Source: Pseudomonadota bacterium (GTDB taxonomy: Bacteria > Pseudomonadota > Gammaproteobacteria > Acidiferrobacterales > Acidiferrobacteraceae). From it: DNA of 64,000 bases. The notes beneath the pieces were generated by a model, which was given only the letters and a program-made list of their open reading frames with translations, was not told where the DNA came from and did no database searches. The stretch lies in NCBI GenBank assembly GCA_021794275.1, contig JAJYRD010000046.1:1-64000 (forward strand). The letters run 5' to 3'. This document shows positions 1-64,000 of the stretch, piece after piece (the first letter of the stretch is position 1; every line of letters starts with the position of its first letter). Made by a program: the position numbers and the translations under genes.

Positions 1-127
1 GGACGTGTTCGTGGCCTATGTCCCGAACAAGAGCGTCTCGCTCACGCTCGCCTACGCCATGCTGGGCCACATCGCCGGCGTCCCCAACTCCAACGGGCTC
101 TATACCTCGGTGACCGCGAGCTTCTAG
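1..127 (+). CDS. C-terminal end of an outer-membrane beta-barrel-like protein (partial)
   Basis: The open frame enters from the left edge and ends at TAG 125-127. About 41 residues remain. They alternate polar and hydrophobic residues and finish on a terminal phenylalanine (VTASF), the usual last-strand signature recognised by the BAM machinery. The gene is cut by the window edge, so the family cannot be assigned. An outer-membrane porin or transporter is an inference from this tail only. Confidence 0.45.
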   Translation, partial: DVFVAYVPNKSVSLTLAYAMLGHIAGVPNSNGLYTSVTASF

Positions 128-132
128 AAGCG

Positions 133-154
133 GCCTGGGTCCACGGACCCAGGC
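133..154. terminator. Perfect 10-bp inverted repeat after the partial gene
   Basis: GCCTGGGTCC (133-142) pairs perfectly with GGACCCAGGC (145-154) across a 2-base loop, six bases after the stop codon. Flanking GAAGCGG and CCGCTTC can extend the stem. There is no T-run, so it may be a transcript-end stabilising hairpin rather than a classical intrinsic terminator. Confidence 0.5.
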
Positions 155-274
155 TCGGGTCGCCCGCTTCTTCAGGATGTAGATGCGGGTCGGACGCTTG
201 CACATCCCCGGACGGTCCGGGCGCAACGTGGCGCCATGGATGGACGTAAGGATCACCCATTCGGCCGTCGCCTT

Positions 275-311
275 GGGGCGCGAGAGATTATTCCCGCGCC
301 CCCGTTTTTTT
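275..311 (+). terminator. Rho-independent terminator
   Basis: GGGGCGCG (275-282) pairs with CGCGCCCC (295-302) across a 12-base loop and is followed by CG and seven Ts (305-311). This is the strongest intrinsic-terminator shape in the first part of the window. It probably ends transcription from the gene at the left edge before the next gene begins at 381. Confidence 0.7.
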
Positions 312-380
312 GGATACACTGGATTATTGTGAGGGCCCCCTATCGGTGCGGGTGCCCTGAGGCTAAGGGAGAGGAATGTC

Positions 381-1406
381 ATGACGTCACCATCGGAGTC
401 CCTGCACGGCACGGTCGCGCAACAGCGAAGCATGCTTACGAGCATCCTTTACAAGCCTTTGCGCGCCTTGAGCGAGCGCTGCGCCGAAGTATGGGGAGAT
501 CGCGCGGCCATGGAGGCAGCCCTGCAGGCTGCCTTCGCCTCCGTGCCTTACTGCAAGTTTCTGTACGTGTTGGACGCGAACGGTCGGCAGCTCACGGCCA
601 ATATGAGCCGCGACGGTTTACTTGACGAGCACTTCGGACGCGACCGGTCCGACCGCCCCTATGTGCGGGAGGCGATCTTCGAGCGCGACGCGCTTGCCAA
701 TAGCCGTGGGCAGCGCTATCAACAATGGGGAGACCTTGGGGACGGGATGCAGGCGACAGACTTCGTGCTGAGTGCTGCGTATATCAGCCTGCGCGCGCTG
801 CGTCCATCACTGACTGCTATGCAGTTCGTGCGCGCCTCTGATGGTAGCGCGTTGGGTTTCGTGGGAGCTGACTTCGCCGTGCGCGATCTACCGCAGGCAC
901 AGGCGCTCTATGAGGACCCCCGTCGCCCCCGGCGGGTCGACGCCGACTATCCGCGGGCGGATGCGCCGTCGGGGGCTTCGCGGCTTGCAAGCAAGATGGA
1001 CGCGCAGCTCGATACCGTGATCCGCGTCATGGAGGAGCTGATTCTCGACCACGGCATTTATCATGTCATGTTGCATTTTTCGAGCAGCCAGGCCGTCGTA
1101 TGGGTGGTTGACGATCCCTTTCGGTATCGTCTGCTCGCCATAAACGAGCTCACCAATCCGGATATTTGCCTTGCCTATCCGAAATGCGCCTATCCTGGAA
1201 ACGCGCTGGTGCCGGCCGAGCGTGTCCGGGAGATCCTCGACAACATGAGGACGCTGCGGTCGACCGAGGGGCGTTTTTACCTACGCACAGGCACCGTCAA
1301 CATCTTCAACGGTATGGTGAGCTTGAGCTTTTCGTCAGATTCCTCGCACTACGTCCCCTACGAAGAGTTCCTCAAGATGGACTACTCGTTTTGGATAGAG
1401 AATTGA
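381..1406 (+). CDS. PDC/Cache-type sensor domain protein
   Basis: A 341-residue protein. Its first ~190 residues have the pattern of a PDC/Cache ligand-binding fold (FLYVLDANGRQLT followed by RDRSDRPYV and a DFAVRDL strand), as in extracytoplasmic sensors and chemoreceptors. No transmembrane segment, signal peptide, kinase, cyclase or methyl-accepting domain is visible, so it may act as a soluble stand-alone sensor. The start ATG has AGGGAGAGGA about 7 bases upstream. The stop codon TGA 1404-1406 lies in the end of the IS605-type element, so the natural C-terminus may have been changed by insertion. Ligand and partner are unknown. Confidence 0.65.
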   Translation: MTSPSESLHGTVAQQRSMLTSILYKPLRALSERCAEVWGDRAAMEAALQAAFASVPYCKFLYVLDANGRQLTANMSRDGLLDEHFGRDRSDRPYVREAIFERDALANSRGQRYQQWGDLGDGMQATDFVLSAAYISLRALRPSLTAMQFVRASDGSALGFVGADFAVRDLPQAQALYEDPRRPRRVDADYPRADAPSGASRLASKMDAQLDTVIRVMEELILDHGIYHVMLHFSSSQAVVWVVDDPFRYRLLAINELTNPDICLAYPKCAYPGNALVPAERVREILDNMRTLRSTEGRFYLRTGTVNIFNGMVSLSFSSDSSHYVPYEEFLKMDYSFWIEN

Positions 1407-1442
1407 CATCCTCCTCGCCCTGAAGGACGAGGATTCCTTCCT
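1404..1442 (-). ncRNA. IS605 right end / predicted 3' part of the TnpB omega RNA
   Basis: Read on the minus strand, the segment ends in a stem of CCTCGTCCT and AGGGCGAGG followed by AGGATGTCA, the usual right-end signature of tnpB-carrying elements. In studied systems the RNA from the tnpB 3' end through this hairpin guides TnpB, the guide being the flanking DNA immediately outside the element. Here the flank is antisense to the 3' end of the PDC-sensor gene. Seen: hairpin and position. Inferred: RNA function. Confidence 0.5.
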
Positions 1443-1510
1443 GCCAGCAGCGGCCTGACATCAGCCGCTTCGATTGACCCATTCCCTTTGGTTTGGGCCA
1501 ACTTCACGGC

Positions 1511-2719
1511 TTACGCCGCGAAACAGGCTAACCCGGCGTGCCCCGCCGTTGACTGCAACCCTCTTGCGAGGATGTTTCGCGCCGCGTTCACGTCGGCATT
1601 ATCCGTGTGTCCACAGTGCCGACAGAGGAACACGGCTTGCGTTTTGCGATTCTCCGCATCCGCGACCCCGCAAACCGGACAGATTTGCGAGGTATAGGCC
1701 GGGTCCACCAAGAGCAGCATGCCGCCCGCCCACCGGAGCTTGTACTCCAGCAGGCGCAGCAGCGTGCTCCAGCCCTGATCGAGGATGGCTTTGTTGAGCC
1801 CCGCCTTTTGCCGGACCTGACGTCCGGGGTGTGCGATGGTGCCGCGGGCGGACGCCGTCATATTCCGGACCTTCAGATCTTCCAGCACCACCACCGCGTG
1901 GTTTTGGCTGATGGCGGTGCTGATCTGATGGAGGACGGTTTTCCGCATGTCGGCGGTCTTCTGGTGCCATCGCGTGATTTTGGCCTTCTGTTTCCGCCAG
2001 TTGGCCGAGAACTTCACTTTGTGCGCCAGTTTCTTTTGTTCCTTGGCGAGTCGCTTTTGCCGGTCCCGATAGGATGGGACTGGTAGGAACATCGTGCCGT
2101 CCGATAGCGTGAGCAGGTTCGCGACCCCCCGATCACCCCCTACGGCGCTGGCGGAGGGATGCACCGGATCGGCTATTTCCTTCTCGATCTGAATGGCCAC
2201 ATACCAGTGGCCGCCGGAGCGGCTGACCGTGACATTACGGATTTCACCCCCAATAAGGCGGGACTTACGGAACTTCACCCAACCGATGCGTGGCAGGAAA
2301 ATTTTAGGAAGCACGCTTCGGCCATCGTCATCCTCTGGTTTCAGGTCGATTTTGATTTGTCCCGGGTCCGGGTAACGCATACTATCGTGCCGCCCTTTCT
2401 TCTTGAACACCGGGAAGCGTTTGGGGTTCTTCTTGTCGAAGACGTCCTGGAGCGCTCGGTCCAGAAACCTCAGTGTCTGCTGTTGCGGTTGCGACGGGGA
2501 CTCGGCAAGAAACCCGAAGGCCTCCGAATTCCGCCAGGTGGTCAGGCACTTAGCCATGTCCCCATAGGACAATAGGCCGCAGCCATGATCGAGAGAGGAT
2601 TTCTGAATAGCTAAAGCGCGATTCCAGACGAAGCGGGCACAACCGACGGCGCGGGACAGGAGATGCTCCTGTTCAGCTAACGGCTCCAGCCGGTAACGCG
2701 CGGCTTTGCGAATCAACAT
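1511..2719 (-). CDS. tnpB: IS605-family TnpB, RNA-guided nuclease
   Basis: A 402-residue OrfB/TnpB, full length for the family. The helix-rich N-terminus starts MLIRKAARYRLEP. The RuvC-like nuclease has its first Asp in GGDRGVANL, its Glu in VVLEDLKVRN and its last Asp in HTDNADVNAARN. A zinc ribbon (CPVCG and CRHCG) lies before the last motif. All catalytic residues are present, so the protein is probably active. TnpB proteins are programmable nucleases that help the element persist by cutting empty donor sites. The gene is divergent from a broken tnpA. Confidence 0.9.
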   Translation of the reverse strand: MLIRKAARYRLEPLAEQEHLLSRAVGCARFVWNRALAIQKSSLDHGCGLLSYGDMAKCLTTWRNSEAFGFLAESPSQPQQQTLRFLDRALQDVFDKKNPKRFPVFKKKGRHDSMRYPDPGQIKIDLKPEDDDGRSVLPKIFLPRIGWVKFRKSRLIGGEIRNVTVSRSGGHWYVAIQIEKEIADPVHPSASAVGGDRGVANLLTLSDGTMFLPVPSYRDRQKRLAKEQKKLAHKVKFSANWRKQKAKITRWHQKTADMRKTVLHQISTAISQNHAVVVLEDLKVRNMTASARGTIAHPGRQVRQKAGLNKAILDQGWSTLLRLLEYKLRWAGGMLLLVDPAYTSQICPVCGVADAENRKTQAVFLCRHCGHTDNADVNAARNILARGLQSTAGHAGLACFAA

Positions 2720-2741
2720 GGTCCTATTGTATGCTTGGTCA

Positions 2742-3156
2742 ATGACGGATCCAATTGAAATAAGACATGGCAGGCATTGGGTTTTTAACCTGCATGTTCA
2801 CTTGGTCTTTGTCACCAAATACCGCCCGGCGTCTTTACCAAAGAGATCCTGGACGACCTGCGCGGCCTTTTCGCCGCCGTCTGCCAGGATTTCAGTGCGG
2901 AGCTCATGGAGTTCGACGGGGAGGATGACCATGTGCATCTGCTGGTGAACTATCCGCCCAAGGTCGCCGTCTCGAATCTGGTGAACAGCTTGAAGGGCGT
3001 GTCCAGCCGCCTGATTCGCAAGAGGAACCACCAAGGCATCCGCAAGAAGCTGTGGGGTGGCGCATTGTGGTCCCCGCCTACTTTGCCGGAAGCTGTGGCG
3101 GAGCGTCGATCTCGATAATCCGACAGTACATCGAGCAGCAACACACACCGGAGTAG
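2742..3156 (+). pseudogene. tnpA: IS200-like TnpA (Y1 transposase), frameshifted twice
   Basis: Three frames joined give an IS200/IS605 Y1 transposase. MTDPIEIRHG...VFVTKYRP runs in the first frame. From about 2828 GVFTKEILDDL continues in a second frame with the HUH motif (DHVHLLVNYP). From about 3076 AYFAGSCGG...IIRQYIEQQ, with the likely catalytic Tyr, continues in a third frame to TAG 3154-3156. Each break looks like loss of one base in a C/G run (CGCCCGG and TCCCCGCC). The product would be inactive unless these are sequencing errors. Confidence 0.8.
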
Positions 3157-3184
3157 GCGGCCACGGCGGCATTGGGCCGCCTAC
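3153..3184. repeat. 10-bp dyad at the tnpA stop / presumed IS left-end hairpin
   Basis: GTAGGCGGCC (3153-3162) and GGCCGCCTAC (3175-3184) form perfect arms around a 12-base loop, overlapping the tnpA stop codon. IS605-type elements are recognised through subterminal hairpins of this size, so it is a good candidate for the left-end structure. It could alternatively be a transcript-end hairpin. Confidence 0.5.
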
Positions 3185-3257
3185 CCGCCGCGCTCTGCAT
3201 CCCCGCCCTGAACGGCAGCGTTTTCCGCGCATTGTCGATAAACTGCTCCCGCCAAGC

Positions 3258-3772
3258 CTAGACGGCCATGGCGTGAGTTTCGTGTTTCATTGGGGCGAAA
3301 CTTCCACCGCTCCACACCCCGGGCGGTTCCCGCCCGGGGCCGGAGGCGCCGGCCAATCGTTTTTCCAACCCACGTAACAACACCCGCGCCGTATTGTCAT
3401 CGCGGCCACAGGTCGTACCGCAATACGGGCATCGGTCCTTCTCTCGAATGGGGATATAACCGACCCCTTGAAGATACAGCCGGCCGTGGACGCCATTCTG
3501 GCCGGGATCCAGCCTCCAGCCATCGCCGTGGGTCTTGTAGCGTAAGCCGGGATAGCGGCGGAGAGACGTGAAGCGCGGGAAGCCCGGCGTTTCGCCATTC
3601 TTCATCCGCCGGAAGAAGTTCTAAAGGCCAAGTGCAGACGCTTCAAGGTCGCCTGTTCGGATTGGGCGTTCAGAGAGGCAAGACCGGCACTGATGCGGCG
3701 CCACGGGAGCAGTTCATCACCCGTTAGCCGTTTTGAGGCGAGCCCGCCCTGCTGAAACAGGGTGGGCTGCAT
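3258..3772 (-). pseudogene. Decayed tnpB with internal deletion
   Basis: Fragments of a second, different TnpB are readable on the minus strand. An N-terminal part (SKRLTGDELLPWRR...LKRLHLAFR) is broken by a frameshift near 3612. The next part (FFRRMKNGETPGFPRF...QGVGYIPI) jumps directly to the end of the zinc ribbon and the C-terminus (DRCPYCGTTCGRDDNTARVLL). The RuvC catalytic core between them is deleted. A dead remnant with no function expected, lying against the IS605 copy and marking this as an insertion hot spot. Confidence 0.75.
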
Positions 3773-3873
3773 GCCGACTCCCGCGCAAGGATCGTCCCTG
3801 ACGCTCCCTTTCCGGTCCCAGGGGGCCGTGGCACGGCGCCTCCATGCGCGCGCGTCTTGCCAGGTCCGGGGGT

Positions 3874-4233
3874 TTAGGAGAAATCCAGAGTCTTTTCGTA
3901 GGCCCTTAGTTCATGGCGCGCCATGGCGAGATTGGCCTTGCTCCGATCCAGCATCAGATAGAGGAACAGCTTGTCGTTGCGTTCCAGGGGCCGGATCAAG
4001 TGATACTGCTTGCCAAGCGTAATCAAGATATCCTCGATCTTGTCGTCAAGGTTCAACCGTGCCACCAGCGCCCGTTTCGTGTTTACCACCTCCGAGTTGC
4101 CGGCTATCGCCAAATCCAGATCCACAGAGGGGCTCCCGATCCTCGCCAAAAGCATCCCGCTGCTTGAATCGCCGAGCGCCGCCGCGATAAATCCGTTGAT
4201 ATGTTGGATGCTACCGAGGTCCACATTTGCCAT
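3874..4233 (-). CDS. Small Roadblock/LC7-like protein
   Basis: A 119-residue protein with a central pattern of SSGMLLARIG...LAIAGNSEVV, resembling Roadblock/LC7 (MglB-like) folds that bind and regulate Ras-like GTPases. A helical C-terminal tail (LERNDKLFLYLML...) follows. It is the last gene of a four-gene minus-strand operon that also encodes an MglA-like GTPase and a second Roadblock-like protein. The gap to the preceding gene is about 80 bases. Assignment rests on pattern and context. Role in the GTPase cycle is inferred. Confidence 0.6.
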   Translation of the reverse strand: MANVDLGSIQHINGFIAAALGDSSSGMLLARIGSPSVDLDLAIAGNSEVVNTKRALVARLNLDDKIEDILITLGKQYHLIRPLERNDKLFLYLMLDRSKANLAMARHELRAYEKTLDFS

Positions 4234-4312
4234 GAGTAATGCCTATCCTCCGATGAGTCCCATGGCCGCGGGCTGAACGCCTTGCGGCCTTGCTGTTACG
4301 CCTTGTCTGCCA

Positions 4313-4741
4313 TCACGCGGGTCGCTGATCGCGCCCCAACCATTCGTCGAGCGTCCGGCCCGCCGCCTCGGCGGCGATGCCGGTTTCATGCAAAAGAATT
4401 CCCAAATTTGTATTGTGCCGCGCCAACGTGCCCACTACGAGGAGATCACGCTTGGCCGGCACTCTCTGGAGCAGCACCATGCCGCCCACCGCGCTTACCG
4501 CTACGAACTGGGTGCGCCCGATCATGACCTCGCGGCCAATGGTCTCGCCGAGCGCAACGATCGATCCCACCATCGCCGAGACGCGTTGTGGATCGGCCTC
4601 GTTGTCGACCACTGCTGACACGCGCCGCCCATCCGTCGTGGCGAGCACGCAGCCGATGACTCCTGACACGCGACCGTGCAATCTCCGGATCTCGTCGTCG
4701 AACGCCGCGACAAGCTCTGGAGGCATGACGCGCGCGCTCAT
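4313..4741 (-). CDS. Roadblock/LC7 domain protein (MglB-like)
   Basis: A 142-residue protein with the Roadblock pattern: VSGVIGCVLATTDGRRV, a central helix with ERVSAMVGSIVAL-type spacing, then VMIGRTQFVAVSAVGGMVLLQRVP. Proteins of this family dimerise and act as GTPase-activating or scaffold partners of small GTPases. The start ATG overlaps the stop of the GTPase gene in an ATGA, implying translational coupling and a direct partnership. C-terminal residues 115-142 are a probable helical tail. Confidence 0.75.
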   Translation of the reverse strand: MSARVMPPELVAAFDDEIRRLHGRVSGVIGCVLATTDGRRVSAVVDNEADPQRVSAMVGSIVALGETIGREVMIGRTQFVAVSAVGGMVLLQRVPAKRDLLVVGTLARHNTNLGILLHETGIAAEAAGRTLDEWLGRDQRPA

Positions 4742-5334
4742 GAGATCGCCTCCGGCGACCGGTGGCCGGGGTTTGCGTCGCCGCTTACGGTCTCGTCATG
4801 GGCCCACATCGCTTCGATTTGTTGCAGAAGCACCTCGAGTATTTGCAGGACGTCATCGCGTCGCCGGACATCGGCGGGTATCACCGGCATCACGACATCG
4901 AGCTTCGCCAAGCGCTCCATATAGGCCTCAAGCGTGGGCCGCGGAAAGCTGTCCATGCGTCCAATCCCCACGACTGCAGCGCCCGCATCGGCAAGAGGGC
5001 GAAAGGCGTTGAGGTAAAGCTCGAGATCCCCCAAAGGGTCGGCGCGCGAGTTATCGATCAGGACCACCGCGCCAAGCGCTCCGGCCGCCAGGATAGGCCA
5101 CATGAACTGAAAACGCGGCTGACCCGGGGCGCCGTAAAGCCTGAGCTTCTCCCCGGTGGCCAGGGTGATCTCTCCATAGTCCATGGCGACGGTTGTCTCC
5201 TCCTTGTCACATTCGGCGCGATCACTATTGGACGCCTCGGTGCTGATCGGCGGGATTTCACTGATTGCCCGTATGGCCGTGGTCTTCCCCGCCCCCATTG
5301 CCCCGGCAAACAAAATCTTGAGCTCCTCGCTCAT
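4738..5334 (-). CDS. MglA-like small GTPase
   Basis: A 198-residue Ras-like GTPase. The P-loop is GAMGAGKTT (residues ~12-20), the switch region TTVAMDYGEI, and the DxxG position reads YGAPGQPRF, as in bacterial MglA/Rup-type GTPases. The base-recognition motif is GRMD rather than NKxD, so nucleotide specificity may be relaxed. ATG at 5332-5334 is chosen because it overlaps the upstream stop (ATGA). A longer in-frame extension would run inside the neighbour. Likely controls polarity, motility or signalling together with the two Roadblock proteins. Confidence 0.8.
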   Translation of the reverse strand: MSEELKILFAGAMGAGKTTAIRAISEIPPISTEASNSDRAECDKEETTVAMDYGEITLATGEKLRLYGAPGQPRFQFMWPILAAGALGAVVLIDNSRADPLGDLELYLNAFRPLADAGAAVVGIGRMDSFPRPTLEAYMERLAKLDVVMPVIPADVRRRDDVLQILEVLLQQIEAMWAHDETVSGDANPGHRSPEAIS

Positions 5335-6290
5335 GAGCGCACCCCCAAGGCATCGCGGATGGCGCCCAAAATCCCAGGCAATCGCGCGAAGCCCGAGACC
5401 TTCATGGGCGCGTCTTCGGGTTTCCGCCCGCCTGGCAAAGCCAGCGGGTCCGTGGGCGCGACGGCTACCACGAATCCGCATAGCAGCGCCGCATTGGCGA
5501 AGGCCACCGCGTCGGTCTCGGGGACGCACGCCGCATCTGCCAAGCCCGCCACGCTGCGTGGTCGCGCCCGCAATGTTGTGGCAAGCCGCATGGCCGCAGC
5601 CGGCCCCTGCCCCGCAAGGTAGGGCCACGCCCTCATCCTAAGCACGTCGTCGCGCCCGACCCAGGGCAGGAGCCCGCAATGCGCGTGCGCGAGGCCCATG
5701 TGCCAGAGCAGAGGTTCGATGCCATGCCGTTCCCCACACGCGTCCAGTTCCTGGGCGCCTAAAGCGCGTAGATCGAGCCGTGGCGGCCGCTGCGCCCCGA
5801 AGATCTCGGACAGAAGTTGCTTGTTGTGTTGGGTCCCCGCCCACGAAAACTGTCGGTCGGATGGATAGAGGATCAGGCTCGCGCCATCCCCTTCGAGGAG
5901 GGCCTGTGGCGTATCGCGGGTCCTGAAGAGGTCGTGTAGCGAGCGGACCAGTGATTGCATGGCGCCGCACCGAACCCGCTCATGGCTGCCGCCCCCGAAG
6001 GATCCCGAAAATATGTCGAGAAGCTCTGTAACGTGTGGTGGCATACGCAGTGCACCCGGCGATTGGCGGCCCTCAGGGTTCCGGACCAGACGGACGAGCC
6101 TCGCATCACTCCCTATCAGGGGCGGCGCTGCGTCATCCAGAAACACGAGCTGCGCATGGTGGGTGCTCACGTGTGTCACGGGACCCGGCAGGCGGCGGGA
6201 TATCCGCCTGATCATGCCTTGGAGGAGGGCCTGCTCTGCCTCGGCAACTCCATGAAAGCCATAGGTCAGTGCGTGTTCCGTAATATCCAC
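5331..6290 (-). CDS. Uncharacterised 319-residue protein, first gene of the GTPase operon
   Basis: Not recognised by sequence. The N-terminal part (residues ~1-110) is a mixed alpha/beta region. The C-terminal part (residues ~225-290) is helical with a winged-helix-like rhythm (RSVAGLADAACVPETDAVAFANAALLCGFVV). No signal peptide or membrane span is visible. It is translationally coupled to the MglA-like GTPase (4-base overlap), so it is likely an effector, exchange factor or scaffold for that GTPase. Co-transcription is strongly implied; the specific function is open. Confidence 0.6.
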   Translation of the reverse strand: MDITEHALTYGFHGVAEAEQALLQGMIRRISRRLPGPVTHVSTHHAQLVFLDDAAPPLIGSDARLVRLVRNPEGRQSPGALRMPPHVTELLDIFSGSFGGGSHERVRCGAMQSLVRSLHDLFRTRDTPQALLEGDGASLILYPSDRQFSWAGTQHNKQLLSEIFGAQRPPRLDLRALGAQELDACGERHGIEPLLWHMGLAHAHCGLLPWVGRDDVLRMRAWPYLAGQGPAAAMRLATTLRARPRSVAGLADAACVPETDAVAFANAALLCGFVVAVAPTDPLALPGGRKPEDAPMKVSGFARLPGILGAIRDALGVRS

Positions 6291-6631
6291 AAAGCCTCCA
6301 ATTCGTCATGTGTATATTTCGGTGCGCAAGCACCATCATCCGACATCGCGGCTATTTCGAAGCCAATATCCATGTAAGAGAATGTAATGTACGCTGCGTT
6401 CTGGAGGACACTTAATATTGGCAAGTATCAGAATTTACAATAGTGAATGTTCGCCGCGGCGAACATCCATGCAAGGCCGGACAGACGCGCGGCTGGCCAA
6501 CCATGCAAAGGCCCGGGACCCCAGAAACCGTTCCATGGTGTTCGTGAGCGCGTCTGGAAAATGACCGGTGTTTCGTAGTAGCTTAGGGCGGTACGGGCGA
6601 TTCCCGTCATGCGCAGACATGGAGGTAACGA
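6291..6631. promoter_or_regulatory. Divergent intergenic region with a 20-bp perfect palindrome
   Basis: This 341-base gap separates the minus-strand GTPase operon from the plus-strand SIR2-like gene and must carry both promoters. It contains an AT-rich stretch around 6360-6445. A perfect 20-bp palindrome, ATGTTCGCCGCGGCGAACAT, lies at 6447-6466. No credible protein-coding frame is present. GGAGGT at 6621-6626 is the ribosome binding site of the gene starting at 6632. Confidence 0.55.
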
Positions 6632-7723
6632 GTGGCTGATGTCGTATTCATTCTGGGGGCGGGGGCATCACAGCAGGGCGGCGCGCCGGTCATGAGCAAT
6701 TTCCTGGACAAGGCGCGCAGGCTTCTGTTCACCGGGGCCGTGCAAGACCGCGCGGGAGATTTCGCAAAGGTTTTCGAGGCGATCGGCAAGCTCCAGGCCG
6801 TGCATTCGAAGGCGCAGGATCTGGATATCACCAATGTTGAAAGCGTGTTCGCCGCTTTTGAGATGGCGAGGCTTCTTGGCCGGATGCCAGGCTATGGAGT
6901 GGATGAGATAGACGCCCTGATCGCGGCCTTGAAAACGGTCATCGCCTACACCTTGGAGTCGACGCTCAATTTCAACGAGGGGCGCCCCGGGGATCTGCCG
7001 GCAGCACCTGACCCCTATCCGAGGTTCGTCGAGTTGCTGCGCGAGAGCCAGGCGGCATCGCCTCCTTACCGCCACGCCATACTTACGTTCAATTATGACC
7101 TTGCCCTGGACTATGCCCTGCATCGAGAAGGTATCCCCGTGCGCTATTGTCTCGACGATTCCGATCCCGCCGCGGGTCTCCCGCTTTTGAAGCTACACGG
7201 CTCGCTTAACTGGGTCGCCGCTGGAGACGGCGAGGTGGCGCCCTGGAGGATGGACCGTCTGCTGACAGGGGCCGGGGATGCGGTTTTCCAACGGCGGACG
7301 GGCGGGGTGTCGAGGCTTTGCACGACGCCTCGCATCCTCGACCGTCCATCGGGAGAACATCCGGTTATCGTTCCACCAACTTGGAACAAGTATGGCTATC
7401 AGAGCCAATTCACGAGGGTATGGGCCCAGGCGGCGCAGGAGTTGTCGGACGCCCAGCACATTTTCGTGATCGGATATTCCTTGCCGGAGTCAGACCTGTT
7501 CTTTCGCTATCTCTATGCGTTGGGGTCTGTGGGAGATCATCCCCTTGAGATGTTTCGCGTATACGATCCCGACGAGCGCGTCGGGCCTCGCTTTCAAAGC
7601 ATGCTCGGGCCTGGAGCGCGCATTCGTTTTCGCCATGTGGCGACAGGCTTCGAGCACGCGATCGATTTGGTGGAGGCCATTCTAAAGAAGCGGCAGAAAT
7701 GGCCGGAACGGGGCGTGAGCTAG
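6632..7723 (+). CDS. SIR2-like domain protein
   Basis: A 363-residue protein starting at GTG, five bases after GGAGGT. It carries the SIR2-like NAD-binding signature: VFILGAGAS at the N-terminus, AILTFNYDLALD (catalytic Asn position, ~residue 154) and LLKLHGSLNW (catalytic His, ~residue 189), plus a C-terminal HIFVIGYSLPESD strand. Families of this type include NAD-degrading effectors of phage defence (for example ThsA and DSR proteins). No partner defence gene is adjacent, so it may be a stand-alone NADase or have a housekeeping role. The key residues are intact. Confidence 0.75.
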   Translation: MADVVFILGAGASQQGGAPVMSNFLDKARRLLFTGAVQDRAGDFAKVFEAIGKLQAVHSKAQDLDITNVESVFAAFEMARLLGRMPGYGVDEIDALIAALKTVIAYTLESTLNFNEGRPGDLPAAPDPYPRFVELLRESQAASPPYRHAILTFNYDLALDYALHREGIPVRYCLDDSDPAAGLPLLKLHGSLNWVAAGDGEVAPWRMDRLLTGAGDAVFQRRTGGVSRLCTTPRILDRPSGEHPVIVPPTWNKYGYQSQFTRVWAQAAQELSDAQHIFVIGYSLPESDLFFRYLYALGSVGDHPLEMFRVYDPDERVGPRFQSMLGPGARIRFRHVATGFEHAIDLVEAILKKRQKWPERGVS

Positions 7724-7763
7724 GGCTGTCGGGCCTATCACCATTTGGGGCGGTGCCCTGGCA

Positions 7764-8750
7764 TCACGTGGCGCGGGTCTTCCCGAGCCGTTTCCCAGGG
7801 GCCCGTGGGCGTTGGGAGGGGTGTAGTTCGGCCACCCAGCCTTTGCGGATACCGAGGTCCGCGCCTTCCTTGACCAAGAAATCCAGAAACACGCTGGCCG
7901 TGAGACCCAGGTGCTTGCCTTGCAGGTGGACCGCATACCACGTCCTATGCAAGGGGAAGCCCACGACATCCAGAATGACGACGCGCTTGGTTTCAAGCTC
8001 CAGCTCCAGGCTGCTCAGGGCCAGAACCGAAACCCCAAGGTCGGCCATGATCGCCTGCTTTATGGCCTCGCTCGATCCAAGTTCCATGTACGGTTCCACC
8101 TCAAGCCCGTGTTCGGCGAACATCTGGGCCGCCGAGCTGCGCGTGCCGGAGCCGACCTCGCGCAGCAGGAAGCGTTCACGGACGATCTCCTCCAGCGGGA
8201 TATCGGTGCGGTCCGCCAGGGGGTGATCCGGGTGCGCGACGACCACGAGCAGGTTGTCCATGAACGCGCGGACCGTAAGGTCCATGTCATTCGGGATCTG
8301 GCCCATGATGACGAAGTCGTCGACGTTTTCAGCCAGGCGCTCCAGAACCCGCGCACGATTTGTCACGGTGAGCTGGGGCGCGACCTCCGGATATTCGTGC
8401 ACGAAAAGCCCGAGAAAATGCGGCATGAAGAATTTGGCGGAGGTGACCACCGCCATCCTCAAGGGCCCGGCTACCTTGCCCTTCATGTCTGCGATCTCCC
8501 CAGTCAGGGCGCGCAATTGGTTCATGACCTTCACCGTGGCGGCGTAGACCTCTTCACCGGCGCGCGTAAGCAGGAGCTTCTTTCCGACCCGTTCGATCAA
8601 GGGCAGGCCCACGATCTCCTCGAGCCGGCGCACCTGGATGTGTACCGCAGGTTGCGTCAGGCATAGCTCTTCGGCTGCGCGCGTGTAGCTGCGATGGCGG
8701 GCGACTGCCTCAAAAAGCCGGAGTTGTTGTAAGGTCCAGTGATTGATCAT
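7764..8750 (-). CDS. cbbR: LysR-family regulator, CbbR-like
   Basis: A 328-residue LysR protein. The N-terminal winged helix-turn-helix (LQQLRLFEAVARHRSYTRAAEELCLTQ region, residues 5-65) is followed by a periplasmic-binding-like effector domain (FFMPHFLGLF...FVIMGQIPND...LREVGSGTRS). The sequence is typical of CbbR, the activator of Calvin-cycle and carbon-concentrating genes that senses metabolites such as NADPH, RuBP or PEP. It is divergent from the aldolase-like gene at 9137. No cbbLS lies in the window. CbbR is the best fit, though CmpR/CcmR-like roles are possible. Confidence 0.8.
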   Translation of the reverse strand: MINHWTLQQLRLFEAVARHRSYTRAAEELCLTQPAVHIQVRRLEEIVGLPLIERVGKKLLLTRAGEEVYAATVKVMNQLRALTGEIADMKGKVAGPLRMAVVTSAKFFMPHFLGLFVHEYPEVAPQLTVTNRARVLERLAENVDDFVIMGQIPNDMDLTVRAFMDNLLVVVAHPDHPLADRTDIPLEEIVRERFLLREVGSGTRSSAAQMFAEHGLEVEPYMELGSSEAIKQAIMADLGVSVLALSSLELELETKRVVILDVVGFPLHRTWYAVHLQGKHLGLTASVFLDFLVKEGADLGIRKGWVAELHPSQRPRAPGKRLGKTRAT

Positions 8751-9136
8751 TAACGACAGTAAATGCCCACACTAATGAAGACTGAGTTCCCTTTATGCAT
8801 TTTACTCTCTAAATTCGATTGTGCCTAACCGGACGGTGGGCGCTGGCGCAGGAGGGCGGGCGCGCGCATCGCGGGCTTCAGAGCGCTAAAGAGCTCGGAG
8901 CTCGCTAAAGGTTGCGCATGCAGCGCGGCTACTTGGGTCCGGCGCCAGACCTCGGTGCCGCTATCTCGATCTGCGGGGGCGGGCTCGGCGGCGTCCGCCT
9001 GAGCGCATGCGGGCGGGCGGTCAGCGTGCGTTCCGCGGCCCTGTATCCGCCCCGACCCTGCGGTCGAGCCCGGGGCGCGCGGCCGCGCGCGCCGTAGCGG
9101 ATTCTTATCGCGCACGCCATCCCTTGGGGACTTGTT
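8751..9136. promoter_or_regulatory. Divergent control region between the LysR gene and the aldolase-like gene
   Basis: This 386-base gap has an AT-rich part (8751-8825) next to the regulator start. It includes TTAACGACAGTAA (8750-8762), which matches the TNA-N7-TNA core bound by CbbR-type regulators. The rest (8830-9110) is very GC-rich with no convincing coding frame. Operator assignment is by motif only. Confidence 0.4.
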
Positions 9137-10393
9137 ATGCCATTGATCGATATGAAAGACATGCTTATGCACGCCTATGAAAACGGTTATGCCGTGGGTG
9201 CCTTCGACCTTGCCGAGATGGATTTCCTGCCGGCGGTGTTGGCCGCCGCCGAATCGGCGCGTGCGCCGGTCATACTCAATATGATCGAGCCCTGGTTCGA
9301 GAGCCCGGCATTTGCCTGGGTCATGGCGGCGGTGGAGGCCGCTGCGGCGCGCGCTACCGTTCCCGTCGCGATTTGCTTCGATCGGGATACCGACGCCCTG
9401 TCCGTGATGCGGGGCGTGCGCCTGGGCGCCAATGGTGCCGTCGCGAGCGCCCTTCAGGAGTCGCTCTTTCGTCATATCGATCGCACGCGCGCCATCGTGC
9501 AGGCGGCGCATGCCTGTGGCGTGCCCGTCGAAGGCGAGTTGGCCTATGCGCCCGACGGCGATGTCGCGGAGGGTGCCGGGCCGTGCACCGTTCAGTCCCC
9601 GACCGTGGCCGAGGCCAAGGGATTCGTCGAGCGCACCAAGGTGGATTTCCTGGCTGTTTCGGTGGGCATGGCGCGTGGGCGAGGAAAGTCGCGATTCGAC
9701 TGGGGGCGCCTGAAGGAGATCAACGCCGCGCTTCGGATACCGTTAGCCATCCGTGACGAAATGGTTCCGGGAGGTGAGCAATGCCACCGGCTTATCATGC
9801 TGGGCATCGCGAAGATCCATTGCTCCGCAGCCCTAAACGACATGGCGAGCGAGCAGCTACGAGCCAACGTGCGGCGTGACCGTAACGCGGATTATAGTGT
9901 CTTGAAGGAGGGTGTGCGTGAGGTCATAGCCACGCAGCTCGAGCCACGCATGCGCGCCTGGGGATCGGCGGGTCGCGCCGCGGAGGTGCTTAGTCGTTGC
10001 GGACCGTGGAACAATATCATGCATGTCGTCGTTTTCAATGTGCCGCGCCTGGAAACGCAGGCGCTGCGTACTCTGATGGCCGAGGGGCAGCGCGTATTGT
10101 CGGGTGTACCGGGGGTGCGGGCGGTTCAGGTCGGAAGTGTCGCGGATGAGGGCGGCCGCTATCGTCACTGCATACTCGCACGTCTGGTCTCGGCGGCCGC
10201 GGCCGAGGCTTTTCGCAGGGATCCCACCTATGTCGGGTTCATGGAACGGCACTTGGCGCCCGTGGCTTCTGATCGCGTTGCGGGCGACTACCGCGTGGCG
10301 GACCACATTCCAGGAATCCCCGCCCTGGCGGCCTTGGCCTCCGCGCCCCATCTCGCGCCCGTGGAAGGGCGCGGGTTTGAGCAGCTTACTTGA
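9137..10393 (+). CDS. Class II aldolase-fold protein lacking zinc ligands, fused to a Dabb domain
   Basis: Residues 1-~280 align throughout with class II fructose/tagatose-bisphosphate aldolases (MKDMLMHAYENGYAVGAFD at the start, LGIAKIHC near the end). Residues ~300-395 form a stress-responsive A/B-barrel (Dabb) domain (NIMHVVVFNVP...YVGFMERHLAPVA). The zinc site is gone. The HLDH segment reads CFDRD (Asp82 kept, His83 to Arg), the GTAHG segment reads GMARG (His to Arg180), and the LHGASG segment reads IRDEMV (His to Arg206). Aldol cleavage through a metal enediolate is therefore unlikely. It is divergent from a CbbR-like regulator. A regulatory, sugar-phosphate-binding or altered catalytic role is inferred. 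Confidence 0.8.
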   Translation: MPLIDMKDMLMHAYENGYAVGAFDLAEMDFLPAVLAAAESARAPVILNMIEPWFESPAFAWVMAAVEAAAARATVPVAICFDRDTDALSVMRGVRLGANGAVASALQESLFRHIDRTRAIVQAAHACGVPVEGELAYAPDGDVAEGAGPCTVQSPTVAEAKGFVERTKVDFLAVSVGMARGRGKSRFDWGRLKEINAALRIPLAIRDEMVPGGEQCHRLIMLGIAKIHCSAALNDMASEQLRANVRRDRNADYSVLKEGVREVIATQLEPRMRAWGSAGRAAEVLSRCGPWNNIMHVVVFNVPRLETQALRTLMAEGQRVLSGVPGVRAVQVGSVADEGGRYRHCILARLVSAAAAEAFRRDPTYVGFMERHLAPVASDRVAGDYRVADHIPGIPALAALASAPHLAPVEGRGFEQLT

Positions 10394-10425
10394 AGCCCCT
10401 CATAGCGAACCCAGTACTCTCCAGA

Positions 10426-10580
10426 ATGGAGAGAGGCGTGAGCATAGGTGAAGCCGCGAAGGCGTTGGGTGGAGCGATCACGACCCCGCACCGCTCGGAG
10501 GCATCGGGCAAGCGGGTCGCCGAACCCATGGCGGGCGGCCATCGCCGATCCGGGTCCGGGGAGGTCCCTCACAAGAGAAG
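10426..10580 (+). pseudogene. Remnant of an IS607-type resolvase (MerR-like HTH part)
   Basis: The frame reads VSIGEAAKALGGAITT...EASGKRVAEPMAGGHRR, the DNA-binding head of IS607-family serine recombinases (TnpA), with substitutions in the recognition helix. The catalytic resolvase domain is missing and the sequence runs directly into a tnpB start. This is the left part of a decayed IS607-like element with an internal deletion. Confidence 0.65.
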
Positions 10581-10585
10581 GTGTC

Positions 10586-10933
10586 ATGATGCTGATCGCC
10601 CCCAAGATCGCGCTCGATCCCAATAACGTGCAGGCGACCTATTTTGCCCGCGCGGCGGGCACCGTGCGCTTCGCCTACAACTGGGCGCGGGCCGAACGGA
10701 AGCACCAGTACGCGGCTTGGAAGTAGGACAAGAGTCCGCCCAAGCCCTCCCAAGGGTCCCTGCGCGGCCAGCTGAACGCCATAAAGCGCGCACAGTTCCC
10801 GTGGATGCGGGAGGTCACCAAGAACGCCCCGCAGATGGCCATCATCCCGTTGGGGCAAGCGTTCCAGAACCTCTTCGCCGGCCGTGCCAGACACCCGAAG
10901 TTCCGTAAGAAGGGGCGCGACCTGCTGAATCAT
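10586..10933 (+). pseudogene. Truncated tnpB of the IS607-like remnant
   Basis: MMLIAPKIALDPNNVQATYF...FAYNWARAER is a typical TnpB N-terminus. An in-frame TAG (10724-10726) interrupts it. Reading on (SLRGQLNAIKRAQFPWMRE...NLFAGRARHPKFRKKGR) continues the family pattern until another stop near 10933. The RuvC nuclease part is absent. No function is expected. Confidence 0.7.
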
Positions 10934-11344
10934 TAGCCGGGGCCGCCGCGCGGTTGCGGGCATGCCGAGGGCGCGTCGCACGACAAAGACCATACCGGCT
11001 TCGATGCAGCAGGAAGCCCGCCTTTTCCGGCCATGAGCAAGGTTAAGCGAATTTTCCGGAATGGCGAAAGACCTGCACAGGAAAGACGGATCGCCGCACA
11101 AGTAACAGGACTTAACCATGGTAAAGCCTCACAATTTTTAATATCAAGTGTCGCTTATTCTTGGCGGTCTCTAAAATCTCGTCTTGTCGCAATGGGCGGC
11201 GCGGCCGGAGAACCTAACCCGTGACTAGGATCTGGCGAGCAGGGGCGGTGCGGCGGCCGATCGGAGCATGGGCATACGCTGGTTTTTCTGCCCCTGCGGT
11301 CGTCTTCTCCCAACCGTCTGGCAGGCTGTGCACGGAGGGTCGTC
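10934..11344. other. Non-coding gap upstream of the DabA-like gene
   Basis: No convincing gene is seen in these 411 bases. An AT-rich patch at 11128-11185 stands out from the GC-rich surroundings and may hold the promoter of the DabA-like gene. CGGAGGG (11333-11339) is that gene's ribosome binding site. Confidence 0.4.
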
Positions 11345-13603
11345 ATGGATGACGGCATCTTAGGAGTATTACGGGAGGGCGGAGAGGGGTTCATGGGCGG
11401 CCGCCATGTGATGGGGCCTGAGGCCTCGGTAACACGCGCTGAGGCGGCGTGGCGCACGGCGGTGCGCGAGGCCTGCGAGCGCGTTGCCCTTGCATGGCCA
11501 TTGGACGGCCGGGTCGTGGTCAACCCCTATTTCGGTTTCTGTCGGCAGGATTTTGAGAAGGCGGATCTCACGCTGATGCGAGTGGCCGGGTCTGCGTTCA
11601 CCATGCCGCGCCGCTATTACCGGGAGCAGATCGCGGCCGGCCGCATCACGCGCGGCGACGTAGCCGAGGCCCTGAAGGCATATGGCCTGCCGTCCGACGA
11701 GGGGTACGCAGCGCGGCTTTTGGCGCACGAAGATGCGCCCCCGCCGCAGGGGGTGCCGCTCGTGTCGCGTGTCATGCAGAAGATCGATCCCGACACGCCG
11801 TGGGCTGCATTTTGCGCCGGGTGTGTAAGCCGGTTCTTGGCCGCCTACCTTGATGCCGATCAGGCGTCATGGCCTTTGCCGTGGCGCAGCCAACCCCTTT
11901 ACGACGCCTGGCGCGGTTTCGCGAGATTGGATGCGAGCCCGCGAGCGGCGGGTTTGGGGGTGGCAGATATCGTCTCGGAACTGCCCCGGCGGCCATTGGA
12001 GACCATAGAACGTGTCTTGAGGGCGCTCGCCATCCCTGACGCCCATATTGCGGACTACTGTCACGCCGCGCTTCTCGATATCGGTGGGTGGGCGACGTGC
12101 GCGCGTCATTCGCGACCTAGGCATGGGTGCGGGAAGATCGAGGACCTGCTCGCCATCCGCCTGGCCTGGGAGTTGATTCTCTTTCGCGCGGGTCGTGTTC
12201 AGCGACTTAGGGCTGCGTGGCGGACAGAGCTCGCCGCCTTGCCGCAGACGCCCGCGGTGCACTCTACAGCCGACGCTGGGATCGATCATGTTCTTCAGGC
12301 CGCGCTTGAGTTTGGATACCGGCGACGGATCGTCGCCGATCTCGGCGCTTGCGTGGAGCGGCCCATCGTTCGTGCCGGGCACGGCCGTGACGCCCTTCAG
12401 GCGGTGTTCTGCATGAGCACCTGCTCCGAGGTCTTTCGCCGTGCGCTGGAGGAGGTCGTTCAGGGGATACGAACTATAGGATTTAGCGGTTTTTGTGGTT
12501 TCCCTCCAACGCTGGCCCATTGCGAACCCTTCATGGAGGCGGTGATCAATACCGCATTGCTTGCCGATGACTATGGGCAAAGCGTGGACGGCAAGGCAGT
12601 ACCGATCATGGCGGGCGCCGACGAAAGCGCCGTGGCCGGTGCCATTCTTCGCGTCATGTCGCTCACGGACGGGTTTTCACGGCTGGTTTTGTTGGTCACG
12701 CATGGTCCGCTGCCCGGTCATGAGTCGCATGGCGCGAGTGCGAGCCGGGGACCCACCTGGACCCCTATCGGCGAGCTGGATGCGCGTACGGTGGCGACCT
12801 TGCTGAATGATCCCGCAATACGCGCCCGGCTTGTGCAAGAAGGGATCGCAATCCCCGCGGATACGTGCTTTGTGGCGGCGTGGTACGACAGCGCGCGTGA
12901 TGAAGTCACCTTGTTCGACGCCGCGCGATGGGAGGCGACGCACGCCCAGGATATGCAGGATGCCCGTGCCGCCTTGGAAGAGGCGGGCCGGTGGGCGCGC
13001 AAGGAGCGCGGCCGCACGTCCGTCTTTGCGGCGCAGGGCGCGGGCGTCGGGCGGGCGCAGGAATGGGGCCGGGTCTTCACCGAGCAGGAATCCATCGGCA
13101 ACGCCGCCTTTATCGCGGCGCCCCGTTCGCGCACGGAGGGGATGGTCTTGGATGGCCGGGCGTTCCTGCACGACTACGAGTGGCACGAGGACAAAGATTT
13201 CCGAATCCTGCGCTTCATCATGACGGTGCCAATGATGGCGGCCCACTGGATGAATCTGCATTACTACACATCGGTGATCGACAACGCACGCTTCGGCGGC
13301 GGCAATAAGATCCGGCAAGAAATGTTCGGAGGGCCCGTCGGGATACTGGAGGGTGCGGGGGGCGACCCCAGGGACTGCCTTCCTGTGCTATCGCTTTTCG
13401 GCGGACGGCACCGGGTACAGGAGCCGATGCGCCTGAACGCGTTCGTGGAAGCGCCCCGTGCCCAGATGGACGAGGTCCTGGAGCATCACGAGATCGTGCG
13501 TAATGTCGTGGACCACGGATGGCTGTTCCTGTTTCAGATGGACAGCGAGGCGGGCGGTATATTCTTGCGCGACCGTGACGGGCGCTGGCGGCAGGTGTCA
13601 TGA
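11345..13603 (+). CDS. DabA-like protein (DUF2309) with altered zinc site
   Basis: A 752-residue relative of DabA, the cytoplasmic subunit of the DAB dissolved-inorganic-carbon uptake system, which has a beta-carbonic-anhydrase-like zinc site. Family landmarks are visible: NPYFGF near the N-terminus, QAVFC...SE, FGGRHRVQEPMRLNAFVEAP and DHGWLFLF. The usual FCIDVRSE motif reads FCMSTCSE (Cys356 kept, the metal-site Asp is Ser358, Arg is Cys360). His453 is kept, but the Cys of the LDCGACGG segment is missing (GASASRGPTW). No dabB membrane partner is adjacent. Start chosen for its GGAGGG. Activity as a CO2-hydrating pump is doubtful. Confidence 0.75.
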   Translation: MDDGILGVLREGGEGFMGGRHVMGPEASVTRAEAAWRTAVREACERVALAWPLDGRVVVNPYFGFCRQDFEKADLTLMRVAGSAFTMPRRYYREQIAAGRITRGDVAEALKAYGLPSDEGYAARLLAHEDAPPPQGVPLVSRVMQKIDPDTPWAAFCAGCVSRFLAAYLDADQASWPLPWRSQPLYDAWRGFARLDASPRAAGLGVADIVSELPRRPLETIERVLRALAIPDAHIADYCHAALLDIGGWATCARHSRPRHGCGKIEDLLAIRLAWELILFRAGRVQRLRAAWRTELAALPQTPAVHSTADAGIDHVLQAALEFGYRRRIVADLGACVERPIVRAGHGRDALQAVFCMSTCSEVFRRALEEVVQGIRTIGFSGFCGFPPTLAHCEPFMEAVINTALLADDYGQSVDGKAVPIMAGADESAVAGAILRVMSLTDGFSRLVLLVTHGPLPGHESHGASASRGPTWTPIGELDARTVATLLNDPAIRARLVQEGIAIPADTCFVAAWYDSARDEVTLFDAARWEATHAQDMQDARAALEEAGRWARKERGRTSVFAAQGAGVGRAQEWGRVFTEQESIGNAAFIAAPRSRTEGMVLDGRAFLHDYEWHEDKDFRILRFIMTVPMMAAHWMNLHYYTSVIDNARFGGGNKIRQEMFGGPVGILEGAGGDPRDCLPVLSLFGGRHRVQEPMRLNAFVEAPRAQMDEVLEHHEIVRNVVDHGWLFLFQMDSEAGGIFLRDRDGRWRQVS

Positions 13604-14484
13604 GCATGGACGGGCCTATGACTCATAACGCGCCGCCGCTCCGAAGCCTCTACCGGGGGCAGCGTGCGGCGTTTTTGACCCAGCACGGGAAGGAGAGCAT
13701 CGTGGGCCCCGTGCTTCAGAGTTTCGTGGGTTGCCAAGTCGAGCGGGTCGCGGGCTATGACACGGATCGCCTCGGGACATTCACGCGCGATATCCCGCGG
13801 GCCGGCACCCAGATCGAAGCGGCTCGCCGCAAAGCGCGTATCGGCATGGAGCTCTCGGGCCTGCCGGTCGGACTTGCCAGCGAGGGGTCCTTTACGCTTG
13901 ATCCATTTGCAGGAATGTTCCCGTGGAATGTCGAACTCCTGGTCTTTCTGGACAGCCTGCTGGATCTCGAGGTGGTCGGCGTGGCGCAGGGCCGGGCCAA
14001 CAGTGCCCAGATCCTTGCGGCGAGCTGGGAAGACGCCGAGCGGTTCGCGCATGCGGTACGCTTCCCTGATCACTATCTGGTCGTACGGCCCGACCATGAT
14101 GGCGATCTTCGGATCCGCAAAGGGGTCGCCGATTGGCGGGGATTCAAGGCGGCCTACGACGAAGCCGCCGCACAGTCGTCCGGCGGGCGCGTGTTTGTTG
14201 AAGTGGATCTCCGCGCCTACGCGAACCCCACGCGCCTCGTCAATATCCGGCTCGCTGCGGTCGATCTCGGCCGGCGCCTGGCGTCCCTGTGCCCCGTTTG
14301 CCGCACCCCCGGGTTTTGGGTGGTCGAGTCGATCGCGGGGTTGCCCTGCCAGGCGTGCGGGGCACCGACGCGCGAGGCGCGTGCCGAAGTCCATGGTTGC
14401 CTCAAGTGTGGGCATAGGCTGACGCGTGACTGCAAAGATCCTGCGCCTGCCGATCCGGCGCGTTGCGATTACTGTAACCCCTAG
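13600..14484 (+). CDS. DUF6671-like zinc-ribbon protein
   Basis: A 294-residue protein coupled to the DabA-like gene by an ATGA overlap. Residues ~35-220 form an alpha/beta region (SFTLDPFAGMFPWNVELLVFLD). The C-terminal ~75 residues hold four CxxC knuckles: CPVC, CQAC, CLKC and CDYC. The pattern matches DUF6671, a family of unknown function. Stable coexpression with a DabA-like protein is implied by the overlap. Nucleic-acid or metal binding by the knuckles is an inference. Confidence 0.65.
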   Translation: MSMDGPMTHNAPPLRSLYRGQRAAFLTQHGKESIVGPVLQSFVGCQVERVAGYDTDRLGTFTRDIPRAGTQIEAARRKARIGMELSGLPVGLASEGSFTLDPFAGMFPWNVELLVFLDSLLDLEVVGVAQGRANSAQILAASWEDAERFAHAVRFPDHYLVVRPDHDGDLRIRKGVADWRGFKAAYDEAAAQSSGGRVFVEVDLRAYANPTRLVNIRLAAVDLGRRLASLCPVCRTPGFWVVESIAGLPCQACGAPTREARAEVHGCLKCGHRLTRDCKDPAPADPARCDYCNP

Positions 14485-14495
14485 CGCCTCGTCGC

Positions 14496-15593
14496 ATGAA
14501 AAGCTCAAGCCGAAGGCCCGCAGGAGTGGTGGCCGATGGCCCGCGAGGCCCGGCGCAGACCAAGCGCCTTACTCTCATCCGCCCCGACGATTGGCATGTC
14601 CATCTACGGGACGGCGCGATATTGGCCCAGGTGGTGCCGGATACGGCGCGGCGGTTCGCTCGCGCCATCGTTATGCCCAATCTCGATCCGCCGGTATGCA
14701 GGGTCGCGGATGCCCTGGCCTACCGGGCGCGCATCCTCGCGGCCTTACCCGCGGGCGCGCGCTTTGAGCCCTTGATGACGCTCTATTTGACAGAGACGAC
14801 GCAAGCTTCGGAGGTGGTCCAGGCGCATGCATCCGGGGCCGTGCGCGCCATCAAGTACTATCCGGCCGGCGCTACCACCAACGCCGCGCATGCCGTGCGG
14901 GACCTCCGGCGCTGTTATCCCGTGCTCGCGGCCATGGAGCGTTATGATCTTCCCCTGCTTCTGCACGGCGAGGTCACCGATCCGTCCGTGGACGTTTTCG
15001 ATCGCGAGGCGGTCTTCCTCGAGCGTCACCTGTTGCCGCTCACCCAGGCGTTCCCGGGCCTGCGCGTGGTTTTAGAGCACATCACGACCCGCGCGTCAGT
15101 GGAGTTCGTAAACGCGGGTCCAAGCACGCTTGCAGCGACCATCACGGCTCATCACTTGCTGCTCGATCGCAATGCGCTCTTCGATGGCGGACTGCGACCG
15201 CATCATTATTGCCTGCCGCTGCTAAAGCGCGCCGACCACCGCGCGGCGCTGGTGGCCGCCGCCACCAGCGGCAGTCCGAAATTCTTTCTCGGCACCGACA
15301 GCGCCCCGCATCCCCGGCACGCCAAGGAGTCGTCGTGCGGGTGCGCCGGAATCTATACCGCGCACGCTGCGCTCGAACTCTATGCTGAAGTTTTCGAAGA
15401 GGCTCATGCGCTCGACCGGCTTGAGAAGTTTGCAAGCTACAATGGGCCGGACTTTTACCGTTTGCCCCGCAATCAAGGCCACATCACGCTCGTGAAGGAG
15501 CCGTGGCGCGTGGCGTCGACGATTTCTGCTGGTGGAGACGTCCTTGTGCCGTTACGCGCCGGCGAGGACGTCGGCTGGCGGCTCGTCGAGTGA
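14496..15593 (+). CDS. pyrC: Dihydroorotase (PyrC type)
   Basis: Catalyses ring closure of carbamoyl aspartate to dihydroorotate in pyrimidine synthesis. The metal-site motifs of the PyrC class are present: DDWHVHLRDG (two zinc His), AIKYYPAGATTN (bridging Lys), LPLLLHGEV (His), VVLEHITTR (His) and FFLGTDSAPH (Asp). Length is normal (~345 residues after removing a possible N-terminal extension). No ribosome binding site is obvious before ATG 14496, so the true start may be up to 20 codons downstream. It heads a same-strand run of biosynthetic genes. Confidence 0.93.
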   Translation: MKSSSRRPAGVVADGPRGPAQTKRLTLIRPDDWHVHLRDGAILAQVVPDTARRFARAIVMPNLDPPVCRVADALAYRARILAALPAGARFEPLMTLYLTETTQASEVVQAHASGAVRAIKYYPAGATTNAAHAVRDLRRCYPVLAAMERYDLPLLLHGEVTDPSVDVFDREAVFLERHLLPLTQAFPGLRVVLEHITTRASVEFVNAGPSTLAATITAHHLLLDRNALFDGGLRPHHYCLPLLKRADHRAALVAAATSGSPKFFLGTDSAPHPRHAKESSCGCAGIYTAHAALELYAEVFEEAHALDRLEKFASYNGPDFYRLPRNQGHITLVKEPWRVASTISAGGDVLVPLRAGEDVGWRLVE

Positions 15594-15644
15594 ACCGGCG
15601 GCTTTGCCGGGGCAAGAAGTTCCAGTATTTCCTAGGAGGATGGT

Positions 15645-17318
15645 ATGCCAGACAATCATAAAAGCCGTGTGGTGACGACCGGTATAGAGCGCGCCCCCAA
15701 CCGGGCCCTGTTGCGTGCGACAGGCTTCGGCGATGGCGATTTCGACAGGCCCATCATAGGGGTCGCCAACGCTCACAGCACCATAACGCCGTGCAACATG
15801 GGGATAGGCGCCCTCGCCGCGCGCGGCGAGGGCGCCCTGGGGGCTGCTGGGGCCATGGCGCAGATGTTCGGGACCATAACGATATCAGACGGCATTTCCA
15901 TGGGCACGGAGGGCATGAAATATTCCCTGGTCTCGCGCGAGGTGATCGCGGATTCGATAGAAACCGTTTGCGCAGGTCAGAGCATGGATGGGCTTCTGGC
16001 TTTTGGCGGCTGCGACAAGAACATGCCGGGCGCCATGATCGCCATAGCGCGCCTGAACATTCCGGCCGTCTTTGTCTACGGCGGGACGATAAAGCCGGGG
16101 CGCCATGATGGGCAGGACCTTACCATCGTGAGCGTCTTCGAGGCGGTCGGCGCGCGCATCGCGGGCGCCATAGACGACCGCGAGCTGCGCGAGATCGAGC
16201 GTAGCGCCTGTCCGGGGGCAGGGTCCTGCGGCGGCATGTATACCGCCAATACCATGTCGGCGCTGTTCGAGGCCATGGGCATGAGCCTGCCGTATTCCTC
16301 GACAATGGCGGCGGAGGATGCGGAAAAGGCCGAAAGTGCGGCGCAGTCAGCGCAGGTCCTGGTCGATGCACTGAGGGCGAGGCGCCTGCCGCGCGAAATA
16401 CTCACCCGCAAGGCCTTCGAGAATGCCTTGGCGGTGTTGATGGCTCTGGGGGGCTCTACGAACGCTGTCATACATCTGCCGGCGATCGCGCATGCGGCGG
16501 GCGTGGAATTGACGCTGGACGACTTCAACGCGTTCAGCGCGCGCGTGCCCGTGTTGTGCGATCTGAAGCCGTCCGGACGCTATGTCGCGACTGATCTCCA
16601 TCGGGCCGGCGGGGTCCCGCAGGTGATGAAGATCTTGCTCGCGCAAGGCCTTCTGCACGGCGATGCGCCGACTGTGACCGGACAGACGGTGTCTGAAGTC
16701 TTGAGTGACGTGCCCGAGTGCCCCGCTGCCGACCAGGACGTCATCCGGCCCTGGGGGCGGCCGGTCTATCCGCACGGTCACCTGGCCATTCTGAAGGGCA
16801 ATCTTGCCGAGGAGGGGGCGCTTGCCAAGACGAGCGGAGTGAAGGTCCCGAAGATCACGGGTCCGGCCCGCGTGTTTGACTCGGAGGAGGCGTGCATGGC
16901 TGCTATTATGGATAGGCGCATAGCGGCGGGGGATGTCGTGGTGATCCGCTACGAGGGCCCGAAGGGCGGTCCCGGCATGCGCGAGATGCTCTCGCCCACA
17001 GCGGCCCTCGTGGGCCAGGGGCTCGGCGACCGCGTGGGACTCGTCACTGACGGCCGCTTCTCCGGCGGCACCTACGGCATGGTGGTGGGTCATGTCGCGC
17101 CGGAGGCGGCAGTCGGTGGCACGATTGCGCTCGTGGCCGATGGCGATACGGTAGTCATCGATGCCGAGCGGCGCGTCTTGCATCTCGATGTGCCGGCCTC
17201 TGAGCTTGCGCGCAGACGCGCCCTCTGGCGGCCTCCGGTGTCGCGTCACACGCGCGGGGTTTTGGCCAAGTACGCGCGCCTCGTCTCGCAGGCAAGCCGT
17301 GGCGCCGTAACCGATTGA
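15645..17318 (+). CDS. ilvD: Dihydroxy-acid dehydratase
   Basis: A 557-residue IlvD, full length. It dehydrates 2,3-dihydroxy acids to the 2-keto acid precursors of valine, leucine and isoleucine. The Fe-S cluster cysteines lie in the conserved GGCDKNMPG and [15 protein letters not shown] motifs, and the C-terminus has the [11 protein letters not shown] and [10 protein letters not shown] signatures. A clear AGGAGG lies at 15634-15639. The stop overlaps the proposed bioA start. Confidence 0.96.
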
Positions 17319-18658
17319 GTCTGCCCGGGACCACAGCCAAATCCCCCGCGAGGGCGGGGGGACTGACCTGCACTCAACGGGACTGGTCGCAGGCCCTGGC
17401 TTTCGATGAGACCCACCTCTGGCATCCCTACGCACCCATCGGCGGGGCCGCCCCGGCGTGGCCTGTGGTGGCGGCCGAGGGTGTGCGCCTCGTGCTGGCC
17501 GACGGACGCCGTCTGATAGATGGCATGAGCTCGTGGTGGGCCGCGATCCACGGCTATAACCACCCGGTCTTGAACCGTGCCGTGCGCGGACAACTGCGGT
17601 CCATGGCCCATGTCATGTTCGGGGGCCTTACGCACGGGCCGGCCATCGATCTTGGCCGCAGACTCGTGGATCTGACCCCGGCGCCCCTCGAAAAGGTTTT
17701 CCTCTGTGACTCAGGTTCGGTCGCCGTGGAGGTCGCGATCAAGATGGCGCTGCAGTATTGGCAGGGCCGCGGACGACCGGCCAAGCGCCGTCTCCTGGCC
17801 TTGCGTGGCGGCTACCATGGCGACACCTTGGGCGCCATGTCCGTGTGCGATCCGGTGATGGGCATGCACCGGTCGTTCGCGGGGGTGGTCCCCACGCAGG
17901 TCTTCGCGCCGCGCCCAGCGTGCCGGTTCGATGAGCCCTGGGAGCCCGCGGCGATATCCGAGTGCGCGCGCTTGATCACGACCCATCAGGACGAATTGGC
18001 GGCGGTCATCCTGGAGCCTATCGCCCAGGGCGCGGGCGGCATGTGGTTCTATCACCCGGAATATCTGCGCGCGGTGCGCGCCTTATGCGATGCCCACGGT
18101 GTGCTCCTGATCGCAGACGAGATCGCCACCGGGTTCGGGCGCACCGGCCGGCTGTTTGCTTGTGACCACGCAGGCGTCGCGCCGGACATCCTATGCTTGG
18201 GCAAGGCGCTCACGGGCGGCTACATGACGCTTGCCGCAACCCTCGCCACGACCGAGATCGCCGAGACGATAACGCGCGGCGAGGCCGGCTGCCTGATGCA
18301 TGGCCCTACCTTCATGGCCAATCCCCTGGCCTGCGCGGTCGCTGTCGCGAGCATCGATCTCCTCTTGTCCGGTGATTGGCAGGTCAGGGTCCGTAGGATC
18401 GAGGAGCAGATGCGGCGAGAACTCGACGCCTGCCGGGGACTGCCCGCGGTGCGCGATGTCCGCGTCCTGGGCGCCATCGGGGTCGTGGAGATGCGCGCCC
18501 CATTGGACACCCGCAGACTCATGGCGCGCTTCGTGGAGGCCGGCGTCTGGGTGCGCCCCTTCGGTCACCTCGTCTACCTTATGCCGCCTTATGTCATGAG
18601 GGCCCGGGATCTGTCGGTCTTGACGGGCGCGATCAAGGCCGTCTTGTCGGAGGCCTGA
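17315..18658 (+). CDS. bioA: Adenosylmethionine-8-amino-7-oxononanoate aminotransferase
   Basis: Converts KAPA to DAPA in biotin synthesis, using S-adenosylmethionine as amino donor and PLP as cofactor. Family motifs: [54 protein letters not shown] and the PLP lysine in [12 protein letters not shown]. The start is uncertain: TTG 17315 overlaps the ilvD stop, and about 25 residues precede the conserved region. bioD follows about 220 bases later. Confidence 0.93.
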
Positions 18659-18882
18659 TGCAGCGGGCACCCGCGCGAGGTGGTGCGTAGGGTCTCGAAA
18701 AAGATCAGGCCCGCCCAAGCCCGGTGCACGTGGTGGCCGCTGCGGATTCGAGCCTGACCATCGGCGCGAATAGCCAGACGGACGGCGGGACCGGGGAAGG
18801 CTTTTCCGGTAGGGTGCCAACACCATGGATGGGGCCGGCCGGTGCGCGGCACCGGGATTTCGATCGTTGCCAGGGAGGCGTA

Positions 18883-19551
18883 ATGCGGGGCGTGTTCATT
18901 ACAGGGAGCGACGCGGGTGTCGGCAAGACGACCGTCGGGGCCGCGTTGGCTTGGCGCTTATCCCTCCTGGGTCGCACCGTCCGGCCGCGCAAGCCCGTGG
19001 AGGCGGACTGCGCCGAGTGGCGAGGCGGGTCTTGTCCTCGCGATGGCGAGACCTATCGGGTGGTGACCGGTGGCCGCGAAGCGCTCGAGCACATTTGTTG
19101 CTATTCCCTCAAGGGTCGCGCCGTGAGCCTCGACGATCTGGTCCGGGTGTGCTGCGACGGGACCCGCGCCGGGGATTTCCTGCTGGTCGAGGGCGCCGGC
19201 GGGTTCTACTCGCCGCTTGCGGGCGATGTCCTGAATGCCGATCTGGCCGCGGCGCTCAGGCTGCCAGTGGTGGTCGTGAGCGCTGATCGGCCAGGCGCCA
19301 TCCACCAAACCCTGCTGACCGCCGATGCCGTCGCGCGTCGTGGTTTAGCCCTGGCGGGGGTCGTGCTGAACGAAACGACGCCGGGTACTCACGACCGCAC
19401 GCACAATCTTGAGGATCTCGCCCGTTGGCTCGGTCGCGAGCTGACCATCATTCCTTACTATGATGCCGCTGGTGACACCCCGGTCTGGCAGGCAATCGCC
19501 CCATATCTTACGGCGATCGCCGCCTCGCTGGCGGCAGACGCTGTCGGCTGA
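18883..19551 (+). CDS. bioD: Dethiobiotin synthetase
   Basis: A 222-residue ATP-dependent carboxylase that closes the ureido ring of biotin from DAPA. P-loop GSDAGVGKTTVG (residues ~7-18), substrate lysine in RKPVEADC, and EGAGGFYSPL. ATG 18883 is chosen because AGGGAGG lies five bases upstream and the protein then starts exactly at the family N-terminus. A longer in-frame version would add an unrelated 53-residue leader. Pairs with bioA. Confidence 0.94.
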   Translation: MRGVFITGSDAGVGKTTVGAALAWRLSLLGRTVRPRKPVEADCAEWRGGSCPRDGETYRVVTGGREALEHICCYSLKGRAVSLDDLVRVCCDGTRAGDFLLVEGAGGFYSPLAGDVLNADLAAALRLPVVVVSADRPGAIHQTLLTADAVARRGLALAGVVLNETTPGTHDRTHNLEDLARWLGRELTIIPYYDAAGDTPVWQAIAPYLTAIAASLAADAVG

Positions 19552-19966
19552 TCGCCGCGTTCTTGCCCCGCTCGTGGTCTATACCCGCCCCGACGGTGGG
19601 TTCGGGTTCGGGTGGTTTGTGCCCCTCCTTGGCGTTCCAGCACCGAATGTGAGGAGGCCGTAGTTCCTTGGGCGTGCCATGGGGCCCGGAAATCGGTATT
19701 GTGCCCGCATCATGGGTGATATCGAGGATAGACACGCGGACCCTTGGGTGTCGCCCCAAACTGACCACCTGGTATCGACCGCTTATGGAAATCGAAGCCC
19801 CCGGCGCATGGCGGACATCGACGCGATTCGTGATCCTGATCGGGGTTCCGGTCACCTCCGCCGCTGGACGATCTCGCCCCGGTGGATCGGGCCATGTCCG
19901 CGATGAAATGTGCCCGCTGACACCCCCTCCCGCCGCGCAGGCCGCGGGTTTCCCTGCGAGGTAGCC
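19552..19966. other. Non-coding gap between bioD and the helicase gene
   Basis: No credible gene, repeat or strong promoter is recognised in these 415 bases. All frames look like random GC-rich sequence. Confidence 0.4.
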
Positions 19967-22444
19967 ATGAAGACCCAGGACTCCAAGACACGTTCGCGCT
20001 CCAAGAGGCGCGCGGAACCGAAGCTGTCGCGCACCCACAGGCCCGCCGATCTCACTCCGGCCGATTGGCAGCGCGCCTTGCGCCGCCAATTCGGGCGCGA
20101 GCAGGCGTTCCGCTGGGAGAATCTCGGAGACGAGCCGATCTTCTCCGACTTCCAGGTGAGCAATCCGGCGAGCCGGTCCCGCTATCGGGTCGCCATTCGC
20201 GGCTTGGGCCCGGACGACAACCGTTGCTCCTGCCCGGACTTCGCGACCAACGAGTTGGGCACCTGCAAGCATATCGAGTTCGTGCTCGGCAAGCTCCTGA
20301 AGAAGCGCGGCGCCAAGGCCATCTTCACCGCTGGGTACCGGCCGGCGTTTTCCGAACTCGTCTTGCATAACGACGGTCGCCGACAGGTCCGATTTCGCCC
20401 CGGTACCGACTGCCCGGTGGCTTTGCGCAAGGCGGCCCGCGAGCTTTTCGAGGGAGCGCGCGGTGATTTGCGCCCCGATCGTGTCGGTGAACTGGAGCCG
20501 TTCATCGGTACCGTGGCCAAGATGGGGCATGAGCTGAAGATCCCGGGGGAGGTTCTGGATTTTGCCGCCGGACTGCGCGATGCCGCGCGCAGGGCCCAAG
20601 TCTTGGACCATCTATTCCCGCGCGGCGCGGCCGACTGGGGCCGCGCGCGGCTCATGAAGCTTGCGCTCTACCCCTATCAGGTCGAGGGTGCCTTGTTCGC
20701 GGTACGCGCGGGGCGCGCCCTGATCGGCGACGAGATGGGGCTTGGCAAGACTGCGCAGGCGATCGCCGCCGCGGAGATCCTGGCGCGGCACTTCGGAGTC
20801 TCACGCGTGCTCGTGGTCTGCCCGACGTCGCTCAAGTATCAATGGCAGGGGGAGATTATGCGCTTTGCCGGCCGCAAGGCGCGGGTGATCACGCAAGGGC
20901 GCGCGCAGCGGCAGAAGGATTATGCGGAGGAGGATTTCTGCAAGATCACCAACTACGAAAAGCTCGATCCCGACCTCGATCTCATCGCGGACTGGGCGCC
21001 GGACCTCATCGTCGTCGACGAGGCGCAGCGCATCAAGAACTGGAACACGATCGCTGCGCGTGCCTTGAAGCGTATCGACAGTCCCTATGCCATCGTGCTC
21101 ACCGGGACGCCACTCGAGAACAAGCTCGAGGAGCTGATTTCGATCGTTCAGTTTGTGGATCAGCACAGGCTCGGGCCCACCTGGAGGCTTTTGCATGAGC
21201 ATCAGGTGCGCGATGAGGCAGGACGCGTAACCGGCTATGCCGGCCTGGAGAGGATCGGCCAGACGCTTGCGCCCATCATGATCCGGCGGCGCAAGGCCGA
21301 GGTCCTGCGCCAGCTTCCGGGACGCACCGATAGCAACATCCTGGTCCCCATGACCGAGGCGCAGCTGCGTTATCACGAGGAGAACGCCGACATCGTCGCG
21401 CGTATCGTTCAGCGTTGGCGCAAGACGCGCTTTCTGTCGGACAAGGATCAGAGACGTCTTACCTGCGCCCTGCAGAATATGCGCATGGCCTGCAACAGCA
21501 CCTATCTCCTCGATCACGAGAGCGATCATGGCGTAAAGGCCGACGAATTGGTGGCGCTGATAGACGACCTCGCGGCGCAAAAGGCCAAGGCGGTGGTTTT
21601 CTCCCAGTGGACACGCAGCCATGACATCGTCATTCGCAGGCTCGAGGCTCGTGGCGTGGGGTATGTGAGCTTTCATGGCGGGGTCCCCTCGGAGAAGCGC
21701 CCCGCGCTCGTCCGCAGATTCCGCGAAGACCCGGACTGCCGGGTTTTTCTGTCCACGGACGCCGGCAGCACGGGTCTCAACCTGCAACACGCCAGCACCT
21801 TGATCAACATGGATCTGCCGTGGAATCCGGCGATCCTCGAGCAGCGTATCGCACGCGTCCACCGGATGGGGCAAAAGCGCCCGGTGCGCGTCGTGAATTT
21901 CGTGGCCAAGGGGACCATAGAGGAGGGGATGCTCTCGGTGCTTGCGTTCAAGCGCTCGCTTTCCGCGGGCATACTGGACGGAGGGGCGGGCGAGATATCG
22001 CTCGGAGGCTCACGCCTCAACCGCTTCATGAAGGACGTCGAGAACGTCACCGGGCGCATGGGCGAGGCCGAGCAGGTGACGCCCGCCGAGGAGCGCCCCT
22101 TCGAGAAGACGAGGTCGGAGGCCGGCGTGGGATCGAAGGCGGTCGACGCCGTGGACGGCGCAGGCCGTCCACGGGCGGGGCGCGACGAGGAGACAAATCC
22201 ATCTCGCGCCCCATCGAGTGCCGCGAGTGATCCCTGGACCGCGCTCGTCGGTTTGGGTCGCGAATTCGTGACCGTCCTGGCCGCGGCCCGCGACGATGCC
22301 CCGGTCCACCCGTGGATCGAGCGCGACGCGGTCACGGGCAAGCCCTCGCTCAAGATACCGCTTCCGCCGCCCGAGACGGCGCGGGAACTCGCCGCCGCGC
22401 TTTCGCGATTGGCGGAAATGCTGAACGGCCGCGATACCTCCTGA
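19967..22444 (+). CDS. SWIM zinc-finger SNF2/RapA-type helicase
   Basis: An 825-residue DNA translocase. Residues ~85-105 form a SWIM zinc finger (CSCPDF...GTCKHIEF). The SNF2 ATPase follows, with Walker A GDEMGLGKTAQ (~254) and DEAQ box VVDEAQRIKNW (~350), then helicase C with STDAGSTGLNLQ (~597) and the arginine-rich RIARVHRMGQ. The C-terminal ~120 residues are low-complexity and then helical. Such proteins remodel nucleoprotein or assist transcription or repair. ATG 19967 is preferred to an upstream in-frame start because the basic MKTQDSKTRSRSKR leader is typical. Confidence 0.88.
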   Translation: MKTQDSKTRSRSKRRAEPKLSRTHRPADLTPADWQRALRRQFGREQAFRWENLGDEPIFSDFQVSNPASRSRYRVAIRGLGPDDNRCSCPDFATNELGTCKHIEFVLGKLLKKRGAKAIFTAGYRPAFSELVLHNDGRRQVRFRPGTDCPVALRKAARELFEGARGDLRPDRVGELEPFIGTVAKMGHELKIPGEVLDFAAGLRDAARRAQVLDHLFPRGAADWGRARLMKLALYPYQVEGALFAVRAGRALIGDEMGLGKTAQAIAAAEILARHFGVSRVLVVCPTSLKYQWQGEIMRFAGRKARVITQGRAQRQKDYAEEDFCKITNYEKLDPDLDLIADWAPDLIVVDEAQRIKNWNTIAARALKRIDSPYAIVLTGTPLENKLEELISIVQFVDQHRLGPTWRLLHEHQVRDEAGRVTGYAGLERIGQTLAPIMIRRRKAEVLRQLPGRTDSNILVPMTEAQLRYHEENADIVARIVQRWRKTRFLSDKDQRRLTCALQNMRMACNSTYLLDHESDHGVKADELVALIDDLAAQKAKAVVFSQWTRSHDIVIRRLEARGVGYVSFHGGVPSEKRPALVRRFREDPDCRVFLSTDAGSTGLNLQHASTLINMDLPWNPAILEQRIARVHRMGQKRPVRVVNFVAKGTIEEGMLSVLAFKRSLSAGILDGGAGEISLGGSRLNRFMKDVENVTGRMGEAEQVTPAEERPFEKTRSEAGVGSKAVDAVDGAGRPRAGRDEETNPSRAPSSAASDPWTALVGLGREFVTVLAAARDDAPVHPWIERDAVTGKPSLKIPLPPPETARELAAALSRLAEMLNGRDTS

Positions 22445-22743
22445 CGACGGGTGCAGGCTTGATATCCGGACGGCACCCTTCGCGTCGTCGTTCGCGCCCT
22501 CACTCTGGTGTGCCAGACGTCGGCGCACCCCGCGCCTGCCGTGATCGCGCCATTCGGATTGTCGGGCTCGGGGGGGCGGTACGCTCTCGTGAGGCGCAAT
22601 GCGCTGGCTGTGCGCACGAAGACCATGTCCGTTCTTCGGGATCGTGAGCCCAGGCTTTGGGTCGAGACCCACGTCCCCGACGAAAATGATGGACGCACAC
22701 GCGGTTGGCGGATGCGCGTGTCTCCTCGATGGCCTTGCTATAC
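22445..22743. other. Non-coding gap before hipBA
   Basis: No gene is recognised in these ~300 bases. The sequence changes from GC-rich to AT-rich toward the hipBA promoter. Confidence 0.4.
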
Positions 22744-22792
22744 TGTCCATTAACACGTACGCTAAACGGTATATTGTCTTATACTATGGACA
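22744..22792. promoter_or_regulatory. hipBA promoter/operator with nested inverted repeats
   Basis: TGTCCAT (22744-22750) and ATGGACA (22786-22792) are inverted arms. Between them GTATA-TTGTCT-TATAC (22769-22784) is a second perfect dyad. The segment is AT-rich in a GC-rich genome and abuts the hipB start, as expected for an autorepressed toxin-antitoxin operator. Binding by HipB is inferred. Confidence 0.55.
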
Positions 22793-22797
22793 TAAAT

Positions 22798-23172
22798 ATG
22801 CGTAAGGGCTCAATGGGGGCGGCGCTACCCATACCCGCGCGGCGCGCATTGCATAAGCTCGGAGCAGATATCCGGGACGCGCGGCGCCGACGTCGCATCC
22901 CCACGACCATCATGGCGGAACGTGCCTCGATTAGTCGCACGACTCTGAACAAGATTGAAAAGGGCGATCCGGCTGCGGCAGCAGGACACTATGCGAGCGT
23001 GCTATTCGTGTTGGGAATGGCGGACAGGTTGGGCGATCTGGCCGACGTCCGCATGGATTCCGTAGGCTTGGTGCTGGAGGAGGAGCGTCTGCCGCAGAGG
23101 ATACGTCGGCCGCGCCGGACCGGACCCCGTACCGCGCGGCGGCCCGATGACCTGTCGTCGGACAAATCCTGA
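22798..23172 (+). CDS. hipB: HipB-like antitoxin, XRE-type HTH
   Basis: A 124-residue protein with an XRE helix-turn-helix (LGADIRDARRRRRIPTTIMAERASI, then RTTLNKIEKGD) at residues ~17-60 and a basic, probably disordered tail. It would bind HipA and repress the operon. ATG 22798 is preferred; ATG 22786 adds four residues but lies inside the operator dyad. The stop TGA shares one base with the hipA start. Confidence 0.8.
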   Translation: MRKGSMGAALPIPARRALHKLGADIRDARRRRRIPTTIMAERASISRTTLNKIEKGDPAAAAGHYASVLFVLGMADRLGDLADVRMDSVGLVLEEERLPQRIRRPRRTGPRTARRPDDLSSDKS

Positions 23173-24425
23173 TGGAAACCGAGGTGCTGGTCCACGTCGA
23201 TATCGGCGGCGTACCGCGCCTCGTCGGACGTCTGTGGGTGCACGCGCGCAAGGGTCGACAAGGTGCGAGCTTCCAGTACGAGCCCGAATGGCTCAAATGT
23301 GCTCAGCGCTTCTCCCTGGAGCCCGCGCTCGTACTTGATCCAGGACTCTTCCATGCCTCTTCTGGAAAGCCTCTGTTTGGTGCGATTGGCGATTCTGCAC
23401 CCGACCGGTGGGGGCGGGCGCTCATGCGTCGGGCGGAGCGCCAGCGCCAAGCAGGGCTGCGCGAGACGCCGCGGGCTTTGATGGAGATAGACTATCTCCT
23501 CATGGTCGATGACGAAGCCAGGCAAGGAGCGTTGCGTTTCGCTAGGCGGGAAGACGGACCTTTTCTTGCTGAACCCCGAGCCGGCCGTATTCCACCCCTG
23601 ATCCATCTATCCAGGTTGTTATCGGCCGCGGAACATGTAGTCGATGACACGGATGACGCCGAGGACTTACGCCTGTTGTTGGCCCCCGGATCGTCGCTCG
23701 GTGGCGCGCGACCCAAGGCATCAATTCGAGATCGAGATGGGCATCTCGCTATCGCCAAGTTTCCCTGCAAGCATGATGATGTCGATGTCGTACTGTGGGA
23801 GGCGCTGGCGTTGACGTTGGCTGCCAAGAGCGGTATCGGGGTGCCGGCATGGCGACTGGAGCGCGTCATGGACAGGCCGGTCCTGTTGCTACGCCGCTTT
23901 GATCGGGTGGAAGGCCAACGCATCCCGTTTCTTTCGGCGATGAGCATGCTGGGGGCCCACGACGGCGAGCCGCGCAGCTACCTGGAAATCGTCGACGCCC
24001 TGCGGCGTCATGGCGCGAGCCCAGCGCAGGACATGCATCAACTCTGGCGGCGCATCGTCTTCAATGTCCTGATCTCGAACACCGACGATCACCTGCGCAA
24101 TCATGCCTTCCTCTATGCCGGACCGGACGGTTGGCGCCTGTCGCCCGCCTATGATCTCAATCCTGTTCCCGGCGACATTAAGCCGCGTGTGTTGAGCACC
24201 GCCATCGATCTCGACGATCGGTCGGCATCGCTCGCGTTAGCGATGAGTGTGGCGGAATACTTCGACTTGGATATGGGCGAGGCCCGCGACATTGCCGCCG
24301 AAGTGGGGCGTGCGACCGCTACTTGGCGCCGCGAGGCGGCGCAGATCGGTCTTACGCCGACGGAAATCGCACGCATGGCCTTTGCGTTCGAGCACGAGGA
24401 TTTGCGCGCCGCCCGTGCTCTTTGA
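23172..24425 (+). CDS. hipA: HipA-like serine/threonine kinase toxin
   Basis: A 417-residue type II HipA homologue. It has the N-terminal HipA domain (VHVDIGGVPRLVGRLWVH), the Ser/P-loop region PGSSLGGARPKAS (~residue 176), the kinase catalytic motif NTDDHLRNHAF and metal-binding SPAYDLNPVPGD. Canonical HipA phosphorylates glutamyl-tRNA synthetase and induces persistence; the target here is unknown. It is coupled to hipB. All catalytic residues are present. Confidence 0.88.
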   Translation: METEVLVHVDIGGVPRLVGRLWVHARKGRQGASFQYEPEWLKCAQRFSLEPALVLDPGLFHASSGKPLFGAIGDSAPDRWGRALMRRAERQRQAGLRETPRALMEIDYLLMVDDEARQGALRFARREDGPFLAEPRAGRIPPLIHLSRLLSAAEHVVDDTDDAEDLRLLLAPGSSLGGARPKASIRDRDGHLAIAKFPCKHDDVDVVLWEALALTLAAKSGIGVPAWRLERVMDRPVLLLRRFDRVEGQRIPFLSAMSMLGAHDGEPRSYLEIVDALRRHGASPAQDMHQLWRRIVFNVLISNTDDHLRNHAFLYAGPDGWRLSPAYDLNPVPGDIKPRVLSTAIDLDDRSASLALAMSVAEYFDLDMGEARDIAAEVGRATATWRREAAQIGLTPTEIARMAFAFEHEDLRAARAL

Positions 24426-24717
24426 GGTGCGCTGGGCGTAGGCGATGCTGGGGCAGGACGGCGAGGGATGTTCGTGGGCAGGCCCCGATCCCTGCGCGGG
24501 CTGGATGCGGGGTGGATGCCGGCGGCCGGGGCTTTGGCGTCTCATACCTGGCGGGCCGCGCCTCACTGTCGTGAGGGCCGCCGTCATTGGACGCGGGTCG
24601 TGCGCAGCTAAAGGCAAAAGCGCGCTGGTTCGCGGCAGGCAACCTTGAGGGACCCGCAAGGCAAGAGGGCCTGCACTTGGCGCGCCCCTTACGGATCCAT
24701 GTGCCTCCGGCCACGCC

Positions 24718-25470
24718 TTAGAAGGCGGTTCTAAGACCCATGTAGAAGCCATGCGGGAGCAGGCTCAATATGAAAGGGCTGTGGCGTTCGTGGGCGTAGT
24801 AGCCGCTCAGGGCGCCGATCGCGGCGCCGGCCGCCACGTCGGTCTCCCAATGCCCGTGGGCCTTCACCCGTGCCACCATGTCGAAGGCCGGGACCAAAGC
24901 GAGCGCCCAGATCGCGGGATCGCGTCGTTTGTAGGTCAGGATGAGCGGCGTGACGAGGGCCGTGATCGACGAGACGTCACCGCTCGGGAAGCTTTGCGAG
25001 TGGAGGCCCTGAAACCAGAGATTCGGGTTGTTCGGACTCTGCGAGGGGCGGTTGCGCTGGAAGGTGAATTTCAGGATCTGGGTCGAGACGCCCGCGAGCG
25101 CCGCCGCGTCGAGACTCTGCCAGAGTGTATGCCCGAGCCGCGTCTTGCCGCCCTCCCAGATCGCCCCGCCGAGCGTTAGCATGATGAGTTCGAACGGGAA
25201 ATTGGGGGTCTTGGCGATCGCATAGACGCCATGATTGTCCTGCGCGACCGGGTGATCGAGATTGTGCAGGCCCGCGTAATCCAGGATGCCTAGGCCCACG
25301 CCCACCAGGGTGGTGTCGCCCAGGGCGCCGAGTGCCGAGGACGGGCGCGTGAAGTCCCGGGCGATGCCCTGGTCGGGAGAGGGTGTGTTTTTGGTCTGGG
25401 CATGCGCCCATGGCGCCATCGCGAGATTGGACGCGAGCGCCAATGCGGCGAAGTAGCGGATCGTTTTCAT
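24718..25470 (-). CDS. PAP2-superfamily phosphatase, exported
   Basis: A 250-residue protein with a signal peptide (MKTIRYFAALALASNLAMAP...AHA). The three PAP2 phosphatase motifs are KFTFQRNRPSQ, SFPSGDVSS and RVKAHGHWETDV. It acts on phospholipid, undecaprenyl or other phosphate esters at the periplasmic face. The internal ATG 25470 is chosen over 25476 because GGAAGGG then sits at correct spacing. The 292-base gap downstream (24426-24717) shows no further gene. Confidence 0.85.
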   Translation of the reverse strand: MKTIRYFAALALASNLAMAPWAHAQTKNTPSPDQGIARDFTRPSSALGALGDTTLVGVGLGILDYAGLHNLDHPVAQDNHGVYAIAKTPNFPFELIMLTLGGAIWEGGKTRLGHTLWQSLDAAALAGVSTQILKFTFQRNRPSQSPNNPNLWFQGLHSQSFPSGDVSSITALVTPLILTYKRRDPAIWALALVPAFDMVARVKAHGHWETDVAAGAAIGALSGYYAHERHSPFILSLLPHGFYMGLRTAF

Positions 25471-25986
25471 GGACATCCCTTCCAGAACCGCCCTTGCGCG
25501 GCGACCTCATCCATGGATGAGACCATAAAGCCTATGGCTCCGCCATGCAAGCGCTCGTCATGTGTCGGGACGCAACGATGGTCTTGGTCGCTGGTGGCGC
25601 AAAGGCGCCCGTGGCGGCCGAGGCGGTGTATCTCGGCGTGTCCCGCGCGTCGCCCCTTGATGGTTCGCGCCCCAGGTGTCCTGGATGCCCCGGGATTGCC
25701 CGTGCATATTCTTATATAAGCGCGCAATGGCGATGCCTGGCGGCGCGACAGAGCCGCCGCCGCAGCGGACCCCTGGGGGCCGGTCCAGCGGGAGCCGCCG
25801 TCCTGGCCTTCGCTCGGTACCGCCGCGGGGGCGGGGCCGCGCCGGGCAAGTCGCGGTCGTTCGGCGGCGGCCATGGTCCATGCGCGGGGGACACGAAGCC
25901 GCGCCGTATGCCACAATGGCGCCGATCCGCGGATCCATTCCTTCACGGATCGTCACACCGGCCGGATTCGATGGGTGGAGGGAGCT
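25471..25986. other. Non-coding divergent gap between the PAP2 gene and purE
   Basis: No gene is supported. GGAGGGAGC at 25977-25985 is the purE ribosome binding site. The promoter for purEK should lie here but no convincing -35/-10 pair stands out. Confidence 0.4.
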
Positions 25987-26478
25987 ATGTCGCCGCTTGT
26001 GGGTATTATCATGGGATCGCGCTCCGATTGGGACACGATGCAGCATGCCGCCCAGATACTGACCGATCTGGGGGTGGCCCATGAGGTCCAGGTCGTCTCG
26101 GCGCACCGTACACCCGACCTGCTCTTTCATTACGCCGCGGGCGCCCAAGGGCGCGGACTGCGGGCCATCATCGCCGGGGCGGGCGGAGCGGCCCATCTCC
26201 CGGGCATGGTGGCGGCCAAGACCGCGCTTCCCGTGTTGGGCGTGCCCGTGCAGTCCCAGGCCTTGAAGGGGCTGGATTCGCTCCTGTCCATCGTGCAGAT
26301 GCCGGCCGGCGTCCCAGTCGCGACCTTTGCCATCGGGAAGGCCGGCGCGATCAACGCGGCCTTGTTCGCATCGGCGCTGCTTGCCGCGCACGACGGGGCG
26401 ATCCGTGAGGCCCTCGCGGATTTCCGCGCGCGCCAGACCGAGGCGGTGCTCGCGCACCCGGATCCGCGCGTCCCATGA
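25987..26478 (+). CDS. purE: N5-carboxyaminoimidazole ribonucleotide mutase
   Basis: A 163-residue class I PurE. It moves the carboxyl of N5-CAIR to C4 to give CAIR in purine synthesis. Signatures: [22 protein letters not shown] (catalytic His) and [14 protein letters not shown]. Length is normal. The stop overlaps the purK start (ATGA), the standard purEK arrangement. Confidence 0.96.
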
Positions 26479-27560
26479 TCGTCGGCATCATGGGCGGCGG
26501 CCAGCTCGCCAAGATGCTGGCCCTGGCCGGTCAGCCGCTTGGCATCCAATGCCTGTTTCTGGATCCGGCCCCTGATGCCTGTGCGCGCAGCGCGGGGGAA
26601 CTCCTCTGCGGGGACTATGGCGACGAGGGTCTGCTCGATCAGCTGGCGCGTCGCGCCTCGGTCGTGACCTATGAGTTCGAGAATGTGCCGGAGGCGAGCC
26701 TGCGCCGTTTGGCGTCACGGGGGGCGGTGTATCCCGATCCCAGGGCCCTGGCTATCGCCCGCGACCGCTGGCACGAGAAGCGGCTCTTCGCGGAGCTCGG
26801 CATACCGACGCCGCCCTTCGTCGCGATCGATACGCGCACGGATCTTGAGCGGGGCCTCGCGGCCGTGGGTCTGCCCGCGGTCCTGAAGACCCGCACCATG
26901 GGCTATGACGGCAAGGGGCAGCGGGTCTTGCGCGATGCGGCGGACGCGGATGGCGCGTATGCGGCGCTCTCCGGGTCGCCGCTGATCCTCGAGGGTTTCG
27001 TCGCCTTCAGTCGCGAGGTCTCCCTCATCGCCGTGCGGGATCGCTTCGGCGATGCGCGCTTCTACCCCTTGACCGAAAACGTCCACAGAAGCGGCGTGCT
27101 CGCGCAATCCGTGGCGCGTCCCGGCGACCCGATGACGGCCCAGGCCGAAGACTATGCGCGCCGTCTCCTCGGGCATCTCGACTATGTGGGGGTGCTGGCG
27201 GTCGAGTTTTTTCAAAAGGGCCATGATCTGCTTGCCAACGAGATGGCCCCGCGCGTGCATAATTCCGGGCATTGGACGATCGAGGGTGCCGAGACGAGCC
27301 AATTCGAAAACCATCTGCGCGCCGTCGCGGGCCTGCCGCTTGGCGCCACGTGCCCTGTCGCTGCCGCAGGCATGGTCAATTTCGTGGGTCGACTGCCTGA
27401 GCCCGCCGCGGTCCTGGCGGTGCCGGGGGCGCACCTGCATGTCTACGGCAAGGACCCGCGCCCCGGCCGCAAGGTGGGGCATGCGACGGTGCGCGCGCAG
27501 GGGGAGGCCCAGTTGCGGGAGGCCTTGGCGCGGCTTGCCGCCCTCGCCGCCGGGAGTTAG
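26475..27560 (+). CDS. purK: N5-carboxyaminoimidazole ribonucleotide synthase
   Basis: A 361-residue ATP-grasp enzyme that makes N5-CAIR from AIR, bicarbonate and ATP. N-terminal [23 protein letters not shown]-grasp [12 protein letters not shown] and [13 protein letters not shown], and the metal site [13 protein letters not shown] are all present. Coupled to purE. Its stop overlaps the end of the convergent DinB gene by four bases. Confidence 0.95.
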
Positions 27561-28084
27561 CCCAGGACCTGCTCCTTTTCGCGCCACTCCATGTACTCCG
27601 GGGCCTCCACGTCTTGTTGCCGCATGAGGAGATCCATCTGGCCCAGGTGGTAGGCGTGGTGGCCCAGGATCGACCACAAGAGGCCCATGCCGGTGTAACG
27701 GCGTCCCGCGAACACGAGCGGTTTCCCGATGTCCTCGTCGCGCAAGGCCTCGAGACGGTCCATGTTGTTTTGGTGCCTTTGCTCATAGAGCGCGATGAAG
27801 CTCGGGACCGTCTTCACGGCCTCGATCACGGGGTCTTTCTCGGGCATGGGCATGGTGCCACCCGCGGGGACCGCGGGCAGCTGACTTATCCAGTGGGATT
27901 CGGCGGTCGCCAGATGGCGGGCCAGTGCCGCGATTGTGATTTTGTTGATGCGTGAGCCGAGGTAAAGGGCCTCCGAGTCCCTCGGAATACCGCGCCACTG
28001 CGACTCATCTATCGCTCGCAGGTAATCGAAAGTGTGCAACACCTCTTGGTCGAAGAGCGACCGGAAACGTTCGATCTCGATCAT
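27557..28084 (-). CDS. DinB/YfiT-family protein
   Basis: A 175-residue four-helix DinB-like protein. Metal-ligand histidines are plausible at ARHLATAESHW (residues ~57-66) and GHHAYHLGQMDLL (~140-150). Family members are often thiol (bacillithiol, mycothiol or glutathione)-dependent transferases or damage-inducible hydrolases. The substrate here is unknown. It is convergent with purK and monocistronic. Confidence 0.75.
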   Translation of the reverse strand: MIEIERFRSLFDQEVLHTFDYLRAIDESQWRGIPRDSEALYLGSRINKITIAALARHLATAESHWISQLPAVPAGGTMPMPEKDPVIEAVKTVPSFIALYEQRHQNNMDRLEALRDEDIGKPLVFAGRRYTGMGLLWSILGHHAYHLGQMDLLMRQQDVEAPEYMEWREKEQVLG

Positions 28085-28139
28085 GTGGCCTCCAGTTGGG
28101 ACGGGCGATGCTTTCCCGATAACGTGCCAGGTTAACCCC

Positions 28140-28171
28140 GGGACCGGCCCAGAGAGACCGGCAATGGTCCC
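28140..28171. terminator. Possible terminator dyad
   Basis: GGGACC (28140-28145) and GGTCCC (28166-28171) are inverted arms with an inner CCGG/CCGG match. The dyad lies just beyond the stop of the minus-strand activator gene. No T-run is present, so assignment is tentative. Confidence 0.3.
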
Positions 28172-28200
28172 TTGATCAGCGCCGCCTTTGCAAGGGCGCG

Positions 28201-29532
28201 TCAGACCTCCGCTTCCTGCGTCCTCAGTTTGTGACGTCCCAAGCGCCGATAGAGGGTGCGCTCGCTGATGCCAAGAGCGTCAGCCATCGCCCGCCGGTTG
28301 CCGCGATGGCGTGCGGCGAGCGCCTCTAGCTGTTGGCGCTCGCCGTTGTCTTGGCTAGGGCTTGCGGCCGGCGCCGCCAGGGCCTCGTCTTCGAGGCCGA
28401 GGTCTTCGGGCTCTATGGTCTGGCCATGGCAGAGCGCGACGGCGCGCTGGAGGACATTGCGCAACTCGCGCACATTGCCTGGGAAGTCATGACGCATGAC
28501 GCGCGTCCAGGCCGCCTCGCTCAGTCGCGCATGGCGTCCATTGGCGGCATTGATGCGCGCCAGCAAGGCTTCGACCAGGAGCGGGATGTCGGCGCGCCGT
28601 TCGCGAAGCGACGGTAGGCTTATGGTTACGCAGGCTATACGGTAGTACAGGTCTTCCCGGAACCGGCCGGTGGCGACCGCGTTCTTCATGTCCCGGTTGG
28701 TGGCGGCCACCAGGCGAATGTCGGCATGCAGGAACTCGCGTCCTCCGACCCGACGGAAGGTCCCCGTCTCCAGTGCTCGCAGGAGCTTGGACTGCATGGC
28801 AAGCGGGATCTCGCCGACCTCGTCCAGAAAAAGCGTGCCATCGCGTGCGCCTTCAAAAAGTCCGATCTTGCGGCCGACGCAGCCTGTGAAGGCGCCGACT
28901 TCATGGCCGAACATCTCGCTCTCGAAAAGCCCCTCGGGAAGTGTCGTGCAGTCGACCGCGACGAACGGGCCGTTGCGGCGCGGGCTGCGATCGTGGAGAT
29001 AGCGCGCCGCGAGTTCCTTGCCGACCCCGCTCTCGCCTGCAAGAAGGACCGGTGCCGGGCTTGCGGCGGCACGACTCAATTGATCGATCGCGTGTAGCAA
29101 GGGCCGCGATCTGCCGACCATGCGCATCTCTTCGCAATCCAGGTCGTTCGGCGGCGCGAGCCGTTGGATCGATTCCCCGAGACAGGTCTCGCCGTTCGGC
29201 AGTTTTACCGGATACCCCTTGATTCCCACGTATTCAGGCCGGCCTTTCGCGTCGAAATGCGTGTGTACGACACGCTGAATCTCGCCGCGAGCAAACACTT
29301 GCTGATGCGGACAATCCTCGCCATGCAGATGACAAGGCGAGTCGCGGTGATGGGACACCTCGTAACAATGTCGCCCGATCAGCTGTTCGCTTTTCAGTCC
29401 GTAGGCGCTCCGATAGGCGCGATTCGCGGCTACAATGCGATACCCGTGGTCGATGAGTACGGCCGGGTGTTCATGCATGTCGATCAGCGACTGCACAGAC
29501 TCATTCGAGGGGGACGTAAGGTTCTCTGACAT
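28201..29532 (-). CDS. Sigma-54-dependent activator with cysteine-bearing PAS domain
   Basis: A 443-residue enhancer-binding protein. Residues ~12-125 are a PAS domain with an inserted Cys/His-rich loop (HHRDSPCHLHGEDCPH, ~65-80). The AAA+ domain follows, with Walker A GESGVGKE, the sigma-54 contact loop EVGAFTG and Walker B GTLFLDEVGEI. A Fis-type HTH ends the protein (GNRRAMADALGISERTLYRRL). Intact GAFTG means it should activate sigma-54 promoters. It is divergent from a sulfur-oxidation operon with such a promoter, so it most likely senses a sulfur compound, metal or redox state through the cysteines. Confidence 0.88.
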   Translation of the reverse strand: MSENLTSPSNESVQSLIDMHEHPAVLIDHGYRIVAANRAYRSAYGLKSEQLIGRHCYEVSHHRDSPCHLHGEDCPHQQVFARGEIQRVVHTHFDAKGRPEYVGIKGYPVKLPNGETCLGESIQRLAPPNDLDCEEMRMVGRSRPLLHAIDQLSRAAASPAPVLLAGESGVGKELAARYLHDRSPRRNGPFVAVDCTTLPEGLFESEMFGHEVGAFTGCVGRKIGLFEGARDGTLFLDEVGEIPLAMQSKLLRALETGTFRRVGGREFLHADIRLVAATNRDMKNAVATGRFREDLYYRIACVTISLPSLRERRADIPLLVEALLARINAANGRHARLSEAAWTRVMRHDFPGNVRELRNVLQRAVALCHGQTIEPEDLGLEDEALAAPAASPSQDNGERQQLEALAARHRGNRRAMADALGISERTLYRRLGRHKLRTQEAEV

Positions 29533-29567
29533 GGTGTCATGACACCACTGCCACGGCTGTCATGTCA
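29533..29567. promoter_or_regulatory. Palindromic activator sites upstream of the dsrE operon
   Basis: GGTGTCATGACACC (29533-29546) is a perfect 14-bp palindrome touching the regulator start codon. TGTCATGTCA (29558-29567) is a near copy of its core 25 bases away. They lie about 70-105 bases upstream of the sigma-54 promoter, the right distance for enhancer sites of the adjacent activator. Binding is inferred. Confidence 0.6.
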
Positions 29568-29636
29568 ACCCGACACAACGGCCCCGCCAGACCCCGCATA
29601 TTGGGCCCTTGCGCTCCGCGTGGCCCAAGGCGGCCA

Positions 29637-29651
29637 TGGCACGCCAATTGC
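29637..29651 (+). promoter_or_regulatory. Sigma-54 (-24/-12) promoter of the dsrE-tusA-sqr operon
   Basis: TGGCACG (29637-29643), four bases, TTGC (29648-29651): a full match to the -24/-12 consensus. It lies about 60 bases before the dsrE start codon. Together with the divergent activator it indicates RpoN-dependent, inducible sulfur oxidation. Confidence 0.8.
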
Positions 29652-29712
29652 TTACCATGTGTTATCTCAACTGTCGCGCACCTTCAGGGACGCGAAGTCT
29701 TTCGGGAGTGTC

Positions 29713-30102
29713 ATGTCTGATCGCTTAAGTATCATAGTAACCTCCGGTAGTCGCGAAAAAATGCAAATGGCGGCCATGACCACGGCGGTCGCCGCGGCCG
29801 GCGGCAGCGACGTGGACCTATTCGTGTCCATGAACGCTCTGCAGTATTTTCGGCGCGAAGGCGCTCCCGAGGCGCCTGCGGAGGGCGAGGTGGGCCAAGC
29901 CCTCGAGGCGCGCCATGCGCCGCGTTTCCAGGATCTGTTCGCGCAGGCCGTGGACCTCGGGTCCGTGAAGATCTACCCATGCTCCATGGCCATGGACGTC
30001 CTTTCCCTGGGTCCGGGCGATCTCGTCCCATATCTGGAAAAACCGACGGGTCTCACCAAGTTTCTGGCCGAACTGGAAGGCAGCTACGTCCTAAGCTTTT
30101 AA
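29713..30102 (+). CDS. DsrE-family sulfur-relay protein
   Basis: A 129-residue DsrE/F-like protein (LSIIVTSGSREKMQMAAMTTAVAAAGG, then VDLFVSMNALQYF). The single conserved cysteine lies in VKIYPCSMAMDVL near residue 98 and would carry persulfide. It is the first gene behind the sigma-54 promoter, with GGGAG at proper spacing. With TusA next to it, it probably passes sulfane sulfur between the oxidoreductase and cytoplasmic sulfur-oxidising enzymes. Confidence 0.8.
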   Translation: MSDRLSIIVTSGSREKMQMAAMTTAVAAAGGSDVDLFVSMNALQYFRREGAPEAPAEGEVGQALEARHAPRFQDLFAQAVDLGSVKIYPCSMAMDVLSLGPGDLVPYLEKPTGLTKFLAELEGSYVLSF

Positions 30103-30117
30103 GGGAGCACAGGAAAT

Positions 30118-30348
30118 ATGAGCGAAGTAAAAATTGTTGATGCCCGTGGGAGTTTTTGCCCGGGGCCCTTGATGGAGTTGATCGCCGCGATGAGGGCGGC
30201 GAGCGTCGGAGAGGAGCTTGAGGTCTTGTCCACGGATCGCGGCTCGGCCGAGGATATCCCGGAGTGGATCAAGAAGGTCGGACACGATTTGATATCGAGT
30301 TCGGAAGAGGCGGGCGTTTATCGTCTGCGCGTTCGCAAGGCCAAATGA
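30118..30348 (+). CDS. tusA: TusA-family sulfur carrier
   Basis: A 76-residue TusA-like protein with the conserved N-terminal motif SFCPGPLMEL, whose cysteine carries the persulfide. Size and fold are standard. It sits 15 bases after dsrE, and the pair is a common module of dissimilatory sulfur oxidation. The stop codon lies inside a 15-bp tandem repeat. Confidence 0.88.
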   Translation: MSEVKIVDARGSFCPGPLMELIAAMRAASVGEELEVLSTDRGSAEDIPEWIKKVGHDLISSSEEAGVYRLRVRKAK

Positions 30349-30374
30349 TTCGGATCTCGATGATTCGGATCTCG
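30345..30374 (+). repeat. Two tandem copies of a 15-bp unit across the tusA stop
   Basis: ATGATTCGGATCTCG occurs twice without interruption (30345-30359 and 30360-30374). The tusA stop TGA is in the first copy. It looks like a recent slippage duplication that lengthened the tusA-sqr spacer. A functional role is not evident. Confidence 0.7.
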
Positions 30375-30397
30375 GGAGCGGGAGGAGATAAGACCTT

Positions 30398-31534
30398 ATG
30401 AAAAGAATACTCATAGTCGGTGGTGGCACGGGCGGCACGATCCTGGCCAATAACCTCGCGCGCAGGCTCCGTCACGAGATGGACGCGTCGCGCGTGTCTG
30501 TGACCGTGCTTTCGGCGAGCCCGCGCCATATGTATCAGCCGGGCCTTCTTTATGTGGCGTTCGGCAAGATGGCCGCGTCGGATCTTTATGTCGACCAGGA
30601 GACGCTCCTAGACCCGTCCATCCACTTCCATGTGGATCCGGTCGAGACCTTCGACCTGGACCATAACGAAGTGAAGGCCAAGAGCGGCAAGACCTATGGC
30701 TATGACTATCTCGCCATATGCACGGGGTCGCGGCCGACCCTGGCCTCGGTCCCAGGTCTCATGGAGAGCGCGCACCACGTCTACACCGAGGAGGCCGCGA
30801 TCAAGACCGCCGAGGCCTTGCGGACCTTTGAGGGCGGGCGGATTGCAATCGTGACCGGCGTCCCTCACAAGTGCCCCATGGTGCCGCTCGAGCTCACCTT
30901 CATGATGTACGACTATTTCAAGGACCGCGACCTGCTCGATAAGGTCAGCTTCAAGTATACCTACCCGATAGGACGCGTCCATTCGCTCGAGAATGTCGCC
31001 AAGTGGGCGGCGCCCGAATTTGATCGTATGGGGGTGAGCTACGAGACGTTGTTCAACGCCAAGGAGGTCGACGGTACCCAGAGGCGGGTCCATAGCGAGG
31101 AGGGAAGCGTGGTGGAATACGACCTGCTGATCGCGGTCCCGCCTCACAAGGGCATGGAGGTCATAGAACAGAACAAGCTCGGCGCGTCGGGCTGGATCCC
31201 CACCAACCGCGCGACGCTCGCGATGGAGGGGCGCGACAACGTATTCGTCCTCGGCGACACCACGAATCTGCCGATCAGCAAGGCGGGGTCCACGACGCAT
31301 TACGAGGCCGAGGTATTGGGGGAGAACCTCGCGCGGCTTGCGACCGGGGGCGGGCCGATGCGGTCCTATGAAGGGAAGGTCTTTTGCTTCATCGAGGCCG
31401 GCAAGGACCGCGCGACCTACGCGTCCTTTGACTACAAGAACCCGCCCAAGCCCCAGCCCCCGACTCGCGCGATCCACTGGTTCAAGCTTGCTTACAATCG
31501 CTTGTACTGGAATAGCGTACGCGGCCTTTTGTAA
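30398..31534 (+). CDS. Sulfide:quinone oxidoreductase-like flavoprotein
   Basis: A 378-residue FAD-dependent disulfide-reductase-fold protein. FAD-binding GGGTGGTILANNLA (residues ~8-21), ATG-like DYLAICTGSRP, a conserved cysteine in VPHKCPMVPLE (~156), another in KVFCFIEAG (~328), and the C-terminal NVFVLGDTTNLP FAD motif are visible. The basic amphipathic C-terminus (IHWFKLAYNRLYW) could anchor it to the membrane. It probably oxidises sulfide or a protein-bound persulfide and reduces quinone. GGAGGAG precedes the start. Confidence 0.82.
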   Translation: MKRILIVGGGTGGTILANNLARRLRHEMDASRVSVTVLSASPRHMYQPGLLYVAFGKMAASDLYVDQETLLDPSIHFHVDPVETFDLDHNEVKAKSGKTYGYDYLAICTGSRPTLASVPGLMESAHHVYTEEAAIKTAEALRTFEGGRIAIVTGVPHKCPMVPLELTFMMYDYFKDRDLLDKVSFKYTYPIGRVHSLENVAKWAAPEFDRMGVSYETLFNAKEVDGTQRRVHSEEGSVVEYDLLIAVPPHKGMEVIEQNKLGASGWIPTNRATLAMEGRDNVFVLGDTTNLPISKAGSTTHYEAEVLGENLARLATGGGPMRSYEGKVFCFIEAGKDRATYASFDYKNPPKPQPPTRAIHWFKLAYNRLYWNSVRGLL

Positions 31535-31546
31535 GGAGCGATCACC

Positions 31547-32176
31547 ATGTCGACCGATAAGATGAACGCCGCGGGCGCGGCCGAGGTCTTGAGCGAGGCC
31601 GCTTTCGAAACCCTGACCGATGAGATGATCGGACGTCTGGCCCAGGCGGCAAGCCAGGGGCTCGATCTGTTAGACGATGTGCAGCGTCACAGGATCGCGG
31701 AGATGCTCCCGATCTTGGGCCAATTGGCCGCCTCGGGAGATCTGGCGCGTCTTGCGCACCTCGCGCGGCTTTTGGGCGCCGCCGAGGATGCCCTGACTGA
31801 CGATCTCGTGACCCGCCTGGCCGGCCTCGCGAGTCGGGCCATGACGCTCTTGGATCGCGTGGGACGCTTGGACGATGGCTACTATGCTCGTATGTGGGGG
31901 CACATCGAGGAGCGTCTCACCCCGGCACTTCTCGATCGTAGCTTGAAGGCGCTCCCTGTCGCGCTGGATCTTCTCGAGCGTGCGTCGGAGGGTGGGGCGC
32001 TCACGGATCTCGTCGACGCCGCCGCCCGGCTACCGCAAGATCTCGCCCTGGCGCCCCGGCCTTCGGGCGGCATCGCGGGGCTTTGGGCGCTTATGAAGGA
32101 TGCCGAGAATCAGAGGGTGTTGCAGGCCTTGTTGCTGTATGGGCGCCGGGCCCTCAAGACCGGGGACAGGTCTTGA
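31547..32176 (+). CDS. DUF1641 protein linked to the Sqr-like oxidoreductase
   Basis: A 209-residue, almost entirely helical, leucine/alanine-rich protein matching the DUF1641 pattern (DRVGRLDDGYY, then GGIAGLWALMKDAENQRVLQALL). Genes of this family often follow sqr-like or formate-dehydrogenase-like genes and their function is unknown. It lies 12 bases after the oxidoreductase with AAGGAG. It is the last gene of the operon and converges on the cupredoxin gene. Confidence 0.75.
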   Translation: MSTDKMNAAGAAEVLSEAAFETLTDEMIGRLAQAASQGLDLLDDVQRHRIAEMLPILGQLAASGDLARLAHLARLLGAAEDALTDDLVTRLAGLASRAMTLLDRVGRLDDGYYARMWGHIEERLTPALLDRSLKALPVALDLLERASEGGALTDLVDAAARLPQDLALAPRPSGGIAGLWALMKDAENQRVLQALLLYGRRALKTGDRS

Positions 32177-32813
32177 GGCCCGCCGGACAGACGACGAAGC
32201 GGCCGTACATCCGGAATGCCAGCGCGTGGCCCGGGACCGGGCAGATGTAATAGTAGGTCCCGGGGCGCCAGGCGACAAAGCGGACGGTCTTCTCCGCATA
32301 GCGCGCCGTTTGCAGACGAGCACTCGACCGTGGCGGCAGGACCGGGATATCGGCCAGGACGTGGGGTAGGTGCTGCCCTAGTCGCGCCGGATAAGGGGGC
32401 TTGGCCGAGGTGATGACAAGGCCGTGAGCCATCCCGGGACCGTAGTCCATGTTCATCATCTTGAGCGTCACGTGCGCGCCCTGTGAGACGCACACCGTGG
32501 GGTTGGTGAGGCCCCCGGTCTCAAAACTCATGTCCGGATAGCGTGGCGCGTGGGCGATGAGCGCGATGGCGACCCGCTTGCCTTGGAACATCAGCGCGCG
32601 TCGCCCCTGATGGACGCCTGCGACCTGGGACTCGCGCAGTACAGTCTGTCCTTGTGTCCAGGAGATGCGCGAACTTGCGACCGACACAGGACTTGTGGAT
32701 GTCATGGTCATCATGTGTGTCGCGGCGTCTCCGCCGCTGGTCGTCGCATAAGCCCCTGCCGCAGGGAAAGCAAGCGCCGCCAACGCGATTCGGATCGGTA
32801 TACGCGAATTCAT
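32154..32813 (-). CDS. Exported rusticyanin/sulfocyanin-like cupredoxin
   Basis: A 219-residue blue-copper protein with a signal peptide (MNSRIPIRIALAALAFPAAGAYA). Copper ligands are recognisable: His in GMAHGLVIT, then Cys and His in YYYICPVPGHA and a following Met. The Cys-x4-His spacing equals rusticyanin, but His-x5-Met is one residue longer than the usual x4. It is probably a periplasmic electron carrier in iron or sulfur oxidation. The 3' end overlaps the convergent DUF1641 gene by 23 bases. Confidence 0.82.
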   Translation of the reverse strand: MNSRIPIRIALAALAFPAAGAYATTSGGDAATHMMTMTSTSPVSVASSRISWTQGQTVLRESQVAGVHQGRRALMFQGKRVAIALIAHAPRYPDMSFETGGLTNPTVCVSQGAHVTLKMMNMDYGPGMAHGLVITSAKPPYPARLGQHLPHVLADIPVLPPRSSARLQTARYAEKTVRFVAWRPGTYYYICPVPGHALAFRMYGRFVVCPAGLKTCPRS

Positions 32814-32865
32814 GGAGAGCCCGGCGGATGATGATGGCCCATCATAGAAACCCTCTTCTTGCTGG

Positions 32866-33675
32866 TCAATATGGGCTCAGGTCATAGCTTGCAAAGATCT
32901 GCTGCGGCTGCCCGTCGAGATCAAGCGCGAGGCCCCGCAGTCGGGCCTCGGGTGGCAACGGGAAGGCGGGGCCCCGGACTGGCGTCTCGACATCCTCCTC
33001 GCCCCCAAGCAGTCGGCAGGCGGTGGTGAGATAAAGCCTATGGACGATCCCGTCTGCGAGGAGCCCATGGAAGAGGCGCGGCCCCCCCACCATATACACG
33101 CGGCGCAGACCGCGTTCGTTGAGTACCCTAAGCACGTCTCTGCCGGCCACCTGTGAACCCGAACCCACCATGACCGTTTCTACGCCTGCTTTATGCGCCG
33201 CGCGGGTCTTGGCCGCGTCCATGGGTGGGCTTATCGCCAGAATCGCGCCAGGATGCGCCTCCTTGAGCGCGGCCGCCGGGAAATCGAGTCGCGAGGTGAC
33301 AACGATGCAGGCAGGATGTTCGCTCAAGCCGCGTGATCGGCGAATATCCCTGAGATCCGGATAGCGCTCATGGGCAATGGTCATCATGTCCGTCTGTTCG
33401 CCGGCCGCCAGCGCCTTTGCATGGTGGCCGGTCGTCAACACGGCGTCGGCCTGCACGAGTAATTCGCTGTAGAGGCGCCAATCACGATCATTGGCGATCG
33501 CCTCCGGGACCCCTTTGCGGCCGTCCGAATTCCGCAGGGCAATACGGCCGTCGAGGCTTGCCAGGAAGTTAGCGTAAATGAAGGGATGCCCACCCTCCGT
33601 CGGGAGGTCGTCCAGGTAGAGACCCGCGAGGTTGAGTTCCTGGCGATCGCCGGGATAGAGAGTCAGCACGCGCAT
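32866..33675 (-). CDS. RibD C-terminal / dihydrofolate-reductase-like protein
   Basis: A ~269-residue NADPH-dependent reductase of the RibD-C family. Signatures: IYANFLASLDGRIAL, ADAVLTTGHHAKAL, CIVVTSRLDF, then RRVYMVGGPRLFHGLLADGIV and LYLTTACRLLGG. No deaminase domain is present, so it is not a full RibD. It may reduce a riboflavin or pterin intermediate. ATG 33675 is preferred (family-like MRVLTLYPGD) over 33705. Confidence 0.75.
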   Translation of the reverse strand: MRVLTLYPGDRQELNLAGLYLDDLPTEGGHPFIYANFLASLDGRIALRNSDGRKGVPEAIANDRDWRLYSELLVQADAVLTTGHHAKALAAGEQTDMMTIAHERYPDLRDIRRSRGLSEHPACIVVTSRLDFPAAALKEAHPGAILAISPPMDAAKTRAAHKAGVETVMVGSGSQVAGRDVLRVLNERGLRRVYMVGGPRLFHGLLADGIVHRLYLTTACRLLGGEEDVETPVRGPAFPLPPEARLRGLALDLDGQPQQIFASYDLSPY

Positions 33676-33716
33676 GAGAGCGACGATAGGCCAGGGCTCC
33701 TGCAAAGGCCTGGGAC

Positions 33717-36110
33717 CTAAGTCCGGGCTCGCAGGAGGCTCGCGAGGTCGGGGCCCGAAAGTGGGCGCGCGACCAGGTAGCCCTGCACGAGATCACAGCG
33801 CTGGCGGCGCAGAAAATCCAATTGATCCTCGGTCTCGACCCCTTCGGCCACGATGTCGAGACCCAGTTCGTGACCGAGCGTAATGATGGCCCCCGTTATC
33901 GCCCCACCGTCACCGGGGCGCGCCAAGTCCGCCACGAACGATTGGTCGATCTTAAGCGCGTTCAAGGGAAAGCGTTTGAGGTAGCTCAAGGAGGAATAGC
34001 CGGTTCCGAAGTCGTCGACCGCAAGCCGGATCCCCATATCGCTCAAGGCCTCGAGCATGTCGATCGCGCCCTGCGCGTTTTCCATGAGTACGGACTCCGT
34101 GAGCTCGAGCTCGAGCAGGCCTTCGTCCTGTGGCCAGCGGCCGAGGATATCGGAGAGGACCGCGAGCAATGTGCGATCCCGGAACTGACGGCCGGAGATA
34201 TTGACCGAGACGCGGATGTCAGAAAGTCCCTCTTCGCGCCACTCCTCCATCTGCGCCAGAGCCGTTTGGAGCACCCATTCTCCCACCGGCACTATGAGCC
34301 CGGTCTCTTCGAGCAGCGGGATGAAGCCTGCCGGAGCCACCAGAACGCCGTCGGGCTGTTGCCACCGTATCAGGGCCTCCATGCCTACGATGCGCCCGGT
34401 CACCATATCCTGTTGCGGTTGGTAAAAAAGCCGCAGTTCGTCGCGCTCGAGGGCGCGCCTAAGCCGGCTCTCCAACGTCAGTCGCTCGAGCGCCTTGGCG
34501 TTCATGTCGGCGGTATAGAATTCATGAGCGTTGCCACCGCGCAACTTCGCGCGGTCCAGGGCGCTGCCGGCATTTTTGAGCAGGGTCTGAGCCTCGGAGC
34601 CGTCGGCCGGAGCGAGGCTCACGCCGACACTTACGGTGAGGAAAAACTCGTGCCCGTCCACTATGAAAGGTTCGGCCACGAGCGCTGCCAAGTGGTCCGC
34701 GAAGACGCTTGCGTCCTGCGTGGACTCCATGGGTGCAAGGAGGGCCGCGAATTCATCGCCCCCGAGCCTTGCCACAAATGCCCTTTTGCCGAGGGTGGCG
34801 CGCAGTCGATCGGCAAATTCCTGAACGATGCGGTCTCCCACGAGCGGCCCGAAGGTATCGTTAACGCGCTGAAATCGGTCGAGGTCGAACAAGAGGACCG
34901 CGAGCGCTGACCCGTCGAGGTGGCCTTGACCGACGGCCTCGTCGATTCGTTCCGAAAACAGCGTTCGGGTGGGGAGGTTCGTGAGTGGATCGTGATGGGC
35001 GAGATAGTTTATGCGCTCTTCGGTCGCCAGATGCTCCGTCATATCCTTGCCTGTCGAGACGAAGTACGTGATCGCACCGCTTTCGTCGCGTAGCGGGGTG
35101 ATCGTAGCCTGTTCGTAATAGAGCGCGCCATCCTTGCGCCGATTGATGAACATATCGCGATAGACGGAGCCCGCCCGTATGGTGCGCCACAGCTGGCCAT
35201 AGAATTCCCGCGAGTGGCGGCCGGATCGCAGAAGGCGCGGCGTGCGACCTATGGCCTCGTCGCGCGCGTAGCCCGTGATGGACTCGAAGGCCTTGTTCAC
35301 ATAGCGAATGACCCCGCGGGTATCGGTAATGAAGACTGCGTCTCCGGACTGCTCGATCGCGATCAAAAAACGGCGTAATTCCTGTTCCGTGCGGCGTCTT
35401 TCGGCTATCTCCGCCGAAAGCTCGGCCGTCCGGCGCGAATGGAGGAAGTGCAGGCGCTGCAGGTGCGTACGCGAGCGCTCTCGTTCGACCGCGCTCGTAA
35501 TGCTGCGACCGGCGGCGAGCAGGGCGGCGCGGACGGGCGGCACGAGCGCGTCCTGGCTTACCGCGAGATCCACGAAGCCTATGGGGTGATGGTTGTCGAG
35601 CAAGGACAAGGCTGCCCGCTGCTGGTGAGGGCCAAGCGGAAGCGGTTCGCAGGCGCGAGCCTTCCGAAACCGACCGATGCGTGAGGGGTCTTCCATGCTT
35701 GAAAACCCCTCGCGGCGTGGCGCTGTCCGGTGCTCCTTATAGAGGACGATCCGCGCCCCGTGAACCCCGGGGAACCGCAGCAGGGCGGCCTTCGCGCGGG
35801 TCACCACAAGCTCCTGCCCGTCCGCGCCCAGGAGATCCGTTATGAGGGCGGGAAGAGCCTTCAGGACCCCTTGTGCCCGACGTCGGGCCTGCATGGAAAG
35901 CGGGCCCACGCGGCGCTTCCGGTCGCTGACATGACTGGCCCCACGCTTCACGACGAAGAGCGCCGCCTCGCGGCGTATGCCGTTTGGCGCGATGCTTTTG
36001 CGGATGACATGGGTCCTCGGGCCCCTTAGGAAGGGCACGAGTTTGCGGCCGCAGTCGCACGGATCCAGGAGCACGACGACATGGGGCGTTTCATCCATCC
36101 GCCTAGTCAT
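33717..36110 (-). CDS. PAS-GGDEF-EAL cyclic-di-GMP protein
   Basis: A 797-residue protein. After an N-terminal region of unclear fold (~1-235, GAF-like in part) come a PAS domain (IEQSGDAVFITDTRGVIRYVNKAFE, ~250-370), a GGDEF domain with active LGGDEFAALL and an EAL domain with GMEALIRW, DDFGTGYSSLSYL and EGVETEDQ. Both catalytic signatures are intact, so it may be bifunctional. The true start may be internal to the first ~30 residues. No membrane segments are seen, so it is cytoplasmic. Confidence 0.88.
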   Translation of the reverse strand: MTRRMDETPHVVVLLDPCDCGRKLVPFLRGPRTHVIRKSIAPNGIRREAALFVVKRGASHVSDRKRRVGPLSMQARRRAQGVLKALPALITDLLGADGQELVVTRAKAALLRFPGVHGARIVLYKEHRTAPRREGFSSMEDPSRIGRFRKARACEPLPLGPHQQRAALSLLDNHHPIGFVDLAVSQDALVPPVRAALLAAGRSITSAVERERSRTHLQRLHFLHSRRTAELSAEIAERRRTEQELRRFLIAIEQSGDAVFITDTRGVIRYVNKAFESITGYARDEAIGRTPRLLRSGRHSREFYGQLWRTIRAGSVYRDMFINRRKDGALYYEQATITPLRDESGAITYFVSTGKDMTEHLATEERINYLAHHDPLTNLPTRTLFSERIDEAVGQGHLDGSALAVLLFDLDRFQRVNDTFGPLVGDRIVQEFADRLRATLGKRAFVARLGGDEFAALLAPMESTQDASVFADHLAALVAEPFIVDGHEFFLTVSVGVSLAPADGSEAQTLLKNAGSALDRAKLRGGNAHEFYTADMNAKALERLTLESRLRRALERDELRLFYQPQQDMVTGRIVGMEALIRWQQPDGVLVAPAGFIPLLEETGLIVPVGEWVLQTALAQMEEWREEGLSDIRVSVNISGRQFRDRTLLAVLSDILGRWPQDEGLLELELTESVLMENAQGAIDMLEALSDMGIRLAVDDFGTGYSSLSYLKRFPLNALKIDQSFVADLARPGDGGAITGAIITLGHELGLDIVAEGVETEDQLDFLRRQRCDLVQGYLVARPLSGPDLASLLRART

Positions 36111-36586
36111 GAGGCCTGAGTATAAGGATGGGTGTCTTCGGGAGAATCGGCCTTACAGACCGGGGTCGTCCGGCCGCGACAGGCCGGATCCGGCAGCAGC
36201 CCTTTGCAGCCCCGGGCGCATTGGAGAGACGTTGAGCCTGGGACAGTCCTCAGTGTCGCGATGGCGCTTTCGCCACAGCCTGGGCCGAAGCCCTTGTCGC
36301 ACCATGGTCTTCCGCGCGCACGGACGTCTCATGCGCCTCGTGACCTGTCCATCCAGGGCTGGGTCCGGAGTAGGTCCCCCACGGGATCTCCGCGCCTAAG
36401 ACAGGATAGCGTATGTGGTCGTTCTTACAGATAGAACCATTGGCGCGCTTCGGCGTCATGACCGAGGAGGATGGGCGCCGATGATGTCCTCATTGCAAGC
36501 GCAGGCGAATGGTGCGCGCGCACATCCCGGCGAGCGCGCATTGTCGTCCGCCATTGTTTCCAGAAGACTGGGGCAAATATCGTCCG
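36111..36586. other. Non-coding gap
   Basis: No credible gene, repeat or RNA is recognised in these 476 bases. Confidence 0.4.
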
Positions 36587-37047
36587 TCATGGCTCGCGCG
36601 GACCAGGCGATGGAGTGAACAGAAAAGGCGGACCGGAGGCGGATGCCAGTAGCAGTGCCCGCTCTTTTTGCTGCGCCTTCTGCAGCTCTGGGTCGTTGTC
36701 TACCCATGGCCAGCCGCCGATCAGCGCGTGACGCTCGGGCGGCTCGTCCGCATGTACCTCAAGACCCGTGTCGCGAACCGCGGCCGCCGTTAGGATGGCC
36801 GCGCCATACAAAGAGCGACCACCCGCGGCAAGCCCCCCCCGATCGTCCGCAAGTCTTCGAGCGGTTCCCTGCCGTGCCGTGATACCGACGTCGCCCGATC
36901 TTTGCTGCTCGGCAAAAACGCGCTGGGACGTACACTGCCAGCCGCGTCCGCGCTGGCTCGCGAGTAGTGGCCGCTTTGCGTGAGAAAGCGCGCAAGTTCC
37001 TCCCCATCACCGACAGCTTCAGGCAACCCGGAGAGAAGTAGCGTCAT
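36587..37047 (-). pseudogene. Third gene of the TIGR04255 locus, frameshifted at a G8 tract
   Basis: The first frame reads MTLLLSGLPEAVGDGEELARFL...KDRATSVSRHGREPLEDLRTIGG and then stops early. Reading on in the other frame gives LYGAAILTAAAVRDTGLEVHADEPPERHALIGGWPW...KAQQKERALLLASASG to TGA 36587. The switch falls on a run of eight C (36833-36840, G on the coding strand); nine would restore the frame. The intact product would be ~153 residues of unknown function. Its ATG overlaps the stop of the preceding gene. Confidence 0.65.
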
Positions 37048-37527
37048 GAGCGACCAACCCTCTCAATTGCAAAAGCAGCGTCGGGGGGGCGAATCCGTGA
37101 AGCGAACCGCGCCGTGCCCGCGATCCGAGCCATTCATCCAGGCGTAAGCCAGCCGATCCGAATCGCTCACACTGATGGAAAACGCGCGCGTCCTCGAAGG
37201 CATCCAGTCCAGCGAGATTGCGCCGTCTGGATCGATAGCCACTTCGGGTAAAGGGAGACCGGGGGCTAATGCGCGAACCAGACGCAAAGCGCGATCGACA
37301 GCTCCCACAGGCACCGCACACTGATCGTCGTCCGTCACCAATTCATCAAGCGCAATACGCAGGCGATTCTCGAAAATCGCCTCGTTACCGGTAAGAAACT
37401 GCATTCTTCCATTTGATCGCGAAAGGCTCCCCACGAGCTCTTGTATGCGGGCCGCCACATCAGATATCGCATTGGTCCGCTTCCAGTCCGCCGTAGCGGA
37501 GTAAGCGCCCGCGAGTGTGAAGGTCAT
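37044..37527 (-). pseudogene. Second gene of the TIGR04255 locus, frameshifted at a G7 tract
   Basis: Begins MTFTLAGAYSATADWKRT, with its ATG overlapping the corrected stop of the TIGR04255 gene. Near the 3' end a run of seven G (37083-37089) shifts the frame. With six, the protein would end ...DAAFAIERVGRS at a TGA overlapping the next ATG. This exact coupling supports the corrected reading. An alpha/beta protein of ~160 residues, family not recognised. Confidence 0.6.
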
Positions 37528-38278
37528 CTGAACAGATCCAGGCATGGCTGTTTCACCGTATCGTAAAAAATCCGGTTCTTGAGTTCGCGGAGTGGTTGTA
37601 GCACGCGTTCCAGCCCGGGCCATTCCTCGGGATCCCATTCACCAGTCGCGACGGCCGCATTATCGAAGAATATGGGGAGGCCGCTCCCTTCGGGGGCTGG
37701 GCTGTAACGACCACGGCCACTTGGTGCCCCGTCTCCATATCCACGGCAGTATACTGGTTGAGGAATCCGGACAGGGTGAGCCGAGCGTCCGGCGGTAAAG
37801 TCGGCTGGATGGCGAGGTAGTGATCGAGCTCGATACCGTCGGGACCCATCGGCAAAATGATGCGGTTAAGATAGCGTAGGCGCAAGGTACGTACCGTGAG
37901 CGGTTCTGCGAACCCACGATACAGGCCCCAGATTCTTCGAATCTCCGGGAGGTAGGTATCGAGCCCGGTGTAGGGCGCGAGCCTGTTGAATGAGAATCCG
38001 GACTGCCGTACTTGGACTAACTGCTTGTGGTCCGGCTGCAGGAACATCCACGCTTGCAATGAGCGTTGCAGTGAAGAGTTGAACCCGCCCTCCCCCGACG
38101 CCAAGCGCACCTCCTGCAGGTAACGTGGCTGCACCTCGGGGTATAGCCCAGCAAGGGCGCTCCTTGCCGGCTCCTCCAAAGCCTCCAGGCTGATCTGTGG
38201 CCGCACATCGCACTCGAAGTCCAGCACGGCTTCGACGATGGGTGGATTGGCAATATCGGGATGTCCAGCGTTCGTCAT
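37524..38278 (-). pseudogene. TIGR04255-family protein, frameshifted near its C-terminus
   Basis: Starts MTNAGHPDIANPPIVEAVLDFECDV, the N-terminal signature of TIGR04255 proteins, with the conserved RLRYLNRIILP region later. After AQPPKGAAS a one-base deficit in a C run (~37675-37680) changes frame. In the other frame the expected end IFFDNAAVATGEWDP...PLRELKNRIFYDTV is intact to TGA 37524. The family is found in multi-gene accessory loci of unknown, possibly defence-related, function. First gene of a three-gene coupled operon. Confidence 0.7.
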
Positions 38279-38739
38279 GCGTCTCTACCTGCTCGCACTA
38301 GCACGGCACGCTCCAGTCGAAAATAGGGGCATCAGCCTCGACCCCGCCTTTTTTAGCCCCTTTCAGGTCTTTTGCCGAGCCCTGGGACCAGTATAGTACC
38401 TGAGTATGGACGAAGGCCTCGAAACCTCGGGGTTGCCGGGCGCCCCGGTGTTGTGGTGAAGGGCTGCTTGGAGGCCGCCCAATCGTGGGTCAGCGCCCAC
38501 ATGGCAGTAATGGCGCAAAACCTTACCATCGTCGCGCGCTAATGGGTGGAGGGCCGTACGTTGCGATTGGTCGTGCCGCCGGAAAATGTCGGAGGCGCGG
38601 GACGCCCCTATATCCCCGCAGCCTTCCGAGATCCGGCGGACGCTCGACGGCCAGCGGCCCGGGTGGCTGGGGGAAGCGATGAGGACGCCACGGCCTCGTG
38701 GTGCTCACGCGTCGGGACCACGGCTCCGGTCGGGCAGGC
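38279..38739. other. Non-coding gap before the nif region
   Basis: No supported gene in these 461 bases. The AT-richer part at 38320-38420 is upstream of the TIGR04255 operon and may carry its promoter. Nothing else is recognised. Confidence 0.4.
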
Positions 38740-39105
38740 TTATGTCCAGAAGACCCGCGCGGGATCTTCGTTGAGTTCGGCGATGGCCTCGATGAGGCTC
38801 GACTGCGCGCTCTGGATCACCCAGGTCCCGGCCGCGTGGTCGCGCCTATGGAGGTGCCAGCCGCCCTGTGCGCCGCGATAACGCAGCCATGCGATGTCGA
38901 TCATGCCTCCGGCGTCGTCGACGGTGCGCGAGCAGCAGGGGCTACGTACGATGTACCCTTCGGGGCCCGGCAGGACGATCGGGCGAACGTAGCGGTAGCG
39001 GCGCCGATTCTTGAGAAGTCGCAGGATGCGGCGCCTGTCCACGTCATTGGGGTGGGGAGCGCGCGTCGAAGGATTCGCGACGGGCGCGTCGTGGTCGCGG
39101 CGCAT
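38740..39105 (-). CDS. Small nif-linked protein of unknown function
   Basis: About 121 residues from ATG 39105 (GTG 39114 is also possible). Highly basic N-terminal half (RRRILRLLKNRRRYRYVRP), then a compact region with an SPCCSR cysteine pair (EGYIVRSPCCSRTVDD...IDIAWLRY...LIEAIAELNEDPARVFWT). It follows the LRV iron-sulfur gene directly, behind the same NifA-type promoter. Role unknown. Upstream in-frame extension to 39228 would overlap the LRV gene and looks unlike protein. Confidence 0.6.
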   Translation of the reverse strand: MRRDHDAPVANPSTRAPHPNDVDRRRILRLLKNRRRYRYVRPIVLPGPEGYIVRSPCCSRTVDDAGGMIDIAWLRYRGAQGGWHLHRRDHAAGTWVIQSAQSSLIEAIAELNEDPARVFWT

Positions 39106-39197
39106 CCCATTCACGGCCGTATGCCCTGATGGATGGATGCCGCGGCCCCTTCGACCGCGGGTGTGCGGGCGCGGCGAAGGCTGCTTGCATCCATGGT

Positions 39198-39821
39198 CTA
39201 CTCGGGAGGAGCCGTCCGCGCGGCCCATTGGAGACGCCCCGCGGCTATGGCCCGTACGCCGGCGGTGGGGTCCTCCGCCAGGATCGTGAGCCAGGAGGCA
39301 TCTATGCGTCGCGCCACGACGCGCCGGACGTGGGGGTCCGAGTCGCTGAGCATGAGCGGCAGCATGTACGCCGTGACCCGTGACGCCACGATGCGACGGA
39401 TGGCGACCTCCTGGTCATCCATCATGATGATGAGATCGTTCCCCAGGAGTCGGCGCGCCACGGCGGCCCGGACGCCCGTGTCGGCATCCTCGCGTAGGGG
39501 CGATATCTGCTCGCGCGGCGCGCGTTTGATCGCTTGGCACCGCACACGGCGGTCCGGGTCATGGAGAAGCTCCGCTGCAAAATAAGGGTGGACACGGGCG
39601 GCCGCGGCGCGTCGCACCCTGTCCGGCCATTCGGACGTGGCGCAGCGCGTGCCGAACACTGGATTACGTCGGAAAAAGCGATGGACGCCGAAGGGATTTT
39701 GCGCGAAGAGGCAGGCGGATCCAGGGCGGCAGCGGGGTGGCCAGGGCCATCCGTGGGCGCGGCATGCCATGCAGGCATCTTCACCCTGTTTTGTCTCGCT
39801 TTGTTCTACATTGGTCGTCAT
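39198..39821 (-). CDS. 4Fe-4S leucine-rich-repeat-variant (LRV) protein
   Basis: A 207-residue protein. The N-terminal cysteine cluster (ACMACRAHGWPWPPRC, then GSAC, residues ~17-39) matches the 4Fe-4S domain of the LRV protein known from Azotobacter nif regions. It is followed by short helical repeats (HPYFAAELLHDPDRRVRCQA, EQISPLREDADTGVRAAVA, AYMLPLMLSDSDPHVRRVVA). The function in nitrogen fixation is not established. It is transcribed from a sigma-54 promoter with an upstream NifA site. Confidence 0.8.
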   Translation of the reverse strand: MTTNVEQSETKQGEDACMACRAHGWPWPPRCRPGSACLFAQNPFGVHRFFRRNPVFGTRCATSEWPDRVRRAAAARVHPYFAAELLHDPDRRVRCQAIKRAPREQISPLREDADTGVRAAVARRLLGNDLIIMMDDQEVAIRRIVASRVTAYMLPLMLSDSDPHVRRVVARRIDASWLTILAEDPTAGVRAIAAGRLQWAARTAPPE

Positions 39822-39905
39822 GCGCCATCTCCATGTCCGGTCGCGGCCGGGGAAGAGGGGCTTTGCGTCTCCCGCGCCCCGGCTGTCACCCTATGGGGCC
39901 AAGTA

Positions 39906-39920
39906 GCAAATAGCGTACCA
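39906..39920 (-). promoter_or_regulatory. Sigma-54 promoter of the LRV gene
   Basis: On the minus strand TGGTACG (39920-39914), four bases, TTGC (39909-39906) gives a near-perfect -24/-12 pair, about 85 bases before the LRV start codon. Confidence 0.65.
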
Positions 39921-39980
39921 AGCGGGAAACTCTGGAGGCTGTCGTGGTCGTGGTACTGCCCTGCGACCGCGCACAGGGAA

Positions 39981-39996
39981 TGTTCCGACACGGACA
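39981..39996. promoter_or_regulatory. NifA upstream activator site (LRV gene)
   Basis: TGT-TCCGACACGG-ACA is an exact TGT-N10-ACA NifA site, about 60 bases upstream of the -24 element. Confidence 0.6.
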
Positions 39997-40042
39997 TGGG
40001 TGCCCTACCACGCCATGGTCGGCTAGGCTTAGCGGGAGCAGT

Positions 40043-41653
40043 TCATAGGCGTCGCAGCGGAATGGCGTATTTCTTCAAGGCGTAGCCTACCTGACGCGGC
40101 GTGAGATTGAGGAGGCGCGCAGCCTTCGCCTGGACCCACCCGCATTGCTCAAGCGCCCAAATTAGGCGATCGCGTTCCGAGTCTGGTGTCTCGGGGGCCG
40201 GGAGGCCGCTCGCGGCCGTCGGTCTGGACCATCCATCCGCGCGCGTCATGGCGTGTGTTCCGCCCTTCGCGGCCAAGCCCTCCTGAAGCGCACCCGAAAA
40301 ACACTTTCCTTGCTGACAAGAAAGATCCGACAGTTCGATGACCTCGCCATGCGCCATGGTCGCGGAACGCTCCACGCAATTCTCGAGTTCGCGCACGTTG
40401 CCAGTCCAGTTGCACCTCAAGAGAATGCGCATCGCCTCGGGCGCAATACGCACTTGCCGGCCGTTCTCCCTGTTGAATTTGTCGAGACAATGTTCGACCA
40501 GGAATGGGATATCTTCGTGGCGCTCGCGCAAGGGGGGCAGAAAGATCGCCACGACATTGATACGATAATAGAGGTCTTCACGGAACGAGCCGTCGGTGAC
40601 CGCCGCCTCCAGGTCTCGGTTGGTGGCGCAGATCAGGCGCACATCGACACGAATGGACTTGTTGCCGCCGACCCGCTCGAATTCGCGCTCCTGGAGTACG
40701 CGCAGGAGTTTCGTCTGAAAGGCCGGCGAGATCTCGCCGATCTCGTCCAGAAACAGCGTGCCGCCGTGCGCGGATTCGAAGCGCCCCTTGCGTTCCTGGG
40801 AAGCGCCGGTAAAAGCACCCTTCTCATGACCGAACAGTTCGGACTCGAGCAAGGTCTCGGTGAGCGCGGCGCAGTTGACGCGAACGAAGGCTTTATCTTT
40901 GCGGGGGCTCAGGTAATGAATGGCGCGCGCGATCATCTCCTTGCCGGTACCAGACTCCCCGCGCAGCAACACGGTCGCGCGCCCAGGGGCGACCTTGTGG
41001 ACCTCCGCGAACACCTCCTGCATGCGTTTGCCGTAGCCTATGACGTTATCGATGCTGTAGCGACCCTTCAAGGCGGTCTCAAGCCGTTGCTTCTCGGATA
41101 AGAGTTCGGCCTTTTCGGCGGCGACGAGCCGGTTCTGTCTTACCGCATGACCGATCAGGTTGGCAATCATCTTGAGGAATCGTACGTCTTGCTCGAAGCG
41201 TGGGGATCTTTGCGTGATGTCGGCCTCGCGGTCCACGCTCAAAACCCCAATCGTTTCGCGGCCCAACTTGATCGGGACGCAAAGGAAGGCGATGGCGCGC
41301 CCTTTACCGAGGTCTCGGGATTTTGTGCGGTTCAAAAACAGGGGCTCGTCCGCGACATTCGGTATGACCACCGGTAGGCCGGTCTTGAGAACTCGGCCGA
41401 TGATGCCCTCACCCTTCAGGTAGCGTCCGCGATCCTTTTCCGGACCACTCAAGCCGTGCGCGCTTACGGTCTGCAAGGCACCGTCGTCCTGCACGAGCGC
41501 CACCATGCCACGCTGCATGTAAAGATAAGACGCCAGGATCTCGAGTGTGGCGCGCAGGTTCTTGCCGAGATCGGCGCAGGAATTCAGGGCCTTGCCGATT
41601 TCGTACATGGCAAGCACTTGCGCCGCCGCGTTGCCTTCCGGCCGCTTTGTCAT
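40043..41653 (-). CDS. nifA: NifA, nitrogenase transcriptional activator
   Basis: A 536-residue sigma-54 activator. GAF domain (~20-175), AAA+ domain with [14 protein letters not shown] and [12 protein letters not shown], and a C-terminal Fis HTH ([20 protein letters not shown]). Cys414, Cys426, Cys446 and Cys451 follow the C-x11-C-x19-C-x4-C rule of oxygen-sensitive NifA proteins, which bind a metal or Fe-S centre and need no NifL. No nifL is adjacent. It should activate the nif promoters listed here, and its own promoter region looks sigma-54-dependent. Confidence 0.95.
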
Positions 41654-41710
41654 GACACCATCTCCGTCACGCGTCGAGTGTCCTTCGTAGTGATTCTAGC
41701 GCCATACAAG

Positions 41711-41725
41711 GCAATTTATGTACCG
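41711..41725 (-). promoter_or_regulatory. Probable sigma-54 promoter of nifA
   Basis: On the minus strand CGGTACA (41725-41719), four bases, TTGC (41714-41711) keeps the essential GG and GC at the right spacing, about 60 bases before the nifA start. It deviates at the first base and so is weaker than the nifB and nifH promoters. Confidence 0.5.
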
Positions 41726-41885
41726 CCGTGGGCCCCGCTGCCCATTTGTGTCGTTGTGGCCGGTATTGAATCTGCTTGTCACGCGCTTTTGCCCTTTGCG
41801 AGCCCCAGAAAAGGGGGTGGAGGCCCTACGCCTTGAACCGCGCCTGGTCGTGTATCCGACAAATATGGCACTTTGGTCGGGATAT

Positions 41886-41901
41886 TGTCTGGTTCGCGAC
41901 A
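41886..41901. promoter_or_regulatory. NifA upstream activator site between nifA and nifV
   Basis: TGT-CTGGTTCGCG-ACA is an exact TGT-N10-ACA site. It lies ~160 bases upstream of the proposed nifA promoter and ~460 bases from the nifV promoter, so it could serve autoactivation of nifA. Confidence 0.5.
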
Positions 41902-42267
41902 AATTCTGCGGGTACTCGGCGACGGTCGACGCGGCATGGGACTTGCTCGCATGGGGGGCGTGGGGTGTGCGAGGGCACGTCGCGGCAAGGGGCGCACCGA
42001 TCGTCGCCACCTCGCATGCCCTGCACCGCATCCCGGTCAAGCCCCTCGAACCGAATCCGAGATGCCTCGCAAGGTTTCCTGACAGGTAGGTCCGTCGGCC
42101 CTGATCGCGTGTCCGCGGTGCGGTCCGAGCCTTCGGCCAGGGCGACGGCGACCAGGGCATTGGGGATGGGTCGGGCTCAAGGGCCGCTTGCGCCCGCCTA
42201 GGGGCGACCTTTGGAGGGCTTGTCCCACGGGGTCTCCGGCGATCCCTTCGGTCTATGCCCCGTCGTT

Positions 42268-42293
42268 TTTGCGACAGGTGTGTAGGTCGCAAA
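42268..42293. promoter_or_regulatory. 8-bp dyad upstream of the nifV promoter
   Basis: TTTGCGAC (42268-42275) and GTCGCAAA (42286-42293) are perfect arms around a 10-base spacer, 70 bases upstream of the nifV -24 element. The spacing resembles an enhancer site but the sequence is not the NifA consensus. A dimeric regulator binding here is inferred. Confidence 0.45.
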
Positions 42294-42362
42294 GCTCACA
42301 CCACGGAGCGATTCCGGTGCCCGACGCCCGGCCGGCCTAGCTTTTTGCGCCTTCCCGGTCTT

Positions 42363-42377
42363 TGGCATGGCGCTTGC
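42363..42377 (+). promoter_or_regulatory. Sigma-54 promoter of nifV-nifW-fixABCX
   Basis: TGGCATG (42363-42369), GCGC, TTGC (42374-42377): full -24/-12 match. Transcription would begin near 42389, which excludes in-frame starts upstream of that point for nifV. Confidence 0.75.
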
Positions 42378-42413
42378 TTTGTGGGTTCGCAGGCGGTCAT
42401 GAGGGTTTGCGAC

Positions 42414-43559
42414 ATGGATCTTGTGGTAGGGATCAACGACACCACCTTGCGTGACGGCGAACAGACCGCCGGCGTGGTCTTCAGTGCTGAGGAAAAGATC
42501 ATCATCGCCCGCGCCCTGGATCACGCCGGGGTCGCCGAAATGGAGGTGGGCATCCCAGCCCTCGGCCCCGAGGAGCGCGATACGATACGCGCAATCAGCG
42601 CACTCGATCTCAGGGCCCGTCTCATGGTGTGGGCACGGATGTGCCGTCCCGATCTCGATGCCGCCGGCCTTTGTGGACCGGTGCTCGTCCACCTTTCTAT
42701 CCCGGTGTCGGATATCCAGATCCGCGGCAAGCTCGGGCGCAACCGCCAGTGGGTCTTGAAGACCGTGATGCGCTTCGTCGGGGCTGCCGTCGATCGGGGT
42801 ATGTCGGTCTCGGTCGGCGCTGAAGATGCCTCGCGCGCCGATCCGAGTTTTCTGTACCGAGTGGCGGATGCGGCGCAAAAGGCTGGCGCCCGCCGCCTGC
42901 GATTCGCCGACACCCTCGGGGTCCTGGACCCGTTCGCCACTTATGAGCGCATACGCGCGCTCGTCAAAAATACCGACCTGCCGATCGAAATGCATGCGCA
43001 CGATGATCTTGGCCTTGCCACCGCTAATACCTTGGCGGCGGTGCTCGCCGGCGCCCGCCACGCCAACACCACCGTAAACGGTCTGGGTGAACGCGCCGGC
43101 AATGCAAGTTTGGAGGAGGTTGCGCTCGCGTTGCAAGTGATCTATCGGCGCACGACCGGTATCGACATGACCCAGTTACCAGCGATCTCGCAGATCGTCG
43201 GTCGGGCTTCAGGGCGGCCCGCCCCGCCTCAGAAGAGCGTCGTAGGTGATGCCGTTTTCACGCACGAGGCGGGCATTCACGTCGACGGGCTTTTGAAGGA
43301 TGTCCGCACGTATCAGGGGTTCGACCCCGCGAAGGTAGGGCGCGCGCATCGCATCGTGCTCGGCAAGCACTCGGGTTCGCGTGCCGTGGCCTATGTCTAC
43401 GGCAAGATGGGCATTGCGCTGAGCCGCGAGCAGGCGCAAGAGATCGTGGGCCTGATACGCGCCCATGCCATTCGCACAAAAAATCCACCGAGCGATCAGG
43501 ACTTGCGCGGCTTCCTTGGAGAGACCCGCGCGACCGCGCCTGCGAGGGTGGCGGTATGA
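42414..43559 (+). CDS. nifV: Homocitrate synthase
   Basis: About 381 residues from ATG 42414, chosen because GAGGG lies at good spacing and the sigma-54 promoter rules out upstream starts (42399 remains possible). It makes homocitrate, the organic ligand of FeMo-co, from acetyl-CoA and 2-oxoglutarate. Signatures: NDTTLRDGEQTAGVVF, MHAHDDLGLATANTLAA (metal His pair) and NGLGERAGNASLEEV. Coupled to nifW by an ATGA overlap. Confidence 0.94.
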   Translation: MDLVVGINDTTLRDGEQTAGVVFSAEEKIIIARALDHAGVAEMEVGIPALGPEERDTIRAISALDLRARLMVWARMCRPDLDAAGLCGPVLVHLSIPVSDIQIRGKLGRNRQWVLKTVMRFVGAAVDRGMSVSVGAEDASRADPSFLYRVADAAQKAGARRLRFADTLGVLDPFATYERIRALVKNTDLPIEMHAHDDLGLATANTLAAVLAGARHANTTVNGLGERAGNASLEEVALALQVIYRRTTGIDMTQLPAISQIVGRASGRPAPPQKSVVGDAVFTHEAGIHVDGLLKDVRTYQGFDPAKVGRAHRIVLGKHSGSRAVAYVYGKMGIALSREQAQEIVGLIRAHAIRTKNPPSDQDLRGFLGETRATAPARVAV

Positions 43560-43918
43560 ACGACCAGCCCCAGGGATCTGCGAGCCAAAGACTGTTTCGT
43601 GAGTTGAGCCAATTGTCGGCGGCCGAGGAGTTCTTCAAATATTTAGCGGTGCCCTACGACAAGCATGTCGTGAATGTAAACCGTCTCCATATCCTGAAAC
43701 GTTTCCGTCAATATCTGGCGGGCGCCCTCGACGACGCACCCACCGACGGCGAGGAACTGCGCGCCTTGTGCGCATCTTTGTTAGAGAAGGCCCATGGGGA
43801 TTTCGTGCGATCGAGCGCGCAGATCGAAAAGGTCTTTCGGGTCTTTCAGGATCAGACGGCCGAGGTGGCGGTCAAGGCGATCCGGCGCGTGCCCGCGGTG
43901 CCCCCCAAAGGAGAGTGA
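43556..43918 (+). CDS. nifW: NifW, nitrogenase-stabilising protein
   Basis: A 120-residue NifW with the family signature LSAAEEFFKYLAVPYD and VVNVNRLHILKRF. It is thought to protect or help mature the MoFe protein under oxygen. It overlaps nifV by 4 bases and is followed one base after its stop by fixA. Confidence 0.9.
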   Translation: MNDQPQGSASQRLFRELSQLSAAEEFFKYLAVPYDKHVVNVNRLHILKRFRQYLAGALDDAPTDGEELRALCASLLEKAHGDFVRSSAQIEKVFRVFQDQTAEVAVKAIRRVPAVPPKGE

Positions 43919-43919
43919 A

Positions 43920-44783
43920 ATGCATATCCTCGTTTGCATAAAACAGGTGCCCGACAGCGCGCAGATCCGTGTGCACCCGGTTACCAATACCATCATGCGC
44001 CAAGGGGTGCCCGCGATCGTCAATCCCTACGATCTCTACGCCCTGGAGGAAGCGTTGCGCTTGAAAGACCGTTACCGGGGGCGCGTCACCGCGCTCTGCA
44101 TGGGGCCGCCACAGGCCGAGGTGGCGTTGCGCAAGGCCCTTGCATTCGGTGCGGATGAGGCCATCTTGCTGACCGATCGCGCCTTCGCTGGCGCCGACAC
44201 TCTGGCCACGAGCTACGCCTTGTCGGCGGCGATACGCCAGGTCCATAGGAGCTTGCCAATCGATCTCGTTTTTGCCGGCAAGCAGACCATAGACGGCGAC
44301 ACAGCACAGGTGGGGCCCGGTATCGCCACGCGTCTCGACATGCAGTTGCTTACCTACGTGAGTAAGATCGTCTCCCTCGATCTGGCTGCCCGTGAGATCG
44401 TCGTTCACAGGCGGTCCGAGGGAGGGGTGCAGGTCCTGAAGACCCGGCTGCCGGCACTCGTCACGGTGCTCGAGGGCATCAACGAGATGCGTTTCGCCTC
44501 CTTGACCGACATGTTCCGTGCCGAACGCCATCCGCTCACGATATGGAACAAGGACGATGCTCGGATCGAGGATGCGACCAAGGTCGGTCTGAAGGGTTCG
44601 CCGACCGCGGTCTCCAAGGTCTTTGCGCCTACCCCGACCAACCGCCGCGCGGAGATCATTGAGACGCACGGCGGACAACCGATCGATCTGGCGGCGACCT
44701 TGGTCGCCAAGCTCTTTTCGAGCCGCCCGGATGTGGCGTTTGCCATCAACCCCTCCCTCACGCCTGACCGGAGATCCCTATGA
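43920..44783 (+). CDS. fixA: FixA, electron-transfer flavoprotein beta subunit
   Basis: A 287-residue EtfB-like subunit ([18 protein letters not shown]...[18 protein letters not shown], then [18 protein letters not shown]). It binds the flavin at the heart of the FixABCX electron-bifurcating complex. That complex splits electrons from NADH between quinone and a low-potential ferredoxin or flavodoxin for nitrogenase. GGAGAG precedes the start. Overlaps fixB by four bases. Confidence 0.94.
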
Positions 44784-45883
44784 CGTCCTCCCCGGCGCAA
44801 CAAGCGCAAGCGTCGCGACCCGCCGGCCGCCGCGCAGCGAAGCTCGACGAACGCCTTGCCGGCTACAAGGGCGTCTGGGTCTTCGTCGAATATGAGCGCG
44901 GCCAGGTCCATCCCGTATCCTGGGAGTTGCTTGGCGAGGGCCGCAAACTTGCCTCTGCTCTCAAGGTGGAACTCGCGGCGGTCCTGCTCGGTCCGCCCGA
45001 CGGCGCCATCCAGGGTTTCTGCGATCAGGCTGTACAGTATGGGGCAGACCTCTGTTATCTCGCCTGTCATCCAGTCCTAAAGGACTATCGCAATGCCCCG
45101 TACACGAGCGTGCTCACCGAACTTGTCAATCGCTACTGCCCGGAAATTCTGCTTTTGGGGGCGACGACGCTCGGGCGCGACCTGGCAGGCAGTGTTGCCA
45201 CGACTTTGAAGACCGGGCTCACCGCCGATTGCACGGGCCTTGCCATCGATCCCGAAAACCGGGGGCTCGCGGCCACCCGGCCGACCTTCGGGGGAAGCCT
45301 TTTGTGCACCATCGTCACGCTCAATTACCGGCCGCAGATGGCCACTGTGCGACCACGTGTCATGGCCATGCCGGCCCCAGACCCAGCCCGCTCAGGGCGC
45401 GTGATCGAGCACCCAGTCGCGCTCATCGAGGAGTCGGTGGTCACGAAGATCCTGGACTTCGTTCCCGACGATCTTATCGCGGAGGCTAATCTTCCGTTCG
45501 CCGACATCATCGTGAGCGGCGGGCGAGGCATGAAGCGTCAGGAGAATTTCCGTCTCATATACGAGCTCGCCGGTGTCCTTGGCGCGGAGGTGGGTGCAAG
45601 CCGCCCGGTGATCCAGGCCGGATGGGTGGGTGCCGAGAGGCAGGTGGGGCAGTCCGGAAAGACGGTTCGGCCGCGGCTCTATATCGCAGCGGGCATATCA
45701 GGGGCCGTCCAGCATCGCGTCGGCATGGACAAGTCCGACGTGATCGTCGCGATCAATGAGGACGCCAACGCCCCGATATTCGATTTCGCGCACTACGGCA
45801 TCGTTGGCAACGCCATGACCATTCTGCCGGCCTTGACCCAGGCGTTCACAGAGCACTTAAAGACCCTGAAGCGTGCCGGCTGA
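44780..45883 (+). CDS. fixB: FixB, electron-transfer flavoprotein alpha subunit
   Basis: A 367-residue EtfA-like subunit. The N-terminal half ([24 protein letters not shown]) pairs with FixA. The C-terminal FAD domain has [26 protein letters not shown] and the [16 protein letters not shown] signature. It has a ~30-residue N-terminal extension. Coupled to fixA. Confidence 0.94.
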
Positions 45884-45899
45884 CGGCTTAGGAGGTTTT

Positions 45900-47198
45900 A
45901 TGTCGGAGCATTTCGATGCCATTGTCGTGGGGGCGGGGCCGGCCGGGAACAGCGCCGCCTATACCCTGGCCAAGGCCGGCCTCAAGGTCCTGCAGATCGA
46001 GCGTGGCGAGTACTCGGGGTCTAAAAACGTGCAGGGGGCCATACTCTATTCCGATGCGCTCGAAAAAATCATACCAGACTTCCGGGAGGACGCGCCGCTC
46101 GAGCGCCACGTCATCGAGCAGCGCATGTGGGTCCTGGATGACGAGTCCTGTATAGGTGGCACCTATCGCTCAGCGGATTTCAGCAAACCCCCCTATAACC
46201 GCTATACCATCATCCGCTCTCAGTTCGATCGCTGGTTCTCGAAAAAAGTCCGCGACGCGGGCGCGCTCGTCGTTTGCGAGACCACGGTGCTCGATCTCCA
46301 TATGGACGGGCGCTGCGTGGTTGGGGTACGGACCGACCGTGAGAACGGATCGGTGTATGCCGATGTCGTCATTCTGGCCGACGGCGTCAATTCTGTGCTT
46401 GCGCGCAAGGCGGGATTCCGCGGCGAATTGAAACCAAAAGATGTCGCCCTGGCCGTCAAGGAGATCCACTTCCTTCCAGAGCAGACGATAGAGGACCGCT
46501 TCAACATCAAGGGCACGGAGGGCGTCGTCATCGAGATGGCGGGCAAGATCACCCAAGGCATGGTGGGCACGGGCTTCCTGTACACGAACAAGGAGTCCGT
46601 GACCATAGGGGTTGGCTGTTTGCTCTCCGACTTCAAGAAAAGCGGGATCGCGCCCTATGCCTTGCTTGAGCAAATGAAGGCGCATCCGACGATCAAGCCA
46701 CTCCTCGCCGGGGGCGAGATGAAGGAATACACGGCGCACCTGATTCCCGAGGGCGGCTATAACGCCATACCCGCCATTTACGGCGACGGCTGGCTCATGG
46801 CCGGCGACGCCGGCATGTTCGTCAATGCCGTGCACCGGGAGGGATCGAACCTGGCTATGACCACCGGGCGGGTCGCGGCCGAGACGGTCATTGCTCTGAA
46901 GGCGCAGGGCAAGCCCATGACAGCGCCACACCTGGCGGCCTACCGCAAGGCTCTGAACCATAGCTTCGTCATGAAGGACATGAAAAAGTACAAAGATGTC
47001 CCTGAGGTCATGGACAAGAACCGGCAGTTTTTCACGGACTACCCCCGTCTCGTAAGTCAGGCGGCCCGCACCCTCTTGACCGTAGATGGGGTCGATAAGA
47101 AGACCAAGGAACGAGCGATCCGTAAGGCGTTCACCGGCGCCCGGTCGACCTTCGGGTTATTCGCGGACGCCTTCAAGCTGTGGAGGGCATTCGAATGA
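45900..47198 (+). CDS. fixC: FixC, flavoprotein:quinone oxidoreductase subunit
   Basis: A 432-residue ETF-quinone-oxidoreductase-like flavoprotein. N-terminal FAD motif [32 protein letters not shown] in the middle and [23 protein letters not shown] toward the C-terminus. It passes the high-potential electron to quinone. AGGAGG lies directly upstream. Its stop overlaps fixX. Confidence 0.94.
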
Positions 47199-47482
47199 TG
47201 CGCATAGAGGAAAAGCTTTTCCAGAACCGGTACCGGGTGGACCCCGGACGTGCGCATATCGAGATTGCGGACGCGGACGTCTGCGCCGTCCACTGCAAGG
47301 AAAAGCCCTGCACTTTCTGCTGCCCAGCTGGATGCTATGCCGAGGACAACGGCGGGCGCGTGACCTTGATCACCGACGGATGTCTCGAGTGCGGGACCTG
47401 CCGCGTCATCTGTGGCGAGCACCGCAATGTCCGTTGGGAGTACCCGCGCGGCGGTTACGGCATATTGTTCAAGTTTGGTTGA
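47195..47482 (+). CDS. fixX: FixX, ferredoxin-like protein
   Basis: A 95-residue ferredoxin-like subunit of FixABCX. Cysteines: [18 protein letters not shown], then a 4Fe-4S-type [14 protein letters not shown] 47195 is chosen because it follows TGGAGGG and overlaps the fixC stop. Last gene of the nifV operon. Confidence 0.92.
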
Positions 47483-47830
47483 CACGCAACGCTGCCCCGA
47501 GGCCGCGTGGCGCCGCCCGATCGCGCCCTGGGGGCTCGCGTACGCGGCCTCTAAGGTCGCCGTGGCCGGTCCCACCGCGTCGCGCTGAACCGTTTCGCCA
47601 AAGACCGAGGGGCTTGCCCCAGGTCAAGGGAGGCGCACCCCGGTTTGCTTGAGAATTGCGGGTGCTAGGCGAAGGGGGCGCGCGACTATCGGGCCGCCCG
47701 CCAGCCGGTCGTAGGGTGTTTTTCGGGGAGGGTTTGGGGGCGTGGGGCGCGCAGTCGCCATACGAGACCCTTTGTCGGAGACGACCAGGGAGGTCTGCCT
47801 CTTGCCCGGTCGCGACGATAAGGGGGTCTC
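47483..47830. other. Non-coding gap after fixX
   Basis: No gene or sigma-54 promoter is recognised in these 348 bases, so the GGDEF-EAL gene that follows is probably expressed independently of NifA. Confidence 0.4.
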
Positions 47831-49711
47831 ATGGCAGACGACGAACTACTCCTCGATACGGCGAGCGAGCCGGGCGCGGCTCTGGATGGGTGCGCACCAG
47901 AAGCGGAGCGTCTGGCCATTTTGCAGGTGCTGCTGGATGTCCTCGCTCTGCCACTCGCCCTGGGGGCGCGCGCAGGCCCGCTCCTACGTCGGATCTGCAC
48001 GGGCCTCGTGGCTGCAAGCCCTGCAATCGCGTTCGCCTATTATTTCATCTTGGACGAGCACGCAGACGCGTTGCGGCCCGAATTTTCGGCGGGCGAGGGT
48101 GCGCCCGACCCGCGAATCATGTGGGAAGACGCGGGTTTGCTGCGGGCCATGGCCCGCACCCGGTGTCCGCGTTTTTACAGGATCGATGACCCGGACGGGC
48201 CGGCCTGGCTCGCGTCGGCGGCAGGAGGCGCGGCGGAAATTGTGTTGTTCCCGTTCGGGGCGGCGCCCACGCAAGGCGTAGGGGTCATCGGTGCGCGCAA
48301 GAGCGGCTTCTTCGCGAGGGTCGGTCTCCAGCCTTTCCTGGCGTTCACGAACCTGGGGGATATCGCGCTCACTCTCCGGACGATGGCGCTGCGCGACCCC
48401 CTCACGGGCCTGCCGAATCGCGCGCTTTTCCTGGATCGGCTGATCCACGCCCGGGCCCACACCCGGCGCACTGAGCGGCTTCTCGGGGTGGCGCTGCTTG
48501 ATCTCGACGGCTTCAAGCTCGTCAACGATCGTGACGGCCATGCCGCGGGCGATGCGGTTTTGCGACAGATTGCCGGCACGCTGCGATCATTTCTGCGACC
48601 AGGAGATACTCTGGCCCGCACTGGCGGCGACGAGTTCGCTCTTTTGTTCGTCGACGTATCCTGTCTCGCTGATATCGAGGCCTTGTGTGAACGCCTGCTT
48701 ACCTTCGTCCGGCAAATGGCGCTTGGGCCCCGCGACACCCCGCGGCTTGTCATCACCGCAAGCCTCGGGCTCACAGTGTTCCCATTCGACGACAGCGATG
48801 CCGACACCCTGATGCGCCACGCCGATCTCGCGCTATATGCCGCCAAGGCTGCGGGGCGCGACCAATACCGAGTTCATAACCTCGAGCTCGAGGAGGCGGC
48901 TCGCGAAGGTTTGAGGCAGCGTGAGATGGTCAAAGCAGCGCTTGTCGAAAATCGTTTGACACTCCATTACCAGCCCGTCGTGAGGCTTGATGGGCCGGTC
49001 GTGGGGGCGGAGGCCCTGTTGCGACTTCACCACGCGGAGCGCGGACTTCTCACGCCGGATACCTTCGCCGGCGCCCTCGATTCCGGGGCCCTTGCCTCTG
49101 ACCTGGGACGTTACGTATTGGAGGCCGCCGCCAGTCGCGCAGAGGCCTGGATCCAGGAGGGTGTCCATGCACCCTACGGCATGCCCTTGCGCGTCGCGGT
49201 CAACGTAAGTCCAACCTACCTCCTCGACCCAGCCTTTCTCCTGGATGTTCGTACCATCCTGGCGCGCCACCCGCACCTTGAGGCCTCGGCTCTCGAGATC
49301 GAGATCACTGAGTCTGTGCCTGTGCGCGACATGGTCTTCTTCCACGAGACGTTGCTCGCCTGCCGGCGGCTTGGCCTTCGAGTGGCGCTTGACGATTTCG
49401 GGACCGGATCGGCGTCGCTCTCATACTTGCAGAAGCTGCCTGCGCAAACCATCAAGATCGACCGCGGGTTCGTTCGCGATATGGGTCACGACCCCAAGGA
49501 TTACGCCATCGTCTCCGCGGTCGCTCATGCCGGCCATCTTCTGGGCCTCGAGGTCGTAGCCGAAGGGGTCGAGACAAGGGAGCAGCTGGAGCTCCTGCGG
49601 GGGCTCGGCGATCTGTGCGTCCAGGGTTACGCCATCGCCCGCGCTATGCCGGCGGACGATTTCCCGGGGTGGTGTCGCACCTACGAGGGTCGGCGCGAAC
49701 GGGACCGATGA
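47831..49711 (+). CDS. GGDEF-EAL cyclic-di-GMP protein inside the nif cluster
   Basis: A 626-residue protein. Residues ~1-175 are a GAF-like sensory region, ~185-345 the GGDEF domain (TGGDEFALLF) and ~365-620 the EAL domain (GAEALLRL, ETIEITES-like EIEITESVP, DDFGTGSASLSYL, EGVETREQ). Both active-site signatures look intact. No membrane span. It separates the fix and nifB operons and may link c-di-GMP (biofilm or attachment) to diazotrophy, which is inference from position. Confidence 0.87.
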   Translation: MADDELLLDTASEPGAALDGCAPEAERLAILQVLLDVLALPLALGARAGPLLRRICTGLVAASPAIAFAYYFILDEHADALRPEFSAGEGAPDPRIMWEDAGLLRAMARTRCPRFYRIDDPDGPAWLASAAGGAAEIVLFPFGAAPTQGVGVIGARKSGFFARVGLQPFLAFTNLGDIALTLRTMALRDPLTGLPNRALFLDRLIHARAHTRRTERLLGVALLDLDGFKLVNDRDGHAAGDAVLRQIAGTLRSFLRPGDTLARTGGDEFALLFVDVSCLADIEALCERLLTFVRQMALGPRDTPRLVITASLGLTVFPFDDSDADTLMRHADLALYAAKAAGRDQYRVHNLELEEAAREGLRQREMVKAALVENRLTLHYQPVVRLDGPVVGAEALLRLHHAERGLLTPDTFAGALDSGALASDLGRYVLEAAASRAEAWIQEGVHAPYGMPLRVAVNVSPTYLLDPAFLLDVRTILARHPHLEASALEIEITESVPVRDMVFFHETLLACRRLGLRVALDDFGTGSASLSYLQKLPAQTIKIDRGFVRDMGHDPKDYAIVSAVAHAGHLLGLEVVAEGVETREQLELLRGLGDLCVQGYAIARAMPADDFPGWCRTYEGRRERDR

Positions 49712-49747
49712 CAGCCAGATCGGCGCCCTGGATAAGCTTCCCGCAGC

Positions 49748-50143
49748 CTAGACGGAAAACGAGTTCCCGCAGCCACAGGTCGAGCGTGCGTTTGGGTTCT
49801 TTACGACGAAGCGCGCACCCTTCAGATCATCCCGGTAGTCGATGTCGACACCTGTGAGGTAAGGCAGGCTGAGCGGATCTATCACTAATCGCACCCCACC
49901 CTTGTCTATTATGCGGTCGCCGGCTTCGGTTGCGCCCTCGAAGCAAAAGCCATACTCGAACCCAGCGCAGCCGCCACCCCCCACCCATATGCGCAGGTAA
50001 AGGGCCTCGGAACCTTCATCGGCCATGAGCACGCGCATCTTCTCCAGGGCGTTTGCGCTAACCGCGACCGGGTCATCGAATCCGCCGACCGGCCCGATGT
50101 CTTCGTGAAAGGCGGGTCTCTCTTTCCGCGCCGTTTTTGCCAT
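49748..50143 (-). CDS. A-type iron-sulfur carrier (ErpA/IscA-like)
   Basis: A 131-residue A-type carrier with the three conserved cysteines: GGGGCAGFEYGF and CGCGNSFSV at the C-terminus. It delivers Fe-S clusters to apoproteins. An N-terminal extension of ~25 residues precedes the HesB fold. It is on the minus strand, divergent from nifB. Distinct from the second A-type protein at 52421. Confidence 0.85.
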   Translation of the reverse strand: MAKTARKERPAFHEDIGPVGGFDDPVAVSANALEKMRVLMADEGSEALYLRIWVGGGGCAGFEYGFCFEGATEAGDRIIDKGGVRLVIDPLSLPYLTGVDIDYRDDLKGARFVVKNPNARSTCGCGNSFSV

Positions 50144-50382
50144 GGTGCAATCTCCATTTGATGACCGCGTGGCGTAAGACGACGAGCATGGCGAATCCTA
50201 CGCCAGGATCTGACGGTCGCCAAGTAAGCGGGGACCGCGCCGTTCGAGACCGAGCAAGTCGCGTGCCACCGGGTCGCCACACTATCACCGCGGCGCATAG
50301 TCCCCGCGGGGACCGAGGCCAAGGCAGCGTGCCCTCGGCTGTGCTCGTCTCAGGCGGCAGACTCAGGCCCGTACCACGCACG

Positions 50383-50438
50383 TGTCGCGTAAGCGACGAA
50401 ACGCTCTTCTTTTGTCAGCCTCTGTCGTGAACGCGACA
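50383..50438. promoter_or_regulatory. NifA sites upstream of nifB
   Basis: TGT-CGTGAACGCG-ACA (50423-50438) is an exact NifA site. TGT-CGCGTAAGCG-ACG (50383-50398) is a one-base variant exactly 40 bases further upstream, on the same face of the helix. They lie about 65-120 bases before the -24 element. The remainder of the 454-base gap (50144-50597) shows no gene. Confidence 0.65.
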
Positions 50439-50503
50439 TGACGTGGCCCGCCTGCCTGCCGCAAGCACAGCCCCAACCGGCCCCCGAGGGCCGCGACGGC
50501 CGC

Positions 50504-50518
50504 TGGCACGCTGTTTGC
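50504..50518 (+). promoter_or_regulatory. Sigma-54 promoter of nifB
   Basis: TGGCACG (50504-50510), CTGT, TTGC (50515-50518): perfect -24/-12 consensus, about 80 bases before the nifB start. Confidence 0.82.
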
Positions 50519-50597
50519 TGAGGGTGGTCTGCGGCCTACGCTTAAACGCGGGGCCGCCCCGGATCCGGGTCTCGTTCACCGCCAGGGGAGTATTTCC

Positions 50598-52151
50598 ATG
50601 GAATCGAAAAACAATTCGGGCATCGATCAGCCGCAAGCCCCATTGGGCGCGCCCAGCCCCCCGGTCTCCGGACACAAGGGCTGCGGGGCCTCTGGTGGCG
50701 CTGGCAAGGCAAGCTGCGGATCATCCATGGCGCCCGAGGATATGGCCCCGGGCGTCTGGGAAAAGGTCAAGAACCATCCTTGTTATAGTGAGGAGGCCCA
50801 CCACCACTATGCACGCATGCACGTGGCCGTCGCCCCTGCCTGCAACATCCAATGCAATTACTGTAACAGGAAGTACGACTGCGCCAACGAATCCCGTCCG
50901 GGAGTCGTGAGCGAGCGACTGACGCCCGAGCAGGCGGCCCGGAAGACGCTCGCCGTGGCAAGTGCAATACCGCAGATGACGGTGCTCGGAGTCGCAGGCC
51001 CCGGGGACCCATTGGCTAACCCAGAAAAGACCTTCAAGACCTTCGAACTCATAGCACGTGAGGCCCCGGACATAAAGCTCTGTCTCTCTACCAACGGCCT
51101 CGCCTTGCCGGACTATGTTGACCGCATAAAGGACCTGAACGTCGATCATGTGACCATAACCATCAATATGGTCGATCCGGACGTGGGCGCGAAGATCTAT
51201 CCATGGATCTACTTTCGGCATAAGCGCTACACCGGACGCGGCGCCGCTCAGATTCTCCACGAGCGTCAGATGCGGGGTCTTGAGATGCTCACCGAGCGCG
51301 GCATTCTCTGCAAGGTCAACTCGGTCATGATCCCAGGAATCAATGATCAGCACTTGGTCGAGGTGAATAAGGCCGTAAAGTCGCGGGGCGCCTTCCTGCA
51401 CAACATCATGCCGCTCATATCGGCGGCGGAACACGGAACGGTGTTCGGCCTTAACGGGCAGCGCGGCCCTACGGCGCAGGAGCTGAAGGCACTGCAGGAC
51501 CGCTGTGAGGGACAGATGAACATGATGCGGCATTGTCGGCAATGCCGCGCCGATGCCGTGGGACTATTGGGCGAGGACCGATCGGCTGAATTCACCACCG
51601 AGAAGGTGATGGAGATGGATCTGGCCTACGACGGCACGGCGCGCCGTGCCTACCAGGCGTCCGTAGAGGATCAGAGGAATGAAAAGACCGCGGCCAAAGA
51701 GGCCGAGCTCAAGGGGTTGCGCGGGCGCCGTAGCGACATCGCGATTCTGGTGGCGGTCGCCACCAAGGGTGGGGGACGAGTGAACGAGCACTTCGGGCAC
51801 GCCAAGGAATTTCAGATCTACGAGGCGGGGGCTGGCGGGGCGAAATTCGTGGGGCATAGGCGCGTCGATCTGTACTGCCAGGGCGGCTACGACGAGGAAG
51901 ATGTCTTACCCACCATCATCCGTGCCCTCAACGATTGCGTGGCGGTTCTGGTGGCCAAGATCGGGGGTTGCCCGCGAGCGTCGTTGACGGAGGCGGGGAT
52001 AGAGTCGGTCGACGCCTGTGCCGATGAGTTCATAGACGCGGCGGTACTGAGCTACTACAAGGGCTACGTCGACCGGGTGGAGAGGGGCGAGATCGTACAT
52101 GCGCCGAAGGGTGACGCGGCGATTCGCCAAGGGGCTTACGTCGCCGCCTAG
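50598..52151 (+). CDS. nifB: NifB, FeMo-co core synthase
   Basis: A 517-residue radical-SAM enzyme that fuses two 4Fe-4S clusters and a carbide into NifB-co. The SAM cluster motif is CNIQCNYC, with further cluster ligands in [16 protein letters not shown]-terminal NifX-like domain ([26 protein letters not shown], ~residue 375 on) is fused. GGGGAG upstream of ATG. First gene of a long nif accessory operon. Confidence 0.96.
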
Positions 52152-52190
52152 CTCTTGCGCAACGGTAGCGGTAAACACGAGGAGAAAACC

Positions 52191-52409
52191 ATGCCATACA
52201 AGATCATAAGCGCGCAGTGCACGGCGTGCTCGGCCTGCGAGCCGGAATGTCCGAACAATGCCATCCGCGAGAAGGACGGCACTTACATCATAAAGTCCGA
52301 AAAGTGTACGGAGTGCATAGGGTATTTTGATGATCCCCAATGTGTCGCGGTATGCCCTGTCGAGAACACCTGCGTGATCGACTCAAGCGTCGCGCGCTAC
52401 CAAGCCTAA
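52191..52409 (+). CDS. fdxN: 2x[4Fe-4S] ferredoxin (FdxN-like)
   Basis: A 72-residue bacterial ferredoxin with two cluster motifs: [12 protein letters not shown] and [18 protein letters not shown], the second carrying the insertion typical of nif-linked ferredoxins. It follows nifB by 40 bases and probably reduces NifB or nitrogenase. AGGAG precedes the start. Confidence 0.92.
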
Positions 52410-52420
52410 GGGAAGCGGCC

Positions 52421-52789
52421 ATGTGTATCACGATAACTCCCGCGGCACTCAAATTCATGCGTCGCATGCTCAGAATGAGCGGCAATCCGGCGGCAGGGTT
52501 CCGTCTGCTCGCGACCCCCGGAGGGTGTTCCGGTATGAGCATCGAGTTCAGCGTGGAGGCCACGGCCCCCGGGGGCGACGTAACGACCGAGTACGAGGAC
52601 GTCACTATCCATATGCCGCCCGCGACCCAGGGGCTTCTTGACCGTTGCACGCTGGATTTCACGGACGCCGCCCATTCGTCGGGCTTCACGGTCCTTGACC
52701 CCAAAGGTGGCGGATGCGCTTGCTCGAGCGCGGGCGGCGAGGCGGGGAGGGCGGTGATCGACATCAGCCGCTTGAGGCGCGGGTCCTAG
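52421..52789 (+). CDS. A-type Fe-S assembly protein (NifIscA/HesB-like)
   Basis: A 122-residue HesB-family protein with cysteines in ATPGGCSGMS and GGGCACSS. The spacing of the last pair (CAC) is the A-type pattern. It lies between fdxN and nifZ and is the nif-specific counterpart of the carrier at 49748. Supplies clusters for nitrogenase maturation. Confidence 0.88.
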   Translation: MCITITPAALKFMRRMLRMSGNPAAGFRLLATPGGCSGMSIEFSVEATAPGGDVTTEYEDVTIHMPPATQGLLDRCTLDFTDAAHSSGFTVLDPKGGGCACSSAGGEAGRAVIDISRLRRGS

Positions 52790-52834
52790 GGCTTCAATAA
52801 GCCATCCGCAAGTGGCCACGGGAGGAGGGCGAAT

Positions 52835-53131
52835 ATGAAGATCAATCGGGACGGCGACACGGTCGAATTGAATGGGCCGCCGCGATTCGAGTATGGACAG
52901 AAGGTCCGTTCGCGCAAGACCGTGCGCAACGACGGTACTTTCCCGGGCAAGGACATAGGCGACATCCTCGTAAAGAAGGGTGACGAGGGCTATGTGACGA
53001 GCATAGGGACTTTCTTGCAGCAGTTTTACATTTACGGTGTGGATTTTGTGGCCAACGGTTATCGGGTCGGCATGAAGGGGCGGGAGCTCGAGAGCGCGGC
53101 GCCTGCCGACGGGTCCGACCCGGGGTGTTGA
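52835..53131 (+). CDS. nifZ: NifZ-domain protein
   Basis: A 98-residue NifZ (FEYGQKVRSRKTVRNDGTFPGKDIGD, then GDEGYVTSIGTFLQQFYIYGVDF). NifZ helps form the second P-cluster of the MoFe protein. GGAGGAGG precedes the start. Short relative to some NifZ proteins, which carry a longer tail. Confidence 0.9.
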   Translation: MKINRDGDTVELNGPPRFEYGQKVRSRKTVRNDGTFPGKDIGDILVKKGDEGYVTSIGTFLQQFYIYGVDFVANGYRVGMKGRELESAAPADGSDPGC

Positions 53132-53188
53132 TCGCGCCGGGTGCGGTGCGGACCCGATCGCTGATCCAGAGGCCAGAGGGTTGAGACG

Positions 53189-54346
53189 ATGATCGAAAAA
53201 GGGTCGGCCGACATCTATCTTGACAACAACGCGACCGGCGTCGTCGCACGCGAGTGCATGGAGGCGATGCTCGCCTGTCTACGGCCCGGCATAGGCAACC
53301 CGTCGAGCGCGTACGCTGCCGGCATGCGCGCGAAGGATCTTCTGCGCGAGGCGCGCGCCGAGGTGGCGGGGCTTTTGGGTGCGCGCCCCAAAGAGATCGT
53401 ATTCACGAGCTCGGGCACCGAGGCCAATCATATGGCTATCCTGGGCACACTTGCGACGCGGGGAGGCCGAAGGCGTATCGTCACGAGCACGGTCGAGCAC
53501 CCCTCGACCCTGATGTTGTTGCGCCATCTGGAAAAGACGGGAATAGCGGTGACCTATCTTCCCGTCGACAGTGAAGGGCGACTTGCTGCGCGCGCGGTAC
53601 GGGACGCCGTCACCGCCGATACTGCGCTCGTGACGCTCATGTGGGCCAACAACGAGACCGGTGTGCTTTTTCCGATCCCCGAGATCGCTGAAGTCACGCG
53701 CGCCTTGGCTGTACCCCTCCACGTCGACGCCGTACAGGCGGCAGGTAGGGTACCGATCGATTTGACCCAGGTACCCATCGAGACGCTCTCTCTATCCGGA
53801 CACAAGTTGCACGCGCCTCCGGGGGCGGGGGCGTTGTTTGTGCGCAAGGACTTCAAGATTGAACCACTCCTCTGGGGGCACCAGGAGCGCAGGATGCGCG
53901 GCGGCACCGAAAATCTTCCAGCCATCGTGGGCTTCGGGAGCGCCTGCGCGCTCGCGCGGGAGGATCTCGAGGCGGAGTCCTTACGCATAGGCAGGCTGCG
54001 TGCCGACCTCGAGCGCGGCATCGTCGAGCGTTTCCCTGCGGCAAGGATCCACGGGGCTTGCGCGCCGCGATTGCCCAATACCAGCAATATCGGCTTCGGC
54101 GCTTTGGATGGTGAGCACATCATGAGGGCCTTCGATCGCCGAGGCGTGGCAGTCGCCCTGGGTGCGGCGTGCGCCGCCGGTGCGATGGATCCGTCGCATG
54201 TGCTTACGGCCATGGGGCTTGATCGGCGCGCGGCCCTGAGCGCGATCCGCTTTTCGTTCGGCCGTTACAACAGCGAGGCGTGCGTGGGACGGGTCTTGGC
54301 TCTGCTGCCCGATATCCTAGGTGAAGTGGCGGCACGCGCGGCATAG
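53189..54346 (+). CDS. nifS: NifS, cysteine desulfurase
   Basis: A 385-residue PLP enzyme supplying sulfur for nitrogenase clusters. IYLDNNATGVVA at the N-terminus, FTSSGTEANHMAI, HVDAVQAAGRVP, the PLP lysine in SGHKLHAPPGAG, and a catalytic Cys loop near GAACAAGAMDPSH. Located in the nifB operon, so NifS rather than IscS. Confidence 0.93.
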   Translation: MIEKGSADIYLDNNATGVVARECMEAMLACLRPGIGNPSSAYAAGMRAKDLLREARAEVAGLLGARPKEIVFTSSGTEANHMAILGTLATRGGRRRIVTSTVEHPSTLMLLRHLEKTGIAVTYLPVDSEGRLAARAVRDAVTADTALVTLMWANNETGVLFPIPEIAEVTRALAVPLHVDAVQAAGRVPIDLTQVPIETLSLSGHKLHAPPGAGALFVRKDFKIEPLLWGHQERRMRGGTENLPAIVGFGSACALAREDLEAESLRIGRLRADLERGIVERFPAARIHGACAPRLPNTSNIGFGALDGEHIMRAFDRRGVAVALGAACAAGAMDPSHVLTAMGLDRRAALSAIRFSFGRYNSEACVGRVLALLPDILGEVAARAA

Positions 54347-54375
54347 ACATACAAGAGACTGCAAGGGGGCGCGGA

Positions 54376-54588
54376 ATGAAGGTGATGATTCGGAGAAATC
54401 GCGAGGGCGTGCTGTCGGTCTACGTCGCGAAAAAAGATCTGGAGGAGCCCATCGTGGCCATGGAGCAGTCCGCCATGTGGGGCGGTCGGGTGACGCTCGC
54501 CAACGGCTGGCAGCTGGAGTTGCCCGCTTTGGCGATGGAGACGGAGTTGCCGATCACAGTCGACGTCCGGCGGGTCGGGGGGGCATGA
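54376..54588 (+). CDS. nifT: NifT/FixU
   Basis: A 70-residue NifT (MKVMIRRNREGVLSVYVAKKDLEEPIV...GGRVTLANGWQLELP). Conserved in nif operons, exact role unknown. Its stop overlaps the next ATG. Confidence 0.9.
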   Translation: MKVMIRRNREGVLSVYVAKKDLEEPIVAMEQSAMWGGRVTLANGWQLELPALAMETELPITVDVRRVGGA

Positions 54589-54851
54589 AGCTTATGAAGG
54601 AATCCGACTGGAGCCGCCTGCAGGGTCTCCTCGACGACGAGGCGGGCCCGTCTCTGCCGGCGTTACGGCGTGCGTTTCCGAAGCTTGTCTTTGTACGCTG
54701 TGATGCCTCTGACATGGCCGGAAGCAAGCCGTTTCGGGTCACCCCCACGGCCGATGTATATCTCGTGGATGGGGGCGGCCATTGCGTAGCCGTGACGCCT
54801 GATTTGGCCGCGGCAACCGGCGTTTTGATAGCGGTGCGCGAGGGGGCATGA
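54585..54851 (+). CDS. Small nif-linked protein (DUF6129-like)
   Basis: An 88-residue protein (SDWSRLQGLLDDEAGPSLPALRRAFPKLVFVRCDASDM, then ADVYLVDGGGHCVAVTPDLAAATGVLIA). It resembles a small family found next to nifT that I recall as DUF6129; that assignment is from memory. No catalytic motif is visible. Overlaps both nifT and the DegT-like gene by four bases, so all three are coupled. Confidence 0.65.
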   Translation: MKLMKESDWSRLQGLLDDEAGPSLPALRRAFPKLVFVRCDASDMAGSKPFRVTPTADVYLVDGGGHCVAVTPDLAAATGVLIAVREGA

Positions 54852-55960
54852 GCCACTTCAATATCCGGGCAGACGTTTGGGGTGTCACCGCGGCCGATCG
54901 CGAACGTATGCACGTGATCGCGCACACGAGTCCCGCGGCGCAGGAGGCGCTCATTTCGACCTTCGAGGCGCGTGTCGCTACGCAGCTTGAAAGGAGCCAC
55001 GCCGTTGCCTTCGCAAGTGCGGCCGACGGCCTCGCGCGGATCCTCAAGGCCTATGAGGTCGGACCGGGCAGCGAAGTGCTCGTCTCAGCCTATTCCTGGC
55101 ACGAGATCGCCCGCGCGGTGTGGCGGGTGGGCGCGACCCCGGTTTTTTCTGACATCGATTATTGGTCAGGCACGCTCAATCCCGAAAAGGCAGCCGCCAA
55201 GATCGGGCCCGCCACGCGCGCCATCCTAATCGGCAACACCAACGGGCATCCCGCCGATTGGGCAGCTTTCCAGGAGTTGCGCCTGCGCCACGGCCTGTTA
55301 CTTATAGAGGACTCGACGGAGGCGCTAGGGTCCACTTACGAGGGGAGGGCCGTCGGCCGTTTTGGCGACGTGAGTCTGCTCGATTTCCGGACGCGCGGAC
55401 CCGTCGCGTGTGGCGCGGGGGCGCTCATCCTGACCGACGATGGACAGGTGGCGAAGACCTTAAGCGAGTGCGCGGGGGCCGGCCCCCGGCCCGACTCCAT
55501 GAGCGCCCTCACGGCCGCATTGCTGGATGCACAGTGGGGGCGTTTGGAGGAAACACTGGCCGCGCGCACCCACATCGCCTCGCTCTACGGGCGCTATATC
55601 CGTTCCTTCGAGGGGATCAAAGATCCCTACACCGGACCGCACGTGACATCCCACCATGCGTTCACCTTCCTCGTCCATCTCGGCGCGCGGTTCAGTCGGC
55701 AGGCGCGCGATGCCATTGTCGAGGATCTGCGCGAGGGCGGCATAGAGGCGCGCCCCTACGCCACTCCCTTGTATCGAGATGCGGAATGTCGGCAAAGAGG
55801 GTTTCCGGGCACCGGGTGTGGACTGACCGACAAAATCGCCGATCGGGGCATCGCCCTACCGTTTCATGCGGAACTTTCCGAGGAGGACATTGCCCTCATC
55901 GTCGAGTCATTGAAGGACGCTTCGGTCAATGTCGGCGCGGGGTCCGCGATCTATCTCTAG
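54848..55960 (+). CDS. DegT/DnrJ-fold protein lacking the PLP lysine
   Basis: A 370-residue protein of the DegT/DnrJ/EryC1 aminotransferase fold: FEARVATQLERSHAVAFASAADGL at the substrate end, LLIEDSTEALGSTYEGRAVG (PLP-contacting Asp kept) and HHAFTFLVHL. The motif that normally ends in T-K-N reads DFRTRGPVACGAGAL, putting Arg183 at the PLP lysine position. Transamination is therefore unlikely. Embedded in the nifB operon by an ATGA overlap. A binding or scaffold role in cofactor assembly is an inference. Confidence 0.72.
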   Translation: MSHFNIRADVWGVTAADRERMHVIAHTSPAAQEALISTFEARVATQLERSHAVAFASAADGLARILKAYEVGPGSEVLVSAYSWHEIARAVWRVGATPVFSDIDYWSGTLNPEKAAAKIGPATRAILIGNTNGHPADWAAFQELRLRHGLLLIEDSTEALGSTYEGRAVGRFGDVSLLDFRTRGPVACGAGALILTDDGQVAKTLSECAGAGPRPDSMSALTAALLDAQWGRLEETLAARTHIASLYGRYIRSFEGIKDPYTGPHVTSHHAFTFLVHLGARFSRQARDAIVEDLREGGIEARPYATPLYRDAECRQRGFPGTGCGLTDKIADRGIALPFHAELSEEDIALIVESLKDASVNVGAGSAIYL

Positions 55961-56029
55961 GGGCGTCGCGGACACGGCGATCGGACACGTCGGCGCCCAC
56001 GCCGCCATTTCTCAAAGGAGCCTTCGATT

Positions 56030-56878
56030 ATGATAGTACCCAACGACCTGCACGACGCCTTGGCCGCAGGGCGCATCATCCCCTACGTGGGCCCTGGCCT
56101 GCTTGCGCTCGATCCGGCCTGTCCGCTGCCCGCCACCCCAGGGGATCTGGCCTTGCGTCTTACGGAGAGAGTGACGGTTCCACACAAGATCCGAGGAAAC
56201 CTTACAGCGGCAGCCCAGTTTATTGAGAATTTCAAACACAGAAAAACCGTCAACACCTTGATGAGGGACGCGTTCGTCGCCAAGGCTACACCCAACATGC
56301 TGCACGACTGGCTCGCCGCGTACGGCTTTCCGCTCGTCGTTCATGCCTGGTACGACGATCTATTGCGATTGGCCTTGGAGGGGCGGTCTGACGACTGGGG
56401 GCTCGTGCAGGCCGTAAGTCAGGCCGAGCATTACGGCGCGTGGACGCATTCTTTCCGCCACGACGGTACGCCCTCGCCGCAAGGCGACGAGGTGCGTTGG
56501 GGCACGCTTGTCTACGAACCGCTCGGCGCGCTCCACCCAGCGTGCAATTTTCTCGTGTCGGATTCGGACTTTGTCGAGGTCCTGACGGAAATCGACATCC
56601 AGACTCCGATCCCGGCCCGAGTGCAGGAGCTGCGCAAAGACCGCGGCTTCCTCTTCCTTGGGTGCCGGTTCGCGACCCAGCTCGAGCGGGTATTCGCGCG
56701 TCAGATCATGAAGCGCTCGCCGGGGCCCCACTGGGCGGTGCTGCCGGGCGCGCTTACGCGCAACGAATCTCGCTTTGTGGCTGAGCAGTCGATCATCCCC
56801 ATTGCCTGGGATCTCGCGGCCTTCGCCAGCGGGCTCGTGGGCGACGCGCCGGCGCCTCCCGCTCGCGCCGTCTCATAG
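56030..56878 (+). CDS. nif-linked SIR2-fold protein lacking catalytic residues
   Basis: A 282-residue SIR2-like protein: IIPYVGPGLLAL at the NAD-loop position, PLVVHAWYDDLLRLAL at the TxNYDD position, VYEPLGALHPACNFLVSDSDFVEVL at the KLHG position, and LFLGCRF. The catalytic Asn is Trp107 and the catalytic His is Leu165. NAD hydrolysis or deacylation is therefore unlikely. It follows the DegT-like gene by 70 bases with its own AAAGGAG, and ends the operon before nifH. Confidence 0.72.
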   Translation: MIVPNDLHDALAAGRIIPYVGPGLLALDPACPLPATPGDLALRLTERVTVPHKIRGNLTAAAQFIENFKHRKTVNTLMRDAFVAKATPNMLHDWLAAYGFPLVVHAWYDDLLRLALEGRSDDWGLVQAVSQAEHYGAWTHSFRHDGTPSPQGDEVRWGTLVYEPLGALHPACNFLVSDSDFVEVLTEIDIQTPIPARVQELRKDRGFLFLGCRFATQLERVFARQIMKRSPGPHWAVLPGALTRNESRFVAEQSIIPIAWDLAAFASGLVGDAPAPPARAVS

Positions 56879-56900
56879 GGGCGTCGGACGAGGCGGCCTG

Positions 56901-57332
56901 CTACCTCGAGTCCACCTCGACCCCGATCCCGACCGTTGCGCGCAAACCCAAGGCGAGTCGCACCTTGCGGCGTACGGCCTCTACCGTGAGGGGCTGGGGT
57001 AGCAGGCTGCGGGCCCCTTCGGCAAGCCAGCGTGGGCCCTCCGGCTCGTTCGCTGAGCCGACCAAGACCACAACGCGGGTATTGGGGCTTGCCGCCCGGA
57101 TCCGATCCATAGTCCGCGCGCAGGCATCTCCAAGTTCGGCCATGTCCACGATCGCTACGTCGGGTTTACGCTCGCGCATGCGCCCGAGCGCCTGCGCGAG
57201 CCCGCGCCATTCGTGGGTCTCGTATTCGTCTTGCAGCATGCACTGCAAGGCCGCGCCACTGATCTCGCAGCTACATATGATAAACACACAGTAATTTGCC
57301 ACCGCTTCGTCGCTTCCAACGCCGATTTGCAC
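56901..57332 (-). CDS. Degenerate receiver-domain protein upstream of nifH
   Basis: A 143-residue single receiver fold from GTG 57332, supported by AAGGAGG seven bases upstream. The phosphorylation-site strand PDVAIVDMAEL keeps an Asp. The acidic pair is replaced (IICSCEIS), the Thr/Ser position is changed (VVVLVGSA), and the conserved Lys-Pro reads PQP. It should not respond to phosphorylation normally. Divergent from nifHDK, so it may modulate the cluster. Function unknown. Confidence 0.65.
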   Translation of the reverse strand: MQIGVGSDEAVANYCVFIICSCEISGAALQCMLQDEYETHEWRGLAQALGRMRERKPDVAIVDMAELGDACARTMDRIRAASPNTRVVVLVGSANEPEGPRWLAEGARSLLPQPLTVEAVRRKVRLALGLRATVGIGVEVDSR

Positions 57333-57455
57333 GCCGGTACCTCCTTATTAAGCCTGTCGCACACCGAGCAGCAAGTTTCGTTCCGAGCCGGACGGGCCCC
57401 AAGGGCCTGGCCCTCGGCCTGCAGCGGCGGATCGGCGCGTTTTTTCCACCGCCCC

Positions 57456-57511
57456 TGTTGTATTTGAGACAAGCCCCACACTCGGGCCCCGACTTTGTCG
57501 CAAGGCCGACA
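57456..57511. promoter_or_regulatory. Two NifA sites upstream of nifH
   Basis: TGT-TGTATTTGAG-ACA (57456-57471) and TGT-CGCAAGGCCG-ACA (57496-57511) are both exact TGT-N10-ACA sites, exactly 40 bases apart and 42-97 bases before the -24 element. The same 40-base spacing occurs before nifB. No gene lies in the rest of 57333-57730. Confidence 0.72.
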
Positions 57512-57552
57512 GGGACTTCCTTGGAAAGACGCATTTTGCGGGTCTCCGCAGG

Positions 57553-57567
57553 TGGCACGGCATTTGC
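57553..57567 (+). promoter_or_regulatory. Sigma-54 promoter of nifHDK
   Basis: TGGCACG (57553-57559), GCAT, TTGC (57564-57567): perfect -24/-12 consensus. The 5' leader is about 150 bases, long for this promoter class. Confidence 0.85.
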
Positions 57568-57676
57568 TCTAGGTTGGCCCGTACGGTATGCCGCCGCCGG
57601 ATGCCGCAAGTCGAGGCGCGAACGCGGCGGCCGCCATGAGGTTTCTCAAGCCAAACCGAGTTTGTGGCCGATCTAA

Positions 57677-58615
<939 letters not shown>

Positions 58616-58668
58616 CGACGTTGACGCAAGCCGGGGCGCGGCCCCGGCCGCACTGACAGGAGTTCATC

Positions 58669-60129
58669 ATGGATCTGACATTGGACGAAGTAAAGGCCCG
58701 CAACGCCGAGGTCATAACGGAGGCGTTGTCCGTCTATCCAGACAAGACCGCCAAGAAGCGCGCCAAGCATCTGAACGTCTACGAGGGCGATAAGCCCGAC
58801 TGCGGCGTGAAGTCGAATATCAAGTCGGTGCCCGGCGTCATGACCATCCGCGGCTGCGCCTACGCGGGCTCCAAGGGAGTCGTGTGGGGACCTATCAAGG
58901 ACATGATACACATCTCCCATGGACCGGTCGGTTGTGGCCAGTATTCCTGGGCGGCCCGACGCAACTATTACATCGGCGTCACAGGCGTCGACACCTTTGT
59001 GACCATGCAGTTCACGTCTGACTTCCAGGAGAAGGACATCGTCTTCGGTGGTGACAAAAAGCTCGACAAGATCGTCGATGAAATCCAAAGACTGTTCCCC
59101 CTGAATCACGGCATAACGATCCAATCCGAATGCCCGATCGGCCTCATAGGCGATGACATTGAGGCGGTGGCGAAGAAGAAGTCCAAGGAGTACGACAACA
59201 AGACCATCGTGCCGGTGCGCTGCGAGGGGTTCAGGGGCGTGTCGCAGTCCTTGGGCCATCATATCGCGAACGACGCGGTTCGCGATTGGGTCTTCGAGAG
59301 GGGGGCCGACAAGCCGGCGCTTTTCGAGAGCACGCCCTATGATGTCGCGATCATCGGCGATTACAACATTGGCGGCGACGCGTGGTCGTCACGGATTCTG
59401 CTCGAGGAGATGGGGCTTCGAGTCGTCGCCCAATGGTCCGGAGACGGGAGCCTTGCGGAGCTCGAGAACACGCCCAAGGCCCGGCTCAACATTCTGCACT
59501 GTTATCGCTCCATGAACTACATATCGCGCTACATGGAGGAAAAGTTCGGGATTCCCTGGGTGGAATACAACTTTTTCGGCCCATCCAAGGTTGCCGAGTC
59601 GCTACGCACCATCGCGGCGCATTTTGACGACCACATCAAGGAGGGTGCGGAGCGCGTCATCGCCAAGTATCAGCCGCTCATGGACGCAGTCATCGCCAAG
59701 TATAAGCCCCGCCTCGAGGGCAAGAAGGTCATGCTGTATGTGGGCGGGCTACGCCCCCGGCACGTCATCGGGGCCTATGAGGATCTCGGTATGGAGGTCA
59801 TAGGCACGGGCTACGAGTTTGGCCATAACGACGACTATCAGCGCACGACGCATTACGTGAAGGATGGGACGCTGATCTACGACGACGTGACCGGCTACGA
59901 GTTTGAGAAGTTCGTCGATCGCCTGCAGCCGGATCTCGTGGGATCCGGCATCAAGGAGAAGTACGTTTTCCAGAAGATGGGCGTGCCGTTTCGGCAGATG
60001 CATTCCTGGGACTACTCAGGGCCTTATCACGGTTACGACGGTTTCGCGATCTTTGCCCGTGATATGGACATGGCGATCAACAATCCGGTCTGGGGTCTGA
60101 CGAAGGCCCCCTGGAACGCGGGGCATTAA
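58669..60129 (+). CDS. nifD: Nitrogenase MoFe protein alpha chain
   Basis: A 486-residue NifD. P-cluster cysteines in [19 protein letters not shown] and [11 protein letters not shown]. FeMo-co ligands Cys in [12 protein letters not shown] and His in [17 protein letters not shown]. Length is standard for Mo nitrogenase (not Vnf or Anf). It lies 53 bases after nifH with ACAGGAG. Confidence 0.98.
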
Positions 60130-60170
60130 GCCGGTAGCCCGGCCCCTTATCGAGCGAATGGAGAGTTTGT

Positions 60171-61727
60171 ATGAGCCAGAATGCTGAGAAAGTCCTAGAC
60201 CACTTTAGCCTGTTCCGGTCGAAGGAATATGTCGACATGTTCGAGAACAAGAAGACCTTCGAGAACGCGGTGCCAGTGGCGGAGCTTCAAAGCGCCGCTG
60301 ACTGGACGAAGACCCGGGAATATCGCGACCTGAACTTCGCTCGCGAGGCCTTGGTCGTAAACCCGGCCAAGGCCTGCCAGCCGCTTGGCGCGGTGTTCGC
60401 GGCAGTCGGTTTCGAGGGGACCTTGCCGTTCGTGCATGGTTCGCAGGGCTGTGTCGCCTACTACCGCAGTCACTTCAGTCGGCATTTCAAGGAGCCGACG
60501 TCTTGCGTGTCGTCCTCCATGACCGAGGACGCGGCGGTGTTCGGGGGCCTGAACAACATGATCGACGGCTTGGCGAACACCTACAACCTTTATAAGCCGA
60601 AGATGATCGCGGTCTCCACGACCTGCATGGCTGAGGTCATAGGTGACGATCTGAATGCATTTATCAAGACCGCCAAAGACAAGGGTTCGGTGCCCCCGGA
60701 GTTCGATGTGCCGTTCACGCACACGCCGGCGTTCGTGGGCAGCCACGTCACAGGCTACGACAACACCATGAGGAGCATCCTGGAGCATTTCTGGGACGGG
60801 AAGGCTGGCACCGAGCCGCCGCTCGTGCGCGAGCCGCGGGATAGCATCAACTTTATCGGTGGCTTCGACGGCTATGCGGTAGGTAACATGCGCGAGGTGA
60901 AGCGCCTGTTCGGCCTTATGGGTATCGACTATACGATGCTGGGGGATAACAGCGACGTCTGGGATACACCAACCGACGGCCAGTTCCGCATGTACGATGG
61001 AGGCACGCCGCTTGCGGCGGCCGCGGCCGCTCTGCACGCCCGGGCCACGATCTCCATGCAGGAGTTCTGCACGCAAAAAACGCTTGCGTATGTCGCGAAG
61101 AAGGGCCACGAGGTGGCGGCCTTCAACCATCCGATAGGGGTGGCTGCAACTGACCGCTTTCTCATGGAGGTGGCGCGACTCACGGGGCGCGCGATCCCGG
61201 AGGAGATCACGCGCGAACGTGGCCGCCTGGTGGATGCCATCGCCGACTCGTCGGCGCATATCCACGGCAAGAAGTTCGCGCTCTACGGGGATCCGGATCT
61301 GACGCTCGGGCTCGCAGGCTTCCTGCTCGAACTAGGCGCCGAACCCGTGCATATCCTCGCCAGCAATGGGACGCCGGAATGGGAGGCGCGTGTGCAGACC
61401 CTCCTGGATTCCTCGCCGTTCGGAAAGGATTGCCATGTCTATCCGGGACGCGATCTCTGGCACATGCGCTCCCTGCTCTTCACCGAGCCTGTCGATTTCC
61501 TGATCGGCAACACCTACGGGAAGTTTCTGGAACGGGATACCGATACGCCCTTGATCCGCATCGGTTTCCCGATCTTCGATCGCCATCACCACCACCGCTA
61601 CCCGCTGTGGGGCTACCAGGGTGCCATGAACACCCTGGTGAAGATCCTGGACAAGGTCTTCGACGTGACCGATGCCGATACGATGATTCCAGGGAAGACC
61701 GACTATAGCTTCGACATCATCCGCTAA
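60171..61727 (+). CDS. nifK: Nitrogenase MoFe protein beta chain
   Basis: A 518-residue NifK. P-cluster cysteines in [33 protein letters not shown] and [12 protein letters not shown]. Includes the N-terminal extension ([22 protein letters not shown]) that wraps NifD in the Azotobacter-type enzyme. All ligands present. Confidence 0.98.
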
Positions 61728-61779
61728 GGGCCGATGTCCCAGGGAACGTGTCGCCGAGGCCGTGGACAACGGGTGGCTT

Positions 61780-62130
61780 ATGGGCAATGTGACGTTTATC
61801 GCTCCGCCCTTCGACGTGGAGCGCGTGATCAAGCTCGAACCGCGCAATTGCGCGACGCTACTTGCTCTTGCCCGCGAGGTCCCTTGGCCTGCCCACAAGA
61901 CCTGCGGCCAGGGGCTGTGCGGGGCTTGCGCCGTCAAGGTGGTGTACCGCGATCCGGCGCGCGCCGCAGCGAGAGTGGTCTTGAGCGCCGGCGAAAAGAC
62001 CCTCCTCTATCGGGCGGGGAGGCTCACTGACGCCGAATACCGGGCCCGAGACATCTCAGTATATCCGGCGCTCTGGCGGCTAGCCTGCCAGTACGTGGTG
62101 GAAGACGAGGATATTCTGGTGTTCGCCTAG
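61780..62130 (+). CDS. nif-linked [2Fe-2S] ferredoxin
   Basis: A ~116-residue plant-type ferredoxin. Cluster cysteines in HKTCGQGLCGACAVKV and LACQYVV near the C-terminus, with an elongated loop between. The start is uncertain: ATG 61780 or GTG 61762. Placed between nifK and nifE, it may donate electrons to nitrogenase or to NifEN. Confidence 0.8.
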   Translation: MGNVTFIAPPFDVERVIKLEPRNCATLLALAREVPWPAHKTCGQGLCGACAVKVVYRDPARAAARVVLSAGEKTLLYRAGRLTDAEYRARDISVYPALWRLACQYVVEDEDILVFA

Positions 62131-62160
62131 AAGGGCGCCCGCGAATGTCATGGAGGCGAT

Positions 62161-63555
62161 ATGGATAGCTTGGCGAATACCGTGCAGCAGGTCTTTAACG
62201 AACCGGCCTGTGGCAAGAATCTGGGGAAGAGCGACAAGGAGCGCAAGAAGGGTTGCACTCAGGCCCTGCAACCCGGCGCGGCGGCCGGGGGTTGCGCCTT
62301 CGACGGCGCCAAGATCGCCCTGCAGCCCATTACCGATGTCGCTCATTTGGTGCATGGACCCATTGCTTGCGAGGGCAATTCCTGGGACAACCGGGGCGCC
62401 AAATCGTCGGGCCCGCTTCTTTATCGTACCGGCTTTACCACTGACATTAATGGGACCGACGTCGTCTTCGGGGGCGAGAAGCGGCTGTTCCGGGCCATAA
62501 GGGAGATCCTCGCCAAATATGATCCCCCGGCGGTGTTCGTCTACCAGACCTGCGTGCCGGCGCTCATAGGGGACGACATCGAGGCCTTGTGCAAGGCCGC
62601 AAGCGCCAAGTTCGGCAGACCCGTCATCCCGATCAATGCGCCGGGCTTCGTCGGCAGCAAGAACCTCGGCAACAAGCTTGCCGGGGAGGCCCTGCTCGAG
62701 CATGTGATAGGCACCGAGGAGCCCGAGTACACGACGCCATACGACATCAACATCATAGGTGAGTACAACCTCGCGGGCGAACTTTGGCAGGTGAAGCCTC
62801 TCCTTGCGGAGCTTCGTATCCGCGTCCTGGCGTGCATAAGCGGTGATGCGCGTTACCGCGAGATTGCGTCGGCACATCGGGCGCGTGCGGCGATGATGGT
62901 GTGCTCCAAGGCCATGATTAATGTGGCGCGCAAGATGGAGGAGCGCTACGGCATCCCGTTCTTCGAGGGCTCGTTCTATGGCGTGTCGGACATGAGCGAG
63001 GCGCTGCGCGAGATTGCCCGCCTCCTCGTTGCCCGTGGGGCGCCGCCCGATCTTGAGGCGCGTACCGAGACCCTGATTGCGCGCGAGGAGGCGCGGGCTT
63101 GGTCGCGCCTCGCCGCCTATCGCCCCAGGCTCGAAGGTAAGCGGGTCCTATTGATCACAGGCGGCGTGAAGTCGTGGTCTGTGGTCGCGGCCTTGCAGGA
63201 GGTCGGTATCGAGATCGTCGGCACGAGTGTCAAGAAGTCGACCAAAGAGGATCGCGAGCGCATCAAGAAGATCATGGGCGATGAGGCGCACATGATCGAG
63301 GATATGGCGCCGCGCGACATCTACAAATTGCTGAAGGACGCGCGCGCCGACATGATGTTGTCGGGTGGGCGTTCGCAGTTCGTGGCCTTGAAGGCCAAGG
63401 TACCCTGGCTCGATATCAACCAGGAGCGCCACCACGCGTATGCGGGTTACGACGGCATGGTGGCCTTGGTGCACGAGATCGAGAAGGCCCTCTACAACCC
63501 CGTTTGGGCCCAGGTGCGTCGCCCGGCACCGTGGGATGCGGAGGTGGCGTCGTGA
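62161..63555 (+). CDS. nifE: NifE, FeMo-co scaffold alpha subunit
   Basis: A 464-residue NifD homologue. Cysteines in [43 protein letters not shown] and [13 protein letters not shown]. With NifN it hosts the conversion of NifB-co to FeMo-co. GGAGG upstream. Overlaps nifN by four bases. Confidence 0.96.
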
Positions 63556-64000
63556 ATGCGCCCAAGCGCGTCTCCGCCACCGGCCCCGGGGCCGCCAAGG
63601 CCTGCACGGTCAACCCCTTGAGGATGAGCCAGCCGCTCGGCGCGGCACTCGCCTTCCTTGGGATAGACCGGTCCATGCCAGTCTTTCACGGCTCCCAGGG
63701 CTGCACCGCTTTCGGCCTGGTCCTGTTCGTCCGCCATTTTCGGGAGTCGATACCGCTCCAAACCACCGCCATGAATGAGGTGACGACCATCCTCGGCGGC
63801 GGCGAGAACATCGAGAAAGCCATCTTGAACATTCACAAGCGGGCAAAACCCGCATTCATTGGCATTGCCTCCACTGGACTTACCGAGACCAAGGGCGACG
63901 ACGTCGCAGGCGATCTACGCCGCATCACCGCAGCCCATCCGGAGCTCGACATGCCGATCGTTTACGTCTCGACGCCCGATTATGAGGGGGCGTTTCAGGA
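63552..64000 (+). CDS. nifN: NifN, FeMo-co scaffold beta subunit (5' part)
   Basis: The first ~149 residues of a NifK-like scaffold subunit: [42 protein letters not shown] and [18 protein letters not shown]. Starts at GTG 63552 overlapping the nifE stop, with ATG 63556 out of frame. Cut by the right edge of the window. Confidence 0.93.

Follow-up and report, generated by a model that had tools for sequence, protein, structure and literature searches.

What does an aldolase do once the residues that hold its zinc ion are gone? The question is raised by a gene in the window, a stretch of 64,000 nucleotides that begins contig JAJYRD010000046.1 of a bacterium of the family Acidiferrobacteraceae, from a group of acidophiles that fix CO2. 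The product joins a class II aldolase domain to a Dabb domain, and arginine stands where the aldolase would have its three zinc histidines. The gene is probably that of a pseudoenzyme, kept for a putative non-catalytic role in CO2 fixation.

Through the aldolase-Dabb family, the RuBisCO, carboxysome and dab loci of autotrophs are associated with a second aldolase. Should the family have a role that persists in separate lineages after the active site is gone, it would be an unrecognised and testable non-catalytic component of bacterial CO2 fixation.

The Gene and Its Product

The window belongs to a genome assembly of 2.68 Mb. The gene is an open reading frame for 418 amino acids with no internal stop, and its parts are as follows.

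9137-10393, + strand: aldolase-Dabb fusion protein, 418 aa, predicted to be catalytically dead (open reading frame, Pfam, alignments)
9149-9976, + strand: class II fructose-bisphosphate aldolase domain, residues 5-280 (PF01116, 6.8e-40; aligned to solved aldolases)
9380-9385, + strand: codons of D82 (catalytic Asp, kept) and R83 (zinc His lost) (alignments, codon comparison)
9674-9676, + strand: codon of R180 (zinc His lost) (alignments, codon comparison)
9752-9754, + strand: codon of R206 (zinc His lost) (alignments, codon comparison)
10016-10294, + strand: Dabb domain, residues 294-386 (Pfam PF07876, 6.5e-7; HMM from unchanged relatives, 1.4e-30)

The match to PF01116 (F_bP_aldolase) spans positions 2-277 of the 277 in the profile, and the match to PF07876 scores 30.4 bits against a cut-off of 25. 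Alignment to solved aldolases (1rv8, 7ncc, 8q57) places R83, R180 and R206 at the three histidine positions that we take to be the zinc ligands of class II aldolases; D82 is retained. A preliminary description of this DNA had proposed just such a protein, with three zinc histidines changed to arginine, Asp82 kept and a Dabb domain fused behind, and Pfam and the structural alignment confirm it. The three arginine codons are CGG, CGT and CGT. The GGTG phosphate loop and the Asn of the NYYT motif are missing as well.

An AlphaFold2 model built from four sequences has a mean pLDDT of 40.6, too low to be of use. Positions 8600-11400 hold no RNA element at Rfam gathering scores. A viral or plasmid origin was considered and rejected: the viral contigs searched contain no relative of the protein, and none of the 82 plasmid records that match an unchanged fusion covers 80% of that fusion.

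Relation to Known Aldolases

The aldolase domain matches the class II fructose-bisphosphate and tagatose-bisphosphate aldolases (PF01116; PRK12857, GatY/KbaY) over its full length. Unlike them, the protein lacks the zinc histidines, the phosphate loop and the NYYT motif, and it carries the additional Dabb domain. It falls far below the cut-offs of all 19 NCBIfam aldolase models listed.

A canonical aldolase is encoded in the same genome (319 bits, with D-H, GTSHG and HG motifs). The two proteins are 34% identical over residues 1-192 of the fusion and 27% identical over 343 columns (blastp). The genome also has three RuBisCO-family matches, which are read as form I, form II (a partial match) and a RuBisCO-like protein.

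Much closer counterparts can be found in the cbb-linked aldolase-Dabb fusions of Pseudomonadota, which have the same two domains and are co-linear with the window protein over its full length. Seven fusion copies in other families of the order are 42-48% identical to it. What sets the window's family apart is the active site: Asp82 and the three histidines are all present in 37 of the 65 aligned fusions, and in none of the 11 copies of the family.

Searches of the open literature, outside which subscription journals mostly lie, turned up no report of an aldolase-Dabb fusion and none of a pseudoenzyme among the class II fructose-bisphosphate aldolases. PMC4207490 deals with aldolases of sugar-degrading microcompartments and was judged not relevant here.

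Active-Site Residues in the Window's Family

An alignment of 20 relatives and the window protein was later followed by one of 65 full-length fusions, the window's included. Across the 11 copies of the family, position 83 reads R, R, G, E, G, Q, G, C, G, G, G and is never His. Position 180 is Arg in six copies, His in two, and Gln, Tyr or Gly in one each. Position 206 is Arg in four, Ser in two, Ala in two, and Pro, Tyr or His in the rest. Even D82 is kept in only six copies, being replaced by Gly, Glu or His in the other five. The family has no conserved set of pocket residues able to form a common new site.

All three arginines occur together in two copies only, those of the window and of a sister species (G005). 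The preliminary description had suggested looking for homologues that share the three arginines and the Dabb tail, and among the ten other family copies G005 alone has the arginine triple. The two proteins are 80% identical, and two of the three arginine codons differ synonymously between them.

Histidine (CAT or CAC) becomes arginine (CGT or CGC) by a single transition. Ten arginine codons stand at the three ligand positions in the nine copies compared, and eight of these are CGT or CGC; the other two are CGG. Some other changed copies (L049, L052, L090, L097, L099) likewise have arginine at one or two of the ligands.

Selection on the Gene

Both domains are open, with no stop codon, in all 11 copies of the family. 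Stop codons in homologues had been named beforehand as a sign of decay, and neither domain contains one in these copies. The dN/dS of the fusion in three separate species pairs is 0.177 (0.131-0.243), 0.243 (0.150-0.355) and 0.195 (0.137-0.279), with bootstrap limits in brackets; the overall range for the window's clade is 0.18-0.28, which indicates purifying selection. Across five pairs the ratio is similar for the Dabb part (0.14-0.31) and for the aldolase part (0.16-0.28). Among the neighbouring genes, ilvD (0.06-0.09) and lysR (0.06-0.17) lie below the fusion and pyrC (0.13-0.24) lies near it. A simple pseudogene is disfavoured by these ratios and by the open frames.

The constraint is unevenly spread. 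In the 37 relatives that have Asp82 and the three histidines, 15 active-site columns have a mean entropy of 0.17, against 1.11 elsewhere. In the nine-species clade that holds the window the order is reversed, with 1.25 in the same columns against 0.56 elsewhere, a value equalled by fewer than 1 in 10,000 among 20,000 random column sets. Of 81 barrel columns that are near-invariant in the 37 unchanged relatives, 41 are held in at least 10 of the 11 family copies, and the 40 that are not include most of the pocket residues. Purifying selection continued to act on the barrel core and the Dabb domain while the pocket diverged. A further 19 sites, for example H113, D86 and W61, have switched to a new residue common to at least eight of the nine species in the clade.

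Positive selection at the pocket is not supported. In three close pairs the 15 active-site codons have a dN/dS of 0.16 and the remaining barrel codons one of 0.21; in seven overlapping pairs the values are 0.33 and 0.23.

With catalytic residues lost from a coding sequence that stays under purifying selection, the protein has the sequence features of a pseudoenzyme. The gene is nevertheless dispensable within the genus, since four of the 13 other genomes searched have no fusion or a stub: G004 has no match, G002 and G003 have only an ordinary aldolase, and G006 has a stub of 48 residues. The assemblies of G004, G002, G003 and G006 are 92, 85, 94 and 99% complete. Broken copies are also found in other genera (G044, G206, G117).

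Distribution and Probable Repeated Loss

The preliminary description called the fusion of aldolase and Dabb an unusual architecture. This view has to be given up: aldolase-Dabb fusions are common in autotrophs of this phylum. In a sample of the class, 53 of 369 genomes have one (match at E 1e-60 or better reaching into the Dabb part), a count that includes G313 by way of a second piece and several others that are partial or broken. In a sample of the phylum, 13 of 398 genomes match at E 1e-50, namely the window's own, four with full-length fusions from other classes, and eight with the aldolase part only. Within the order, a threshold of E 1e-5 gives a match in 48 of 57 genomes, in many cases to an ordinary aldolase only, and full-length fusions occur in 17 genomes besides the window's own. 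The relatives found in a scan of GTDB contigs are 3 loci, out of 11 stretches, from three MAGs.

In total 73 distinct places were found. Dropping three ordinary aldolases and five broken or partial pieces left the 65 aligned rows, into which only some of the partial matches from the class scan were taken. Besides the 37 fusions with a full site there are 28 changed ones, of which 27 differ at a zinc ligand and L091 at D82 alone. Changed and unchanged copies coexist in the genomes G054, G057, G123 (H180Q) and G177 (D82N only, zinc ligands kept).

In a tree of the 65 rows the window falls inside a supported group (99/95) of its family's 11 copies. Loss of the D-H-H-H set takes at least five changes on this tree, three of them forced by strongly supported branches. 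A second tree was built with the active-site columns and four long-branch rows left out. On it, with zinc ligands alone considered, loss of any ligand again takes five changes (two forced) and loss of two or more takes three (two forced). The changes are interpreted as losses and not regains; the tree is unrooted, and strong branches force only two to three of them.

The Dabb domain is detectable in all 28 changed proteins with an HMM built from the unchanged fusions. The Pfam Dabb model, applied to eight fusions, gave no match in L101 and L104 and a score just below the cut-off in L090.

An altered site can also be stable. A clade of eight (100/100; L074, L076, L082, L084, L085, L086, L089, L099) has H180 changed, to Gln in seven and Arg in one, and keeps D82 and the other two ligands. 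To judge from these residues, its proteins may still bind metal.

Gene Neighbourhoods

The neighbourhoods of 57 fusion genes were compared, 11 from the window's family and 46 from elsewhere; many end at contig edges. Neighbouring genes were named mostly by reading and clustering their sequences rather than by profile search. Names backed by profiles are those of the window's LysR, DabA homologue and DUF6671 protein, the family's DabA genes, and the family's RuBisCO genes, including cbbL of G014.

Outside the window's family, RuBisCO-operon genes lie within 8 kb of the fusion at 25 of 46 loci, a CbbR-like LysR gene at 28 and dab genes at 7. At least one of these is present at 37 loci and none at nine; a check of the neighbourhoods for cbb or dab genes had been suggested in the preliminary description. 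The typical order is cbbR, divergent cbbL, cbbS, cbbX or cbbQ-cbbO, a small unknown protein and aldolase-Dabb. In the window's family, RuBisCO-operon genes are found within 8 kb at none of the 11 loci, and a CbbR-like LysR gene adjoins the fusion at nine.

A CbbO gene lies within 8 kb in seven of the eight members of the H180-changed clade (L074 read as L114).

Two or more carboxysome genes are nearby at 5 of 18 loci whose fusion has lost two or three ligands, at 0 of 9 where one is lost and at 1 of 30 where none is lost. Fisher's test gives p 0.022 for 5/18 against 1/30, on rows that are related by descent. The five loci (L044, L052, L101, L103, L104) have lost all zinc ligands and adjoin at least two genes of the alpha-carboxysome locus. 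The carboxysome link is a lead only; two of its five loci, L101 and L104, are those without a Pfam Dabb match.

A Probable Remodelled RuBisCO Locus

Two features upstream of the fusion relate the window to RuBisCO operons.

7764-8750, - strand: LysR-type regulator, CbbR-like (profiles; in a sister genus, the gene of a close relative is transcribed divergently from cbbL-cbbS)
8751-8830, no strand assigned: conserved stretch next to lysR that resembles an operator and has two TNA-N7-TNA boxes, overlapping, at 8773-8785 and 8783-8795

The best NCBIfam model for the regulator is CbbR, with a score of 229 bits where the model's cut-off is 450, and to this extent the divergent CbbR-like regulator noted earlier is upheld. 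TNA-N7-TNA is a LysR-type pattern. Both boxes are kept in all nine spacers compared from the genus, and the rest of the spacer is mostly unconserved.

In another genus of the same family (G014), a LysR gene is divergent from cbbL-cbbS-cbbO and cbbL is backed by PF00016. This LysR is 80% identical to that of G005, which in turn is 96% identical to the window's. Over its first 60 bases, the lysR-cbbL spacer of G014 agrees with the window's lysR spacer at 39 positions without gaps, a number reached by none of 10,000 shuffles (maximum 31).

Because its LysR and operator match those that stand before the RuBisCO genes of the sister genus, the window's locus looks like a remodelled RuBisCO locus. 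CbbR and its operator appear to have stayed, and the genes behind them are now aldolase-Dabb, a DabA homologue and DUF6671, which CbbR would presumably control.

The DabA Homologue and DUF6671

Two further genes follow the fusion.

11345-13603, + strand: DabA homologue, 752 aa, without equivalents of D353, R355 and C539 and with no adjacent DabB (Pfam DabA, 8.2e-155)
13600-14484, + strand: DUF6671 protein, encoded directly behind the fusion in relatives that lack the DabA homologue (Pfam)

According to PMC13144422, DabA has the zinc ligands C351, H524 and C539 and a D353-R355 dyad. A functional DabA of the DAB CO2-uptake complex is also expected to have a DabB. Measured against this, the window's homologue matches the Pfam DabA model and retains C351 and H524 but has lost D353, R355 and C539 and has no adjoining DabB. 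The gene at 11345-13603 lacks the complete metal site, the dyad and the adjacent partner expected of a functional DabA. The same residues can be followed in eight copies (the window, L035-L040 and L042): D353 and C539 are lost in all eight, R355 in two, H524 in one and C351 in none. No DabB was found beside the homologue in the stretches read. Its dN/dS is 0.23-0.31. Two other DabA proteins of the window's genome have FCIDVRSE and CGAC motifs, each with a DabB of its own.

The homologue was probably a later addition to the locus, because in L041 and L044, where it is absent, the fusion directly precedes DUF6671. Since the homologue has lost metal-site residues too, the locus is a natural case for testing how genes for CO2 uptake are altered in acidophiles.

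DUF6671 follows the fusion, or the DabA homologue after the fusion, in most copies of the window's family. At loci that lack the fusion (L180, L186, L187, L188), it lies near dab or CbbR-like genes.

Possible Roles of the Fusion

Some non-catalytic job is probable because the active site has been lost but the intact protein is kept beside CO2-fixation genes. Judging from the relatives, the ancestor would have been a class II aldolase with a full zinc site and a Dabb domain, encoded alongside cbbR and genes of the RuBisCO operon. The pocket has been freed from constraint in the window's family and has diverged in different ways among the species. A CbbR-type regulator and an operator like those of RuBisCO operons now precede the gene, and would control it. 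Its product would most likely act without catalysis, as a binding or assembly protein in the CO2-fixation machinery that forms oligomers by way of its barrel and its Dabb domain, with aldolase chemistry left to the canonical enzyme encoded elsewhere in the genome.

The main rival is slow decay, in which the fusion lost its purpose once RuBisCO genes left the locus, and the remaining constraint reflects folding or the avoidance of toxicity. Many observations would suit it: the absence or truncation of the fusion in four of the 13 other genomes of the genus, the broken copies in other genera, an active site more variable than the rest of the protein, a dN/dS above that of the adjoining ilvD and lysR, and a neighbouring DabA homologue that is also short of metal-site residues. 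However, dN/dS stays at 0.18-0.24, with upper limits of at most 0.36 in three separate pairs, and is alike in both domains; there are no stops within the domains in any family copy; and about half of the near-invariant barrel columns (41 of 81) persist in at least 10 of the 11 family copies. Slow decay is judged unlikely, though it deserves to be taken seriously. The preliminary description had argued for selection and against decay, and the purifying ratios and open frames bear out that part without removing decay as the chief competitor.

Retained catalysis, with a new chemistry that is metal-free or uses different ligands, would be in keeping with the stable H180-changed clade and with the 19 shared switches, but it is hard to reconcile with a family in which no common pocket is conserved and even D82 gives way to G, E or H. 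It is very improbable. Equally improbable is the idea that the three arginines were selected jointly to bind an anionic sugar phosphate and make the protein a sensor. In its favour are a triple shared with G005 despite synonymous differences in two of three codons, and arginine as the commonest state at position 180 (six of 11 copies). Against it, the full triple is missing from nine of the 11 copies, which have Gly, Glu, Gln, Cys, Ser, Ala, Pro, Tyr or His instead; the phosphate loop and the NYYT Asn have gone; and Arg, the one-transition neighbour of His, turns up singly or in pairs in other changed copies. Scatter of homologues at the ligand positions had been named in advance as what would speak against a selected triad, and because the 11 copies scatter in this way the selected triad is rejected. 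Of the earlier phrase "sensor or repurposed enzyme", then, repurposing probably stands and an anion-binding sensor built on three arginines is not supported.

The putative pseudoenzyme may also be placed in a wider picture. Two dismantled enzymes, an aldolase-Dabb with no zinc site and a DabA short of key metal-site residues, might sit under a captured RuBisCO-operon operator and be kept by selection in acidophiles as a non-catalytic regulator or scaffold for fixing CO2. More broadly, if aldolase-Dabb proteins serve the Calvin cycle structurally or as sensors, with no need of catalysis, this could explain the repeated loss of the site, several times beside carboxysome genes. This extension is speculative, and doubtful as it stands.

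Other Neighbouring Genes

The spacer between the fusion and the DabA homologue is 952 bases long in the window, compared with 58-245 in six relatives and 2532 in L039. At positions 10589-10726 of the window this spacer holds an N-terminal stub of an IS605-type TnpB (Pfam HTH_OrfB_IS605, 7.4e-13), with a stop soon after.

A protein of 363 aa with a SIR2-like domain is encoded at 6632-7723 of the window and lies near lysR in seven loci of the genus. Its dN/dS of 0.05-0.07, in the four pairs that have it, is the lowest of seven genes compared.

A small protein of about 127 aa, with no Pfam match, is found beside many aldolase-Dabb genes (L045:9672-10055 and 13 other loci). A protein of the same type (L184:767-1186) also adjoins the canonical aldolase of the window's genome, and the small protein is a possible candidate for an aldolase partner.
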